A stretch of 64,000 nucleotides of DNA from Hysterangium stoloniferum (taxonomy: Eukaryota > Basidiomycota > Agaricomycetes > Hysterangiales > Hysterangiaceae), in the NCBI GenBank assembly GCA_015178975.1, contig WHVD01000050.1:310001-374000 (forward strand), read 5' to 3'. Made by a program: the position numbers and the translations under genes. Position 1 is the stretch's first letter; every line of letters begins with the position of its first letter. Below the pieces are notes generated by a model that was given only the letters and a program-made list of their open reading frames with translations, ran no database searches and was not told where the DNA came from. Shown piece after piece: positions 1 to 64,000 of this stretch.

Positions 1-1008
1 TCGACAGGGATATAACCTCGCCCTTGAGACCTTCAATGACGGCTGAGGACTTGGGGACTAGCTAAAAATGGGTTACGACTTGAGTGGGATGCTTTTCATA
101 TATGTGATAATACAGCGTACCACTTTCGATATACCAGAGACGTTGGTCGCATAGATTTCGTAAAATAATTTCGTATCAAAAGATTCGCTAATGGATATAT
201 ATTGGTGTAGATGCCGTTGTAGAATCACAGAATCTGGCTTGAGGTCGTTCAAAACCTTGTTGTTGACCTTCTGAACGAAGCCACGTAATTTCAATAATGT
301 TGAAGCCAGTTCGGCAATGTGAGCACCAAGATGCGGCGTTCCGAGAAAAATGACTCCGGACGTTGATAGTGAGATGCTGCGGTGGTCAAGATTACTTTTA
401 CTACCGGTATAATGGGAGTAATTGAGTGCCTTCAGGAAAATGAAGCTCCGCCTCTTGATAAAGAAATGAAATGAACATACGCATTTGAGAACAATTCCTC
501 CCAGACTATGTGCGATAAAAATGATGGCCCGTTCCTGTTTTACAATCCGTTACGGTCAGTTCCCTTTTATTTAAACGTGGTAGCGGGTACGTACCATAGT
601 ATTTGACCCGCGACGGAAAAGGGCAAGCTTTGATATCAGTGTCTCGCCATGATCCTCAATCGTTTGTTCGGAGAGTTGAGACTGGCCATGGGTGTTCGCG
701 TCATACCCATAGGTCAATATTCGAGAATAGGGAATTTTCTGTGGGAGAAAATCCCGGAGCCATAGCTTCTCTTGTTTTCCGGTCCAAGAGGTCTCGCGAT
801 GACCGTCGAGTCCGTGAATCGCGACGATACTAGGTAAGTGAAATAAAAATAAACTCTGGGAGAAGATACGCTGAAATCAAGCAACCCACTCAACAATGGG
901 AGCCTCTCCACACCAAAGTTCCTTTAATCCCAGGGCCGCATCTGCCGTCCTGAAGTTAGATGGTTGTGGATTCCGGTGATCCTTGAACAATTTTTTTAAC
1001 TTTTCCAT
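1..1008 (-). CDS. SERAC1-like alpha/beta hydrolase (partial, runs off left edge)
   Basis: Reading the minus strand from an ATG at 1008 gives five exons: 1008-890, 829-595, 534-481, 429-124 and 61-1, separated by GT-AG introns of 51-62 nt. The protein has an N-terminal LGLKELW segment, then IVAIHGLDGH (oxyanion-side HG motif), WLRDFLP, ILTYGYDA, the nucleophile elbow IAHSLGGIVLK in exon 3, GVIFLGTPHLG in exon 4 and VPKSSAVIEG in exon 5. This motif order is that of the fungal SERAC1-like lipase/hydrolase fold, often found as an N-terminal domain of larger proteins. The rest of the protein, and any C-terminal repeat or NACHT domain, lies left of the window. The first intron and start codon are inferred from phase and family alignment. 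Substrate is unknown; the family assignment is strong. Confidence 0.85.
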
Positions 1009-1585
1009 GGAGCAATTGGATGCAGTACCAGTTACTAGGAGGGCAAGCAGGTGTTGACTGTTGGAGGGAACCGCAATCAGATAATGTAATGGCCTCGAGT
1101 TGTCCCCATGCAGGATCACGTGGGGACGTTTGGTACGCCTGCAGGGTCGGGTAGCACTCGGAAGTTTCCTGGCGGCGTTCAAGCAAGGTCCGGAGGTAAA
1201 AATGACAGTGTAATACTCCGACAGATTTGGGAATGCAATACCGCTTTGCACTATTGATGAAATTAGGAATGAGAAAGAGGCCCCATATAGGATGTTCCGC
1301 TCACCATTTGTCAGAACACTGCTACTTTGGCTGGATATCGCAATTGGCAGCAATCTAAAAGTCTTTATATTGTGAAATGGCTGGTGCCTATGTAGATATA
1401 TAAATGAGAAGCATTGTTGGCACAAGTTAATTATTCAATCGAACCGCTATGAAAGAGTTCTTAGCATTGGACGGGAACGAGGCCGTCGAGATTTACTCCT
1501 ATCAGTGCCAAAGGAAGATGTGACACATTGCCAATTAGTTGCCAGCACTTCAAAGATCTATCGGAGCTATCAGGTTGTGCCGAGA
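1009..1585. other. Intergenic, no supported gene
   Basis: Upstream region of the hydrolase gene. Open frames on the minus strand here have no recognisable motifs, and I treat them as chance. Confidence 0.5.
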
Positions 1586-1600
1586 CACGTGATCTTATCT

Positions 1601-1750
1601 TTTTTAATACATTTATATACCGCATCACATAACTAAGATATATAGCGGCTGGGAGAAAAAGTACCCTAATGTGGGGGGCGGCAGGATATGTATGTAGCTG
1701 GTTGGTATGGGCAAGAGGGTCAAATGTTTGGAAGGGGAGGGCGGGTGGGC
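1601..1750 (-). mobile_element. 5'-truncated LINE copy (3' UTR only) with 15-bp TSD
   Basis: About 150 bp matches the 3' UTR of the LINE at 10962-12284, including the oligo(A) end (oligo-T on the plus strand at 1601). It is flanked by the same 15-bp sequence CACGTGATCTTATCT at 1586-1600 and 1751-1765. Long TSDs plus a 3' A-tract are the signature of target-primed reverse transcription. No coding capacity remains. Confidence 0.85.
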
Positions 1751-1765
1751 CACGTGATCTTATCT

Positions 1766-2398
1766 TAGCTTCAACTATATTAAAAACATTGTTGTATTGC
1801 CGTGGACTTTGCAGGCGGGTGGAAGAACGGCGGCTCTGGCATTTTTCGTTAAAGAGTGTCACTGTCTTCGATTTGCCAGAAGGTATTTTTTTATGCACAG
1901 TAGTTAGGACAATTGATTTATAGATAAAATGTATCCATAATCTTACTCTTCAAGTCAACAAATTAATTCCTTGATAGACAGACATCAGGGAACTGGCAAT
2001 GGGCGCCTAAATGGGCCATATAATGAAGGAAATTTAAGTACCCTATATCTCGTAGCTAGAATTTATACCATCAGACAATGTCCATCAGGGAAATGTTTTT
2101 GGTACTTGATCTCCCTTATTGCACTTAATCATATTTAAGGTAAGTAAGGTGAATAAGCCAGGATTTCGCACTTGAAATGCCCTTGAAAATTTTTTACTGC
2201 AAGTACAATTCATGTAATTTAAGGCAACATACTGATTTCAAGGGCTGATCCATGCTCCAAGCTGGAGTAAGAAGAAAATGGCAAATAATGTACATTTGAT
2301 ATGTAAGAGCACTCAAGTACAGGTCTAAGGTAGAAGTTCAGGACTCATCAGCATGTATAAGGTATGTAAGTATACATATATGTACATACAAAAGGGTA
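1766..2398. other. AT-rich intergenic, nothing recognised
   Basis: No coding, RNA or repeat signal that I can support lies between the LINE fragment and the Copia insertion. Confidence 0.4.
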
Positions 2399-2403
2399 CA
2401 AAG

Positions 2404-2665
2404 TGTTAAATTTGATGATGAAACACACCTTTTTATAGGGGGAGTCCACCAATTATTGCAACTTTTCATATGAAGATGCTAATTGTGGACCATGTATTTG
2501 GAGGCTAATGTGTGTCAGAACCACTATACACCTCCCAGAGCACCAAACCTAGGAGGTGCTACACTAACTGACACAAGATATTGAGACACAAGTACTTTCA
2601 TTACAAGCTTATTAAACCCTTGTAGATTGTGTATTGCAATAGAGTCAACTCATACTATTTTAATA
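2404..2665 (+). repeat. Copia-1 5' LTR
   Basis: 262 bp, differing from the 3' LTR at 9833 by a few substitutions and small indels (the 3' copy has an extra CA-free deletion near its start and a 6-8 bp insertion in the middle). Preceded by TSD CAAAG. Confidence 0.95.
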
Positions 2666-2680
2666 GGTTATGGGCCCCAG
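2666..2680 (+). promoter_or_regulatory. Copia-1 primer binding site (tRNA-Met half-molecule type)
   Basis: The sequence GGTTATGGGCCCC directly follows the 5' LTR. It is complementary to the anticodon stem-loop of initiator tRNA-Met rather than its 3' CCA end, as in Drosophila copia and many fungal Copia elements that prime from a cleaved half-tRNA. The tRNA assignment comes from recall of the anticodon-loop sequence. Confidence 0.75.
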
Positions 2681-2785
2681 CTTCTAATTGTAATACACAT
2701 CACTATACAAAGTACTTGAATTTGGAGACATAACAAATCAACTTTCATCTTTGGTTGGGCCTGTCATTTTTCCCACACTGTGACA

Positions 2786-3844
2786 ACAATTACATCCTCA
2801 GACTCATTACCAAAATTCAAACCACTAAACAACCAAAATTATCCAGAATGGTCTGGAGAAATGAAGGCATAGTTGATGAAGTTGGGTTATTGGAAGATTG
2901 TTTGTGGAAAAGAAATCAAGCCAATAAATGGCAGTGATAACATTGAGAAGTGGGAAACAAAGGCAGAGAAAGCAGCTGCAGAGATATATCTTATGGTGGA
3001 AAATGATCAGAGGGTGCATTTCTGTGGATTTGAAGAAGATCCAATCAAAATGTGGGACTTGTTGGAAAGGACACATTTACAACAAAAACCAGGAGCCTGC
3101 TTCAATGTTTATGATGACCTATTCTCAATCCAAAAGGATGAAAAGGAGTCTTTGATGGATTTGGGTGTCAGAATTGATAAAGCAATGGGGACTATTCAAA
3201 ACCTGTGCCCAAAGGACTTCACAATTGAAAAGCTGGATGAAGAATTACAATGCATGGCACTCATCCAGGCTCTTCCTGATGAATATGCACACCTCTCCTC
3301 ATCATTATTACTCATGGAGAAGCTGGACAAGAATACTATTCTCCAGGCATTTAGAAGCAAAGAATTAAATCACAATCACTGTGGAGAAATGGTTAATAGG
3401 GCCAAAGCACCCATCAAGCATCGTCGAAAAATGGTTTGCTATAATTGTGACAAGGAAGGGCATCTCAGTTATGACTGTCCAAAGCCAAGGAATAAAGAAA
3501 AGCTACAGCACAACTGGCAGTCATGCAACAGTGCTAACAAGATGGAAGAGGCAAAAATAGAGGAAGTAGAGGAACAGACAGGAAAAGCAAGTGTCTTTTC
3601 ACAACATGATGCATGTGCAACCTTGGCTAACATCTATGATTGGAACACAGACACAGGGGCCACATCGCATATGACACCCCACTACAACTGGTTCCACACC
3701 TATACCCCACACAGAACCCCAATCAAACTTGCAGACAATAGGATTGTATACTCTGAAGGTGTTAGGAGTGTTATTTTTCAACCAATCATTGATGGAAGAA
3801 ATTCACAAAAGTATTACATGTTCCAGCTTTACATAATACAGTAA
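2786..3844 (+). pseudogene. Copia-1 gag and protease
   Basis: The gag frame starts near 2786 with LNNQNYPEWSGEM, typical of the Copia capsid N-terminus. It passes one TAG stop and continues through a UBN2-type capsid region to a zinc knuckle CYNCDKEGHLSYDC at about 3440-3480. The protease active site WNTDTGATSHM follows near 3642-3672 in the same frame, and the frame closes at 3844. No intact ATG start is evident. Gag packages the RNA; the aspartic protease (DTGA) matures the polyprotein. Confidence 0.9.
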
Positions 3845-3965
3845 TCTTCTTGCTGTTCTATACCTCACATGTCATAAAGAATTTGATGTACACATTTCAT
3901 CCAAAACTATACGATTTAATCACCATGGGAATTTTTTATTCACTGCATCAATCACCAATCAGAAT

Positions 3966-4920
3966 GTGGGCTACTTGGATGGCAAGACTATTATAAATAA
4001 AATGGAGAATGTGCACATGTCCTCTACTTTACCTCTAGATTTGTCTCTGTGGCATAGACGATTGGGACACCACCACTATGAGGGAATAAAAAATCTAATG
4101 AGAAGAAACATGGTTAAAGGATTGGTACTCAATTTAAAGGCTAAACCAGATCCAATTTGTGAACCATGTCTTGCAGGAAAGATGCATGCCAATCCATTTC
4201 CCTCCTCAGAACATCACTGCAATGAACCTTTGGAGTTGGTACATACAGATGTACACTACATTGGTACAAGATCCCGATCTGGATGCTACTATTGGGTCAC
4301 ATTTATTGATGATGCTTCAAGGTTCTATTATGTCATCCCAATCAAGTACAAAAGTGGTGTTTTTTGGGCATTCAAACAGTACAAAGCATTTGCAGAAAAC
4401 CTCCTTGGACAAAACATAAAGACACTTAGGGATGATAAAGGTGGAGAATACATGTCAAGGGCATTCATTGAATTCACCAATAAACATGGTATCTTGCATC
4501 AGCATACAGTCCACAATAAACCTCAGCAAAATGGAATGGAAGAGCATTCAAACAGGACATTAGCAGAAGGACTTACAACCATGTTAACAGAGTCTGAACT
4601 ACCCAAGAACTTCTGGGAATACTGCCTGGCTGCATTTGTACACATCTGGAACCACTGTCCATCATCTGCCCTAAAGGACAGAACACCATATGAAATTTGG
4701 CATAAAAGGAAACCAGATATCAGTCACATCAGAGTTTGGGGATGTATTGCATATGTGCACATTCAAAAGGAAAAATGACCAAGCTTGGGATCTCACATGG
4801 AAAAATGCATCTTTATTGGGTATCCTGAAGGATATAAGGGATGGTTATTCTACAACCCAGTGACAAGAAGGATAGTGATCAGTGAACAAGCTGAATTTGA
4901 TGAACGATACACATGGAAAC
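3966..4920 (+). pseudogene. Copia-1 integrase
   Basis: The GAG-pre-integrase zinc region has LWHRRLGHHHYEG and CEPCLAGK. The rve catalytic core follows, with the first Asp in HTDVH, the second in RDDKGGEY and the Glu in QNGMEEHSNR, then the Copia C-terminal GYPEGYKGWLFYNP. A TGA at 4776-4778 divides the frame before the C-terminal domain, and the region between 3845 and 3966 is also frame-broken. The protein would insert cDNA, generating the 5-bp TSD. Confidence 0.9.
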
Positions 4921-5822
4921 ACCAACAACCACAAGTTACAGATACTGGTGGGAAGGATGAATCAAGTACTAGGGATTATACCCCAGGGGGTCCAGTTGTT
5001 GAAGAAGAAGATAATCCACCAACTGACTTACCAACTGCCTCTGTGGAGGATCATGAATTACCTACACCTGAATCTGAAGACAATGGTGTCACACCATCCT
5101 CCCAGATCACAGAGGAAGAGGATAATAGACCAATCACCATTAATCATGAATTCCCTGCATCTGAACCTGAAGACAATGCTGCCACACCATCCCCCCAGAT
5201 CACAGATAATGAGGAGGAGGAAGATAACAGACCAATTGCCATTCGAAAGCCTCCATGCAATATAAAACCTCCTAATGAATGGTGGAAAACCTGGGAACCC
5301 AATCCTACCACTTCTGACAGTACTGATGAAATGGAATTGGAGGAGGCACATGTGTCAATTATTTCTGAACCAAGGTCATTTACAGAGGCAATAAATGGTC
5401 CACAGGTGAGGCAATGGAGAGAGGCAGCCTTGGAGGAAATGAACACACACATTAGCAATGGAACCTGGACCATAATGAAGCTACCACCAGGAACGAAAGC
5501 TATAGGATCAAAATGGGTCTTCAAGGTGAAACAAAAAGCAGATGGATCAATAGAACACTTTAAGGCATGATTGGTTGCTAAAGGATACAACCAGAGACCA
5601 GGATTTGACTATACAGAGATTTTTGCCCCAACAATGTGCCATGCTACTATTCATCTAGTATTAGCACTGGCCGCAGCAGAAGGCCTTCACCTCTGATCAG
5701 TTCACATATCTCATGCATTCATCAACAGTGATATTGATACAGAAATATACATGGTCCAGCCAGAAGGATTTCATCAAGGAGACCCAGATACAGCATGTAG
5801 ACTAGACAGCTCACTCTATGGA
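4921..5822 (+). pseudogene. Copia-1 integrase/RT linker and RT N-terminal half
   Basis: An acidic Pro/Glu-rich linker with two imperfect copies of an EDN..TPSSQIT-type unit (about 4970-5240) leads into RT. Recognisable RT blocks include FTEAINGPQVRQWREAALEEM and SKWVFKVKQKADGSIEHFKA. A TGA then falls where Arg is expected (KARLVAKG in the family), followed by VAKGYNQRPGFDYTEIFAPT. The coding region is cut at SLYG by the solo LTR at 5823 and resumes at 6668 with KQASNLW. Confidence 0.9.
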
Positions 5823-6662
5823 TGTTACGACCGGACAAACCCGCCGGACTCCGGGCACTAACCTGTATGCCCCCACATGCTACAAGCACCAATCGTCTGT
5901 TTATAGGATTTCCTGCCCGGACTCCGTTACATCAAGACTAGTTACGTTCGACCTCATTACAACACATATCAGTCACCGGACTTCCCCCGGACTCCGTCTC
6001 TGTCTATGTCCGTCTTCGTCCCACGCATCAGTCACCGGACCCTGCTCAGAATCCCATCACCGCTCTAATCGAGCCCCGTTCCCGTCTTAGTCAAATGACC
6101 TGTCACAATTTAGGACTCCGCTCCCGCTCCATTTCCCGTTATGGGTTATGCTTTGTCACGATTCAGACTCCGCTCCGTTCCGTTCCGTTCCTAACACCAA
6201 TTTGGTGTTTACTATTCCCGTTTCATGTTTTGTTAGTTTCGTTTTGTTATTACTGGATTTGGTATGTCATTCACTCCATGATCTATATAAACTGGCAGAT
6301 GTTGTACATACAATCCAGTCAGAAAATTAGCTTAGATTCCCCCCAGTAATCTAATAACATTTTCCACTCTAAAACCTTACTTGATTCACATCGCTCGCAC
6401 TAGTCGGAGCCCACGGGCTCCGGCGCATCTATCTCTCTCAACTATCTCGACTCACGACCCACAACCTCCGACTTATGACCCACAACCCCCGACTCATGAC
6501 CTACGACCTACAAACCCCGCCCGGACTCCCCGGGATCCCCATCCATCCGTTTGAAATTGGACAACACGATCTAGCGAGGGTGCAGCCTATAAGCTGAAGC
6601 CAAGTCCTACCGGATATCCCGTGGGTTTCTCTGGAAACCCAGCCTGTGTGTGTATCCTAACA
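5823..6662 (+). mobile_element. Solo LTR, family alpha (Gypsy-type), inside Copia-1 RT
   Basis: 840 bp beginning TGTTACGACCGG and ending GTATCCTAACA, with TSD ATGGA at 5818-5822 and 6663-6667. A TATATAA box lies near 6282, and the shared AAGCTGAAGCCAAGTCC module is at 6591-6607. No internal region is present, so LTR-LTR recombination removed the rest. Two other copies, on the minus strand, are at 11101-11905 and 25688-26504. Confidence 0.95.
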
Positions 6663-6667
6663 ATGGA

Positions 6668-7097
6668 CTCAAGCAGGCAAGCAATCTCTGGAGCAAACAC
6701 CTGCAGAGTGTACCAGAGAAATGGACTTCAAGTGAATTTATTCTGATCCATCGGTCTATATGTATCTATCAACAAGATGGAATCAAAGTCATTGTTCCAA
6801 TATTTGTAGATGACATCACCCTTGCAGGACCATCCGAAAAAGTCCTGGATGATTTTGTAGCTGAGTTAGCTACACACTTCAAACTCAGGGATATAGGACC
6901 TACATCTTTCCTATTAGGCATTGAAATCACACAAGATCAAGAAAAGTGAACTATCTCTCTATCACAACACCAGTACATCTTGAACAAATTACAGGAATTT
7001 GGGATGTCAAACTGTCATGCAGTGGATACACCCATGGATCCAGGGACAAAACTATCATCAGATCAGTCAGCCAAAACCATGGAGGAACAGAATGAAA
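6668..7097 (+). pseudogene. Copia-1 RT C-terminal half
   Basis: Continuation of RT after the solo LTR. It includes the catalytic motif IFVDDITLAG (about 6806-6835) and RDIGPTSFLLGIEI. A TGA near 6946 is followed by SQHQYILNKLQEFGM and VDTPMDPG. It is interrupted at 7098 by the gag-only element and continues after 8713. Confidence 0.9.
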
Positions 7098-7304
7098 TGT
7101 TAACTTTTCAGCGAAAATATGACCAGACCTATAGAGGATGAGCGCAATACTGTCTGAGTGATATTGTTGGTTATAAACACATGGGGGGTCACATGCGTAA
7201 CTACGGGGATTATATACTAATAACAAGAGCATTAATTAATGTGAAAATTAGTGCCCTCAGTCACTATACGACTCCAGCTGCTCGATTTACCCAAAAATCT
7301 AACA
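7098..7304 (-). repeat. 3' LTR of the gag-only element
   Basis: 207-bp terminal repeat matching 8505-8713; it lies downstream of gag on the minus strand and next to the polypurine tract. Confidence 0.93.
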
Positions 7305-7353
7305 CACCTCCTTGAGTGAAGGAGTTGTGAGGTCCCTATCTACTAGAAGGTAA

Positions 7354-8128
7354 TCTCTGTGGTATCATATCCCCCATCTTCATCTGCTGCCATGGCTGTG
7401 GTGTTGGATAATGGCTTTTGATGTCCATGTAGTGGCACAGATGGACAGTCTACAGCATAATGTCCCCTACTGCCTCAGTTAAAACATGTGATTTTGGATG
7501 TGGGCTGTTTGCTTTTGCTGCGGATGGCAAGCGCGGTCTCTGGGTCAGGGCAAACTTCAGTAGAGGGTTCTTGGCACACCTCCTCGTTCATGAGATGGGT
7601 GATGACACTGTCGAGTGTCAATTGGTCAGGAGGGATAGAGTCGAGGGTAACAATGAATGTGGAGTAGGTGTCAGGAAGGCTAGCGGAAAGCACAAGGATA
7701 ATGTCTTCTTCGAGAAGATCTATACCTGCATCAGTCAATCTGTAGGTGGCATTTTTGACTTCTGATATCCAGGAGTTCATTGTCTGATCATCGCACTTCT
7801 GCATATAAAGAAAACGATGGTGAAGGGTGAGATGGGTAGCGAAACTACAGGCCTGATGGACTTGTTTCAAACTTTCCCAAATAATCTTCAGATCTTCATG
7901 ACGTGTATGGGGAAACTGTGACATTTTGATGTGAAGGATAACCTTGGCATGGGTGAGTTTCTGCTTCATCACAAAGGCATGGACTGGCTTTGAGTTTGCA
8001 GAACCAGGCGGATGAGTCATGTCACCACTAACAACATCCCACAGGTCCTTGTTGGCAAGTAGTGCTTCCATCAGATAAGCCTAGTCAGTGTAGTTGCAAT
8101 TGTTGAGTTTTGGAACTAACAGTTCTGG
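7354..8128 (-). pseudogene. Copia-type gag of the gag-only element
   Basis: The capsid starts near 8128 with VPKLNNCNYTD, a TAG where Trp is expected, then AYLMEALLANKDLWDVVSG. The long UBN2-like helical region follows (ATG within the frame at 8071). A zinc knuckle CFN.GSRGHYAVDC near 7440-7485 has its second Cys replaced by TGA, then comes a short acidic tail ending at a TAG at 7354. The length is close to a complete Copia gag, so the element was built around a whole gag rather than a random deletion remnant. Confidence 0.88.
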
Positions 8129-8195
8129 CATTTTTCAGTGTCTTCGGTTTGGTTTTGAGTTCGGGTTCAGTGCACACTGTTCAATGGGGCATGGC

Positions 8196-8350
8196 TAATG
8201 GTTTGGTTTGGTGTGTGATGCTTTTCAATGAGGTGTCCACAGGTTTGGGTTCAGGATTGGTGTGTGACACTTTTCAACGAGGCATCCACAGGTTTGGGTT
8301 TGGGTTCGGCGTGCAATGCTTTTCAATGAGGCGTCCATGGGTTCGGGTCG
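8196..8350. repeat. Imperfect ~55-60 bp tandem repeat in the 5' leader of the gag-only element
   Basis: About three units share GTGTGA(T/C)..TTTTCAA(T/C)GAGG and a following CCACAGGTTTGGGTT segment. They lie between the 5' LTR (8505) and gag on the minus strand. Confidence 0.7.
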
Positions 8351-8504
8351 ACTTCATAGTGCAGGTGTCGGAAGGGATCAGTGTGTGATGTGTGCAATGT
8401 GCATGATGATAAAGTGAGTGGCTACTAAAAGCTGTGCAAGTCTAGTGGTTTCAGCCCTGCTTGGCATTGCTTGATGATGCCCTTCAAGCTAGGTTATGCG
8501 TTTA

Positions 8505-8713
8505 TGTTAACTTTTCAGTGAAAATATGACCAGACCTATAGAGGATGAGTGCAATACTGTCTGAGTGATATTGTTGGTTATAAACACATGGGGGGTCACA
8601 TGCGTAACTATGGGGATTATATACTAATAACAAGAGCACTAATTAATGTGAAAAAATTAGTGCCCCCAGTCACTATATGACTCTGGCTACTCAATTTACC
8701 CAAAAATCTAACA
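8505..8713 (-). repeat. 5' LTR of the gag-only element
   Basis: 209-bp terminal repeat, partner of 7098-7304; followed on the plus side by TSD TGAAA. Confidence 0.93.
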
Positions 8714-8718
8714 TGAAA

Positions 8719-9395
8719 TGTGTGACATTCCCTACATTAATGCAGTTGGGTCCATGATATACTTGGCCACTACCACCCATCCTGACATTGCATACACTGC
8801 AGGAGTATTGGCTCAGTTTAACTAAACCCTGGTATAGCACATTGGAAGGCTGGCAAGCACCTATTCCGATATTTGAAGGGAACTATGGATATGAAACTCA
8901 CATATGGTCCTGATCCCTTAAATACAGATCTATTTGTTGGCTTCAGTGATGCTAGTTATGGTGGAGACAAGGACAGTGGAAAATCAACAACAGGGTACAT
9001 AATCAAAGTGGGATCAGGAGCAGTATGTTGGAGCAGCAAACTACAACCAATTGTGACACTATCCACCACAGAAGCTGAATATGTTGCTGCAGTTGCAGCA
9101 GGGAAGGAGATCTGTTGGATGCAGAACCTGTTAAAGAAATTGGGATACAAGGCACCATATCCATCAAAACTCTTCATTGATAACCAGTAAACACTAACTG
9201 TAGCCAAGAATCCAGAACATCATGGATGAATGAAACATCTGGACCTATGCTACTACTGGTTACATGACATGGTAGAAAGGAATCAATCAACCCTATCTAT
9301 CCACAAACAGATGAAATGCCGGCAGATATCTTAACCAAAGCATTACCAAAACCAAAGGTGGAAAAGTTCAGATCTATAATGGGATTAGGAAATTG
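8719..9395 (+). pseudogene. Copia-1 RNase H and C-terminus
   Basis: After the gag-only insertion, the frame contains DLFVGFSDASYGGDKDSGKSTTG, VCWSSKLQPIVTLSTTEAEYVAA and LFIDNQ, the standard Copia RNase H blocks. Premature stops occur at 9188 and beyond. The coding remnant ends near 9395, just before the polypurine tract. Confidence 0.9.
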
Positions 9396-9433
9396 AACAG
9401 GTATGGGATTAAAAAAGTGTTTCATCAAGGGGG

Positions 9434-9824
9434 TGAGGAGTATGCTTTTACCACAGTTTCATTGTGGTAAAACACTCCTTTTATTTTATTTATATTTTAC
9501 ACATTTTATTCATATTTTTCTATCCTTTATATTCTTTGAATATTGCACCATTTCATTAGTTCAAAGCTCTGTGTATACTTGTGGGTGCACTCGGCACCAA
9601 ATGAACTGAGACACACTTTTACCCAACCACCACCACTTGTAAGACATAAACTAGGTCTACAGCGAGTGGTGATCAGGGTAACGTGTCAGCTACCACATAG
9701 GTAGCATTATCTGAGCTATCTAACACTTCAGGCCTTGAACTATAACAGTCGAGGCCTCCACTCGAATCATTCTTCCTCCCCTTCTTCGTATATAGAATGG
9801 TCAGAACTTCCACCACTCTTCACA
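9434..9824 (+). mobile_element. Solo LTR, family zeta, inserted in the Copia-1 polypurine tract
   Basis: 391 bp starting TGAGGAGTATGC and ending CTCTTCACA, with AGGGGG repeated at 9428-9433 and 9825-9830. Its 3' end is shared with the solo LTR at 35328-35961. The Copia-1 polypurine tract AAGGGGG was the target, so it is now duplicated on both sides. Confidence 0.8.
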
Positions 9825-9832
9825 AGGGGGTG

Positions 9833-10101
9833 TGTTAAATTTGATGATGAAACACCTTTTTATAGGGGGAGTCCACCAATTATTGCAACTTTTCATATGA
9901 AGATGCTAATTGTGGACCATGCATTTGGAGGCTAATGTGTGTCAGAACCACTGTACACCTCCCAGAGCACCAAACCTATATTGTCAGGAGGTGCTACACT
10001 AACTGACACAAGATATTGAGACACAAGTACTTTCATTACAAGCTGATTAAACCCTTGTAGATTGTGTATTGCAATAGAGTCAACTCATACTATTTTTAAT
10101 A
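9833..10101 (+). repeat. Copia-1 3' LTR
   Basis: 269 bp, preceded by a polypurine tract (9825-9830 plus TG) and followed by TSD CAAAG at 10102-10106. Confidence 0.95.
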
Positions 10102-10169
10102 CAAAGGATGTTCACCCAGGTCTAGACTGTGAAAACCAGACCCATCAAAACATCTACAGACACACACAG

Positions 10170-10911
10170 TGTTAAGAACAGAAAACTGACTAATGTCGGT
10201 AGGCTGACAGGGACTGATCGGAAGGACTTGGCTTCAGCTTATGTGCTGTGCCCTCGCAAATATCCGTCGGGTGTCCTTAAATTTCAGATGGGTGAAGACT
10301 AGTCCTAATGAGTACCTCTTGGCGAGTTACCAATTGGAACCGAAGGATAAGTCAAGTGTCAGGCCAAGGGGTCAGGACTGAGAGTGGACGAGCACACACG
10401 AAGGTGGATAGCAGGATACTTACTATGAGACTTCTAGAGGTGTAAGAGGGTATTCTGAGTTGATATTTTGATTGCCTTGTAACTACAACTACAGCGGGTT
10501 CATATACAAATATTAGGCGTCTAGAAAATACTAACTAGGAGAAAAGTGGAAAACGGTATTTGACAAATAAGCTTGACTAGGAATGGGAAGGTTACGATTA
10601 GTTTGGAGGCCGTGAAATAACCGAGAGCAGGATTACGAGAAAAGGAAATAGTCCGAGTGTTACAAGTATATATAGACATATGTAAAACATAGAGTAGAAT
10701 GGATCATCATAATAAAAAGGGACGTATCAGAATTTAATCAGATAGTACAAGTATATTTTGACGGGGGCGTAAACAGAGTTTGATCACCGTGAAAGCATAC
10801 ATCAGCATTGGGAGACTGATGGTTTCCAATTCAATGACTTGAATGATAACTTGAATCATCGATAGGTGGCAATAACCTCGGGGACCATCAGGTTGCGACA
10901 CAGTCATAACA
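10170..10911 (-). mobile_element. Solo LTR, family beta (Gypsy A family)
   Basis: 742 bp, reverse complement of the Gypsy A LTR (17458-18199), with TSD CACAG at 10165-10169 and 10912-10916. Contains the shared LTR module at 10224-10240. Confidence 0.95.
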
Positions 10912-11100
10912 CACAGTCAAAGACTGAGCATTGTCAAAGACATATACCACATGCCTCCATCTTTTTTTTTAATACATTTATATACCGCATCACATAACTA
11001 AGATACATAGTGGTTGGGAGAAAAAGTACCCTAATGGTAGGTGGGGGGGTGGCAGGATATGTATATAGCTGGTTGGTATGGGCAAGAGGGTCAGGGGTAG

Positions 11101-11905
11101 TGTTAGGGTATGTACATGGTGGGTCTCCAGAGAAATCAGCAGATTATCCGGTAGGACTTGGCTTCAGCTTATAGGCTGCACCCTCACAAGATCATGTTGT
11201 CCAATTTCAGACAGGTGGATGGGAATCCCAGGGAGTCCGGGTGGGGGTCGTGGGTCAAAGGGTCGTAGGTCAGAGGTCATGGGTCGAGAGGTCGTGAGTT
11301 GAGATTGGTAAGAGAGTCAGATGTGCCAGAGCCCATGCTCCGACTAGTGTGAGCGGTGTAATTCAAGTAGGAGTTTAGAGCAGAAAATGTATCAGATTAC
11401 TGGGGGGAATCTAAGCCGATTTTCTGACTGGATTGTATGTACAACATCTGCCAGTTTAAATAGACCCTGGAGTGAATGACATACCAAATCCAGTAATGAT
11501 GAAATGAAACTAACAAAATATAAAACAGGAATAGTAAACACCAAGTTTGGTGTTAGGAATGGGATGGAATGGAGCGGAGTCCAGATAGTGACAAATCATA
11601 AACCATAATGGGAAATGGAGCGGGAGTGGAGTCTGAATTGTGACAGGTCATTTGACTAAAATGGGAACAGGGCTCTGTTAGAGGGAAGATGGGTTTTCTG
11701 AGTGGGGTCCAGTGACTGACGTGCGGGGCAAGGTTGGACATAGACAGGGACGGAGTCCAGTGGGTTTTCCAGTGACTGAAACACAACATAATGAAGTCGA
11801 ACGTAGACAAGTCTGACATACGGAGTCCAGCAGGAATTCTGTTAAATTGACAATGGGTGTGTATAAGTTAGTGCCCGGAGTCCAGCAGGATTTCCAGTTG
11901 TAACA
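11101..11905 (-). mobile_element. Solo LTR, family alpha, inside the LINE 3' UTR
   Basis: 805 bp, reverse complement of the alpha LTR at 5823-6662, with TSD GGTAG at 11096-11100 and 11906-11910. Shared module at 11154-11170. Confidence 0.95.
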
Positions 11906-11939
11906 GGTAGGGAAGGAGAGGGTGGGGATGGTGGGCCAG

Positions 11940-12284
11940 TTATGCTTTCCGGAAAGCATCAGAGGTGGCAATGAACTCAGCTAGGGCTTCAAGGCCCTTG
12001 TGGGTGCCGAGGATAATGGGGAATGATATGTCTTGAGAGGGTGTGTGGAGGGTGTGGTGGTGTTCCTTGTGAAGGGGGCACTCAGAAAGGATGTGGAGGC
12101 AGGACTGGATGTGTTCTGTGCCACAGGGGCAGAAGGTGGGGAGGTCAGGGAGGAAACGTTGGTAGTAGGCTCCGAAGAAGCCATGGCCCAAGATGGCCTG
12201 ATGACACATGTGTGGATGTAGCCAGGAAGGAATGCAGTGATGCAGACCCAATACGGGTACTGTGGGGCTCCACGCCAAGTGCAA
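11940..12284 (-). pseudogene. LINE C-terminal domain fragment
   Basis: The ORF contains LGHGFFGAYYQRF, then CPCGTEHIQSCLHILSECP (a Cys/His cluster) and a tail with ILGTHKGLEALAEFI. This is the usual end of fungal LINE polyproteins after the RNase H domain. The upstream RT and RNase H are absent. The frame is open for 114 codons but has lost its start. Confidence 0.75.
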
Positions 12285-14087
12285 TACCCACTAAAACTCC
12301 CTGGTGGCTTTGTGGGATTTTAACCCACTACCTGAACAAGTGGTCAGCATAACACAAGACCAGGATTGATGACACATGCCACTTAGCTGTCACACCCCTC
12401 TCTTGTTTGATATGAACCTGACATGTCTGAGACCATGGATCCAAGTGACATCTGACCACAGTTGTTTCAGCCTGCCCTTTCGACCACAGCTGAGTTTTGA
12501 ACTGTGATTGTGGATACTATTCCTGAGATCACTACACTTTTGCATCACTGGGACAAATCCTTACCCAGCTTCAACCCTTAGAGTGTGTGAAGGGAAATTG
12601 CTCTCACAGGTGGTCATTACTCTCCATGTGTATGGTAAGTGTGCTGACTCAGGTTTCAGGACAAATTTCAAACCGCCATTGCCATTTCCGACATTGTCAT
12701 ACTTTTGAAGGACACTGACGACTCCTTTCAGTACAATGGAGTATCGGCACTGGTCAAGCTTTCAGAATGAGGTGGGATGTCTCTTAATGGGATTGGAATC
12801 CAGCTGACAATTGATCACAGCTGATTTTACCATATTTGACACATAGTAGGTCTATGAAAAAATGCATACACTACATTATGAAATTTTCTGTTCATCCAAA
12901 AAGACCTAGCACCATTACCACTGGTGGCATCACTATTGGCATTGGTGCAGTTACCTAGTACTACAATGGTTATTTAGGTTGAGTATCACTGACAGCCACC
13001 TCTGAAGTTGTATTTATATTGGGCATGGTTGTAGTGTTATGTGAATGAAAAATAAATTATTAAACATCACTAATACACTGTTATTCACCTTTTGGCCGGA
13101 AGGCATCTTCCTTATGCTCCCTTGGGGGTAAGGTACCTCTCTTATTCTATCCTTGGCAGTAAGGTATCTTCCTTATTGTAAGCCTGGCCACCTTACCACA
13201 TACATCATCATCACCAACCTCTCTGTAGTGCCCTTGTGCCTGATCATGCGGTTCTTTGTTCTCCCACCACATTCACCTTGACAATATAAAAAACCCATAT
13301 CCTATAGTGATAGAATCAATCTTCTCATCAACCATTAATCCTTTCCCCACTCTTCCCTAGGGAACCTCGCATTCACCTTGTATTTTACTGATATTTAAAA
13401 ATAAAGAAAACTTAGTCCTGACCATGTTGACCGAGTGAGGCTGATACCGACAGCCTTACACTTATACTCCCCTCAGCTGTGAGGTATTTTCATTACACTC
13501 CTTACATCCACATCTATTTCCTTGGGGTAAGTGGCATTCCAGGACTTTTCAAGGTAGTTTTAAGATCCAAAGTCCTTGCCGCAAGCCAGTCAACCTTACC
13601 AAAATTTCCCTTAAATCTACTTAAACATTTTTCAAGTGCATTCAAGGTATATAAGGACAGAAAACATTTTCCTGATGCAATGCAGACATCAGACCTTTTC
13701 ATATCTTCTTGGATATAAAGATTGATAGTCCCCCATTGTGTTCCGGAAGTGGCGTCTAAGCCTGCTTCTAAGCCTTTGGCTTCACCATTCGCCGCATCCC
13801 ATGTTTCGTTTCAAGTGCCCAATCATTGGCTATCAACCAGTGAAGCTTAACGCCGTGCTAGACGGGCATCGCGCCACATTCGTTGCATACAACCCTTTTT
13901 TTTTTTTTGACAACTGTAGGGATTTCAGCTATCATTGTATCTTTTAAATTGCTATAATGTGATAGAAGATGATTTCATGAAATACTACCACCTGAACATC
14001 CTCATAACTTGGAAAATACAACAACAAAAAATTCCGCAAGATACCCCAACAAACCATGAGCAGCCGAAAGTACAGATGATGCAATCC
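12285..14087. other. 1.8 kb without a supported gene
   Basis: Several short frames have no recognisable motif. Around 13080-13200 and 13440-13540 there are loosely repeated AAGGTA/CTTCCTTAT-type segments, possibly an old degraded LTR, but I found no matched ends or TSD. Confidence 0.4.
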
Positions 14088-15275
14088 CTAAATCTCTGCA
14101 GCTCCCGTATACCCTGTAGATCCCTCGGATCCGACAGGAACATGTCCAAAATTATTTAGCGCATTTTCACCATGCGAACCCGTCGCTGTTGGACTTGATA
14201 TGATCATCGAGACACTAGGCACAGGTCTCGGAGGGAACGTGGAAGGATCATCTGGATTCTGGGATGGGCGGAGGTTGTGAGTAGAGAATAGGAACACCCG
14301 CAAAAAATTCAGTATTCGTATAATACTTACATAAAGCTTAGGTTGAACACCTTGTCCCAGGAGGGGTAGATTGCTTGCAACCGTCGTGGTAGGACTCGAA
14401 ACGAGATCTACTCTTTCATTCACAAATCTCGCTTTGGGTATTTCTTCTACTGCTTGTTGTTTGCGATTACGGCGACGGTAGAAAAGAATTCCTCCTAGGA
14501 TTAGCATAGCTGTAACGATAATTCCACCAACCACGCCGCCTGCAATAGCACCCGTGTGGGAGACTGATTGGGATGATGGTGCGCTTGTACCCGTCGATGA
14601 CGCGGCTGTTGCGGATGAGGAGATGGTGCCTGTGGCTGTGGAAAGTCCCGTTGAGTCTGGGAGGTCTGTATATCGATCTAGCTGGTCAGGAAAGAGAGGA
14701 AAAATAAACGTGGCACGCACTAGAACTCGCCGCGGCATTCGCCGCGTCTGAGTTCCATGTGTCCGATACCTGTAAGGTATGAGTAGGAAAATCAGGGGGA
14801 ATGTATGGGAAAAGCTTTACGGTCACGTCCAGGTAGGCCCAGGCCGGGACGGCAGCACTCGATAAAATGGTGATGGGATAGCTATATCCCGCAGCAAGGG
14901 ATGATGAGCATGAAGCATTGAAACAATAATAAAAGAGTCCATACCCAGAAATGGTGATATCGGTCGCGGAACAGTTTGTCTTCCACGAAGACCACCTGAC
15001 GTTCCATATAAACAAGCAACAAGATGAACTAAGAGTGTAATGTGTCAACCTTGAAAACGAGTTTCCTTGACATGCAGTACAAGCTGACACAACTGAATAC
15101 GTGACAGTACTGCACAGGCATTTATTAGATACTACTGGCGAGTTGTACGTGTTACCTGGGGGAAGTGCTGGCGTAGTCCATTCTAGACACATTTGAGTAA
15201 AATGACAGGTCAGCACGGGAAGCGCGTACTTCCCCCATTGCATGCTCCTTGGAGGCTAGCAGCAACTAATCTTGA
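14088..15275 (-). CDS. Single-pass membrane protein with Cys-rich ectodomain (agaricomycete family)
   Basis: Splicing the minus strand gives exons at about 15275-15230, 15182-15050, 14995-14945, 14881-14821, 14769-14721, 14665-14331 and 14258-14088, with introns of 47-72 nt. The ectodomain reads LVAASLQGACNGG, LPPGNTYNSP, CLCSTVTYSVVSACTACQG, WSSWKTNC and VPAWAYLDVT. A Ser/Thr-rich stalk follows, then the membrane segment GAIAGGVVGGIIVTAMLILGGILFY with basic stop-transfer RRRNRK, and a cytoplasmic tail rich in Ser and Pro. The family is common in Agaricomycetes and uncharacterised as far as I know. The 5' end and signal peptide exon are unresolved. The third-to-last intron uses a more distant acceptor, chosen to keep frame. 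Confidence 0.8.
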
Positions 15276-16677
15276 AATAAATTATATACCAACTGGCGCA
15301 TGGTGTGGAGAGAACGCGCCTAGGCATGGACTTTGGTCCGCTTTGTTGTATGTCTAACATATTCAAATACCAACGGTGAATTAAATACGACCATTCAATA
15401 TGAGAAAAGCGCTGACCCAAAAATCAGTGGTACAAGTCGCCGTGGTTATCTGGCCGGGTACAAGTCCTTTACCGAAGTTTACTTCCATAACTCACTAACA
15501 GAGGCCTACCTCTTGTGCTACGGAAACCCGCGCCAGCACATGCCATAAGAAGGTAGCATAAAACAGAACCATGAGGTGGTACAGAGCAAGAAGCGATGAG
15601 TAGACGCTTAATATGGGCAAAGAGGTCACTAGTGGTAGGCGTCTCGTGTCGGCTTCGTTTGACAGCCTGAGAAAACTGGCAAAAAAGCCGTGATGTTTGG
15701 GTTCTGAGATGCTATCTCTCTAACAGACACAATTTAGACATTGTGTGATTATATAACATGATTAAGGTTGGTGAGAATCTGGACAATAACATTTTCCTTG
15801 CAACATCGAGAATGGAAGAAAACGATAAAATTCATGGTTACGAAGAATTTTGAGATTACTCGGGTCAAATAATCAGGTCTGGAGCTACAAGTCATTTCGA
15901 GTGGTCAGTGAACGAAATTACACTAGAATGAATAACTTACCTGGCTATTCGACATGACAACCCGGTAAACTATGAAAGCTCTCGACGTTGTTGCACCGTT
16001 GACGCAAATGTTTTACAGAATATAAGCATGGGGAATGAGAATGGACCCTTGTTTATCAATGTTCTTGCTAGCTACACAGTTGGGATAAGTGCTTGTGTGA
16101 TCTACAGGTTCTCCGTTACATGGTCACTCACCAGCAAACCTGTCCACGGTGCTCATCTAAGCAAACAAATGGCCAAGTAGACCTTAGCGTAAGATAGGGC
16201 GGGGATATTCGCCAAGAGTCAAAATATTTGTAAATGATTATCACTGATTAAATACTCGCAATCATATAAACAAATATTTTGTGTCGAAACAGCCCGACAT
16301 TAAAAAAATGGGAAAATACAAAAATTAATTTCAAGGGCATGGTCATGATATGATAATGATTACGTCTATCCGATAGTCTCAAGAAGAAGCAACATCATGA
16401 ATACTTGGGGAAGAATAGACCCAATGAAAAATGGGGGAGTTGTCGGGATATAGGACGGGTGTCTAGGCTAAGTACCGTCTAATCCCCAACTAATCCCTTA
16501 TTGAGTTGTGCTGAATTACGCCATGTTTCCCGCATAGAAACATGGGGAAACATCCAACTGGTGATGACTAATCAGTAAACTATATATATATCGGCCCTCA
16601 CAAACCAACACCTTAGTTATTCCATAGAGGTCCCAACTAGTAATGCTTGATATTACTGTAAAGGTATAGAAAATAAT
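15276..16677. other. Intergenic, nothing supported
   Basis: Likely contains the first exon and promoter of the membrane-protein gene, which I could not place. No repeat or RNA signal was seen. Confidence 0.4.
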
Positions 16678-16752
16678 TGACCCAACCTGGGATTGAACCA
16701 AGGACCTCTTAGCTAATATATGCCAGTGCTCTAACCACTGAGCTACTGGACC
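16678..16752 (-). tRNA. tRNA-like gene, possibly tRNA-Ile(UAU) or a tRNA pseudogene
   Basis: On the minus strand the acceptor GGTCCAG pairs with TTGGGTC. The D-arm/A box is TAGCTCAGTGGTTAGAGC, and the T-arm CTTGG TTCAATC CCAGG contains the B box. A T-rich stretch with TTTT follows as a pol III terminator. The anticodon arm is irregular: the best stem CTGGC/GCTAA leaves an 8-nt loop ATATATTA, so the isotype is uncertain and the gene may be decayed. An LTR element is inserted 16-20 bp upstream. Confidence 0.7.
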
Positions 16753-16772
16753 TCATGGTCTAGTGTTATATG

Positions 16773-17354
16773 TGTTAGGACCAGGAAACCTGCTAGGCCT
16801 GTAAGCACTTATCTCTCTTTTTACAAGACAACCTATCAACTGGACTCTGACCAGATACCCCAAACCTCTTAGACACTTGAAGATCTTTGCACTGATCTGT
16901 TCCCATGAGTATGTTTCTGTTGCATCTCAGACTTTTCCTGGACTTTCATTAACCCCTGCCCATTTCTCATCTCCCATTCTGCCTGTTTGTTCATCCATTC
17001 CACCAGGATTGTAGTATGACTCATCTATAAAAACTAGACTAATTTGTATTTACAACTCAAATACAAAATCAACTAAGTTACCCCCATATCTTCCATCAGT
17101 TAAAATCTCTATTCATACCCCTGGAACCCATGAACCCTCTGCCTGAGAGTCTTTGGACCTCCCATCCCTCTTACCAACCACTCACTATCCTTTTCATCCT
17201 CTCTGACTCCCCAGGCCCCCCATTCACCCCATTTGAAATTTGATACAGCAATCTCATGAGGGTGCGGCATACAAGCTAAAGCCAAGTCCTACATACATAC
17301 CAGACTATCCATGGGTTCCCCATTGGACCCTACTTGCAAGCCCAGAGCTTAACA
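16773..17354 (+). repeat. Epsilon-family LTR
   Basis: 582 bp; shared LTR module at 17273-17289; ends CTTAACA. A diverged relative is at about 59390-59974. Confidence 0.8.
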
Positions 17355-17457
17355 CTGATCAGAAAATCAACTTAGCACCAACCTGGTATTCTACTTATTT
17401 GTCATAACTGTACACCAGCATGTTCCCAGAACCTGTGGGCCTTCTGACCAAGACCTA

Positions 17458-18199
17458 TGTTACAACCGTGTCGCAGCCCTATTGGTCCCCGAGGTTATCA
17501 ACACCATTCGACGATTCCAAGTTACCATTCAAGTCATCACATCGGAAACCATCGGCCCTCGATGCTGATGTACGCTTTCGTGGTGATCAAACTCCGTTTA
17601 CACCCATGTCAAAATATACTTGAACTATCTGGTTAAACTCTGATATGTCCCTTTTATTATGATCATCCACTCTATCCTATGTTTCACATATGTCTATATA
17701 TATTTGTAACCCTCAAACTATTTCCTTTCTTCATAATTCCGCTCTCGGTTATTTCACGGCCTCCGAACTAATAGTAACCTCCCATTCCTAGTCAAGTTTA
17801 TTTGTCAATACCGTGTTCCACTCTTCTCCCAGTTAGTATTTTCTAGATGCCTGTTACTTGTATATGAACCTGCTGTAGTTGTAGTTACTAGGCAATCAGA
17901 ATATCAACTCAGAATACCCTCTTACAACTATAGAAATCTTGTACTAAGTATTCCACTTTCCGCCTTCACGTGCGCTCGCCCCCTCTCGGTCCCCGACCCC
18001 TTGGCCTGACACTCGACTTATCCCTCGATTCCGATTGGTAGTTCCACCAAGAGGTATTCATTAGGACTAGTCTTCGCCCGCCTGAAATTTAAGGACACCC
18101 AACGGATAACTGCGAGGGCGCAGCACACAAGCTGAAGCCAAGTCCTTCCGATCGGTTCCCATCGGTCCACCAACATTAGTCAGTTTTTAGTTCTTAACA
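17458..18199 (+). repeat. Gypsy A 5' LTR
   Basis: 742 bp, TGTTACAACCGTG...TTAGTTCTTAACA. With the TATA box at 17861 and a predicted start at 17894, U3 is about 436 bp and R-U5 about 306 bp. Module at 18129-18145. Confidence 0.96.
17861..17904 (+). promoter_or_regulatory. Gypsy A LTR promoter and self-priming 5' end
   Basis: TATATGAA at 17861 lies 33 nt before AATCAGAATAT (17894-17904), which is exactly complementary to ATATTCTGATT at 18202-18212. The transcript 5' end is inferred from the TATA spacing. Confidence 0.65.
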
Positions 18200-18201
18200 G
18201 T

Positions 18202-18212
18202 ATATTCTGATT
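18202..18212 (+). promoter_or_regulatory. Gypsy A primer binding site (self-primer type)
   Basis: It begins 2 nt after the LTR and lacks the TGG expected for a tRNA 3' end. Its 11 nt are complementary to the predicted mRNA 5' end, as in Tf1/sushi-type chromoviruses. Confidence 0.65.
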
Positions 18213-18236
18213 TCACACTCGCACTTTCCATTAATC

Positions 18237-19545
18237 ATGCCTCTGAGGAAAAAAGATGCCAAGCCAAGTGGCGAAGCAGAATCTTCCACTCTCAAGTCTC
18301 CTTTCCTGTATACAGCCCAAGCTACTCAGAGAACCCCGCAACCAGGAACCTCCAAAGAATCCCGCTTTGTGGAAATTGCCGGTGATGCTGAAGAAGTTAC
18401 TGAAGCAACCGACCCTGAAGCACCTGAAGAGGATAACAATCAATCAGCTCCGGAACCTGAACCTGAGGATGGCGACCAACCCATACCTCAGGCCAGTGGT
18501 TCTAAGAAGTCCACAAAACAAAAACCAGATTTCGATCCCGACAAGACATGGGAATTGTTTTCAGGTACCCTAGGGTCCCTTAATGAATTCCTTAAAGCAA
18601 TACCAAGGAAAAAGAACCTGGGCAAACCTGAGTCAACAAACCCAAACCGTTTACTGGCTCAAACCTGAAGAAATTGCCGACATTTCTTATGCAATGTCGA
18701 TTCAACTTTCGGGACCGCCTGGCTGCATTTGCAACGGATGACCGAAAGGTAAATTTCGCACTCTCGTACCTTAAGGACTCTGCAGCAGCCTGGTTTGAAC
18801 CCGCATTCTCTGGCCTCACCTCTGAAGATCCCGATTGGCTTCACGATTGGGATGCCTTTGTTGAGGAACTTGAAACAAACTTTGGTCCTTACGACCAAAT
18901 CGGCGATGCCAAAACCGCACTTTCTAATCTCAAAATGAAAGACACCCAGTGCATCACCAATTACATCATCCAGTTCAACAATCTCGCTGCGTGTTGCAAC
19001 TGGGGTGATTTGACCCTCTTTTACCAGTTTTACTCCGACCTCCCATCTCGCCTCAAAGATGAAGTTTCCAAAGGAGAGACCAGCAAACCAAAGACTCTCC
19101 CCCTCATGCGTCTAAAGGCCCAAAACACGGATGCCTGATACTGGGAACAATGTTCAGAAATTAGTCGTGAAAACCCATCAGACAAAAAATCATTGGACAA
19201 TAAGAATGCTAACAAGTCTGGTAATCAAAACACCAACAATAGTGGCAACTCGAACTCCGATAAGAAGTCCGAAAACAAAGGGTCTAATGACAAAAAGGGC
19301 AAGGGCAAACAGTCGAATAAGTCTCAAGATAAAGACAAACCCGACTTAACTGGCAAACTCGGCTCTGATGGCAAGCTTTTACCACAGGAAAAGCAACACC
19401 AAATGGACAACAACCTTTGTTTGTTGTGCGCAGATCCCGGACACTGAGTCGCCGCATGCCCAAAGGCCACCAAAGCCCAATCGGCCAATACGGCGACGAC
19501 CCCACAACCGGCTAAGCTGGCTGCCGAGTCGAAAAAAGATTAAGC
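18237..19545 (+). pseudogene. Gypsy A gag
   Basis: ATG at 18237, 38 nt after the LTR. The N-terminus is acidic and Pro-rich (to 18600). A frameshift near 18600 leads into the capsid core with KVNFALSYLKDSAAAWFEP and WDAFVEELETNFGPYD. After a TGA near 19138 comes an Asn/Lys/Ser-rich region, then a zinc knuckle CLLCADPGH.VAAC with TGA after His (Arg expected, CGA to TGA). The frame ends near 19545. Closest relative in the window is Gypsy B gag (57843-56638). Confidence 0.9.
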
Positions 19546-21840
19546 AACTCTCTGGATTTTGTGCGGTTGGAGAGTTGCATTGAATCTCCTCGCACACTGG
19601 AAAATTGTCATCTTAACGCATCCGCCCTGTATGATCCTAATTCCTTGTTTATAAATCTTACTTCGGAACCCCTCGGAAATCTCACCTTTCGAGCCCTCAT
19701 AGATTCAGGCTCAACCCATTGTTTATAGATACAAGTTTTTCCCAAAAAAAATCAGTTAAAAACCTATGCAATAGATCTGATTCCGCTCTGACTCTTCGAT
19801 GGTACCTCAAACTCCGTAATCTTGCAAGCCTGTGAACTCCGACTTCGGTTCCCATGTGGAACCTTTCAGACAGTTACGTTTTTTGTAACACAGTTGGACC
19901 CGAGTTGCTCTGTGGTTCTAGGACATAACTGGCTCACCCACTACAATCTGTTGATTGATTGGGTATTGAGCAGTATCCATTTCCGAACATCGGCACCCGA
20001 GATGACTGGTCCGTTTCTGCCTGTTTCGGCAAATATGGCCTCTATGGCACCTCCAGCCCCCGTGGCAAATCTGAGCTCTCCGCCACACGTCTCTCTAATA
20101 AATGCCGCAGCTTTTATGAGAGCCATCAAGTTGGATGGCTCCCGAGCATTTACAGTCAACCTTAAAGTTGACGAAGTCACCGGTCATTTTGCAACCCCGG
20201 TGACCAAACCGATAGCAGATTTGGAAGGTGTTCCAGAAAAATACCATGAATTTGCAGATGTCTTCAGTAAACAAAAAGCTGATCGATTGGCCCCTCACAG
20301 GCCTTACAATTTGAAAATTGATATTGAAGATGGTTCACATCTGCCCCTAGGCCCAGTTTATCCTCTCTCACAGTCCGAGTTATTGGCTATTCGAGATTTC
20401 TTGGATGAAGATTTGGCTATAAGGTTTATCCAACCCTCAAAGTCTCCTTATGGAGCCCCTGTCCTATTTGTTCAGAAACAAGACAGTTCCCTTCGGCTTT
20501 GCATTGACTTTTGAGGATTAAATGCGATCACTCGAAAAGATAAGTACCCGTTACCACTAATCTCTGATTTACTCAATGCCCCTCGGAAGGCCCAAATCTA
20601 TACAAAGATAGACCTCAAGCACACGTATCATTTGGTTCAGATCGCCAAAGGCGATGAATGGAAAACGGCTTTTCGCACTCGCTATGGCTCCTTTGAATGG
20701 TTAGTGATGCCCTTTGGCCTCACCAACGCTCCATCAGTCTTTCAACGTTTTATCAATGACGCCTTTTCCGACCTCCTCGACGTCTTTTCCGACCTCCTCG
20801 ACGTCTTTTCCGACCTCCTCGACGTCTTTTCCGACCTCCTCGACGTCTTTTCCGACCTCCTCGACGTCTTTTCCGACCTCCTCGACGTCTTTTCCGACCT
20901 CCTCGACGTCTTTTCCGACCTCCTCGACGTCTTTTCCGACCTCCTCGACGTCTTTTCCGACCTCCTCGACGTCTTTTCCGACCTCCTCGATGTCTTTTCC
21001 GACCTCCTCGATGTCTTTGTCATTGTGTACTTAGACGACATTCTCATATTCTCCGAAGATCCTACACTTCATGATGAACATGTCCGTGAAGTTCTCTGAA
21101 GACTCCGAAAACATGGTCTTTTTGTGAATGGTAAAAAATGTTCTTTTGATGTCGACACAGTTGAATACTTAGGTTTTATGATGGGACCCGATGGTCTCCA
21201 CATGGACAACTCTAAAATTCAAGTCATTCAAGATTGGCCAGAACCCTGAAAGCTTAAGGACATTCAGTCCTTTTTAGGCTTTGCCAATTTTTATCGTTGT
21301 TTCATTCACAACTACTCAAAAATTACTGTTCCACTCACTTGTCTTACTCGTAAAGACACCCCGTGGAATTTTTCTGAAGAATGCCGAACGGCATTCTGAG
21401 AATTGAAAAGTGCATTTACATCTGCTCCTATTTTGTCGCACTGGAAGCCTGACATTCAACTCATTGTGGAAACTGATGCCTCGGATTATGTGCTCGCTGC
21501 GATATTGTCCATTATGGACACCGATGGTGAAGTACACCCAGTAGCCTTTTTGTCTTGCACATTCTCAGCACCCGAACTCAATTATGATGTTCATGATAAG
21601 GAACTACTTGCAATATCTGAAGCTTTCAAGACATGGCAACATTATTTGGAGGGATCGGCTCACCCGATAGATGTTATTACCGACCACAAAAATTTAGTTT
21701 ACTTTTCAACCACAAAACTCCTCACCTGTCGGCAAGCCCAATGGTCTGAATTCCTCTCTGCTTTCAATATGGTAATCCATTTCCATCCCAGCCACCTTGA
21801 CTAGATGATGGGACATCTATCCTAAAGAGGAGAGTAGTGA
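19546..21840 (+). pseudogene. Gypsy A protease, reverse transcriptase and RNase H
   Basis: Protease: FRALIDSGSTHC near 19690 and VVLGHNWLTHYN near 19915. RT: YPLSQSELLAIRDFL, a TGA replacing Arg after LRLCIDF (20512), [34 protein letters not shown], then a 12-fold 7-residue expansion, the catalytic VYLDDILIF (about 21020-21045) and EYLGFMM. RNase [28 protein letters not shown] and [12 protein letters not shown]. In-frame TGAs occur at Arg or Trp positions. These domains would copy the RNA into cDNA; this copy cannot make a full protein. Confidence 0.93.
20764..21015 (+). repeat. 12 x 21-bp in-frame minisatellite in the RT domain
   Basis: Twelve consecutive 21-bp units encode FSDLLDV. Units are identical except the last two, which carry GAT for GAC. 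The Gypsy B homologue (near 55410) has a single unit, FSDMLDV, directly before the catalytic segment. Confidence 0.97.
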
Positions 21841-23456
21841 CTACACCACGGTTAATCTGCATAATTTCAAGCCTATGTTCTCATCAGAACAACTGTCCGC
21901 ATCTATCCGAGCCACTTACCTCATTCATCCAGTCTTGCGAAGCGTTATCCTTATGGATACCGAAAAGTTACATCAAGACATACTATCGGCAATTCCATCA
22001 GACCCAGTCACCAAAGCACACCTCGATAACCCATCCGACCCCAATCAGCCCCGGTGGTCATTAGACTCACAAGGTTTCATTAGACTTACAAGGTTTCATT
22101 AGACTTGACAATCGCATCTATGTACCAGATTCCGAAACCCTTCAGCTGCGAATCTTACAACATAAGCACGATCACCCAATCTCGGGACATTTCGGCCTCA
22201 ATAAGACTCTCTCACTCATTAGAAGAGAATATACATGGCCCGGCATCCGAGATTTTGTTAAGCACTATTGTAAATCTTGTACTACATGTTTACACTCTAA
22301 ATCACAGTGACACAAACCATATGGCCTACTCAAACAATTACCGATACCAGAAAAACCCTGGAACTCGATTTCTATGGATTTCATCGAGCACCTACTGGCA
22401 TCCAAAGGTCACACAGCAATCCTAGTTGTTGTGGATCGGCTCTCAAAGCAAAGTATTTCATTCCCACATATGACACAATAACATCTGTACAGTTAGCTGA
22501 ATTATTCGTCACCCACGTATTTTCCAAGCATGGCGTTCCATCGCATGTCACATCCGATTGTGGATCTGAGTTTGTCTCTCACTTTTTTAGGTCACTCAGA
22601 AAAGCACTAGACATGAAGTTACACTTCACTTCAGGCTACCACCCGGAAGGCGATGGCCAAACCGAATGCATGAATCAAACCTCGGAACAGTACATTCATG
22701 TCTATTGTAACTATCAACAAGACAATTGGAAATCACTACTACCACTAGCCGAATTTGCATATAACAATGCACCAAATGCCACTACTGGCATTTTGCCTTT
22801 CTTTGCAAACAAAGGCCACAACCCCAATATCACAATCCACCCGGAACGCAATCTTGCATCTGCCCGTGCTCAAGACTTTGTTACAAACCTTGATGAGCTA
22901 CATCAAGAACTTCATAAAACTATCGCAATGGCCCAAGAACAATACCAACGGTCTGCAGATAAGAATCGACTTCCGCCCCCCTAATCTCAAGATCGGGGAC
23001 TGAGTATTCATTAAAGCCGAGTTTTTCTGAACTACTAGACCCTCTAAAAAGCTCCCTGAAAAATATTTAGGTCCTTTTGAAGTTATAGCACAAGCTGGCA
23101 CACTTTCATGGACGCTTCGGCTTCCTGACAACATGCGTGCAGTGCACCCGGTATTTCATGTATCTATGTTAGAACCTTGTGTTGCTAACAGTATACCAGA
23201 TCACATACAACCACCACTGCCACCTGTGATCATTGATGGAGAACCTGAATTTGAGATATCAGAGATCCTAGACTCAAAAATCGACAATCACCGATGCTCA
23301 TGCAAATTACTTTATTTGGTTAAATGGGCTGGCTATGAAGGAATAGATGAAGAAACTTCATGAATCCTAGCTACAGAGCTTGGCAATGCCTCGGAAATTG
23401 TTTTAGGGTTTCATCAAGCTTATCCGAATAAACCCAGTCCTCTAAATTCCTTATAA
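21841..23456 (+). pseudogene. Gypsy A integrase with C-terminal chromodomain
   Basis: HHCC zinc region HDHPISGHFG and CKSCTTCL. Core DDE: MDFIEH (about 22378), TSDCGSEF (22555) and GDGQTE (22655). The C-terminal part has KKLPEKYLGPFEV and HPVFHVSMLEP, then a chromodomain EFEISEILDS...LLYLVKWAGYEGIDEETS (about 23250-23360), with TGA where the conserved Trp follows. A 20-bp tandem duplication near 22070-22100 adds a frameshift. Chromodomains of this class tether integration to modified histones. Confidence 0.92.
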
Positions 23457-23543
23457 GTCTTTCATGCGGTATCCGACCTTTTTCCTACTATGCCTTATGA
23501 AATCACACTTTTGTTTGTTTGTTTTAAAATCATTATATTCCGG

Positions 23544-24551
23544 CTATTTAAAAGTCTCTTCTACCACCTCTCCTTCTTCTCTGGCCTCCGAACCCTCCCC
23601 CTCACCGACAGCCACTGATACCTCTTCACCGACCTTCTCCGATAACTCAACACCATGCCCAATCCCATCACAACTCGACACCTCTAAGTACTGCTCAAGT
23701 TGCCCTCCAAGGGACTCTATAACACTGGTTTGTTTCTCCAGCCCGACACCCAAAAGTCGCAACTGCTCAGTCATGAGCCCTTGCTGTTGCAGTGTCTCAA
23801 GTTGGAACCAAGTCGTTTCCAAGAAGTAGGTGTGCATAAGCCGGTTCTGCTCTTCCAGAGCATCGGCCTGTCATTCTTGATAGGACCCATTGCCATTGGC
23901 ATCTGGGAATACACATCCGAGTTTTTGGTTGGCGCACTCTTGACAAGTGTGGCCCCGACCACTTGCCCGAGTATGGCAGGTCTGACCCTGTTTGGTGCAC
24001 CAGTTGCACTTGGGGTCATTTTCGGCCCCCATTTTAGGGGCTTGTTTTTGTTTCTATAAATCAGATTTAGAAATTTTCTAAATTAGGGACCCGAACCTAC
24101 CTTAGGGCTCGACGGCCCTAGTACATCCTCCTCATCCTCATCCTCCTCATCCTCATCCTCCTCTTCGTCATCAGACTCCGAAGGCGTCGCGGCCTTACAC
24201 TAAAAAAAAAAAAGTTAGTAGATTTTGAAAGGTATACGGGAACCGACTTACCTTCCCCTCTCGCTTCTTTTTTGCCACCTCCTCTCGCGCCCATTCGGCC
24301 TCCTGCTTCTTCTTCTTCGCGAGCACTGCATCCCAGTGCTTGCGTGCAGCCTCTTCCGCTGCCAGCTTCTTCTCCTCAGCCTCAATGGCTGCCAACTCCT
24401 CCTTCTCCTTCCACTCCTCCTCTTCATGCGCCTTCCGTTTCTCCTCGAGTAGACGATGACATTCTTGCACATTGGGTGGTCCACTGGGGACTGACATGGG
24501 AGGGACTGTTAACTGAACTGGAAACTGCTTCGACCCCGAACCAATGGTCAT
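23544..24551 (-). CDS. Gypsy A accessory antisense gene: coiled coil plus six-Cys zinc-cluster-like domain
   Basis: Spliced minus-strand gene between pol and the 3' LTR, convergent with pol. ATG at 24551; exons 24551-24252, 24199-24101 and 24053-23544. Intron 1 (52 nt) has GTAAGT, a CTAAC branch site and a poly-T/TAG acceptor; intron 2 is 47 nt (GTAGGT...TAG). Exon 1 is a charged Glu/Lys/Ala coiled coil. Exon 2 is an Asp/Glu run. Exon 3 opens with C-x2-C-x6-C-x10-C-x2-C-x6-C (CNWC, then QTC, HTCQEC, LGC), resembling a Zn2Cys6 cluster, followed by a Leu/Gln-rich helix and an acidic tail. One TGA interrupts exon 3 near 23866. Gypsy B has the same gene with the same intron positions. Function unknown. 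Confidence 0.82.
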
Positions 24552-24600
24552 GGTGGTCGAGGGAAGAGAAGTGAAGAATCAAGCGCTGGTACCCTTCAAA

Positions 24601-24608
24601 TTTTTATA
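24601..24608 (-). promoter_or_regulatory. TATA box of the Gypsy A accessory gene
   Basis: TATAAAAA on the minus strand, about 50 bp upstream of the ATG at 24551, in the 174-bp gap between the gene and the 3' LTR. This suggests transcription independent of the LTR. Confidence 0.6.
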
Positions 24609-24724
24609 CGTAAATTTTTTCCGAGTCACATGATGTTTTGACACACCCAACCGTACCCGACGAGTTTTACATATGGGATCTAGATTTTCAGCCTCCTTGG
24701 GATTTCGGCCAAATGGGGAGATAC

Positions 24725-25466
24725 TGTTACGACTGTGTTGCAGCCCTATCGGTCCCCAAGGTTATCAACACCATTCGATGATTCCAAGTTACCGTTCAAG
24801 TCATCACATTGGAAACCATTGGCCCCCAATGCTGACGTACACTTTCATGGTGATCAAACTCCATTTACACCCACATCAAAATATACTTGAACTATCTGGT
24901 TAAACTCTGATATGTCCCTTTTATTATGATGATCCGCTCTATCCTATGTTTCACATATGTCTATATATATTTGTAACCCTCGAACTATTTCCTTTCTTCA
25001 TAATTCCACTCTCAGTTATTTCACGGCCTCCGAACTAATAGTACCCTCCCATTCCTAGTCAAGTTTATTTGTCAATACCGTGTTCTGCTCTTCTCCCAGT
25101 TAGTATTTTCTAGACGCCTGTTACTTGTATATGAACCCGCTGTAGTTGTAGTTACTAGGCAATCAGAATATCGACTCAGAATACCCTCTTACAACTATTG
25201 AAATCTCGTACTAAGTATTCCTCTTTCCACCTTCGCATGCGCTTGCCCCCTCTCAGTCCCTGACCCCTTGGCCCGACACTCGACTTATCCCTTGATTCTG
25301 ATCGGTAGTTCCACTGAGAGGTATTCATTAGGACTAGTCTTCACCCACCCAAAATTTAAGGACACCCAATGGATAATTGTGAGGGCGCAGCACACAAGCT
25401 GAAGCCAAGTCCTTCCGATCGGTCCCCGTCGGTCCACCAACATTAGTCAGTTTTTAGTTCTTAACA
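24725..25466 (+). repeat. Gypsy A 3' LTR
   Basis: 742 bp, preceded by purine-rich AAATGGGGAGATAC (polypurine tract) and followed by TSD ACCTA. Module at 25396-25412. Confidence 0.96.
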
Positions 25467-25471
25467 ACCTA

Positions 25472-25676
25472 GCATATTGTTGGAGCCCCTGGCTTCCCAT
25501 CTCTACCTCTTTGTGTATTCCTGGACTCCCTGGGTTTCCCATATCCATCTGTCTGAAATTGGACCCAATGATCATGTAAGGGCACAGCACAAAAGCTGAA
25601 GCCAACTCCTACCTGTCCCCAGAACATCTACAGGTTTTCTCCAGATACCTGCCTGTAAGCCCTGAGCTTAACAATA
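25472..25676 (+). repeat. 3' part of a second epsilon-family LTR
   Basis: Resumes the sequence interrupted at 17452; contains the shared module (25593-25609), ends GAGCTTAACA and is followed by TSD ATATG. Confidence 0.75.
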
Positions 25677-25687
25677 TGATGGATTAT

Positions 25688-26504
25688 TGTTAGGATATGT
25701 ACAGGGCAGGTCTCCAGAGAAACCTGTAAAATATCCAGTAGGACTTGGCTTCAGCTTATAGGCTGCGCCCTTGCTAGATCGTGTTGTCCAATTTCAGACA
25801 GGCAGATGGGAATCCTGGGGAGTCCAGGCAGAGGTCGTGGGTTGAGGAGTTGTAGGTCGGAGGTCGTGGGTCATGAGTCGAGATTGGTGAAAGAGATAGA
25901 TGCGCTGGAGCCCGTGGGCTCCGACTAATTGTGAGCGGTGTAATTCAAGTAGGGGTTTAGAGTGGAAAATGTATTAGATTACTGGGGGGAATCTAAGCCA
26001 ATTTTCTGACTGGATTGTATGTACAACATCTGCCAGTTTAAATAGACCGTGGAGTGAATGTCATACCGAATCCAGTAATGATGAAATGAAACGAGCAAAC
26101 CATAAAATGGGAATAGTAAACACCAAGTTTGGTGTTAGGAACGGGACGGCACGGAGCGGAGTCTGAATAGTGACAAATCAAAAACCATAATGGGAAAAAG
26201 AGCGGGAGCGGAGTCCAAATCGTGACAGGTCATTTGACTAAAATGGGAATGGGGCTCTGTTAGAGGGGTGATGGGTTTTCTGAGCTGGGTCCAGTGACTG
26301 ACACGCAGGATGAGGTCAGACATAGACAGAGACAGAGTCCAGTGAGTATTCTGGTGACTGAAACACAACGTAATGAAGTTGAACGTAGACAAGTCTGATG
26401 TACAAAGTCCGGTGGGAATTCCAGTAAACTGATAATGGGTGTGTATAGGGTGCGGGTGTGTATAAGTTAGTGCCCAGAGTCTGGCAGGATTTCCGGTCGT
26501 AACA
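25688..26504 (-). mobile_element. Solo LTR, family alpha
   Basis: 817 bp, reverse complement of the LTR at 5823-6662, TSD ATTAT at 25683-25687 and 26505-26509. Module at 25741-25757. Confidence 0.95.
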
Positions 26505-27342
26505 ATTATATATATAAGATCAACTGCATCATAGCTCTTTTTCATCCAGACTTGTCCACTATATGTACCATACACACAAATACAGCCAGATTGTTAAGTG
26601 CAGGAAATCTACCTGGTTTTTCTGGTGGTTATTCTAAAGGGTTTCCAGAGACAGTTTGGGGATTTCCTGGGAGATAGTCAAGGGAATAGGCTGTAGAGTT
26701 TCTGGGAAATCATCTGGGGGGTATTGGAATATTACCAGGGTACAAGAAAGACTTGATGTACTCTCACACAATGAGTTCCAGGAAAGTGGGAACATTGGTT
26801 TAGAGAAAGCAATGAGAGTTGACACAGCTAAGCTGATGAGGTTCAGGTCATAAATTACTGAAAACATTTAGAGGGACATAGGAAGTCCAGCCAGAGTCTG
26901 GGTTGGGAAATGACCAAGGTGTTAAAAGTGTAGAAAATGATTGACCTCCCAACTAGTATGATCTCTATTGTTTGCCCCCCAATTGACTTAGTTACCATCA
27001 TTGGCCCTCCAACTTAGGGCCTCTTCTCTCCCCATTTAGCTTAAGAGGGGTAAAACAAGGTTGTGGGGGGGGGGGGGATGACAGGGATCTTAACAAGGAT
27101 CAGAACCATGATCAAGTTGAATTAGCCATACAGGATAGTGATATTTCCCATGTCAAGCAAGGGCACCCAAACCATGTCTAAATGTGATTAACATGTATCA
27201 AGACAATTGAAGGTGAATTATAATTTGGAAACTTACAAGAGACACTTGTGAAAAGGTTGAGTAGCATGACCTTCAAGGATGTTTCTGTTGTCAATAGGAA
27301 GCTTTATCATCCTCATCAGAGTGGATGGTAGACTTCAAGTAG
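26505..27342. other. No supported gene; 13-bp G run at 27065-27077
   Basis: Probably the decayed 5' part of the Gypsy C remnant, but I see no gag motif before 27343. Confidence 0.4.
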
Positions 27343-27930
27343 ATGCTCCCCAACTGCACATTGTCAATGGGCTATTCCACTCTCTGCCACCAATTCCACT
27401 CCAGCTTACCTTCCCACCTCAAAGACAAAGTCTCAAAAAGTGAAGATGGCAAACCAAAGACTTTGGCCTGCATGTGCCTCAAGGGTCAGAATTCAGATGC
27501 TGATCATTGGGAACATCACACAAACATTTCCCATGAGAATCCCATGGACAAAGCCGACAAGTCTGCAAAAAACAAGTCCAACAAAAACAACTTGTCTAAC
27601 AACTCAAATGACAAGAACTCTTCCAGAAACAACAAAAACAACCCTGGCAACATCCCCAAAGGTCAGGAAACTGGAAAACAACAGTCAACTTGAAAACCTG
27701 ACTTTACTGGAAAACTTGGGCCCAATGGCAAGCTTACCCCACAATAAAAGCAGCATTGTATGGACAACAACCTCTGCTTTATGTATATGTGGGAAACCCT
27801 GTCACTGTGTTCCAGAATACCTGGTAGCAAAATCCAATAAAACTTCCAAAAGCTACATAACCACCACTTTTTCTTTGCTTCCACATCAAAGGAGAAACCA
27901 GTTCCTAAGGCAAAAAAGAATAACCAACCC

Positions 27931-28640
27931 TGTTAAGATCTAAGGCATAAAGACAAAGGGGAAGTGATGCCAGGGGGGCAAAAGGTATTTGTACTTAACC
28001 AGGAGGTCTGGTTCTACAAAACAAGTGGAGCTTGGCTTCAACTCATGTGTTGCACCCATGCATTAAACTGTTAGGGTGGTCCAGTATTTTGAAAAGAGTG
28101 AGTAGTATGAATTATACTAAAGACAATGCTTAGCTGAATCAACCAGAAGGCTGAAATGCTAAGGGGCATGGAGGTAAGAGTTGTGGCTGGCCACTGACAT
28201 CTCCAAGAGGGTTAGGAGAAAGGAAAGGGACTTAAAACAAGAGAAGGGCAATCTAAGTCAATATTTGAACTAAATAACTATAGAATACATGATAGGAACT
28301 TTTATATACAAAAGTGTAATGGATGATTGGGAGGCCAATCAAGGAAGAAAGAAGTTGTGACAAGTCAAGGGAAGCAGGGAAGAGAACAAGGGTCAAACTA
28401 AAACTAAATGTGATGACACACCAGTATTCTAAATTTATGTGTCAAATAACATCTACATGTAGAATGGGTGATAGGAAAGCATTGGGACAGAGATGGGACA
28501 GAATGACCAAAAGGGTAATCTACAGGAAGATAGGTGTCATGGTGCCACAAGTGGTGACACCATGGTCAGGGTAGTGCAGTGCTGGAGGGTTACAAGGGTG
28601 AAAACACATTGTGGGGGCCTGAAGGATAAGGATCCTAACG
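27931..28640 (-). mobile_element. Solo LTR, family delta
   Basis: 710 bp, TGTTAAGATCTAAGG...GATCCTAACG, reverse complement of the LTR at 28870-30142 without its insert. Flanks CAACCC (27925-27930) and CAATCC (28641-28646) look like a TSD with one substitution. Carries the module near 28030-28046. Confidence 0.82.
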
Positions 28641-28869
28641 CAATCCTTCAGACTCTATGCAGACATAGGTTGCATTGACTCTCCATACATTCATGAGTTC
28701 ACCCATCTCAATGCTTCTGCTCTTTTGAACTTTGACTCATTATTTGTACAACTTACTCCTGTTATGCCCAATGACTCTGTTTTTGTGACCTTGTAAATTC
28801 TGGCTTTACACACTGTTTTTTAGATATAAATTTTGTCCAAAAGAATTGCTTGAAGACTTATTTGGTAAA

Positions 28870-30142
28870 TGTTAGGATTGACATGAATCAAATTTCCTTC
28901 AATTAAGTCAAATAATAATTGTAATATATTCTACAAAACTGAATACAGAAGCCTCGTTCGATGAAGTATAGATTTGCCCTGTCGATGAAGTGAGAGGCTA
29001 ATACCAGTCACAAAGGTTCACAGATGTTAATATTGAAGGGTTTCAACTATCATGTAAAATAAGATCGAGAGGTAGATTAATAATACAGATAACTAATATA
29101 CAATGGAGAGATTTTCTGACTGAGGTCCTTCACTCTTCTCATTGCCCTTTTATGCCTTTCTTCATTAAACTATAATTAAACTATGACCTATGAATGAAAT
29201 CATATATGATGTCAAAATGAGACAAGTTGAATTTAAGTTGAATAAATTTGAGGGTGTTGAAGATGTTGAATAGAATATCAAGTTGGAATATTTGTCAAAG
29301 ATAAATTGATGTGTTGAAGATGAGTCAAAGAGTTGTCAAAAGTTACCTTGAATATTTTGTAACAATGTTGTGACTGTGACATTTGTGACAAGGATCCTCA
29401 CCCTTTTGGGCCCCCACAACTTGGTCTTACCTTGATAACCTTTCCAGGACCTTGACATCAGTGCCTCAGACTATGAAGCCACCACCTCAGGACCCCAACA
29501 CTTGGTTTATGTTGTTATCCCTGTCTTTCAGCCCCCACAACTTGTTCTTACCCTTGTAACCTTCCAGCCCCCAGGACATGGCACCACCTCCTTGGCACCC
29601 CAAAACCTGTTTTGTTGTATATAACCCCTTTAGGCATTCCATTCTGTCTCTGTTCCGATGCTCTCCCTTCATCTGTTCTACATATAAACATTATTTGCCA
29701 CCTCATACCTTTTAGAATACTTTTGTTACATCACATTTAGTTCTAGCTTGTTCCTTGTTCCTTCCAATACTTCTTTTGACCTGTCATTACCTCTCACTTC
29801 TCTAATCAGCCTTCTGATCATCCATCTCACTGTAGTATAAAGTCTTTCTCATGTTGAAACTCAACCTAGATTACCCTCCTCTTGCTTAAGTCCTCTTTAC
29901 ATTCCTCTTAATACCCATTACTCTACAACTCTTAGTATTTTTGGCCCTCCAGTCAATTAAGCTAGGTGTTGTTTGAAATACAGGATGCACCCTAACAGTT
30001 CATGTGCAGGTACAACACATAGATTGAAGCCAAGCTCCACTTTGCCTTATAGAATTGGACCTCCCAATTAGTACAATTCACCTTTTTCAGACCTCTGAAA
30101 TCATTCCCTTTTGCCCCCCTTGCTTTTTCTTAGATCTTAACA
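28870..30142 (+). mobile_element. Solo LTR, family delta, carrying a nested solo LTR
   Basis: Starts TGTTAGGAT, ends AGATCTTAACA, TSD GTAAA at 28865-28869 and 30143-30147. Removing the nested insert restores TGTTAGGATCC, matching the sister copy; net length is about 756 bp. Module at 30021-30037. Confidence 0.88.
28879..29390. mobile_element. 512-bp insertion inside the delta LTR (solo-LTR-like)
   Basis: TGACATGAATC...ATTTGTGACA with TSD AGGAT at 28874-28878 and 29391-29395. No coding content; family not recognised. Confidence 0.82.
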
Positions 30143-30290
30143 GTAAACCTGATCCTGTGCAGACTTTTCAATGGTACAAGCAATTCAGTTATCACCAAAT
30201 TTTGTGACCTACCTATTTGGTTCCTATGTGGAACACCACAGATGGCACTGCAGTTGGAGATACTGCCATTAGGAGCACCAATGTCAGTGT

Positions 30291-31521
30291 GATGTATTAG
30301 CCTTATTTTAATACTATTTTCCAAAAAAGGAGTCCAGTGCTCTATCAAAATGTGCAAATACTCAATTCACTGCAAGGTAAAATAATTCAAGTATTTGATA
30401 TTAATCAGTGGCAGCCTGAATAGACTTAGAACCCCTGAAGTCAAGAGTTTACTTGAATATATGCACCCTACTTTGCAAAGAAGGTTTTGAGAGCTGCTTG
30501 TGCAAGCTTGTTCTTTTTCTGTGAAAATATGTACTTAAAATATGAATAACAATTCACTGATTCAGAATCTAGATTCAACTTCGATTCTAGCTAGTTTATA
30601 TATATTTTATACTATTTATCAACCAGTAAAAATATTTATAAACAGGTCAAAAGATTAGATATAGAATAAAACACTATTTGGCTAATATATGCTTTATTTA
30701 CACTAACCTACAGGGTCTACTGTGATACTAACTTATCAGGATCTTAATGTAGTCTTAAGGATCTTGCAAGGATATTCTCAGTATTTATTTATGCTCAAAC
30801 ACTTGAGATGTTTTGTGAATATGTAATAAACAGTCAAATTACTCAACTAGAGGTGACTGAAGTCTTAGACTACAAATAACAATGTAAGGAAAACTAATAA
30901 TCAGTACTCAATTAAGAGTTGACTATAGTATGAAACTATTTATATATTATAGGTTGATAGCCAACAACTCTAACTGAGGTGGCAACAGATATATAAAAGC
31001 CAACTATTCAATTAAGAAGTGGCAAGGGGGAACAAAAGTCAACAACTCAGATTGAGGTGACAAGGAGAACAACAGATCAGTCAACAACTCAGATTGAGGT
31101 GACAAGGGATCTGATTGGGCCAACAACTCTGATAGAGGTGGCAAGGGTTTCCAACAGCTCTGATAGAGGTGGAATTAGATGTCCAACTGCCCAGATTGGG
31201 GTGGAGTAGGCTGCTTGCTGCAGTGACACACAGATGTGGTGGGTTGATGATATGATATGATATGATATTCAAGGCTGGAGCTGAGCTCCTTATATACATT
31301 TTAGTCTGAGACATTTAGAAGATTCTAGAAGATTGAATGATGTCATTCTGGGAGGAATGATGTCATTTAGAATTTTCTAGAGCATTGTGGAAGGTTCTAA
31401 CTACTTCTAAGACACTATAGAATGTTCTTGGCATAATGGAACATTCTAGAATCTTATAGAATATTCTACAATATTCTATCTACTATTAGTACTTATTATC
31501 TACTGTTCCATTGGGAGCCAC
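30291..31521. other. Uncharacterised AT-rich repeat region
   Basis: No gene supported. Contains the minisatellite at 30957-31203, a GATAT microsatellite near 31247-31268, and a run of TTCTAGAA-like inverted pentamers at 31310-31480. It may be part of an unidentified LTR. Confidence 0.4.
30957..31203. repeat. Minisatellite, ~39-43 bp unit, about six imperfect copies
   Basis: Units share CAACAACTC.GATTGAGGTGACAAGG with variable spacers. Confidence 0.75.
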
Positions 31522-31692
31522 TGTTGAGATTATTTGCACAGTTATAAATAATACTCTCAGTGAGTGATAAACCTTCACTGAGAGGCTACGCAATTGGTCT
31601 CTATGCTCCATAAGCGTAATGTAACTATACAGTTACCCTACACTGCATTCCAGCTTACCAAAGGTAGCTTACATAATGCTAATATTTCAACA
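31522..31692 (-). repeat. Copia-3 3' LTR
   Basis: 171 bp with TG/CA ends, next to the polypurine tract at 31693-31703. The left flank GCCAC would be the TSD, but its partner is not in the window. Confidence 0.7.
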
Positions 31693-31812
31693 CCCTCCCT
31701 TAAGTGGAACACGGTCCAATCAGGTATGAGAACATTTTGGCCTTCGGTCTGGCTAATGTTTTGGAGGTCAGTGGGGTCATTGTCTGTAGGGATGTAGCGG
31801 CATGAAGGTGAG

Positions 31813-32295
31813 TCATCTCATAGCTACATCGCGAATACAGCGATTTTGCTTATCAACATGCTTCGTGCAAATGTGAAATTCACCAGTCTTGATAATTGGA
31901 ATTGTGGATGGGTGATCGCAATTAGCAGTGATAGGATAAGTGAGTGAGTATGTGATTTCAGCTCTAAATGCCTGTGTCCAAAAACTTTTCTCCATAACAT
32001 GAGTCACACCTATATATTTTGCCTCTGTCGATAATAATGCAACAAAAGGTTTCTTTTTCGAATTCCAGGAAATCGCATCTCTATCCATGTTAAAACAATT
32101 ACTGGATGTCGAATATTGATACTCTTGCGAGCTCCAATCTATGTCCATGAAGACTTCGATGTCGTTGCGTGAGTCGTCATGCTTGTTGCCAATCCCTAAT
32201 GATTTGTCTTGCATTCCTTTCAGGTACCAGAAAACTCTCTTTGTGGTTTTCCAATGTGGACAGTTGTGGTTCTGCATGTATTGCAACAATAGCAA
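31813..32295 (-). pseudogene. Copia-3 RNase H
   Basis: Typical blocks: KRVFWYLKGMQD, VFMDIDWSSQ, ISWNSKKKPFVALLSTEAKYI, and a C-terminal HICTKHVDKQNR. Open for 160 codons, so less decayed than the rest of the element. Confidence 0.85.
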
Positions 32296-32393
32296 TACAA
32301 CTGCTGCACGATATGGTCCATTTTGTATATTTTCACATCAGTGGGACATGTTTGGGCATTGGATCAAGAGATGCTGGTGGGGATCAAGTGGGG

Positions 32394-33714
32394 TTAGCAG
32401 TGTTGCATCCTGTAGACCAAAATTGGGTCCCTTTCTACTTGAATTCCAAATAACCAGTCGACTTCTCCTAAATCTTTTATTTCAAGCCGTTCTGTAAGCT
32501 TGTCCTTGAATCGAGTGATGACCGACTTCAAATTTCTGGTCGTCATGATATCGTTAACGTCAACTGCAGTGACTTTGGCCTGCGAAAAACCTTGTGCGGC
32601 GAACCTATGTTTGTATTTGGTAATTTTGCCATCTGGCCTATGCTTATACAGTGGAATGATCTTGGTATCAATATCATTCACATTTTCCAGCAGTCCTATG
32701 AGTTCCTGAGTACTGTATTTTACCTCTTTGACATTCACTGCTGATTTATTGATTTCTTCCATTGCAGTTGTCATGGCAGTTTCATATGACATTGAGACTG
32801 TTGGTAACATCTCACCGGGTTCACCGTTTTGTGCATTTTGCATGACATTCCGAGTGTCCAGGGGTCCATTCCCTCCCTCAATCGGTATGTCATTCAAAAC
32901 AACTATGTTCGATCCATTGTTTCTTTCAATAGTTATCACTCCACGCCTCATGTCCTCAACACTACAACACTAGTGGGCAGTTCTTCCAATTTGTGGATTG
33001 CTGTGGCCATCACGTTTTCAAGCATTGTCAAAAATGGCAGTAAATTCTCATTGATATCATCCTCGAGAGTTTTACCAATCTGCAGCAATTCTGCGACAGC
33101 TGCAGTGTCACGTGGTGCATGGTTGGGGATCAGCACTGAGGTTATCACTATGCCTTTGGGGTATGCAGGTCCATTTTGGCCTCCCTCAATCGGTCCATGT
33201 CCACTTGTGATATCACGGATGTGTATACCGATGGTTTGCCTACACGGTGGCTTCGACATAGCATCTCTGACTCTGGGGTTGGCATGATGTCCTCAAGGTC
33301 CTCAAGAGGTTCCATCCTTGCATGCGGGATCTCGTCCCATTGTCCATATTGTACAGGTGAGTCAGTCAGCGTGTTTTGTACAACACATTGGGTGCTCATA
33401 GGGCCATTCCCTCCCTCAACCAGCACATTGTTCAAAAATTTGATGACTGATTCGTCGAACTTGACATTTTGTTCTACTGTGGCACGTCGTTTTCCAGGCG
33501 AATAGGTATGGCACCCTTTTCTCTTGCTGTTGGATCCTACACAATGCCCCTTTTCAGCCTCGAGTTCCAGATTCCCACGGTTTTCATTAAAGGCAGTGAA
33601 TTGACGGCGGTTAGGTGACTTGTGGTTTGACATTGCTGAATTATAGATGTCAGTTTCCGTATGCTTGGGTGAACTCATTTCTTGTGATAAGGTGGGTCTG
33701 GTGAATGTTGTCAT
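32394..33714 (-). pseudogene. Copia-3 linker and RT remnant
   Basis: The part at 32394-32951 has RPDGKITKYKHRFAAQGFSQ and LEIKDLGEVDWLFGIQVE, with the catalytic middle of RT deleted. The part at 32948-33714 is linker sequence with three diverged copies of an EGGNGP.xT..V.QN unit (near 32870, 33170 and 33400). Confidence 0.75.
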
Positions 33715-34470
33715 TAATGAAAAATCCTTGACGTGGCAACATTCACATTCTCGCCCGTGTTGCTATTTGCATTATCATCACCCTTTTCTTCGTGCCTTTT
33801 CTTCGGTTTCTGACAGTCAGCTGCAAAGTGACCCTTCCTTCCACAGTTCCAGCATTTGATATTCTCAGCAGATCTCTGTGGCCTTTCGCTATCTCTTGGC
33901 TTGCTGTGCCCCTTTGAAGTAGCCATTTGTAAGGGTGACTCTCTAGACCACACTGACTCGCACTAAGACTGAGTTGGGGCACTAGCAGAGGGAATCTGAA
34001 GTTAGTTTATATCTATCTATTTATATACATACAGATTGCAGTACTACTTACCTAGCAGAGGGAATCCGAAGAGAAAAGTCTAAGGAACCCTCAGGTAGTG
34101 TGTGACTAACTAAAAGTGCAGTGGAGTTTGAAAATGTGATAAAGACAAGGTACCCTTACCCTGGACTTATGAGACTAGACTCTGACAAGTCAAAAGTGAA
34201 TTTGGGGAACTTAAGGTTGTCCCCTGACACCATTGCCGTCTCGGATCCTTTTGACTTTTTCTTGTCTATGGTAAGTCATTTGTACTCTTTGATTATGGCA
34301 TTGATGGCCTTTACTGGTTCTAAAGCTGTAGCTGAGAACTTCGCTGACATTGATATAATGCTGATTAATGGATGGTATGACTTTGGTAGTGATCCGAGGA
34401 TAATGGTAACCAAATCGTCATTCAAGAGTCCAGCACCCATGCCTTCCATATTAATTAAAAAAGAATAAAA
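33715..34470 (-). pseudogene. Copia-3 gag
   Basis: Capsid segment LNDDLVTIILGSLPKSYHPLI (34430-34310), then KFPKFTFDLSES to about 34165, and a zinc knuckle CWNCGRKGHFAADC near 33820-33860. Between them is a probable 56-nt intron (34051-33996) with GTAAGT and CTAAC...CAG, flanked by a duplicated 14-bp sequence. Confidence 0.75.
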
Positions 34471-34764
34471 AATAGAAATTTCGTAGCTCTCCCAGTATAT
34501 AAGATAAAATTACGAAATAAATTGCATAATTTTAAGATAAATCAGGAGAATATTGTACAATTTTATCAGTGCGATATAAATACATTTAAACTTTCTTTTC
34601 ACAATTTGTTAGGGGAGATTGGTTAAAAATTGGAAAAAACCTAAAAATACATAACAGTCAGGGTGCTGGTATAATAAGAGATATATGTACAACATGTAGG
34701 GGTCTGAAAACAATACCTAACAGGTACTAGGCTACAGAAAACTAGGGCCATGGAGGCACACTTC
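34471..34764. other. AT-rich spacer, nothing recognised
   Basis: Lies between the Copia-3 gag start and the Gypsy B insertion; likely the deleted 5' part of Copia-3. Confidence 0.35.
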
Positions 34765-35315
34765 TGTTAAGTACCATGTCGGAAACTTATTCCAGAACTA
34801 TCAGAAAGTCACCGGGAATTTGGAAACTATTAGATAGGGTCAGGACGTCGGCTTCAGCTTATGTGCTGCACCTCTATGCAAATGCTCGGGAGTCCTTAAT
34901 TTCAAAGGTGGGACTTACACTGCAAGATATGGATATTCAGAGTTCCGAAGAGTTCCGAATATCGAGCATACAGAAAGATGGAAGAGGGAATAAGAAACTA
35001 AGTCAATATCAGATCTAAAGTAAAGTACAAATTCACAGAAACTAATATAAGTCTTCTCATTATTGTACTACAAACTAAGACCACAATAAGATGGAAACGG
35101 AAAGTATTCTGAAATGGGAATACAATAGGATGAATCGAGGAGACATTATTCCGAAATGGGAATATAATAAACAAACAAGTGAATACTTGTCAATGGACAA
35201 ATTACCAAATGTGGAACAAGGGAAAATTACAGAAGATACAGTAACTATGATGTTCCGTAGTTGGAAGTCGAAAGTTGGAAGTCAGATATTGAAACATCCA
35301 GGAACGGGTCATAAT
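34765..35315 (-). repeat. Gypsy B 3' LTR
   Basis: 551 bp; shared module at 34844-34860. The adjacent sequence reads as a polypurine tract (AGGGAGG) on the minus strand, itself duplicated by the next insertion. Confidence 0.95.
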
Positions 35316-35327
35316 AGTACCTCCCTG

Positions 35328-35961
35328 TGTGAGAGGTATGGCGAAATATGCTCAGGAAATATAGTCTGGATGAGCCCATACTATATTTCCATTATTATTT
35401 CTTCCTTCTCTCTATTTTATTATACACTTATATTTAGTTCAACAACCTATGTATGTGGTACATTGACTCTTGTGGGCGCATACACGCCAGACTTATGTAT
35501 TCTAGCACCCGTAATTAGAACTCAGACACTTTTTACCCTGCAACCATGACTTACCCAGACACCCAGTTAGTGTCCTGTAAGTTGTGATTGGGGTATCATC
35601 TTGACCGTCACAGATGGGCTTCAACTACCTACACAATCAGAGTTTCAAACTGTACCAGTCGAAACTCCATCTATATCTCAATCCATGCAGACCACATCCA
35701 TGCTACTCTATTATTTGACTCTCATTATTCTTTTCTACACTCAAGCAGTCATTCAGAATTGCACTTAACAGTCAATTCCCTTTATTCGTTTTAGCTCTCT
35801 ACTCTACTTTAGATAGCTACTTCACTCAATTGTATTGAACTAAGTAGTCAATACCCATTCAGTGTGTATTAGACTTAGACAGTCAATACATCTACGTGTT
35901 GTACCTAAACAGTCGATATTCTTCATATATAGAACGGTTAGAACTTCCACCACTCTTCACA
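35328..35961 (+). mobile_element. Solo LTR, family zeta
   Basis: 634 bp, TGTGAGAGGTATGG...CTCTTCACA, TSD CCCTG at 35323-35327 and 35962-35966. The end is shared with 9434-9824. Confidence 0.9.
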
Positions 35962-36079
35962 CCCTGTTAGGCTGAAGTCCCATAGAGGTGATTAGGTACT
36001 GAGTGATTGAAGCGACGGTTGATCGTTATGTGTTGTGAAATTTATGCAATTCTGGAAGTGAGAGTTTTGGCTGCTAGTC

Positions 36080-36902
36080 TGAGTATAAAAACTTCCAAAT
36101 ATTTGAATTAATCAACCACAACCTGCATGTTGATTCATTGACCTTTATTTACCACTACCCTGGAAGATTCAGATGCTGAAATTACAGTGCTCCAAAAAAT
36201 GTCGAAGGTCAAAGAACTTCAACGAAAATGACAGAGGATGGAGGAGTTGAAGCGACAATAAGAGGAGGAGGAAAAAGTGCTGATGTGGGAATTGAAGGAG
36301 GTGGAAGAGGCAGAAAAGCACGAGTTGGAGCGGGTGGAGGCAGAAAAGGAGGCATGGATGTGGAAAATAGCGGAGGATTGGAAGAAGAAGGATGAGGTGG
36401 AGAAAAAGCAGTGGGAGTCCGAGGTGGCAGAAAAGAAAGCGAAGGAGATAAGGGAGGGAAAGGTAAGTCAAACAACAAATTTCTGTGTTTCATCTGATAA
36501 CAATTGAACACAGTGAAAAGCCATGGAGGTGGAAGTAGAGGGAGAGGCTGGGCCTTTGAGTCCCAAAGTAAGTGATTTTGTAAAAGGTTGGAAGTTGACT
36601 AATTTCTGAAACAGAAACAAAAGGTCAAAGCTCCAGAACAGATGGAAGTCATCCACGACAGTCCATATTATTGATGTTCAATTCGGAATTTGACTTGTTG
36701 GAAACAGAAGGTAAAATGGGGCAGAACTTGCTATCCCTGCATGGTTCTTAAACTTCCATGCACTCTCGCCATGAAGAGGGTTCCAAAAGGTGAGAAGGCT
36801 CAGAAAACCGATGATGTGGAAAATTCAGGAATGGCCAAGAATGCAGAGACTGAAATGCTGAGTACAGATAGTTCTGGCATTGAGCTTCTCAAGGACACCA
36901 TG
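36080..36902 (+). pseudogene. Gypsy B accessory antisense gene, 5' part (coiled coil and zinc cluster)
   Basis: Plus-strand counterpart of the Gypsy A accessory gene. A TATAAAA box is near 36083. Exon 1 (to 36462) encodes a Glu/Lys coiled coil ending REGK. Intron 36463-36513 (51 nt), short exon 36514-36567 ending LSPK, intron 36568-36614 (47 nt), then exon 3 starting KQK. Intron positions and phases match Gypsy A. In the cysteine cluster (about 36668-36765) the first Cys reads Tyr (TAT) and the Trp reads TGA; the remaining C-x6-C-x10-C-x2-C-x6-C is kept. No intact ATG. The gene continues at 37617 and 50524. Confidence 0.8.
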
Positions 36903-37218
36903 TGTGAAGGATAGGTCACATAGGAGGTGCGACTAAAGACTCTAAGCCTTACCCTTTAGCTGCTTTATATTTCCATTATTTCTTTTATGTTTTATACTTT
37001 TATTTCCTTCTCTCTCACTCATAAATACGGGCCATATTTCCTTTTTATTAGTTCGAGAGTCCATGTATGCTTGTGGGCACTCTAGCCCACAAGAAGTATG
37101 TGCATGTCACAGTAGTAGTCACACGAGAGAAACTTAGATGCTTTTCAACCCCGACAACCATCACCTGCAAGATGCAAGTACTGGTTCGGGGTATCATCTA
37201 ACAAGACTCTTTCTCTTT

Positions 37219-37256
<38 letters not shown>

Positions 37257-37616
37257 TCCAACTATCCATAACAACTCTTCGCACTGAAATAGTCGAAGTG
37301 CGTTATTACTAATTGGCTCGACTTCAAGTTATCACTTCACACAGTAAGAACATCCAGTGTTGCTCACTTCTCTAGATTATTCTTCCCTTCTCATGATAAA
37401 CTCCTTCCCTTATCTACTCTGCCATCAGGCCAACTAGCTACACAGTCGGATCGCACCGTAAGGTCGATCCACCCTTGTAATTACCTACCGATCACACCTT
37501 GAAGGTCAATCGTAATCTACAATTTTACTATCTAAAACTACTAGTCGATCATTCTTCACACTATTGTTAGTCGATAACAATCACATATTGAGTGGTAAAC
37601 TACTCGACCCTTTACA
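36903..37616 (+). mobile_element. Probable solo LTR, family zeta, in the Gypsy B accessory gene
   Basis: Starts TGTGAAGGATAGG like the copy at 35328 and ends CCCTTTACA. Flanking pentamers match only approximately (ATGTG/CTGTG), so ends are uncertain. Contains a CT dinucleotide run at 37224-37253. Accessory-gene sequence resumes right after it. Confidence 0.6.
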
Positions 37617-37777
37617 CTGTGGATGCATTAGTTTTTATCAGGATGGAACTAATGAAAATGCAGGATGCTCTGGAGTGCCATAATGATATCCAGGAAAAAG
37701 GTTTCTGGTTGTTGACCTGGAATTTCCGGAGGCAAAATGAATTTCTGGAGAAGGTAATGGTTAGCATTGGCATTATT
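37617..37777 (+). pseudogene. Gypsy B accessory gene, middle part
   Basis: Encodes KMQDALECHNDIQEKGFWLL and RRQNEFLEK, aligning with the ADALEEQNRLMHTYFLETTW segment after the zinc cluster in Gypsy A. Cut at 37778 by a solo LTR. Confidence 0.7.
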
Positions 37778-38564
37778 TGTTAAGAACTGAAAACTAACTA
37801 ATGTCAGCTGGCCGACGGGGACCGATTGGAAGGACTTGGCTTCAGCTTATGTGCTGCGCCCTTGCAAGTTACTGTCGGGTGTCCTTAAATTTCGGGTGGG
37901 TGAAAACTAGTCCTATCAAATTCCTCATGGTGAGTTACTGATCAGGAAATGAAGGATAAGTCAAGTGTCAGGCCAAGGGGTCAGAGAGTCAGAGATTAGA
38001 GGTTGAAGTCATAAATGTAGATTGAATCATAAATCGGATGGAGTCGGAATGTGGTGGTCATGAATAGAAAACGGAGTTGGAGATTAGAGGGGTGTCTAAG
38101 TTGATATTCTGATTGCCTAGTAGCTACACTACAATGGGTCTATATACGAGTTATCGGCATCTAGAAACTACTAACTAAGGGAGGAGTGGAAATACTATTG
38201 ACAAATAAACTTGACTAGAAACTGGAAGGGTACGATATTTTCGGAAACTATGATTAGCTGAGAGCAGGATTACGAGAAAAGGAAGCAGTCCATGGGTTAC
38301 AAATATATACAGGCATATGTGAAACATACATAGAGTAGAACAGATCATAATAATAAAAAGGGGACATATCAAAGCATAACCAGATGGTACGAGTATATTT
38401 TGACAGGGGTGTAAATGGGGTTTGATGGCCATGGAGGTATATGTCAGTGTCAGTGTTCCAATGGTTTCCAAAACAATGACTTGATCAATAACTTGGAACA
38501 TCGATAGACGGTAGTCTCCTCAGGGACCGTCGGGTTGCGACACAATTATGACATGGTCATAACA
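37778..38564 (-). mobile_element. Solo LTR, family beta
   Basis: 787 bp, reverse complement of the Gypsy A LTR with a 13-bp longer outer end. Flanks TTATT (37773-37777) and TTAT plus G after the foldback element (38565-38568, 50527) match at 4 of 5 positions. Module near 37832-37849. Confidence 0.88.
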
Positions 38565-39339
38565 TTATCACTGGAGGCACCCCAAGATTTTTGGAGTTGG
38601 AAAACCTTCAGAAAATCTTGTTATTTGGCCAAATTTTCTAAGTGTTTTGTGAATTGAAAAACTCTTTGAAAATTCTGAGTTTTAGTAGGTTTTTCTGAGG
38701 CCGAAAATTGGATCTGAAAATTCTAAAAATTTGCATCAGGAAATCATGAGGAAATATTGTTGGAAATAGCCTATTCTTTATGGATTTTCTGAATAAGAAA
38801 ACTTTTAGAAAACCCTGTATTTTGTTAGGATTTTTCCATCTAACAAAATCCTATGAAAACTGTAATAATGTGCCTAGAGAAATCAATTGAAAACCACATA
38901 TTTCTACTTAATTTTGCCCCTGAGGGAATTCAGTGAAAACTATGGTTTTCTGCCTGAAAAAATCTCAAGCCAAGACAAAGTTTTTTTAATGTTTTGTCAA
39001 GGGGAAAACCATGATGAAATTTACAATTTAATTATACATAAAATCATTGAATAATTATATATTTCAACAAAATTTTCCTTGGTCACAAACACTATGGAAA
39101 TTCAAAAAATCTGTTTGTGAAATCATGAAGAAATTGATGATTTTCCATGAGTTTCTTAGAGGTTTTTTAAGGTGAGAAACCCTGAACCGATGTTTTGCAA
39201 TTCAGCACGATTTGCAAATATTCGAAAGGATACAGTGCAATTCAGTGCAATTCGCAAATATTTGAAAAGATACAGTGTGATTCATTACAATTGGCAAGTG
39301 TTTGGGAATATTCAATGTGATTTGCAAGTTTTCAGGAAG

Positions 39340-39785
39340 CTAGAGTGTGACTCTTTTACACTTTTTGCAACTATTCTAGACTCTTTGTGATTGTTTGCGA
39401 CTGTTTGCGACTCTGATAGACTGTTTGCGACTCTTTTGGACTTTTTGTGACTCTTTTGGACTTTTTGCGACTCTTTTAGACTCTTTGTGACTGTTATAGA
39501 CTCGTTATGACTGTTATAGACTCTTTGTGACACATGTAGACTGTTTGCGACTTTTTGTGACTCGTTTAGATTCTTTGCGACTCTTTTAGACTCTTTGCGA
39601 CTTTTTCAGACTCTTTGCGACTTACTCTTTGCGACTTATTCTTTGTGACTCTTTGAAAAGTTGCAAAGTTGCAAAGTGTCACATAAAGTCACAAAGTTGC
39701 ACAAAGTCACAAAGTGTCGCACAAAGTCACAAAGTATCGCAAAAAGTCATGTTGCAAAAAGTCACAAAAGTGTCACAAATCATAG
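39340..39785. repeat. Outer short-repeat array, left arm
   Basis: Tandem variants of a 15-20 bp unit with core TTTGCGAC / TTTGTGAC (GTCGCAAA / GTCACAAA on the other strand), spaced by GACTCTTT-like segments. Orientation flips near 39660. Confidence 0.9.
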
Positions 39786-40416
39786 CAGTGTCTTCACACA
39801 ATAATAATCTATGTAAAAAGCCTCCAAAATTTCTATTATCCTCTTTTCTCTATGACCACAAACAATGATACACTATACACACAGCACATGGACAAAGGGA
39901 GGAAAAAAACGCATCACTATCAATTATATACATAATCTATGTTAAGAAGAAGCCACAGCAAACCTGATATACAGTAGAAGGTACACATCGCATGTGAATT
40001 TGAAGCTGGGGGATGATGGCATGGAACAAGAAAATGAGGCTTGGGGCAGGCAGTATCCAAGATGGCGGCAGCGGCAGGGGGCAGGCTGGGGTGATGGTGG
40101 GTAGGTACAGGTAGTTGAGTATCGATACCAGTATCATCAGGCGCAGGATATAAACGAGACATTGGTTATATTAAGTAGAATATACTTTTTACTTGAATAA
40201 ATCTTGAAAGCTGGCGCAGTGCTGGCCGGGGCGGGGTGACAAGGCGGGGAGAGGTGGTGTGGGCGTGATGGTGTGATATAATATGCTGAGCAAGAAAAAG
40301 GGAATCCAACTCCAAGTCTAGCTGGAGAGGATAGCAATAGAAGTGGGGGGGGGGGATAACCAAAGGGAGCCGGCCAGAGGAGACGATGGCGAAACGTGAT
40401 CACTCATCCATCCTAT

Positions 40417-41450
40417 TCATATCTCCGTTTTCATCGTCCGCATACTGCTCCACAGACTGCCATGGTGCACATTTGCGGGGGACAGCGCAAGCGTGGTCCC
40501 CAGGCCCGACGGGTGCTGGTACGACTGGCGCGTCGTCGACGTGTGCGGGTGATGCGAGCCAGTATACGACGTGTGGTGCGAGTCGCACGCCTCCCCGCGA
40601 GAAATGGCCCGGTCCCACCTCCGCGCCGGATCCGCCCCCCGCCGCACTGCTCGAGCTGGTCGTGGTGGTGCTCGGCGAGCCCCCAGGGCCCTGCGGGAAA
40701 AACGGCGCCGTGAGCGTCCCAAGCCCCAGCGTGCCGCCCCCACCCCCTCCGCCGCTGCCGCCCCTACTCGCGTTCCCCGTACGACTGCCGCTCCCGCCGA
40801 GGCCGCCGTATCCGCTCCCGCCGTTCCCCGCGGCGCCGCTACCAAGCCCAGGCGGGAAGCCCCCAAAGTCCGCGCTCGAGCCGGTCTCGTCGGACCAGTT
40901 CTGCGCGTGGTACGGGGGTGCGCGCCGCCGTGCGCGATCGCGTGCAGCGGCGCGGGGTGCAGCGTGTCGCAGGGCCCGTTCCCGTGTCCGTGTCCATCAC
41001 CGCCGCCGCCGCCGCCGCCGTGCGGCCCGTGCCCGTGCCCATGTCCCTGTCCATGGTCGTGCGGCCCATACCCGTATCCTTGCGGCCCGTGGGGCCGGTG
41101 GCTGCCGTGCGTGTGCCCCAGCTTGGGGAAGGCGGGGTGCCATGTCGCGGCGGGGGGGAAGTGGTCGTCGGGGTCCACGTGGACGGCGGGTCCGTTCAGC
41201 GCGGGCACGGCATCGGCGTAGTGGCTGCTGCTGGAGTAGTAGGCCGTGGCGAGCCCGTAGGGGAGGCGGTAGGGTGCGCCGTCGACGGGGGAGACGCTGC
41301 CGTACTCATCGGCGGGGAAGTCGCGCGGCGAGATGAAGGTGTCGTAGGGCGAGGCATCGGTGCGGCGCGTCTTGCAGCTGTTGTTGGGGCGGGGGCGGTA
41401 GATGTATCGGGGTACTTGGAGTTGAATTTTTCCTTCAACTTTTTTGGCTT
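40417..41450 (-). pseudogene. Captured GC-rich gene fragment, left arm (HMG-box-like C-terminus)
   Basis: Same fragment as at 47635-48692. In one frame a segment reads LKEKFNSKYP and, after a 1-bp shift, RYIYRPRPNN, which resembles the end of a MATA-type HMG box. His/Gly-rich, Gly/Ser-rich and acidic C-terminal (DENGDMNRMDE) segments follow. Base composition is strongly GC-rich against AT-rich flanks. Frames are broken, so it is not a functional gene here. The HMG assignment rests on a short segment. Confidence 0.5.
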
Positions 41451-41457
41451 GGTCGAG

Positions 41458-41930
41458 CTGCTTGTGACACTTTGCAACTTTGTGACACTATGCGACTTTT
41501 TGTGTTTGTGACACTGTGCTACTGTTTGCGACACTTTGCGACGTTGTGTGACACTCTGCGACTTTGTGTGACACTCTGCAACACACTGTCACAAAGTCAC
41601 AAAGTGTCACACAAAGTCGCAGAGTGTCACAAAAAGTCGCACAAAAAGTCGCAAAGTGTCACACAAAGTCGCAAAGTGTCACAAAAAGTCGCAAAGTCCC
41701 ACAAAGTCACAAAATGTCACACAAAGTCGCAAAGTGTCACAAAAAGTCGCAAAATGTCACAGAGTCGCAAAGTGTCACAAAGTCGCAAAGTACAAAAGTC
41801 CCACAAAGTCACAAAATGTCACACAAAGTCACAGAGTCGCAAAATGTCGCAAAATGTCACAGAGTTCAAAATGTCACAGAGTCACACAAAGTCTCAAAGT
41901 GTTACAATGAGTCGCAAAAATTTGTGTTGA
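41458..41930. repeat. Inner short-repeat array (left arm and core)
   Basis: Dozens of GTCGCAAAGTGTCACA-type units; orientation inverts at about 41585, so the array is itself palindromic. The part beyond 41650 lies inside the arms, next to the Ngaro end. Confidence 0.9.
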
Positions 41931-42129
41931 CTATCTCAGACTGACAATTAAAGAGAGCTGCGTGGTTGGGTAGGGGGAGAGTGTTAGCTCTCCACGTGTG
42001 TGTGGGAAGACTCGCTGCTCGGGAGGGCAGGCATTCATGATGCATTTACAGCTCTCATTTTGTGCAACCCGAAACTATGACAAAATACTATGCACAGAGG
42101 AAGCAACAACATTGTCGTACAGGGAGAAA

Positions 42130-42217
42130 AGTCGTGAGAGTCCTATATACACTCAGCTGGACATTGAGTGCCAAACTAATCCTGGCAGGCTAGGGATGGT
42201 GTGGCACTCGACACTAA
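42130..42217 (-). repeat. Split direct repeat A2 of the Ngaro-like element
   Basis: Diverged copy of A1 at 47315-47405; identity stops at CGACACTA, which marks the element's 5' boundary. Confidence 0.8.
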
Positions 42218-42359
42218 AACCCCAGTATCACCAAGTGATAGTTCCCCAGTCAAAAAACTGGCGAAAAATTTCTACTGTGAAAGCTGGCTCTCTGAGATGG
42301 ACTCTGATGAACATGGGGAGCTAGAGTACTCCACTGGCAGGTATGATTTTAGTCATACT

Positions 42360-42640
42360 GACACTATTGCACGGTTTGCAACTTTTTGCAACTTTGTGCA
42401 ACTTGTTGCGACTTTGTGCAACTTGTTGCGACTTTTTGTGACTTTGCGACTTTGTGTGACATGTTGTGGGACTTTGCGACTTTTTGTACTTTGCGACTTT
42501 GTGTGACACTGCGACTTTGTGCGACTTTTTGTGACACTTTGAGACTTTGTGTGACACTTTGCAACTTTGTGCGACTTTTTGTGACACTTTGAGACTTTGT
42601 GTGACACTTTGCGACTTTGTGCGACTTTTTGTGATCCAGC
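42360..42640. repeat. Short-repeat array between B1 and A2
   Basis: Same TTTGCGAC/TTTGTGAC units as the foldback subterminal arrays, here inside the Ngaro terminal region. Confidence 0.88.
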
Positions 42641-42730
42641 GTCGACTATTACGGACTAGACAGTGAAGAGCTGAGTGGTTGGGTAGAGGAAGAGCGTTAG
42701 CTCTCCACGTGTGCGTGGGAAGACTTGCCG
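42640..42730 (-). repeat. Split direct repeat B1 of the Ngaro-like element
   Basis: Matches B2 at 41924-42017 with scattered substitutions; follows the recombinase stop. Confidence 0.8.
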
Positions 42731-42785
42731 CTCACCCGCAAAAGGCCTGCCTACTACCGCGGCGAGACTACGCCGCTCACCCAAC

Positions 42786-43990
42786 CTAGGCAGCCGCATT
42801 TCTGGCAGACAGGTTCGATATGTGCCATGATGCAATTTGCTCGAAGGCCCTTATGTATGTTTTGTATGCTAAGGATTTCCATCTGCCTGCTAGTCGTACT
42901 ATCTCGGGATCAACTCCTTGCGCTAAGAAGAAGAAGGCGCCGCCAATGCGGAAAGAGTGGCCAAAGGTTGTTCCCCATCCACAAGCCTGGAGGACTGAAT
43001 TAATCCGGTGGAGTGCTGCCTTTTTAACTATTGGTCTGACCTCTCCCTTGTTGTCTCGCCAGCAAAATAAAGGATCGTCCGGTCCTGCTGGGACAACCTT
43101 GGCTAAATTGATCAAGGCATCAATCGGGCAGACTCCCTGTTGGTCCGTTATAAATACTGCCTGAATCTCTCCGACTTTGGCTGTCTTCGCGGATGGCAGG
43201 TCTAAACGTGCGTAGCGTTTTTCATCATTGTCACGACTAATTAGAACATCCTTTCGTTTTAGGTGTTTGGTGGTGTCAAAGTGCGGTCTGGATGTCACGG
43301 TAACCTCACCAAAACGCATTAATCCCCAGAAGGCACATGAAGCCACTGCCCAAATGCATGCGTCGAATGCATCGCTCAGGTCCAGGAATGACTTCAGTGC
43401 GAATAACATCCTCAATTGTACTGGGGGTCGTGGGGGTCATTTTCGTGCTGTGCCTTGTAAGTTCTCCAATCCTCGTAGTGACCATTCAATTTTTGTGCGT
43501 TCCTCATCGGACAGCGGTGGTGGCCAGCCTTGTGCTATATGCCATGCCCTGATTGATGAAAGGTATTTTCTTGTCACGCTGACGGAGATTGTCTCGAATC
43601 TGGTTCCCGCAGCCAGGCCATCTCCGAGAAAGGACGGGTCTGCAGCTGCCCAGAGAGCAAAGGAATGGATCACTGGGAAGGACACTGGTAGTCTGTCCAC
43701 TTCTGCAATCGAGAAGATGTCACAGAAGATGTGAAATTTTCGTAGGCCAGCACCGTAGGCTTTGGGTTCCTTTAAAGAGGCCTCTGACGTGATTGTTGCG
43801 ATTAATTGGAGGACTGGGTGCTGTATAGTAGCGGGCGGGGGTGTGTTGACGCCTCTCCACTTGAACAGCCTCTCTGCTGCTTTGCATGGAGGTCTCAGTG
43901 GGGATGGGGCTAGGAGCCCGTGATTAGATGATGATATATTCACTGCTCGGGTAAATGGTGCTGGTAGCAATGCTGGTGCTACGATGATTG
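42786..43990 (-). pseudogene. Ngaro-like tyrosine recombinase
   Basis: The N-terminal helical domain runs from about 43990 (YGAGLRKFHIFCDIF, KYLSSIRAWHIAQGW) to 43440. A single in-frame TGA at 43437-43439 follows, and the catalytic domain continues in the same frame. Catalytic residues are visible: Arg in WGLMRFGE, HSFR in GHSFRIGGA (His-x-x-Arg), Trp in GRWKS and the nucleophile Tyr in YKTYIRAF. The stop may be C-to-T decay. The enzyme would integrate circular cDNA by site-specific recombination. Confidence 0.88.
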
Positions 43991-44077
43991 GATCCGATGA
44001 CGCAAATGGATGGGAATATCCATCTCGGTGTGGGTGTTTGCCTTCGGGAAACCCCTGAGAAATTCGGTGATGTGACC

Positions 44078-45640
44078 TCACGAGAGGGCGTCCAACACAT
44101 TGTCTCTTGAGGGTATGTAAATGGCTTTCAAATGTATTTGGTGGGTGGCTAGTAGGCGGTAAATCTCTTTTAGGACCTTGTTTGTCTCCTTGCTGCGGGA
44201 ACGACCTTTGTTTATAACGGCGACTACCCCACTGTTGTCGGAGCGCACCAAGAACGTTGAATGAGAAGGGAGTTGATGGTGCAGCAAGCCATTCTGCAGT
44301 GCCAATCTCAGGCCCAGCTCTACTGCTACCGCTTCTGCCCACCCAATATCGCATTCGCAGCGAGGACCGACTTTGAAATTGGGAGCCCATTTCCAGGCGG
44401 CCCAATGGTAGTCGACGATGACGCCTATCCCATAGGATGAGCTGGCATCTCCCCACCAGCCGATGTCTACTACGTCGGGCGATGGAATTGGGAGTTCGTT
44501 TGGCAGATGCTGGAGTATGTACTGGATCCAGGAGAGATCCGCTTGCACTGACGGGGTTGGCAGTAGGTGTGCTCTGCGAGAATGAAAACTGCTTGCAAAT
44601 GCCGCGATGGACTGGAGAAAGGGCCTGATCCATGGGAAGATGGCCGACAAGTGCACCAGTTTCCCATGTAGCTTCTCCACATCGTTTGCTGAGAACTGCG
44701 TGCCCTCTGCCATCCACTGCGCGATCAAGGTGAGGGTTGCATGTAGTTTCTCTGGTGGCACAGCAACTGTCTTGGAGTTCAAGTCCCATAGGAAGCCGAT
44801 GTACTTCTGCACTGTTGCAAATGGTCGTGTTTTGCTTCTGCTCCATGGGACCCCGAATTGGGCGGACAAGGTGATGAAGTCCTCTTCTGTCCAAATCTGA
44901 CCTGGAAGGCGAATGGCTAGGAAGTCGTCCACCCATTTGAGTAGCCTTCCGAAGCCTGCCTTCCGATACAGCGCTATCAGCATATCTGCAATGCTGCCAA
45001 AAACTCCAGCGCTGGAGGCCAGACCGAATGCTACTGCTCGGTCGATGTATACCAAGCCGTCCCACGAAATGCAGCAAGCATTCTGTTGATCTGGTCTTAT
45101 GGGGGTCACTCTGTATGCGGCAGAGATGTCGAATGTGGCTGCTACGCAGCCATCCGGTAAGGATAAGATTAGTGTTGCGGCGTCCGCAAAGGTGCCCCAC
45201 TCTGTGGGGAAGTCGTCTGAATTTATTCCACTGTTTATGGAAGGGTATTCTGGGTCTCCCTGAGGAAAGGAAAGGTCTTGGATTAGGCGGTAAGTGTTGG
45301 AGTTTGGTTTTGGGATGAGGCCCAGTGGGGAGGTCTGAAATGGGCCGATGATCTGCTCTAGCTCTGCTGGGGTGAAGCCCCGAGAGTAGCGTCCAGCCCC
45401 TTGTTCGCTCACTATGTACTTGTATATAAAGTCCGTGTCTAATGAAGAGGATTTGTGATTTTCGAAAAATGACAGTGCGTGGTATGCAGTCCTTTACCCC
45501 AATATCGAAGCCGTTGATTAAACCTGAGATAACGTATTGCCACCTGTCGAGTATACCGTATTTACTTAATGTACGTGCCGCTTCAATTGGATCAAGTGGC
45601 ATCATGACCCTTCTTGGGTCAGAGGTGCTTGCAGGCTGCT
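44078..45640 (-). pseudogene. Ngaro-like reverse transcriptase / RNase H
   Basis: The main frame is open from 45412 to 44078 (444 codons): GPFQTSPLGLIPKPN, YRLIQDLSFP, FDISAAYR, catalytic KWVDDFLAIR, then RNase H with WWGDASSSYG, AEAVAVELGL, VRSDNSGVV and PSRDNVLDALS. The RT N-terminus (LDPIEAARTLSKYGILDRWQY, about 45600-45480) is in another frame, so at least one shift separates them. RT and RNase H read as well preserved compared with the Gypsy and Copia elements here. Confidence 0.87.
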
Positions 45641-47205
45641 GCTCTGTGGTCTGGCTCAAAGCAGATGCTGCACATGTGTGCATTGGTGCAGGTGTCACCC
45701 CACCGGCACTGTGTTCCTGTTGCCCACTTGAAACAAAACTGCTTTCCATTGGGGGATGCCAAGGCGTGCTTGTTTCTGGCATCCTGGGCGATTGGGGCAG
45801 CGTTCTTCCCTGCTGATGTGAGTTTTTCTGTGTAGTCAGCCAGAAAGTGCCCCTGTGTCCCACACCGAAAGCAATGTGAACGTTCCCCGTCTGTGCGAGG
45901 CCTCTTTCGAGGACACGTGGAGAGGGGTGGTGGCCCAGCTGGCGCGAGGCGTTTCGCTGGGGAGACTGAGGTGGTGCCGGATCTTGATGCCTGCAGTGCT
46001 GCCCATGTCGAGATGATTGTCAGGGCATTGGTGTCCAGGCAGCTCAAGTTGTGGGTCGGGTTGCGGGCAGCTGCTTCACGCTGTTGCACATCGTATTCCA
46101 TGGCCACTTCCCAGCTATGGGATTTCACAATGGTTGTCACCACTGTGTGGTGGGCCGAAAGCACATCAGCTCTGGTGTCACCCCCGTGAATCCTAGTACG
46201 GTCGACCACTGCTGCTGCTGCTGAGAGCCAGTCAATGATGGAGATGCTCCTCTCATTATCGCGGTCCAGCCCTTTGGCCACGATGTTGCCTGAAGGCGAG
46301 AAGGTGAATTCTTCCAAGCCTCTCTCGGCCTTCCGCCGTGCCTCCGTAGTGAGGGCTGTATAAGGGACATAATGTAGGTTTCTAAAGGCTTCCTCTACCT
46401 TCCGAGGAATGGCTGTGAATGGATACAATAAAAATGAGCTGGTTGGCCCTTGACGCAAGGTATAATAATGAATAGAAGGTGCAGCAAGCAACAGAAAAGG
46501 GGGGGGGGGGGGGTTGCGCTGTATGACTGGCCCAGAGCCTGGCATCCGTTAGACTGCCATGGGACTCTGCAGGCCAGCCGCATGACGGCTTAACTCATGC
46601 TCCTCCCAGGTGCCAGCGGCTCCCTGTGGTGGACTGTCTGTAATGGGGTGCTGGCCTACAGGCCGGCCCCTGAGCTGTCTGAATGATGCTGCACACTGAG
46701 AGTGCTGCGGCTGTGTCCGATTGGGCCAAAGAGAGAGATAGATGGACTCACGGATCTCTAAGGCGTTGGCCTTGAATCCTGGAATTATATCAGGGACCGC
46801 TGCCTTCTTGGTGGTCCTAGTGTCGCCAGCCATGGAGGCCTGCATGTTGGCCAGCTGGATCGTATCCGGGTCAGTGAATAATCTCATCACACCTGGTGAG
46901 ATGTCTGAAAGGACCCTGCTGCCATGGACATCTGGTCTGCCTTGAGCCAACAATAGGTCTCGTCGTGCAGCCAATTGTGCAATCTGGGCCTCTAGTTGAT
47001 CAATCTCGTGAGGGGGGGAGGACTGGCGATCTCCCTGATCGTTGCTGGTGGACTCGAGATGTGTGATGACTGGGGAATGTGGGATACCAGCTGTCGCCGA
47101 AAGAGGAGGTTCCGGTCCTGCTTCGGGGTGGGGCGGGTGCCCTTCAGGGTTCAGGTTGATACCCAAGTGGTCGAACACGCCTTGAGGTAGGGATCCAGAT
47201 GTCAT
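45619..47205 (-). CDS. Ngaro-like gag protein (probably spliced)
   Basis: N-terminal part 47205-46549 (ATG at 47205; helical EIDQLEAQIAQLAARRDLLL) and C-terminal part 46545-45619. A probable intron between about 46750 and 46460 includes a 15-bp G run at 46499-46513. The C-terminus has a knuckle-like CFRCGTQGHF, a CCCH-type finger (CFKWATGTQCRWGDTCTNAH) and a CSICFEPDHRAAAC knuckle. Gag proteins of DIRS-order elements often carry such zinc modules. Exact splice sites not fixed. Confidence 0.65.
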
Positions 47206-47314
47206 CGAGTGAGCCCTAAAAATTAAATGTGTAGATATGTAGGAATAAGGATCAGAAGTCAGTGATGAGAAAAACAGAAAGGACTGAGGGTCGACAGCGA
47301 CGTCGTACGAGAAC

Positions 47315-47405
47315 ACAAGGCGTGCAAATCCTACATATGCTCAGCTGGACGTTGAGTGCCGAACTACTCCCGGCACGCCAGGGATCATGCAGCACTCGAC
47401 ACTAC
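47315..47405 (-). repeat. Split direct repeat A1 of the Ngaro-like element
   Basis: Partner of A2 (42130-42217); marks the 5' end of the element next to the right-arm array. Confidence 0.8.
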
Positions 47406-47635
47406 ACTCTGCGACTTTGTGCGACTTTTTGTGCGACTTTTTGTGACACTCTGCGACTTTGTGTGACACTCTGCGACTTTGTGTGACACTTTGTGACTTT
47501 GTGACAGTGTGTTGCAGAGTGTCACACAAAGTCGCAGAGTGTCACACAACGTCGCAAAGTGTCGCAAACAGTAGCACAGTGTCACAAACACAAAAAGTCG
47601 CATAGTGTCACAAAGTTGCAAAGTGTCACAAGCAG
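47405..47635. repeat. Inner short-repeat array, right arm
   Basis: TTTGTGCGACTTTTTGTG-type units with orientation flip at about 47500. Confidence 0.9.
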
Positions 47636-48692
47636 CTCGACCAAGCCAAAAAAGTTGAAGGAAAAATTCAACTCCAAGTACCCCGATACATCTACCGCCC
47701 CCGCCCCAACAACAGCTGCAAGACGCGCCGCACCGATGCCTCGCCCTACGACACCTTCATCTCGCCGCGCGACTTCCCCGCCGATGAGTACGGCAGCGTC
47801 TCCCCCGTCGACGGCGCACCCTACCGCCTCCCCTACGGGCTCGCCACGGCCTACTACTCCAGCAGCAGCCACTACGCCGATGCCGTGCCCGCGCTGAACG
47901 GACCCGCCGTCCACGTGGACCCCGACGACCACTTCCCCCCGCCGCGACATGGCACCCCGCCTTCCCCAAGCTGGGGCACACGCACGGCAGCCACCGGCCC
48001 CACGGGCCGCAAGGATACGGGTATGGGCCGCACGACCATGGACAGGGACATGGGCACGGGCACGGGCCGCACGGCGGCGGCGGCGGCGGCGGTGATGGAC
48101 ACGGACACGGGAACGGGCCCTGCGACACGCTGCACCCCGCGCCGCTGCACGCGATCGCGCACGGCGGCGCGCACCCCCGTACCACGCGCAGAACTGGTCC
48201 GACGAGACCGGCTCGAGCGCGGACTTTGGGGGCTTCCCGCCTGGGCTTGGTAGCGGCGCCGCGGGGAACGGCGGGAGCGGATACGGCGGCCTCGGCGGGA
48301 GCGGCAGTCGTACGGGGAACGCGAGTAGGGGCGGCAGCGGCGGAGGGGGTGGGGGCGGCACGCTGGGGCTTGGGACGCTCACGGCGCCGTTTTTCCCGCA
48401 GGGCCCTGGGGGCTCGCCGAGCACCACCACGACCAGCTCGAGCAGTGCGGCGGGGGGCGGATCCGGCGCGGAGGTGGGACCGGGCCATTTCTCGCGGGGA
48501 GGCGTGCGACTCGCACCACACGTCGTATACTGGCTCGCATCACCCGCACACGTCGACGACGCGCCAGTCGTACCAGCACCCGTCGGGCCTGGGGACCACG
48601 CTTGCGCTGTCCCCCGCAAATGTGCACCATGGCAGTCTGTGGAGCAGTATGCGGACGATGAAAACGGAGATATGAATAGGATGGATGAGTGA
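47635..48692 (+). pseudogene. Captured GC-rich gene fragment, right arm (HMG-box-like C-terminus)
   Basis: Mirror copy of 40417-41450. It starts just inside the array with DQAKK and SKYP/RYIYRP segments, then PYDTFISPRDFPADEYGS, a His/Gly-rich stretch, Gly/Ser-rich region and an acidic end with stop at 48690-48692. At least two frame changes are needed to follow the likely original protein. The 3' flank to about 48940 looks like the donor gene's downstream sequence. Confidence 0.5.
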
Positions 48693-49309
48693 TCACGTTT
48701 CGCCATCGTCTCCTCTGGCCGGCTCCCTTTGGTTATCCCCCCCCCCCACTTCTATTGCTATCCTCTCCAGCTAGACTTGGAGTTGGATTCCCTTTTTCTT
48801 GCTCAGCATATTATATCACACCATCACGCCCACACCACCTCTCCCCGCCTTGTCACCCCGCCCCGGCCAGCACTGCGCCAGCTTTCAAGATTTATTCAAG
48901 TAAAAAGTATATTCTACTTAATATAACCAATGTCTCGTTTATATCCTGCGCCTGATGATACTGGTATCGATACTCAACTACCTGTACCTACCCACCATCA
49001 CCCCAGCCTGCCCCCTGCCGCTGCCGCCATCTTGGATACTGCCTGCCCCAAGCCTCATTTTCTTGTTCCATGCCATCATCCCCCAGCTTCAAATTCACAT
49101 GCGATGTGTACCTTCTACTGTATATCAGGTTTGCTGTGGCTTCTTCTTAACATAGATTATGTATATAATTGATAGTGATGCGTTTTTTTCCTCCCTTTGT
49201 CCATGTGCTGTGTGTATAGTGTATCATTGTTTGTGGTCATAGAGAAAAGAGGATAATAGAAATTTTGGAGGCTTTTTACATAGATTATTATTGTGTGAAG
49301 ACACTGCTA

Positions 49310-49765
49310 TGATTTGTGACACTTTTGTGACTTTTTGCAACATGACTTTTTGCGATACTTTGTGACTTTGTGCGACACTTTGTGACTTTGTGCAACTTTG
49401 TGACTTTATGTGACACTTTGCAACTTTGCAACTTTTCAAAGAGTCACAAAGAATAAGTCGCAAAGAGTAAGTCGCAAAGAGTCTGAAAAAGTCGCAAAGA
49501 GTCTAAAAGAGTCGCAAAGAATCTAAACGAGTCACAAAAAGTCGCAAACAGTCTACATGTGTCACAAAGAGTCTATAACAGTCATAACGAGTCTATAACA
49601 GTCACAAAGAGTCTAAAAGAGTCGCAAAAAGTCCAAAAGAGTCACAAAAAGTCCAAAAGAGTCGCAAACAGTCTATCAGAGTCGCAAACAGTCGCAAACA
49701 ATCACAAAGAGTCTAGAATAGTTGCAAAAAGTGTAAAAGAGTCACACTCTAGCTTCCTGAAAACT
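49310..49765. repeat. Outer short-repeat array, right arm
   Basis: Mirror of 39340-39785: GAGTCGCAAAGAGTCTAAAA-type units. Confidence 0.9.
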
Positions 49766-50523
49766 TGCAAATCACATTGAATATTCCCAAACACTTGCCA
49801 ATTGTAATGAATCACACTGTATCTTTTCAAATATTTGCGAATTGCACTGAATTGCACTGTATCCTTTCGAATATTTGCAAATCGTGCTGAATTGCAAAAC
49901 ATCGGTTCAGGGTTTCTCACCTTAAAAAACCTCTAAGAAACTCATGGAAAATCATCAATTTCTTCATGATTTCACAAACAGATTTTTTGAATTTCCATAG
50001 TGTTTGTGACCAAGGAAAATTTTGTTGAAATATATAATTATTCAATGATTTTATGTATAATTAAATTGTAAATTTCATCATGGTTTTCCCCTTGACAAAA
50101 CATTAAAAAAACTTTGTCTTGGCTTGAGATTTTTTCAGGCAGAAAACCATAGTTTTCACTGAATTCCCTCAGGGGCAAAATTAAGTAGAAATATGTGGTT
50201 TTCAATTGATTTCTCTAGGCACATTATTACAGTTTTCATAGGATTTTGTTAGATGGAAAAATCCTAACAAAATACAGGGTTTTCTAAAAGTTTTCTTATT
50301 CAGAAAATCCATAAAGAATAGGCTATTTCCAACAATATTTCCTCATGATTTCCTGATGCAAATTTTTAGAATTTTCAGATCCAATTTTCGGCCTCAGAAA
50401 AACCTACTAAAACTCAGAATTTTCAAAGAGTTTTTCAATTCACAAAACACTTAGAAAATTTGGCCAAATAACAAGATTTTCTGAAGGTTTTCCAACTCCA
50501 AAAATCTTGGGGTGCCTCCAGTG

Positions 50524-50733
50524 TATGCGGTTTCTGAAAGGTTTTCCGATAAGGCAAGGGACCAGCCAAATGATCCATTGGCAGAATGTGTCAGGAAAAG
50601 GTGGGAGTCAGGAAAGGGGCTGGAAAGTGAGGATGATGAAGTGCAGGATATGGTGGAAAGTGCAGAGGTTGTGGATGATACAGGAGTTGAAGTGGAAGGA
50701 GGATTTGGAGTGTCAGAAACATTACAATAGTTG
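50524..50733 (+). pseudogene. Gypsy B accessory gene, 3' end
   Basis: Resumes after the foldback TSD with VSERFSDKARDQ and an acidic tail (ESEDDEVQDMVES, VEVEGGFGVSETLQ) ending in a stop. The acidic tail corresponds to the end of the Gypsy A gene. Pol of Gypsy B converges from the other side about 150 bp away. Confidence 0.7.
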
Positions 50734-50879
50734 CAAATATTTTTTTTTGACTTGTATGATTTTTGAAGAATGAGTGTGATATCAGAAGTATTAGAAACTA
50801 AACAGAAAGAAAACAGAAAAAAGTCAGAGTGATGATAAAGGTCCAGGTTTGCTCGGATAAGCTGTGTGGAAGTTGATAA

Positions 50880-52071
50880 TAATTTCCATAGCATGTCCAA
50901 GTTCTGTGGTCAATATCCATGAGGTTTCCCTGTCGGTACCTTCATAACCTGCCCATTTGACTAAGTAGAGCAATTTACAAGTATGTCAGCAATTGTTGAT
51001 TTTAGAATCCAAAATCTTGGAAACTTCAAATTCGGTTCTCTGTCAATGATGACCAGAGGGGGTGGAGGTTGAATACATTCTGGGATATTGTTAGGAACAC
51101 AAGGTTCTAACATGGAAATGTGGAAAACAGGGTAAACTGCTCACATACTATCGGGAAGTTGGAGAGTCCATGAAAATGAGCTGGCTTGTGCTATAATTTC
51201 AAAAGGGCCTAAGAATTTCTCAGCAAGTTTTTTAGAAGGTCGGGTAGTTTGGAAGAATTGAGCTTTTACAAAAACCTGATCACCAATTTTAAAGTTAGGA
51301 GGTGGGATCCTGTTTTTGTCCATGGAACATTGATAATATTCCTGAGTGGAAGAAATAGCTTTCCGAAGTTCTTGATTTAACTCATTGAGATTGGTAATAA
51401 ATTCTTGAGCACAGATGGATGCCAAATATCCTTCAGAATGTACCATGAGATTCAGATTATAGCCTTTGTTAGCAAAAAAGGGAGAGATGCCAGTAGTTGC
51501 ATTCGGAGAGTTATTGTAGGTGAATTCTGCGAGCAGAAGAAGGGATTTCCAGTTGTCCTGTTGGTAGTTACAATAGATGTGGAGATATTGTTCCAGTGTT
51601 TGATTAACATGTTCCATTTGTCCAACACATTCTGGATGATATCTCAAGGTGAAGTGTAATTTCATGTTGAGGACTTTTCTGAGGGCCTGGAAGAAATGGG
51701 AGACAAACTTGGAGCCTCAATCAGAAGCTATGTGAGATGGAACACCATGTTTGGAAAATACATGAATAATGAAAAGTTCCGCTAATTGTAAGGACATGAT
51801 TGTATCATGAGTGGGTATGAAAATTCCTTGTTTTGAGAATCGATCCACAACAACTAGGATGGATGTAAAGCCTTTGGAAGTCAGAAGTTGTTCGATAAAA
51901 TCCATGGAAATTGAGTTCCAGGGTTTTTCCAGTATCAGAAGTTGCTTGAGAAGGCCGTACAGCTTATGTCTCTGGGTTTTAGAGTGTAAGCAGGTGGTGC
52001 ATGACTTACAGAACTGGGTTACGAAGTCTCAGAGGTTGGGCCAAGTATATTCTCTTCAGATTAGACCAAGA
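50880..52071 (-). pseudogene. Gypsy B integrase core and chromodomain
   Basis: Core: MDFIEQLL (about 51900), IASD followed by TGA and GSKF (51720), HPECVGQMEH (51630), the GPFEIIAQ region and HISMLEP. A chromodomain with LVKWAGYEGTDRETSWIL (about 50960-50910) lies in a shifted frame. A solo LTR at 52072 separates it from the zinc-binding N-terminus. Confidence 0.88.
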
Positions 52072-52793
52072 TGTTACGACTGTGTCGCAACCCTATTGGT
52101 CCCGAGGTTATCACCACTTATCAACGTTTCAAGTCACCATCTCGGAAACCATCAGCCCCGAAGCTGATGTATGTCTTCGCGAAGATCAAACTCCATTTAC
52201 GCCCACGTCAAAATAACTCGTATTGTCTGGTCAAACTTTTGATACGTCCCTTTATTATGTTGATCCGTTCAATCTTATGTTTCACATATGTCTATCTATA
52301 TTTGTAGTCCTTGAACTATTTCCTTTTATCATAATCCTGCTCTCGGTTATCATCGGCCTCCGAACTAATCATAAACTTCCCGTTCCTAGTCAAGCTTATT
52401 ATTAATGCCGTTTTCCGCCCTTCTCCCCATTAGTATTTTCTAGACGCCTGTTACTTGTATATGAACCCGCTGTAGTTGTAGTTACTAGGCAATCAGAATA
52501 TCGACTCAGAATACCCTCATACGTCTGTAACAGTCCCATACTAAGAACCCCCCCATCCGCCTTCGCGTGCGCTCGCCCACTCCTGGCCCCGACCCCTTGG
52601 CCTGACGCTCAACTTGTCCTTCAGTTCCAATTGGTACCTCGCCGAAAGGAGCTCTTTAGGATTAGTCTTCACCCGCCCGAAATCTAAGGACACCCTACGG
52701 ATATTTGCGAGGGCACAGTACATAAGCTGAAGCCAAGTCCTTCCGATCGGTCCCTGTCGGCCACTGACATTAGTCAGTTTTCAGTTCTTAACA
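52072..52793 (+). mobile_element. Solo LTR, family beta, in Gypsy B integrase
   Basis: 722 bp in plus orientation, TSD CAAGA at 52067-52071 and 52794-52798. Module at 52724-52740. Confidence 0.95.
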
Positions 52794-53465
52794 CAAGAGT
52801 ATTGTTAATGCCGTAATGTCCAGAGATTGGATGATCGTGTTTGTACTGAAGTACGTGGAGTCGGAGATTATTGGAATCTGGAATGTAAATATGTCTATTG
52901 AGACAGATAAAACCTTGAGAGTCTTGTGACCATCGGGGTTGGTCGGGATTATTGGGAACTTCTAGGTGTGGCTTCAGGGCCAGGTCAGAAGTGAGTGTGG
53001 AAAGGATATCTTGATGTAATTGCTCAATGTCCATGATCATCATGCTATGCATAATTGGATAGTAGAGGGAAGTCACTCGAATAGATGCGGAAAGTTGCTG
53101 TGTTGTAAAAACTGGTTTCAAGTTGTGCAGATTAACAATGGCATAGTTACTTTCCCCCTCTTTAGGATAGACATCCCATTGTTGGGTCCTGGCATCTGGT
53201 TTTCCACCAAGACATCCAGGTCAGAAACAGATAATCATGTTGAAAGTGCAGGGAAATTCGGACCAACGGGCTTGCTGGTGGGTCAAAGGTTTAGTGGTAG
53301 AAAAATATTCAAGATTTTTGTGATCGGTAACGATGTCAACAGGAGTTGTGGAACCTTTGAGGTAGTGACGCCAATGTTTGAAAGCTTCAAAGATTGCCAA
53401 AAGTTCCTTATCATGATCATTGTAGTTGAGTTCAGACACTGAAAGTGTCCAAGAAAGGAATGTGA
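52794..53465 (-). pseudogene. Gypsy B RNase H end and integrase N-terminus
   Basis: RNase [24 protein letters not shown] and IVTDHKNLEYFSTTKPLT. Integrase zinc region: YKHDHPISGHYGINNT near 52830. The frame changes between the two. Confidence 0.85.
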
Positions 53466-53469
53466 CCGG

Positions 53470-54878
53470 TGTAAGTTCGTTACTAGGAAAAGACCTAATA
53501 ACCTGCGCGCAACGGTCAAGTCTTTATGACAGTCACTGACACAGTCGTTCTTGAAACCAGTCTATAACCAAACACACTCGGAGCGAGAGGCTAGAGATCG
53601 GACCTTTGGATGACGTAAATGAAGATGATATCAAAAGGCTGATGTAAGCCTAATGTCGAGGAGTGTAGAACTTCAACAATAAGAGACACTACAGTATCCC
53701 TTACTGGCCGTAGGAGTGAGACTGAGAGTAAGACTTAAGAGATTGTCCTTAAGAATGAGCTTCGAAATGAGATACAACGAAATTGCTTGTTCAATAGTGG
53801 GCAAAAGAGAGGCCCTTATATACATGAGAGAGCACAGGTCAAATCAAACATCTACAAACAACGACACAATAACGATGCGATATGGTGTGAGTCATCTCTG
53901 AGTCATCACAATAGGAGTGTTAGTTAAGCTGTGAACAATAATAGGGGGAGGCTGCGCTGAACAATAAGAGAATGACAAACAAAAGATGAGATCAGACATG
54001 TGATACGGATAAATGGGGAAACACAATAGAACAATAGGGGAAGTGAGTCAGACAATAGGGATGATGGAGTAATAGAAGTAATGGCTGATGAAACATCGAT
54101 GACATGAGTCAGAAACACAAGAATCCCACGATAATGCGTCACCCTCAAATGCTATGCTTGATTTCGAAATCTTGACAATATTACCAATCGATGAACCGAG
54201 ATTGGACGTATTGTGTTCCTAGTTTTGCAGTATAAGGAGGGGACACAATCAATCACCATTTAGAACCAGGTGGTGAGTAGGCTCCACAACCACGCAAGGA
54301 ACACGAATCGACGACGACCTCGACGAGGCTCTACTTGACTTCCCTCTGGAACCGGGGTCCTAAATAACTTGGGTCCTCTGTGATCTCCTACTGGAGTGAA
54401 CGTTGCCATGTAATAGATTCCCGATGACGGTGGGGAACAGTCCTGCTGGAACACTCGATCGAATCGATAGTGGAGGATTTCGGAGGAGCCATCATAGTGC
54501 TCTATACGAATGAAGACAGGATCGTCTGGAGCATATGGGAGTCGAATACCTTGTCGATGGAGGAAACGATGGTATTTCTTGGAGGAGCATGAGTGGGCTG
54601 GTAGGGGCTTGGAAATGATGTCTGAGGATGAGGAGAAGCGAGACGTTATTGGCTGGAGTTCTATTTGGGAGTGAAGAGTCGGTTTCGAGTAGGAACTGAG
54701 GGTTACTTTGGAGGACGATGCAGTGTTGAACATGATGGAGTTTTGGTCGTCTGTTTGATGAAACTGATTTGGCTGTGTAGAAGTCGTCTTGAGTGCCAAA
54801 GTATATATAAGAATTTGTGCTTGTGACGTGACTTGAAACTATTGCCATATTAGTCTCTTTCCGATTGAACTCTCTACA
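53470..54878 (-). mobile_element. 1.4-kb insertion of unknown family in Gypsy B RNase H
   Basis: Interrupts RNase H between GEIHP and the FLSWTLS segment. On the minus strand it starts TGTAGAGAGTTC and ends GAACTTACA, with CCGG on both sides (53466-53469, 54879-54882). Two TATATA boxes (near 54815 and 53815, minus strand) and one ORF are inside. It could be a long solo LTR or a small non-autonomous element. Confidence 0.65.
54260..54730 (-). CDS. Hypothetical 156-residue ORF in the 1.4-kb insertion
   Basis: First ATG at 54730, stop at 54260, uninterrupted. A TATATATA box lies about 85 bp upstream. The N-terminus is Ser/Thr/Pro-rich, the middle has PDDPVFIRIEHYDGSSEIL, and the C-terminus is basic then hydrophobic (RRGRRRFVFLAWLWSLL). 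I do not recognise a family. It is the only fully open frame of this size in the Gypsy B insert set outside the Ngaro element. Confidence 0.45.
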   Translation of the reverse strand, partial: FNTASSSKVTLSSYSKPTLHSQIELQPITSRFSSSSDIISKPLPAHSCSSKKYHRFLHRQGIRLPYAPDDPVFIRIEHYDGSSEILHYRFDRVFQQDCSPPSSGIYYMATFTPVGDHRGPKLFRTPVPEGSQVEPRRGRRRFVFLAWLWSLLTTWF

Positions 54879-56640
54879 CCGGATGAATTTCACCGTCGGA
54901 ATCTTGAATGGAAAGAATGGTGGCAATTGCATAATCGGAAGCATCAGTTTCCACAATAATCGGAACATCAGGTTTCCAATGGGAAAGAATTGGGGTGGAA
55001 GTGAAAGCATTTTTTAAAGTCTGGAAAGCAGTGCAGCATTTGTCATCAAAAACTCATGGTTGAGATTTACAGGTAAGGTGAGTGAGCGGTGTTGTAATAT
55101 CCAAGTAGTTCCAAATAAAATGATGGTAAAAATTTGCGATACCTAAAAATGACTGAATGTCTTTGACTTTCCATGGTTCGGGCCAATCACAGACAACTTG
55201 AACCTTGGTTTTGTCCATATGGAGACCCTTGGGTCTGATAATGAAACCTAAGTATTCAATAGAATCTATGTCAAAATAGCATTTTTTACCATTGGTGAAA
55301 AGACCATTTTTTTGGAGTCTTCAGAAAACTTCACGGACTTGTTCATCATGAAGAGCGGGATCCTCGGAAAATACCAAAATGTTGTCCAAATTGACTATAA
55401 CACATACATCAAGCATGTCAGAAAATATATTGTTAACAAAATGTTGAAAAGCGGAAGGGGTGTTGGTAAGGCCGAACGGCATAACCAACCATTCAAAGGA
55501 TCCATAGTGAGTTCGAAAAGCAGTTTTCCATTTGTTGCCCTTGGCAATTTGGACCAAATGATAGGTGTGTTTAAGGTCTATTTTGGTGTAGATCCGAGCT
55601 TTCCATGGGGCATCGAGTAAGTCGGTAACTAGTGGAAGTGAGTACTTATCTTTCTGTGTGATGGAATTTAATCCTTTGAAATCGACACAGAGTCAAAGGG
55701 AACCATCCTTCTTCTTGACAAAAAGGACAGGTGCTCCATACAGAGACTTTGAGGGACAGATAAAACCTATCGACAGATGTTCATCTAAGAACTCCTGAAT
55801 AGACAAAAGTTCTGATTGGGATAATGGGTAAATAGGTTTTAATGGAGGGTTTGAACTGGGCTCAATATCAATTTTTAAGTCATAGGGCCTGTGTAGTGCA
55901 AGCCAGTCAGCTTTTTGCTTCCTGAAAATATCCACAAAATCATGGTATTTCTCAGGAACTCCTTCCAGGTTGGCTTTTAGCTCAGATAATTCTGGAGTTG
56001 CAAAACATCCAGATGCTTCATCAACTTTTAAGCTGATCGAAAAACACTGCAATCCATCCAGTTTACTCACCCTAACGAATGCTGAAGTGTTGATGAGAGA
56101 GATTTTTGGAGGTTTGGAGGTTTCAGTAGAAGCTGGAAGTGCCATCGAGGCTGAAGAGGCTCTGGCCAGAAAAGACACTGCAGGAGGAATGGAAGTGTCG
56201 GGAATCCAGAAATTAATACTGCCAATACCCAGTCAATCAACGGATTATATCAGGTGAGCCAGTTGTATCCAAGAACTACCAAACAGCTAGAGTCCAACTG
56301 TGTTATGAAAAAAGTAACCATCTGGGATGTTCCACATGGGAACTGGATAGACATGTCACAAGCTTGGGTAATTGCCATATTGCTAGTGCTGTCAAACAGA
56401 TGCAAAGAAATTGTGGGAACAGAATGGAGTTTCAGATTATGTTTCGTGGCAAAGGTGGTATCTACAAAACAGTATGTGGAGCCGGAATCTAGAACACTAA
56501 ATTTCCAAGAAGGTCAGAGACAAGTTTTACAAATAGTGAGTTGGGATTAGAGAGAGTGGACACATTGAGATGGATAATCTTGGAAACACAGAGAGAGTCA
56601 ATGCAACCCTCTGTCCATGCAGATTCTGGAGGGTTGCTTA
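54879..56640 (-). pseudogene. Gypsy B protease, RT and RNase H start
   Basis: Protease remnant near 56500-56250, then RT: VPEKYHDFVDIF, YPLSQSELLSIQEFL, GAPVLFVKKKDGSL (stop at 55693), [20 protein letters not shown], and a single FSDMLDV unit followed by [10 protein letters not shown] where the catalytic YLDD should be. RNase H begins [15 protein letters not shown] and is cut at 54879. The catalytic Asp-to-Asn change alone would abolish RT activity. Confidence 0.88.
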
Positions 56641-57843
56641 CTCTTTTTTTGACTCCATGGTGGATTTTTCCTTGGATGTTGTAGTTGTAGTGGAAGTTGC
56701 CACGTGGGCCTTGGAAGAGTTGAACTTAATGGTACAATCGGAAACCTTGTGTCCACCTTTCCCACAGAAAAGGCAGAGATCGTTACCCGTGCATCGTTGT
56801 TTCTCCTTCAGGGTGAGTTTACTGTCGGTACCCAACAAGTGGGAAATGTCAGGTTTGTCAGAAGTTGACTGTTTTTCCTTGTTGGATTTCTTGTCTTTTT
56901 TCTGATCGGAATTTGATTTGCCAGTATTAGTGCCAGAGTTGCTGGTGTTATTGCCTGAGTTATTGCTGGTCGATACCTTGTTGCTTTGAGAACATTCCAT
57001 TGGATTCTCTCCGGAGACCTCGGCTTTTCATTCCCAATAATGGGCATCGGATGTCTGAGCTTTAATCCACATGAGTTGGAGATTTTTTGGCTTCCCATCT
57101 TTGCAGATCTCATCTTTAAGGTGTGATGGAAGTCCCATATAGAAATGGTGCCTGAGGGTGGAATCATCCCAACCACATCGTGTGGTGAGGGTATTGAACT
57201 TGACAAGATAATCGGAGACTCGTTGATTGTCCTTCATCTTAAGCGTCATTAATTCATTTTCTGCTTTGCCGGATTGATCGTAAGGTGCAAAATTAGTTTC
57301 CAGTTCTTCCACAAATGCGTCCCAGTTGTTGAGCCATACAGGTGTCTCATTGGATATTCTGGATAGTCTGGGTTTGAACCAATCCTGAGTGGTATCCTTG
57401 AGATAAGAGAGCACGAAATTGACTTTTCGGCTGTCAGATTTAAATGCAGTGGGTTGATCATGGAAACTGAAACAGCATTGGAGAAGGAAATTCTTCAATT
57501 TTTTCGGATCCTTGCTGATAAATAGTTCAGGTTCTTTAACTCTGGTGTGGAATGATTCTTTGCTTTCCTCAGTGGTTTTCAAATAGTGAGCGAATTTCAC
57601 AATGGAGTTGACAAACAACATTTCAGTCAGTTCATCGGAAGATTTCTTTTTTGATGTCACCGGCTGTTCTTCTACTTCATTGTCAGAAGTGTTGGGAGCA
57701 TTGAGATCCTTCGATACCTTGGTAACTTCTTCGATGGAAGCTGATGCTGTCAGCTGAATTGGGGTTTTGGGTTGGGTGGTATAAAGTTGCAATGGGGATT
57801 GAAGTTGAGATGGTCCTTTGGCAGCTTTGCATTTGGGACCCAT
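56638..57843 (-). pseudogene. Gypsy B gag
   Basis: ATG at 57843, 34 nt after the 5' LTR. Capsid KVNFVLSYLKDTTQDWFKP, WDAFVEELETNFAPYD and LPSHLKDEI; one TGA at about 57026; then a Ser/Asn-rich tail and a complete knuckle CLFCGKGGHKVSDC, ending at 56638. Only one stop interrupts it, making it the best preserved gag in the window. Confidence 0.9.
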
Positions 57844-57864
57844 TATGAGCGAGTCACAGAATTG

Positions 57865-57875
57865 AGATCTGATAT
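57865..57875 (-). promoter_or_regulatory. Gypsy B primer binding site (self-primer type)
   Basis: ATATCAGATCT on the minus strand, 2 nt after the LTR; complementary to AGATCTGATAT at 58129-58119, the predicted mRNA start 33 nt from TATATTAG at 58162. Confidence 0.65.
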
Positions 57876-57877
57876 AC

Positions 57878-58426
57878 TGTTAAGTACTGTGTCAGAAACT
57901 TATTCCGGAACTATCAGAAAGTCACCAGGAATTTGGAAACTATCAGATAGGGTCAGGACGTCGGCTTCAGCTTATGTGCTGCACCTCTATGCAAATGCTT
58001 GGGAGTCCTTAATTTCAAAGGTGGGACTTACGCTGGAAGATACAGATATTCAGAGTTCCAAAGAGTTCTGAATATTGAGCATACAGAAAGATGGAAGAGG
58101 GAATAAGAAACTAAGTCAATATCAGATCTAAAGTAAAGTACAAATTCACGGAAACTAATATAAGTCTTCTCGTTATTGTACTACAAACTAAGACCACAAT
58201 AAGATGGAAACAGAAAGTATTCTGAAATGGGAATACATACAATAAGATGAATTGGGGAGACATTATTCTGAAATGGGAATATAATAAATAAATGAGTGAA
58301 TACTTGCCAATGGACAAATTACCAAATGCAGAACAAGGGAAGATTATGGAAGATATGGTAACTATGATGTTCCATAGTCAGAAGTCGGAAGTCGGATATT
58401 GAAATATCCGGGAATGGGTCGTAACA
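57878..58426 (-). repeat. Gypsy B 5' LTR
   Basis: 549 bp, close match to 34765-35315; module at 57955-57971; followed by TSD ACTTC. Confidence 0.95.
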
Positions 58427-58431
58427 ACTTC

Positions 58432-59389
58432 TCACTTAATAGGCTTGATCCACCCCCACCCCAACCAAAGAGCAAGCTATAATAAAGCAGGAAAAAAAAT
58501 ACCACCTAAGAGAATGAATACTGTCAGGACCATGCTGACTGTATTCTCAGCTATGATGTTATACCCAAGATTGGCCTGAAGATCACCTGATACTTATCAG
58601 TATATCTCAGCTGACTTCTTGGTATGCAATATCTATTCTCATTTTGGTTTATTATTCTTGTTGTTTTCCCATTGTAGTCTAATTGTATTGTGTTGTTTGA
58701 ACCCAGGTCCTAGGAGGGTGTTTATAATTACTATAATCTCAAATATTTACTAATAAAAGTCTTATTTTTACAAAACTCCATCTTTAAATAGTGATATATA
58801 TTCTGAAACAATTATATCATCAAAAAACAACCATCAGAAATAGTTCTCCATATTACATCTTATACAACCCATAGTTATTTAACAAATTCCATTGTATATA
58901 ATTTCCTTCCTTTTACAGATGCCTACTAATACTGTTATTAGTACTTTGTTTTTTAAAAGTTGTAATGTAGTTATTTCCATGTAAAATATGTAAAATATTA
59001 CTGGAAATTTTTCATACCACAGCTGTCTTTATTAAGTAAAACCCCCTATATATTCTAGGTATGTTGAATCAAGTAGAAATCTGTTCAGATTGACAGATCC
59101 ATTCCGAAGTAATACATATGTATTTAGAGGTGCCAATAATATACATATGCATGAAATGGACTATCTAAAGGTATCTATTTTTTAAAAGTATTAGTGTTTC
59201 AAACTACTAATTCTTTTTATTGTCTACTTGTGTCCGGAAAGATTCTTTAGTTTGTAATGTATGAGAGAGTTTAAAACTTTTTGAAAGTTTTAAAAACCAA
59301 ATTATGTTTGAATCACATCTCAGATGTTTAAATGACCTTTAGAGTATGGTATACTTGATAGTTTTCAGATATCCTCCCTACTGGGCAAT
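58432..59389. other. AT-rich sequence, nothing recognised
   Basis: No coding or repeat signal I can support. Confidence 0.4.
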
Positions 59390-59974
59390 AGCCCTTCCTT
59401 GCTATAAGAGTTCTAACCCAGACCCTATCTGGACTTTTCATATTCTCTACATGCTTACTTATCTGTGCCTGCTTTCTTCCTGATTATGTTTTGACTTGCA
59501 TATATTTTCTTGATTAGTGTGTTTTGGTACCCATTCCCATTTTGATTCAACCCTTATGCTCCAGAATGGTTAATCCTGTTATTTTCTTGTTCACCCATCT
59601 TGTCTTTTTGCTTTACCAGATTAGTAGTACAACAATCTATTAGTCTATATAGTCTAGTAATCTTTGTAAACTGCAATCTGATCAGAATATTGACTTAACC
59701 TCAATGTAGCTACAACCCATCCCCTTGATACACTAAGCTAAACTACAAAAATTGACACCAGCATATTTTAAAACCCCCAGGTTTCCTGACTCTCTGACCA
59801 GTCACATATTCTCAGAGTTTCTGGGATACCCATACCTCCCCCTGTCAGAAGTTAGGACCCAATGATCATGCAAGAGCACATTACATAAGCTGAAGCCAAG
59901 TCCTATCTGCCTTGGAACCTGTGCAGGTTTTCCCTGTGCCTTAGTTCACCCCTGCCTAGTACACCCCAAGCTTA
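59390..59974 (+). repeat. Degraded epsilon-like LTR (left end approximate)
   Basis: Ends CCCCAAGCTTAACA like the LTR at 16773-17354 and carries the module at 59887-59903 plus GGACCCAATGATCATG as in 25561-25576. No TSD was found. Confidence 0.55.
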
Positions 59975-61980
59975 ACATGTGTCCTTTTTTCATCCTTGTT
60001 ATATCTCTGGATTGGTATTAAAATAACTCCCTATTTATATATACATGTAGAAATAGTATTTGCAAGCCAATCTGAATATAGTGTTACATGACATTGTAAC
60101 TAAACTTGCTTCTCTCTGGAGGAAAAACCACCCATTTCCTTCCTATTTTGGCCAATTGAATACCTTCATATTTCCTGAGCTGCAGCCTCATCCCTCTGCT
60201 AATCCTCATATTGGCTTCAAACTAAGCATAGTCATATTTTAAAGGTAATACCCAAAATACCATGTTAAATGATATATGCTATTAGAAAAGAGGCTAATCC
60301 ACCATTTTAAACATTAAAACTGAGTATTAAAGTAAATTAACAGGCCACCAGTACACATACATATTGAGATATTATGAAGAATAGATGGAAATTTGTATCT
60401 ATTTATGCTAGTCAAATGTGTTTTTGAGGTCATTTTGAGGTGTTCACAGCAGTCGTGACACCCTGCATGGCACTTTCCCATGACCTGACCCAATGGGCTC
60501 TGTGAATGGTTTGCAATTATTTCCACCCTGTAATGATCTACCAAAATTGACCCCAGACCCCCCACATATCCTATTTTCTGGCTGCACCATGAAGCCAGTT
60601 GCATTAGTTTGACATGTATATTTGATACTGATGAGGTACTGTATGTATGTTATGTAGATGGTTGACAAGACCTGGGATCAATGGCAACACTCTCACCCTG
60701 AGAATTATTGGGCATTCGAAGCTGGTATAAAGTGCAATTTGTACACTTGACCTCACTACCTTAATGGTACCCCACCTGCTATGCAAGTGCATACCCCTCT
60801 TTCTCCAAGGTATTGGAAGCCTGTTGTCAAATATGTAGGCTCACTGGGTCTGGGTCACACGGGTTGATAGGACATGGTGTATTGCTCAATGAACTAGCAA
60901 ACAGTCTACATGGCGGGCAGTGTATGGTAAGGAAATAGAAGGAAAACTGTCCAGACTATATATGCCATGATCATGTGACAATAGAAACTAAAAGGAAGAC
61001 AAAAGGCAAACCCAACAAAAGGCAAACCCAACAAAAGGCAAACCCAACAAAAGGTAAACCCAACAAAAGGCAAACCCAACAAAAGGCAAACCCAAACAAT
61101 AGTGAATGCATAAGACTGGGGTGTTAGGCTTACAAGTATCCTGATTATTACTCACCTGTCATATAATAGCTCAATTACATGGTTCCCACAACAGGTGTCT
61201 TGATTGGTAATTATACAGTAGAGGATATGTTACACCCTATAGTGAAGGTCTTTTATGCTACATTTGTTGGTAATCAACCTGACATCCATAGAATATTATG
61301 GAATATATTGGAATATACTTAACATAGCTTTAGTAATATCTCTGTCATATCTTCCAGAAACTTCTTTCCTGTAGATATATATAATCCCCAGTAGTTCACT
61401 CATAGATACAAGCCAAGTCATATTCTAATATCTAATGTGGTCTGCGCAATTATAGTAAAACTAGTATTATTAAGAAATCAGTAATGTTTGACCATAGTAA
61501 GTGAAGGTTCGCGTAGGATTACTTTGTATGATTAGGGTGGATTTGCATGTCAGTTATGCATTCTCGTTGGCTGTGTTTCGGCTTAGGCGTTTTGACTCCT
61601 TCCAGGTGTTGGTGTATCTCCAAATATTGCCCTTAATCTGCCGGTCTTTGTTACATATCAGAGAAGGTGGGATATTGTGTCCATGTGGGATAGTAGATTA
61701 GGCATTGATGCTTCCTCCATTGGCAATTTGCTAAGGAGGATCCGTCGGTAGGCGGCGTATGCCAGGTACATCATCAAATAATGGCTTTACCCCTCTGTTG
61801 GGACTGTGGGCAATTTGGGGAGGCTACTTGACCGAATCTGTCGAGGTACCATTCGGTGATGAGACCCTATTCATCGTTGCGCTAATGTGCTGGCCACCTT
61901 CCTTCCTAACCCTCGGACTGCCTTCCGGCATTTGGGTGATGGCGTACTGACCCCTATAATCAATGCAGTGACTCCCAGTT
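59975..61980. other. No supported gene; contains a minisatellite
   Basis: Short frames lack motifs. The part from 61500 may be the decayed 3' region of the LINE fragment that follows on the minus strand. Confidence 0.4.
61003..61097. repeat. 16-bp minisatellite, about six copies
   Basis: Unit AAAAGGCAAACCCAAC repeated head to tail, one unit with GGT for GGC. Confidence 0.92.
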
Positions 61981-61989
61981 TCTCTGGGG

Positions 61990-62200
61990 ATCTCCTAGTT
62001 AGGTCTATATTGTACACCTTATTTGTACTATTATGCTGTGTGGTAGCTCGTGTTGGAGCATTCGCGGTAGTTCAATCACCAGCGAAACAGTCCCATTTGC
62101 TGCGCCTTAGGCCAACTCCTCCGCCTTCTCATTACCTGTCACTCCTACATTCCCTGGTCCCTTTTATCTACCACATCGTGATATGCATCCTCACGGCAAG
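61990..62200 (-). pseudogene. LINE RNase H fragment
   Basis: The minus strand reads GNVGVTGNEKAEELA, a stop, GAANGT, then LPRMLQHELPHS. This is the end of a LINE-type RNase H domain (normally GHVGI.GNE.AD..A) and the following linker. Several stops; the rest is too decayed to follow. It may belong to the same LINE family as 11940-12284. Confidence 0.55.
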
Positions 62201-62360
62201 CTCATATACAAAGCGTCCTAGAGGTAGTGCTTCGGCTTTGACTTGCGTTGCTCAAGCACCACTTGGATTTCTCCAGGCGCATCCCTTTTTAAAACACATT
62301 ATTTTGTCTTATACAGTTGTTGTCTCAATATTCGTCATTTTCCAACACATGCATCTTTGA

Positions 62361-63117
62361 ACTTGGTCGTCAACTATTTCCTCGCGCCATAAATATTTTC
62401 GTGGCTGTTTTCCAGTCCTGGAAGAAAGGCAAGCACATCCCCTGTCAGACCTATTGACCGCAGGGCAAATCTGGATGACGTCAATGGAAAATGAAACAAC
62501 AGGGAATGCAAGCGAGTGTGAGTTATATCTTTGTACTATGAAGTATCGATCATACGATGGAGGATATGAGGAACTCGTCACGATAATTGTCGGACTGACA
62601 ATGTGGAAAAGGTTGAAATAAACGGGGATAGTGAGGGCATCGGGGTTCATGTATTCGTGCTGAACCGAAACAGCTGTAATTTATAAGGCGATGACGTGAG
62701 ATCGGCTATGCAGCACTAACCAAAATATATCCCTCTGTCTCAACATTTTCCCCATTCCCTTCGGCTTCAGCTGGCTTCACAGGGTTTGCATCTCGGCTTT
62801 TATTTTTGGCTTCGGCTATGGCTAACCCCCAGTTGTCCTATAAAGGCAAGTCCCACGTAGCCAAATGGTTCCCCGTTTTTTGGTGGCTTTAGTTTATTGT
62901 TTCTGAACTCTTATTTTTTTGCTTCTAACAATTATCATTTGCTTTCAAACTCTCTTGATCAAATCTGTAACATCTTTTCTCTTTTCTGTTTACCTCCTTC
63001 TTTAAGTAAAAATGGTACCTGTGTTTAGCTCCAAATGATTAGTATGTGAGAACATAGTGGCCACAAGTGATCCTTGAGTTTGTCATGTGAACTCGAAGCG
63101 CTCTTTCAGTGTCCGCC
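62361..63117. other. Upstream region of the UPRT gene
   Basis: No gene supported. Pyrimidine-rich stretches at 62930-63000 are typical of fungal promoters, but no specific site can be named. Confidence 0.4.
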
Positions 63118-64000
63118 ATGTCCTCCCCACAATCGACACCAGCACCATTCGATATCCCTAAAAATGTTTTCACTCTTCCTCAAACAACTCAGTTGAATGC
63201 CCTTTATACAATCATACGTGACAAGACAACATCTCGGGGGGATTTTGTTTTCTATTCAGACCGCATTATTAGGTTACTTGTCGAAGAGGGACTCAACCAT
63301 TTACCGGTAGTTCCAATTACGGTGGAAACCCCTACAGTAGGTAACAAATACTAGAAGATGCGTGGCGTCAAACGGATAAACATATAAATATATATCATCA
63401 CTATCATCACAAAAATCTGATGGAACCTTTCCATGTAGGGTGCTTCATATAATGGAGTAGGATTCGAAGGGCGGATATGCGGGGTGTCTATCTTACGTGC
63501 AGGAGAGGTAAGTCTCGATTTTTTTCTTTTTGCAAGTTCTTGTTTCGTTTGCGCTTCCCTAGGCTATGGAAGAAGGACTCCGTAAGGTATGCAGGAGTGT
63601 GCGCATTGGGAAGATATTAATCCAAAGGGTGAATTACCACACTATTTGATATCAATGAGAGAGTTCTAATACTTGTGATCTGTAAAAGGACGAGGAAACG
63701 GTTCAGCCAAAACTATTTTATTTTAAGGTATGGTATATATTTCCCAGTATTGCACCATTATTAAAATTATGTTTCCAGTTGCCTCCGGACATTGCTTCAC
63801 GTTATGTGTTATTACTCGACCCTATGTTGGGTATGATTTGTTCTTCTTCTAACCAATGTGCCACTATTTAATGCCTGTGATAAATCTAGCTACCGGCAGA
63901 ACGGTAATGAAGGCCGTCGAAGTGCTTCTGGCTGAAGGGGTTCCAGAAGATCGAATTGTTTTTGTTAATGTTGTGAGTGTGCATATTTCTGCATGTTCTT
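63118..64000 (+). CDS. FUR1: Uracil phosphoribosyltransferase (partial, runs off right edge)
   Basis: Converts uracil plus PRPP to UMP in pyrimidine salvage, in the cytosol. ATG at 63118; exons 63118-63336, 63439-63507, 63563-63628, 63689-63727, 63779-63830 and 63890-63972, with GT-AG introns of 51-102 nt. Diagnostic segments: NVFTLPQTTQLNALYTIIRD, YSDRIIRLLVEEGLNHLP, GVSILRAGE, EETVQPKLFYFK and the PRPP-binding loop LLLDPMLATGRTVMKAVEVLL. The uracil-binding C-terminus lies beyond the window. An alternative in-frame GTG at 63109 is not needed. The symbol follows the yeast orthologue. Confidence 0.95.

Follow-up and report, generated by a model that had tools for sequence, protein, structure and literature searches.

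The antisense gene brtn has been described in Boty-like elements of Botrytis cinerea (Zhao et al. 2011, Virology 417:248, as cited in PMC7264820, PMC8365987, and PMC4227169) and is placed in BcGypsy1 (PMC8365987). In plants, the antisense genes located between pol and the 3′ LTR, termed aORFs-3R, include Grande gene23, those of RIRE2 and PvRetro13, and the genes for the Retand TRP28 proteins (PMC7264820, PMC11963269). It is reported that Grande GENE23 is nuclear and that its own promoter drives its transcription, and the Retand proteins have been proposed to bind DNA (PMC7264820, PMC11963269). According to a review, the function of antisense genes in this position is not known (PMC7264820). 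The sequence-only reading of the locus presented here knew of no description of such a gene in fungal chromoviruses; brtn is of this kind, and a Boty-like gag-pol carries a CHROMO domain (PMC4227169).

Gypsy A and its antisense gene

The host, Hysterangium stoloniferum, is an ectomycorrhizal agaricomycete whose genome has been reported (PMC7550596). The element Gypsy A occupies positions 17458–25466 of the window, which is the whole stretch of 64,000 nucleotides analyzed here. Its 5′ LTR (17458–18199, forward strand, TG..CA) and 3′ LTR (24725–25466, forward strand) are each 742 bp long and align with each other over 742 columns with 93.0% identity and no gaps, and the element is flanked by the target duplication ACCTA (17453–17457 and 25467–25471). 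The gag-pol lies on the forward strand (18238–23455) and is interrupted by several stops in this copy. Ty3/Gypsy-type reverse transcriptase, RNase H, and gag are all present by Pfam, with RVT_1 (56.4 bits), RT_RNaseH (111.9 bits), Retrotrans_gag (39.9 bits), and SH3_Tf2-1 above the cut-offs. In the window copy, rve scores below the cut-off, as does Chromo (19.1 bits, where 25.1 are required; E 0.0012), a domain in which a stop cuts the open reading frame.

Within the reverse transcriptase domain, the window copy contains 12 tandem repeats of a 21-bp unit encoding FSDLLDV (20767–21019), and the same interval measures 7–85 bp between the flanking matches in 14 other copies in which both flanks were matched. 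Further LTRs related to those of Gypsy A are found at 52078–52791 (80% identical), 10172–10905 (84%), and 37780–38544 (74%), the first of them sitting inside the pol of a second family, family B.

The antisense accessory gene (23544–24551, reverse strand) lies between pol and the 3′ LTR and has three exons. Exon 1 (24551–24252, 300 nt) begins with the ATG at 24551 and is followed by intron 1 (24251–24200, 52 nt, GTAAGT..TTTAG), exon 2 (24199–24101, 99 nt), intron 2 (24100–24054, 47 nt, GTAGGT..ATAG), and exon 3 (24053–23544), which ends with the stop at 23544–23546. The positions of the gene and of its two introns had been given correctly by the sequence-only reading, which also assigned the gene a TATA box of its own. 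A TATA-like box, TATAAAAAT, is indeed located at 24600–24608 on the reverse strand, about 50 bp above the ATG, and 39 of 57 copies have ATAAAAA or ATAAAAC upstream of it. A premature in-frame TGA after residue 193 (23871–23873, reverse strand) had been overlooked; the window copy is therefore dead and cannot yield the whole protein.

Copies of the gene and its homolog in family B

Copies were searched for in the genome of 111 Mb (554 contigs). Exon 3 of the Gypsy A gene was found at at least 150 places (the best 150 of 537 candidates were scored), and a manual count gave more than 60 without a stop among these best 150. With at least 150 exon 3 places each in Gypsy A and family B, the gene forms a multi-copy family rather than a one-off transduction. 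A set of 60 copies of the Gypsy A gene comprised the window copy, 39 copies fetched by DNA similarity, and 20 picked for a stop-free exon 3; three were left out ahead of alignment, leaving 57. Of the window copy and the 39 fetched by similarity, 38 have GT..AG at intron 1 and all 40 have it at intron 2; in the larger aligned set of 57 copies, the numbers are 53 and 54, respectively. Introns and exon frames were tallied in 52 copies, five more that were truncated or partly unalignable being set aside. Clean loss of an intron was found in none of the 52, the shortest introns being 47 and 45 nt. Exon lengths preserve the frame in 44 (exon 1) and 49 (exon 2) of these copies, and their intron lengths spread over all three phases. 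An uninterrupted frame from ATG to stop, encoding 264–294 residues, is found in 14 copies, of which three belong to the 39 unselected ones and 11 to the 20 picked for their stop-free exon 3. At the protein level, two third-party protein models, P0001 and P0004, are continuous across both predicted splice positions. Copy L047 is unusual in that its exon 1 stretch is 747 nt long instead of 300, with an expanded in-frame hexapeptide repeat, KAKEEQ.

The neighborhood of the gene was checked at 20 loci with about 6 kb of flank, which are among the copies most similar to the window. The integrase-chromodomain end of pol adjoins the gene in the expected orientation at 19 of these loci (the exception being L018), where the gene is antisense and convergent to pol, and an LTR lies beyond the gene at 18 (the exceptions being L012 and L023). 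Adjacency of homologs to Gypsy pol had been proposed as a check of the earlier claim and speaks for it; the antisense, intron-containing, element-borne accessory gene is real, its model, frame, and introns recurring in dozens of copies. Retrotransposition leaves the introns in place because they are antisense to the genomic RNA. The accompanying statement that introns can survive only in this orientation was too strong, since retroviruses retain sense introns through unspliced genomic RNA.

Protein-database searches with the gene product returned six models, all from H. stoloniferum and all holding parts of the gene, and gave no homolog in other species. As most annotations mask repeat genes and the comparison covered one fungal genome, this lack of homologs outside H. 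stoloniferum says little. With six partial models as the only database matches, such genes are easily missed in annotation.

Family B is represented in the window by a gag-pol on the reverse strand (about 57540–50846), which is 70–72% identical to Gypsy A in pol DNA, and by a 3′ remnant of a homologous antisense gene on the forward strand (50526–50730), which copies L069–L077 match from about 50526. The family B 3′ end is cut in the window, and the rest of the gene is found in varying states in the upstream parts of these nine copies. The cysteine spacing described below is intact in four of the nine (L069, L073, L074, and L076), L072 has it with an internal stop, and the spacing is broken or missing in L070, L071, L075, and L077. 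With L071 left out, GTAAGT..AG occupies the intron 1 place in seven of eight copies, and the intron 2 place starts with GT in six of eight and with GC in L077, L076 fitting neither pattern. An upstream box, TATAAAAA, is present in six of eight copies. The proteins of the two families share an amino acid identity of 26–27%, and comparison of their profiles gave a probability of 96.7 (E 3.8e-10). The presence of the same intron places and cysteines in so diverged a homolog indicates that the gene predates the split of the two families; judging from the sequences, the cysteines and intron places are retained since then and most of the sequence has changed. Exon 3 of the family B gene was found at at least 150 places (the best 150 of 744 candidates were scored), about 100 of them without stops by manual count, and the two families together provide at least 300 natural copies usable for constraint mapping.

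Two further observations concern family B. In exon 1, the copies read by eye all have a common stop ahead of the K/E-rich stretch, and this stop may reflect a further, third intron or shared decay. Near the cut 3′ end in the window, positions 49440–49776 hold a degenerate 10-bp array (agtcgcaaag-like) with 20 overlapping register copies.

Constraint on the antisense frame and CpG decay

Of the six frames, the antisense one is under the strongest constraint. Its pN/pS in the 91 pairs formed by the 14 intact copies is 0.27, against 1.23, 0.85, 1.23, 0.37, and 1.05 for the remaining frames, and exon 3 of family B gave 0.35, against 0.49–0.79 in the other frames (nine copies). In 37 copies retrieved irrespective of openness, the mean number of stops per copy is 2.0 in this frame and 5.3–11.2 in the others. 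Values of dN/dS are 0.10–0.18 in the ten deepest pairs, in each of which L038 is compared with another intact copy, at a dS of 0.44–0.63. The comparison of dN/dS across copies that the earlier reading had suggested likewise speaks for its claim, with about 0.11 between subfamilies, this being the value for L038 against the 13 other intact copies after removal of CpG-type codons. The five most recent pairs have a dN/dS of 0.5–0.8, as expected from decay after insertion. In the analysis of variants (53 copies, seven of the 60 being dropped), the ratio of nonsynonymous to synonymous variants at non-CpG sites is 95:28 among singletons and 20:43 among variants present in at least 12 copies (Fisher p 3.5e-9); at CpG-type sites alone, rare and common variants were not clearly separated in the 53 copies (35:15 and 33:30, p 0.08).

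Among older copies, the ratio for the antisense gene (0.236, 20 copies) is similar to those of gag (0.236, nine copies) and of RT, IN, and the chromodomain end (0.30–0.36, 14–15 copies). In the same older copies, pS is 0.41 in the antisense gene (20 copies), about twice that of the pol pieces (0.16–0.20, 14–15 copies); CpG richness or recombination between subfamilies in the 3′ region could be the cause. Non-CpG divergence is 0.03–0.12 in the exons (0.086–0.12 in exons 1 and 3) and 0.16–0.27 and 0.28–0.30 in the interiors of introns 1 and 2, respectively. The block upstream of the TATA-like box (24610–24700, reverse strand) is a candidate promoter with a divergence of 0.022–0.062, below the introns and exons 1 and 3, a value that proves no binding site because the block overlaps the sense 3′ region. 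The non-CpG divergence of the stretch from the TATA-like box to the ATG is inconsistent between comparisons (0.24 and 0.08). Along 28 LTRs, no binding site was indicated by a view of conservation, as distinct from a motif search. The antisense gene almost certainly encodes a selected, element-encoded protein, and it clearly demonstrates selection acting on an antisense gene with introns within an LTR retrotransposon.

Three rival explanations were weighed. An env-like gene on the sense strand, with the antisense frame as its shadow, would account for the sense frame "rev 1" having the second lowest pN/pS in both families (0.37 in A and 0.49 in B); however, in each family the antisense frame has the smaller value (0.27 and 0.35), the sense frames of Gypsy A have 5.3–6.1 stops per copy against 2.0, and it is the antisense strand that carries the conserved splice sites, so that this extremely improbable explanation is rejected by the comparison of frames. 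Capture of part of a host gene, retained as a passenger, would be in line with the abundance of Zn2Cys6 genes, in which fungal genomes are rich. It is hardly credible given the constraint across subfamilies, with dN/dS far below 1, the diverged versions carried by two families, and database relatives confined to the six partial H. stoloniferum models, and it is rejected by the selection found and by the lack of a host homolog in the protein-database searches. The antisense RNA itself might matter, in copy-number control or as dsRNA, with the open reading frame incidental. Convergent transcription would yield dsRNA with the gag-pol RNA, as has been discussed for plant elements (PMC7264820), but the frame-specific constraint, the frame-keeping indels, and the contrast in nonsynonymous and synonymous variants need a protein. 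A role of the RNA of this kind is very unlikely; as the sole role, it is refuted by the codon constraint, and it could coexist with the protein.

Decay of the copies proceeds mainly by CpG transitions, as 44 of the 51 differences in the aligned part of the window LTRs are of CpG type and 51 of the 75 in-frame stops tallied fall where other copies have a CGA codon. This decay suggests methylation of Gypsy A elements. If no correction is made for CpG sites, dating by LTR divergence would badly overestimate the age of Gypsy A.

The predicted protein, its possible role, and known systems

In L038, the protein opens with a short N-terminal part, which is followed by a K/E-rich stretch (residues 29–100), an acidic run, the sequence SPKKQKQAPK, and the cysteine cluster; beyond the cluster, a helix-like stretch leads into an acidic tail. 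The six-cysteine cluster that had been noticed in the window is present at 24008–23913 (reverse strand), where C-x2-C-x6-C-x10-C-x2-C-x6-C has its single match in the six frames of the window. Across 53 copies, 317 of the 318 cluster cells are Cys and the last is a stop, though part of this conservation is mutational because cysteine codons contain no CpG. The spacing had been left without a name; it is that of Gal4-type Zn2Cys6 clusters and fits the range of the family. The likeness to the Gal4-type Zn(2)-Cys(6) domain (PF00172) extends to basic residues in the first loop, but Zn_clus matches were obtained for only three of the eight unaltered cluster-bearing pieces of families A and B, at 10.1, 11.1, and 12.1 bits, below the curated cut-off of 21. 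Searches of solved structures with the protein gave no credible match. The coiled coil that had also been proposed is weakly supported, as an amphipathic period is missing from the N-terminal K/E-rich stretch (p 0.95) and marginal in the C-terminal stretch (p 0.058).

There is about an even chance that the gene encodes a nuclear DNA-binding regulator, produced from a spliced antisense mRNA in a chromovirus-like Ty3/Gypsy clade of H. stoloniferum. The antisense mRNA would start at the internal TATA box of the element and would be spliced and then translated, and the protein may enter the nucleus by means of its basic PKKQKQAPK stretch. The six cysteines would hold two zinc ions in a Gal4-type cluster, by which the protein may bind the DNA of its own LTR or of the antisense promoter and set the transcription of the element, with the acidic stretches possibly contacting the transcription machinery. 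Zinc-cluster binding to the element's own DNA provides a concrete hypothesis for such genes. More tentatively, the lineage may encode an antisense Gal4-like zinc-cluster factor that recognizes and regulates, or un-silences, its own copies in a CpG-methylating genome, as an HBZ-like factor of a fungal chromovirus.

The protein may instead act elsewhere, as a structural, export, or integration cofactor that binds genomic RNA, Gag, or integrase, with the cysteines forming a protein- or RNA-binding zinc fold. Such a role would fit the sub-threshold Zn_clus scores, and the strong charge of the K/E stretch, together with the acidic runs, suits protein contacts. Cer1, another LTR element, has the export factor CERV (PMC10309623). 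The cysteine spacing lies in the Zn2Cys6 range in both families, which speaks against a cofactor, and the explanation is considered rather unlikely. A role in counter-defense, with the protein working against methylation or RNA silencing of the element to which it binds, would resemble that of VANC, the anti-silencing factor of the Arabidopsis VANDAL transposons. The predominance of CpG-type changes in the window LTRs is expected if the host methylates the elements, and the copies are many despite this decay; yet the same decay shows that the copies examined were ultimately unprotected, and an anti-silencing function seems decidedly improbable.

Antisense genes of other mobile elements share some of these features. 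HBZ is a bZIP protein, and its mRNA is a spliced antisense transcript. HBZ of HTLV-1 (named in PMC11963269) resembles the Gypsy A gene as an antisense retroelement gene for a nuclear protein, but the HTLV antisense promoter is in the 3′ LTR (PMC7264820), unlike the proposed internal promoter of the Gypsy A gene, and no relation in sequence is claimed. Homing endonuclease genes in group I introns of nuclear rDNA are likewise antisense and have kept a 47-nt spliceosomal intron, being expressed and spliced in vivo, although the type of element and the protein are different (PMC9548176). In Sola1-1_Ec32 of Ectocarpus, a ParB/methyltransferase gene lies on the strand opposite the transposase and has been suggested to bind and mark its own transposon, but this is a DNA transposon with unrelated domains (PMC12477816).

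Closer in position are the plant genes and brtn. Retand belongs to a non-chromovirus lineage, and TRP28/PF04195 is absent among the Pfam matches of the antisense gene up to E 10; introns of the plant aORFs-3R are not mentioned in the main text of PMC7264820 or PMC11963269. Like the Gypsy A gene, brtn is an antisense gene, and it belongs to a fungal chromodomain element. Its host is an ascomycete, no Botrytis protein was among the matches of the protein-database searches, and, in a comparison drawn from citing passages, brtn may have introns. In the literature searched, which lies mostly outside subscription journals, no LTR retrotransposon was found described as carrying an antisense, intron-containing gene whose product has a zinc-cluster-like motif. 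The kind of gene is already known from brtn of Boty and, in plants, from Grande, RIRE2, and Retand, and what is new here is the combination of two conserved introns with a Zn2Cys6-like cluster.
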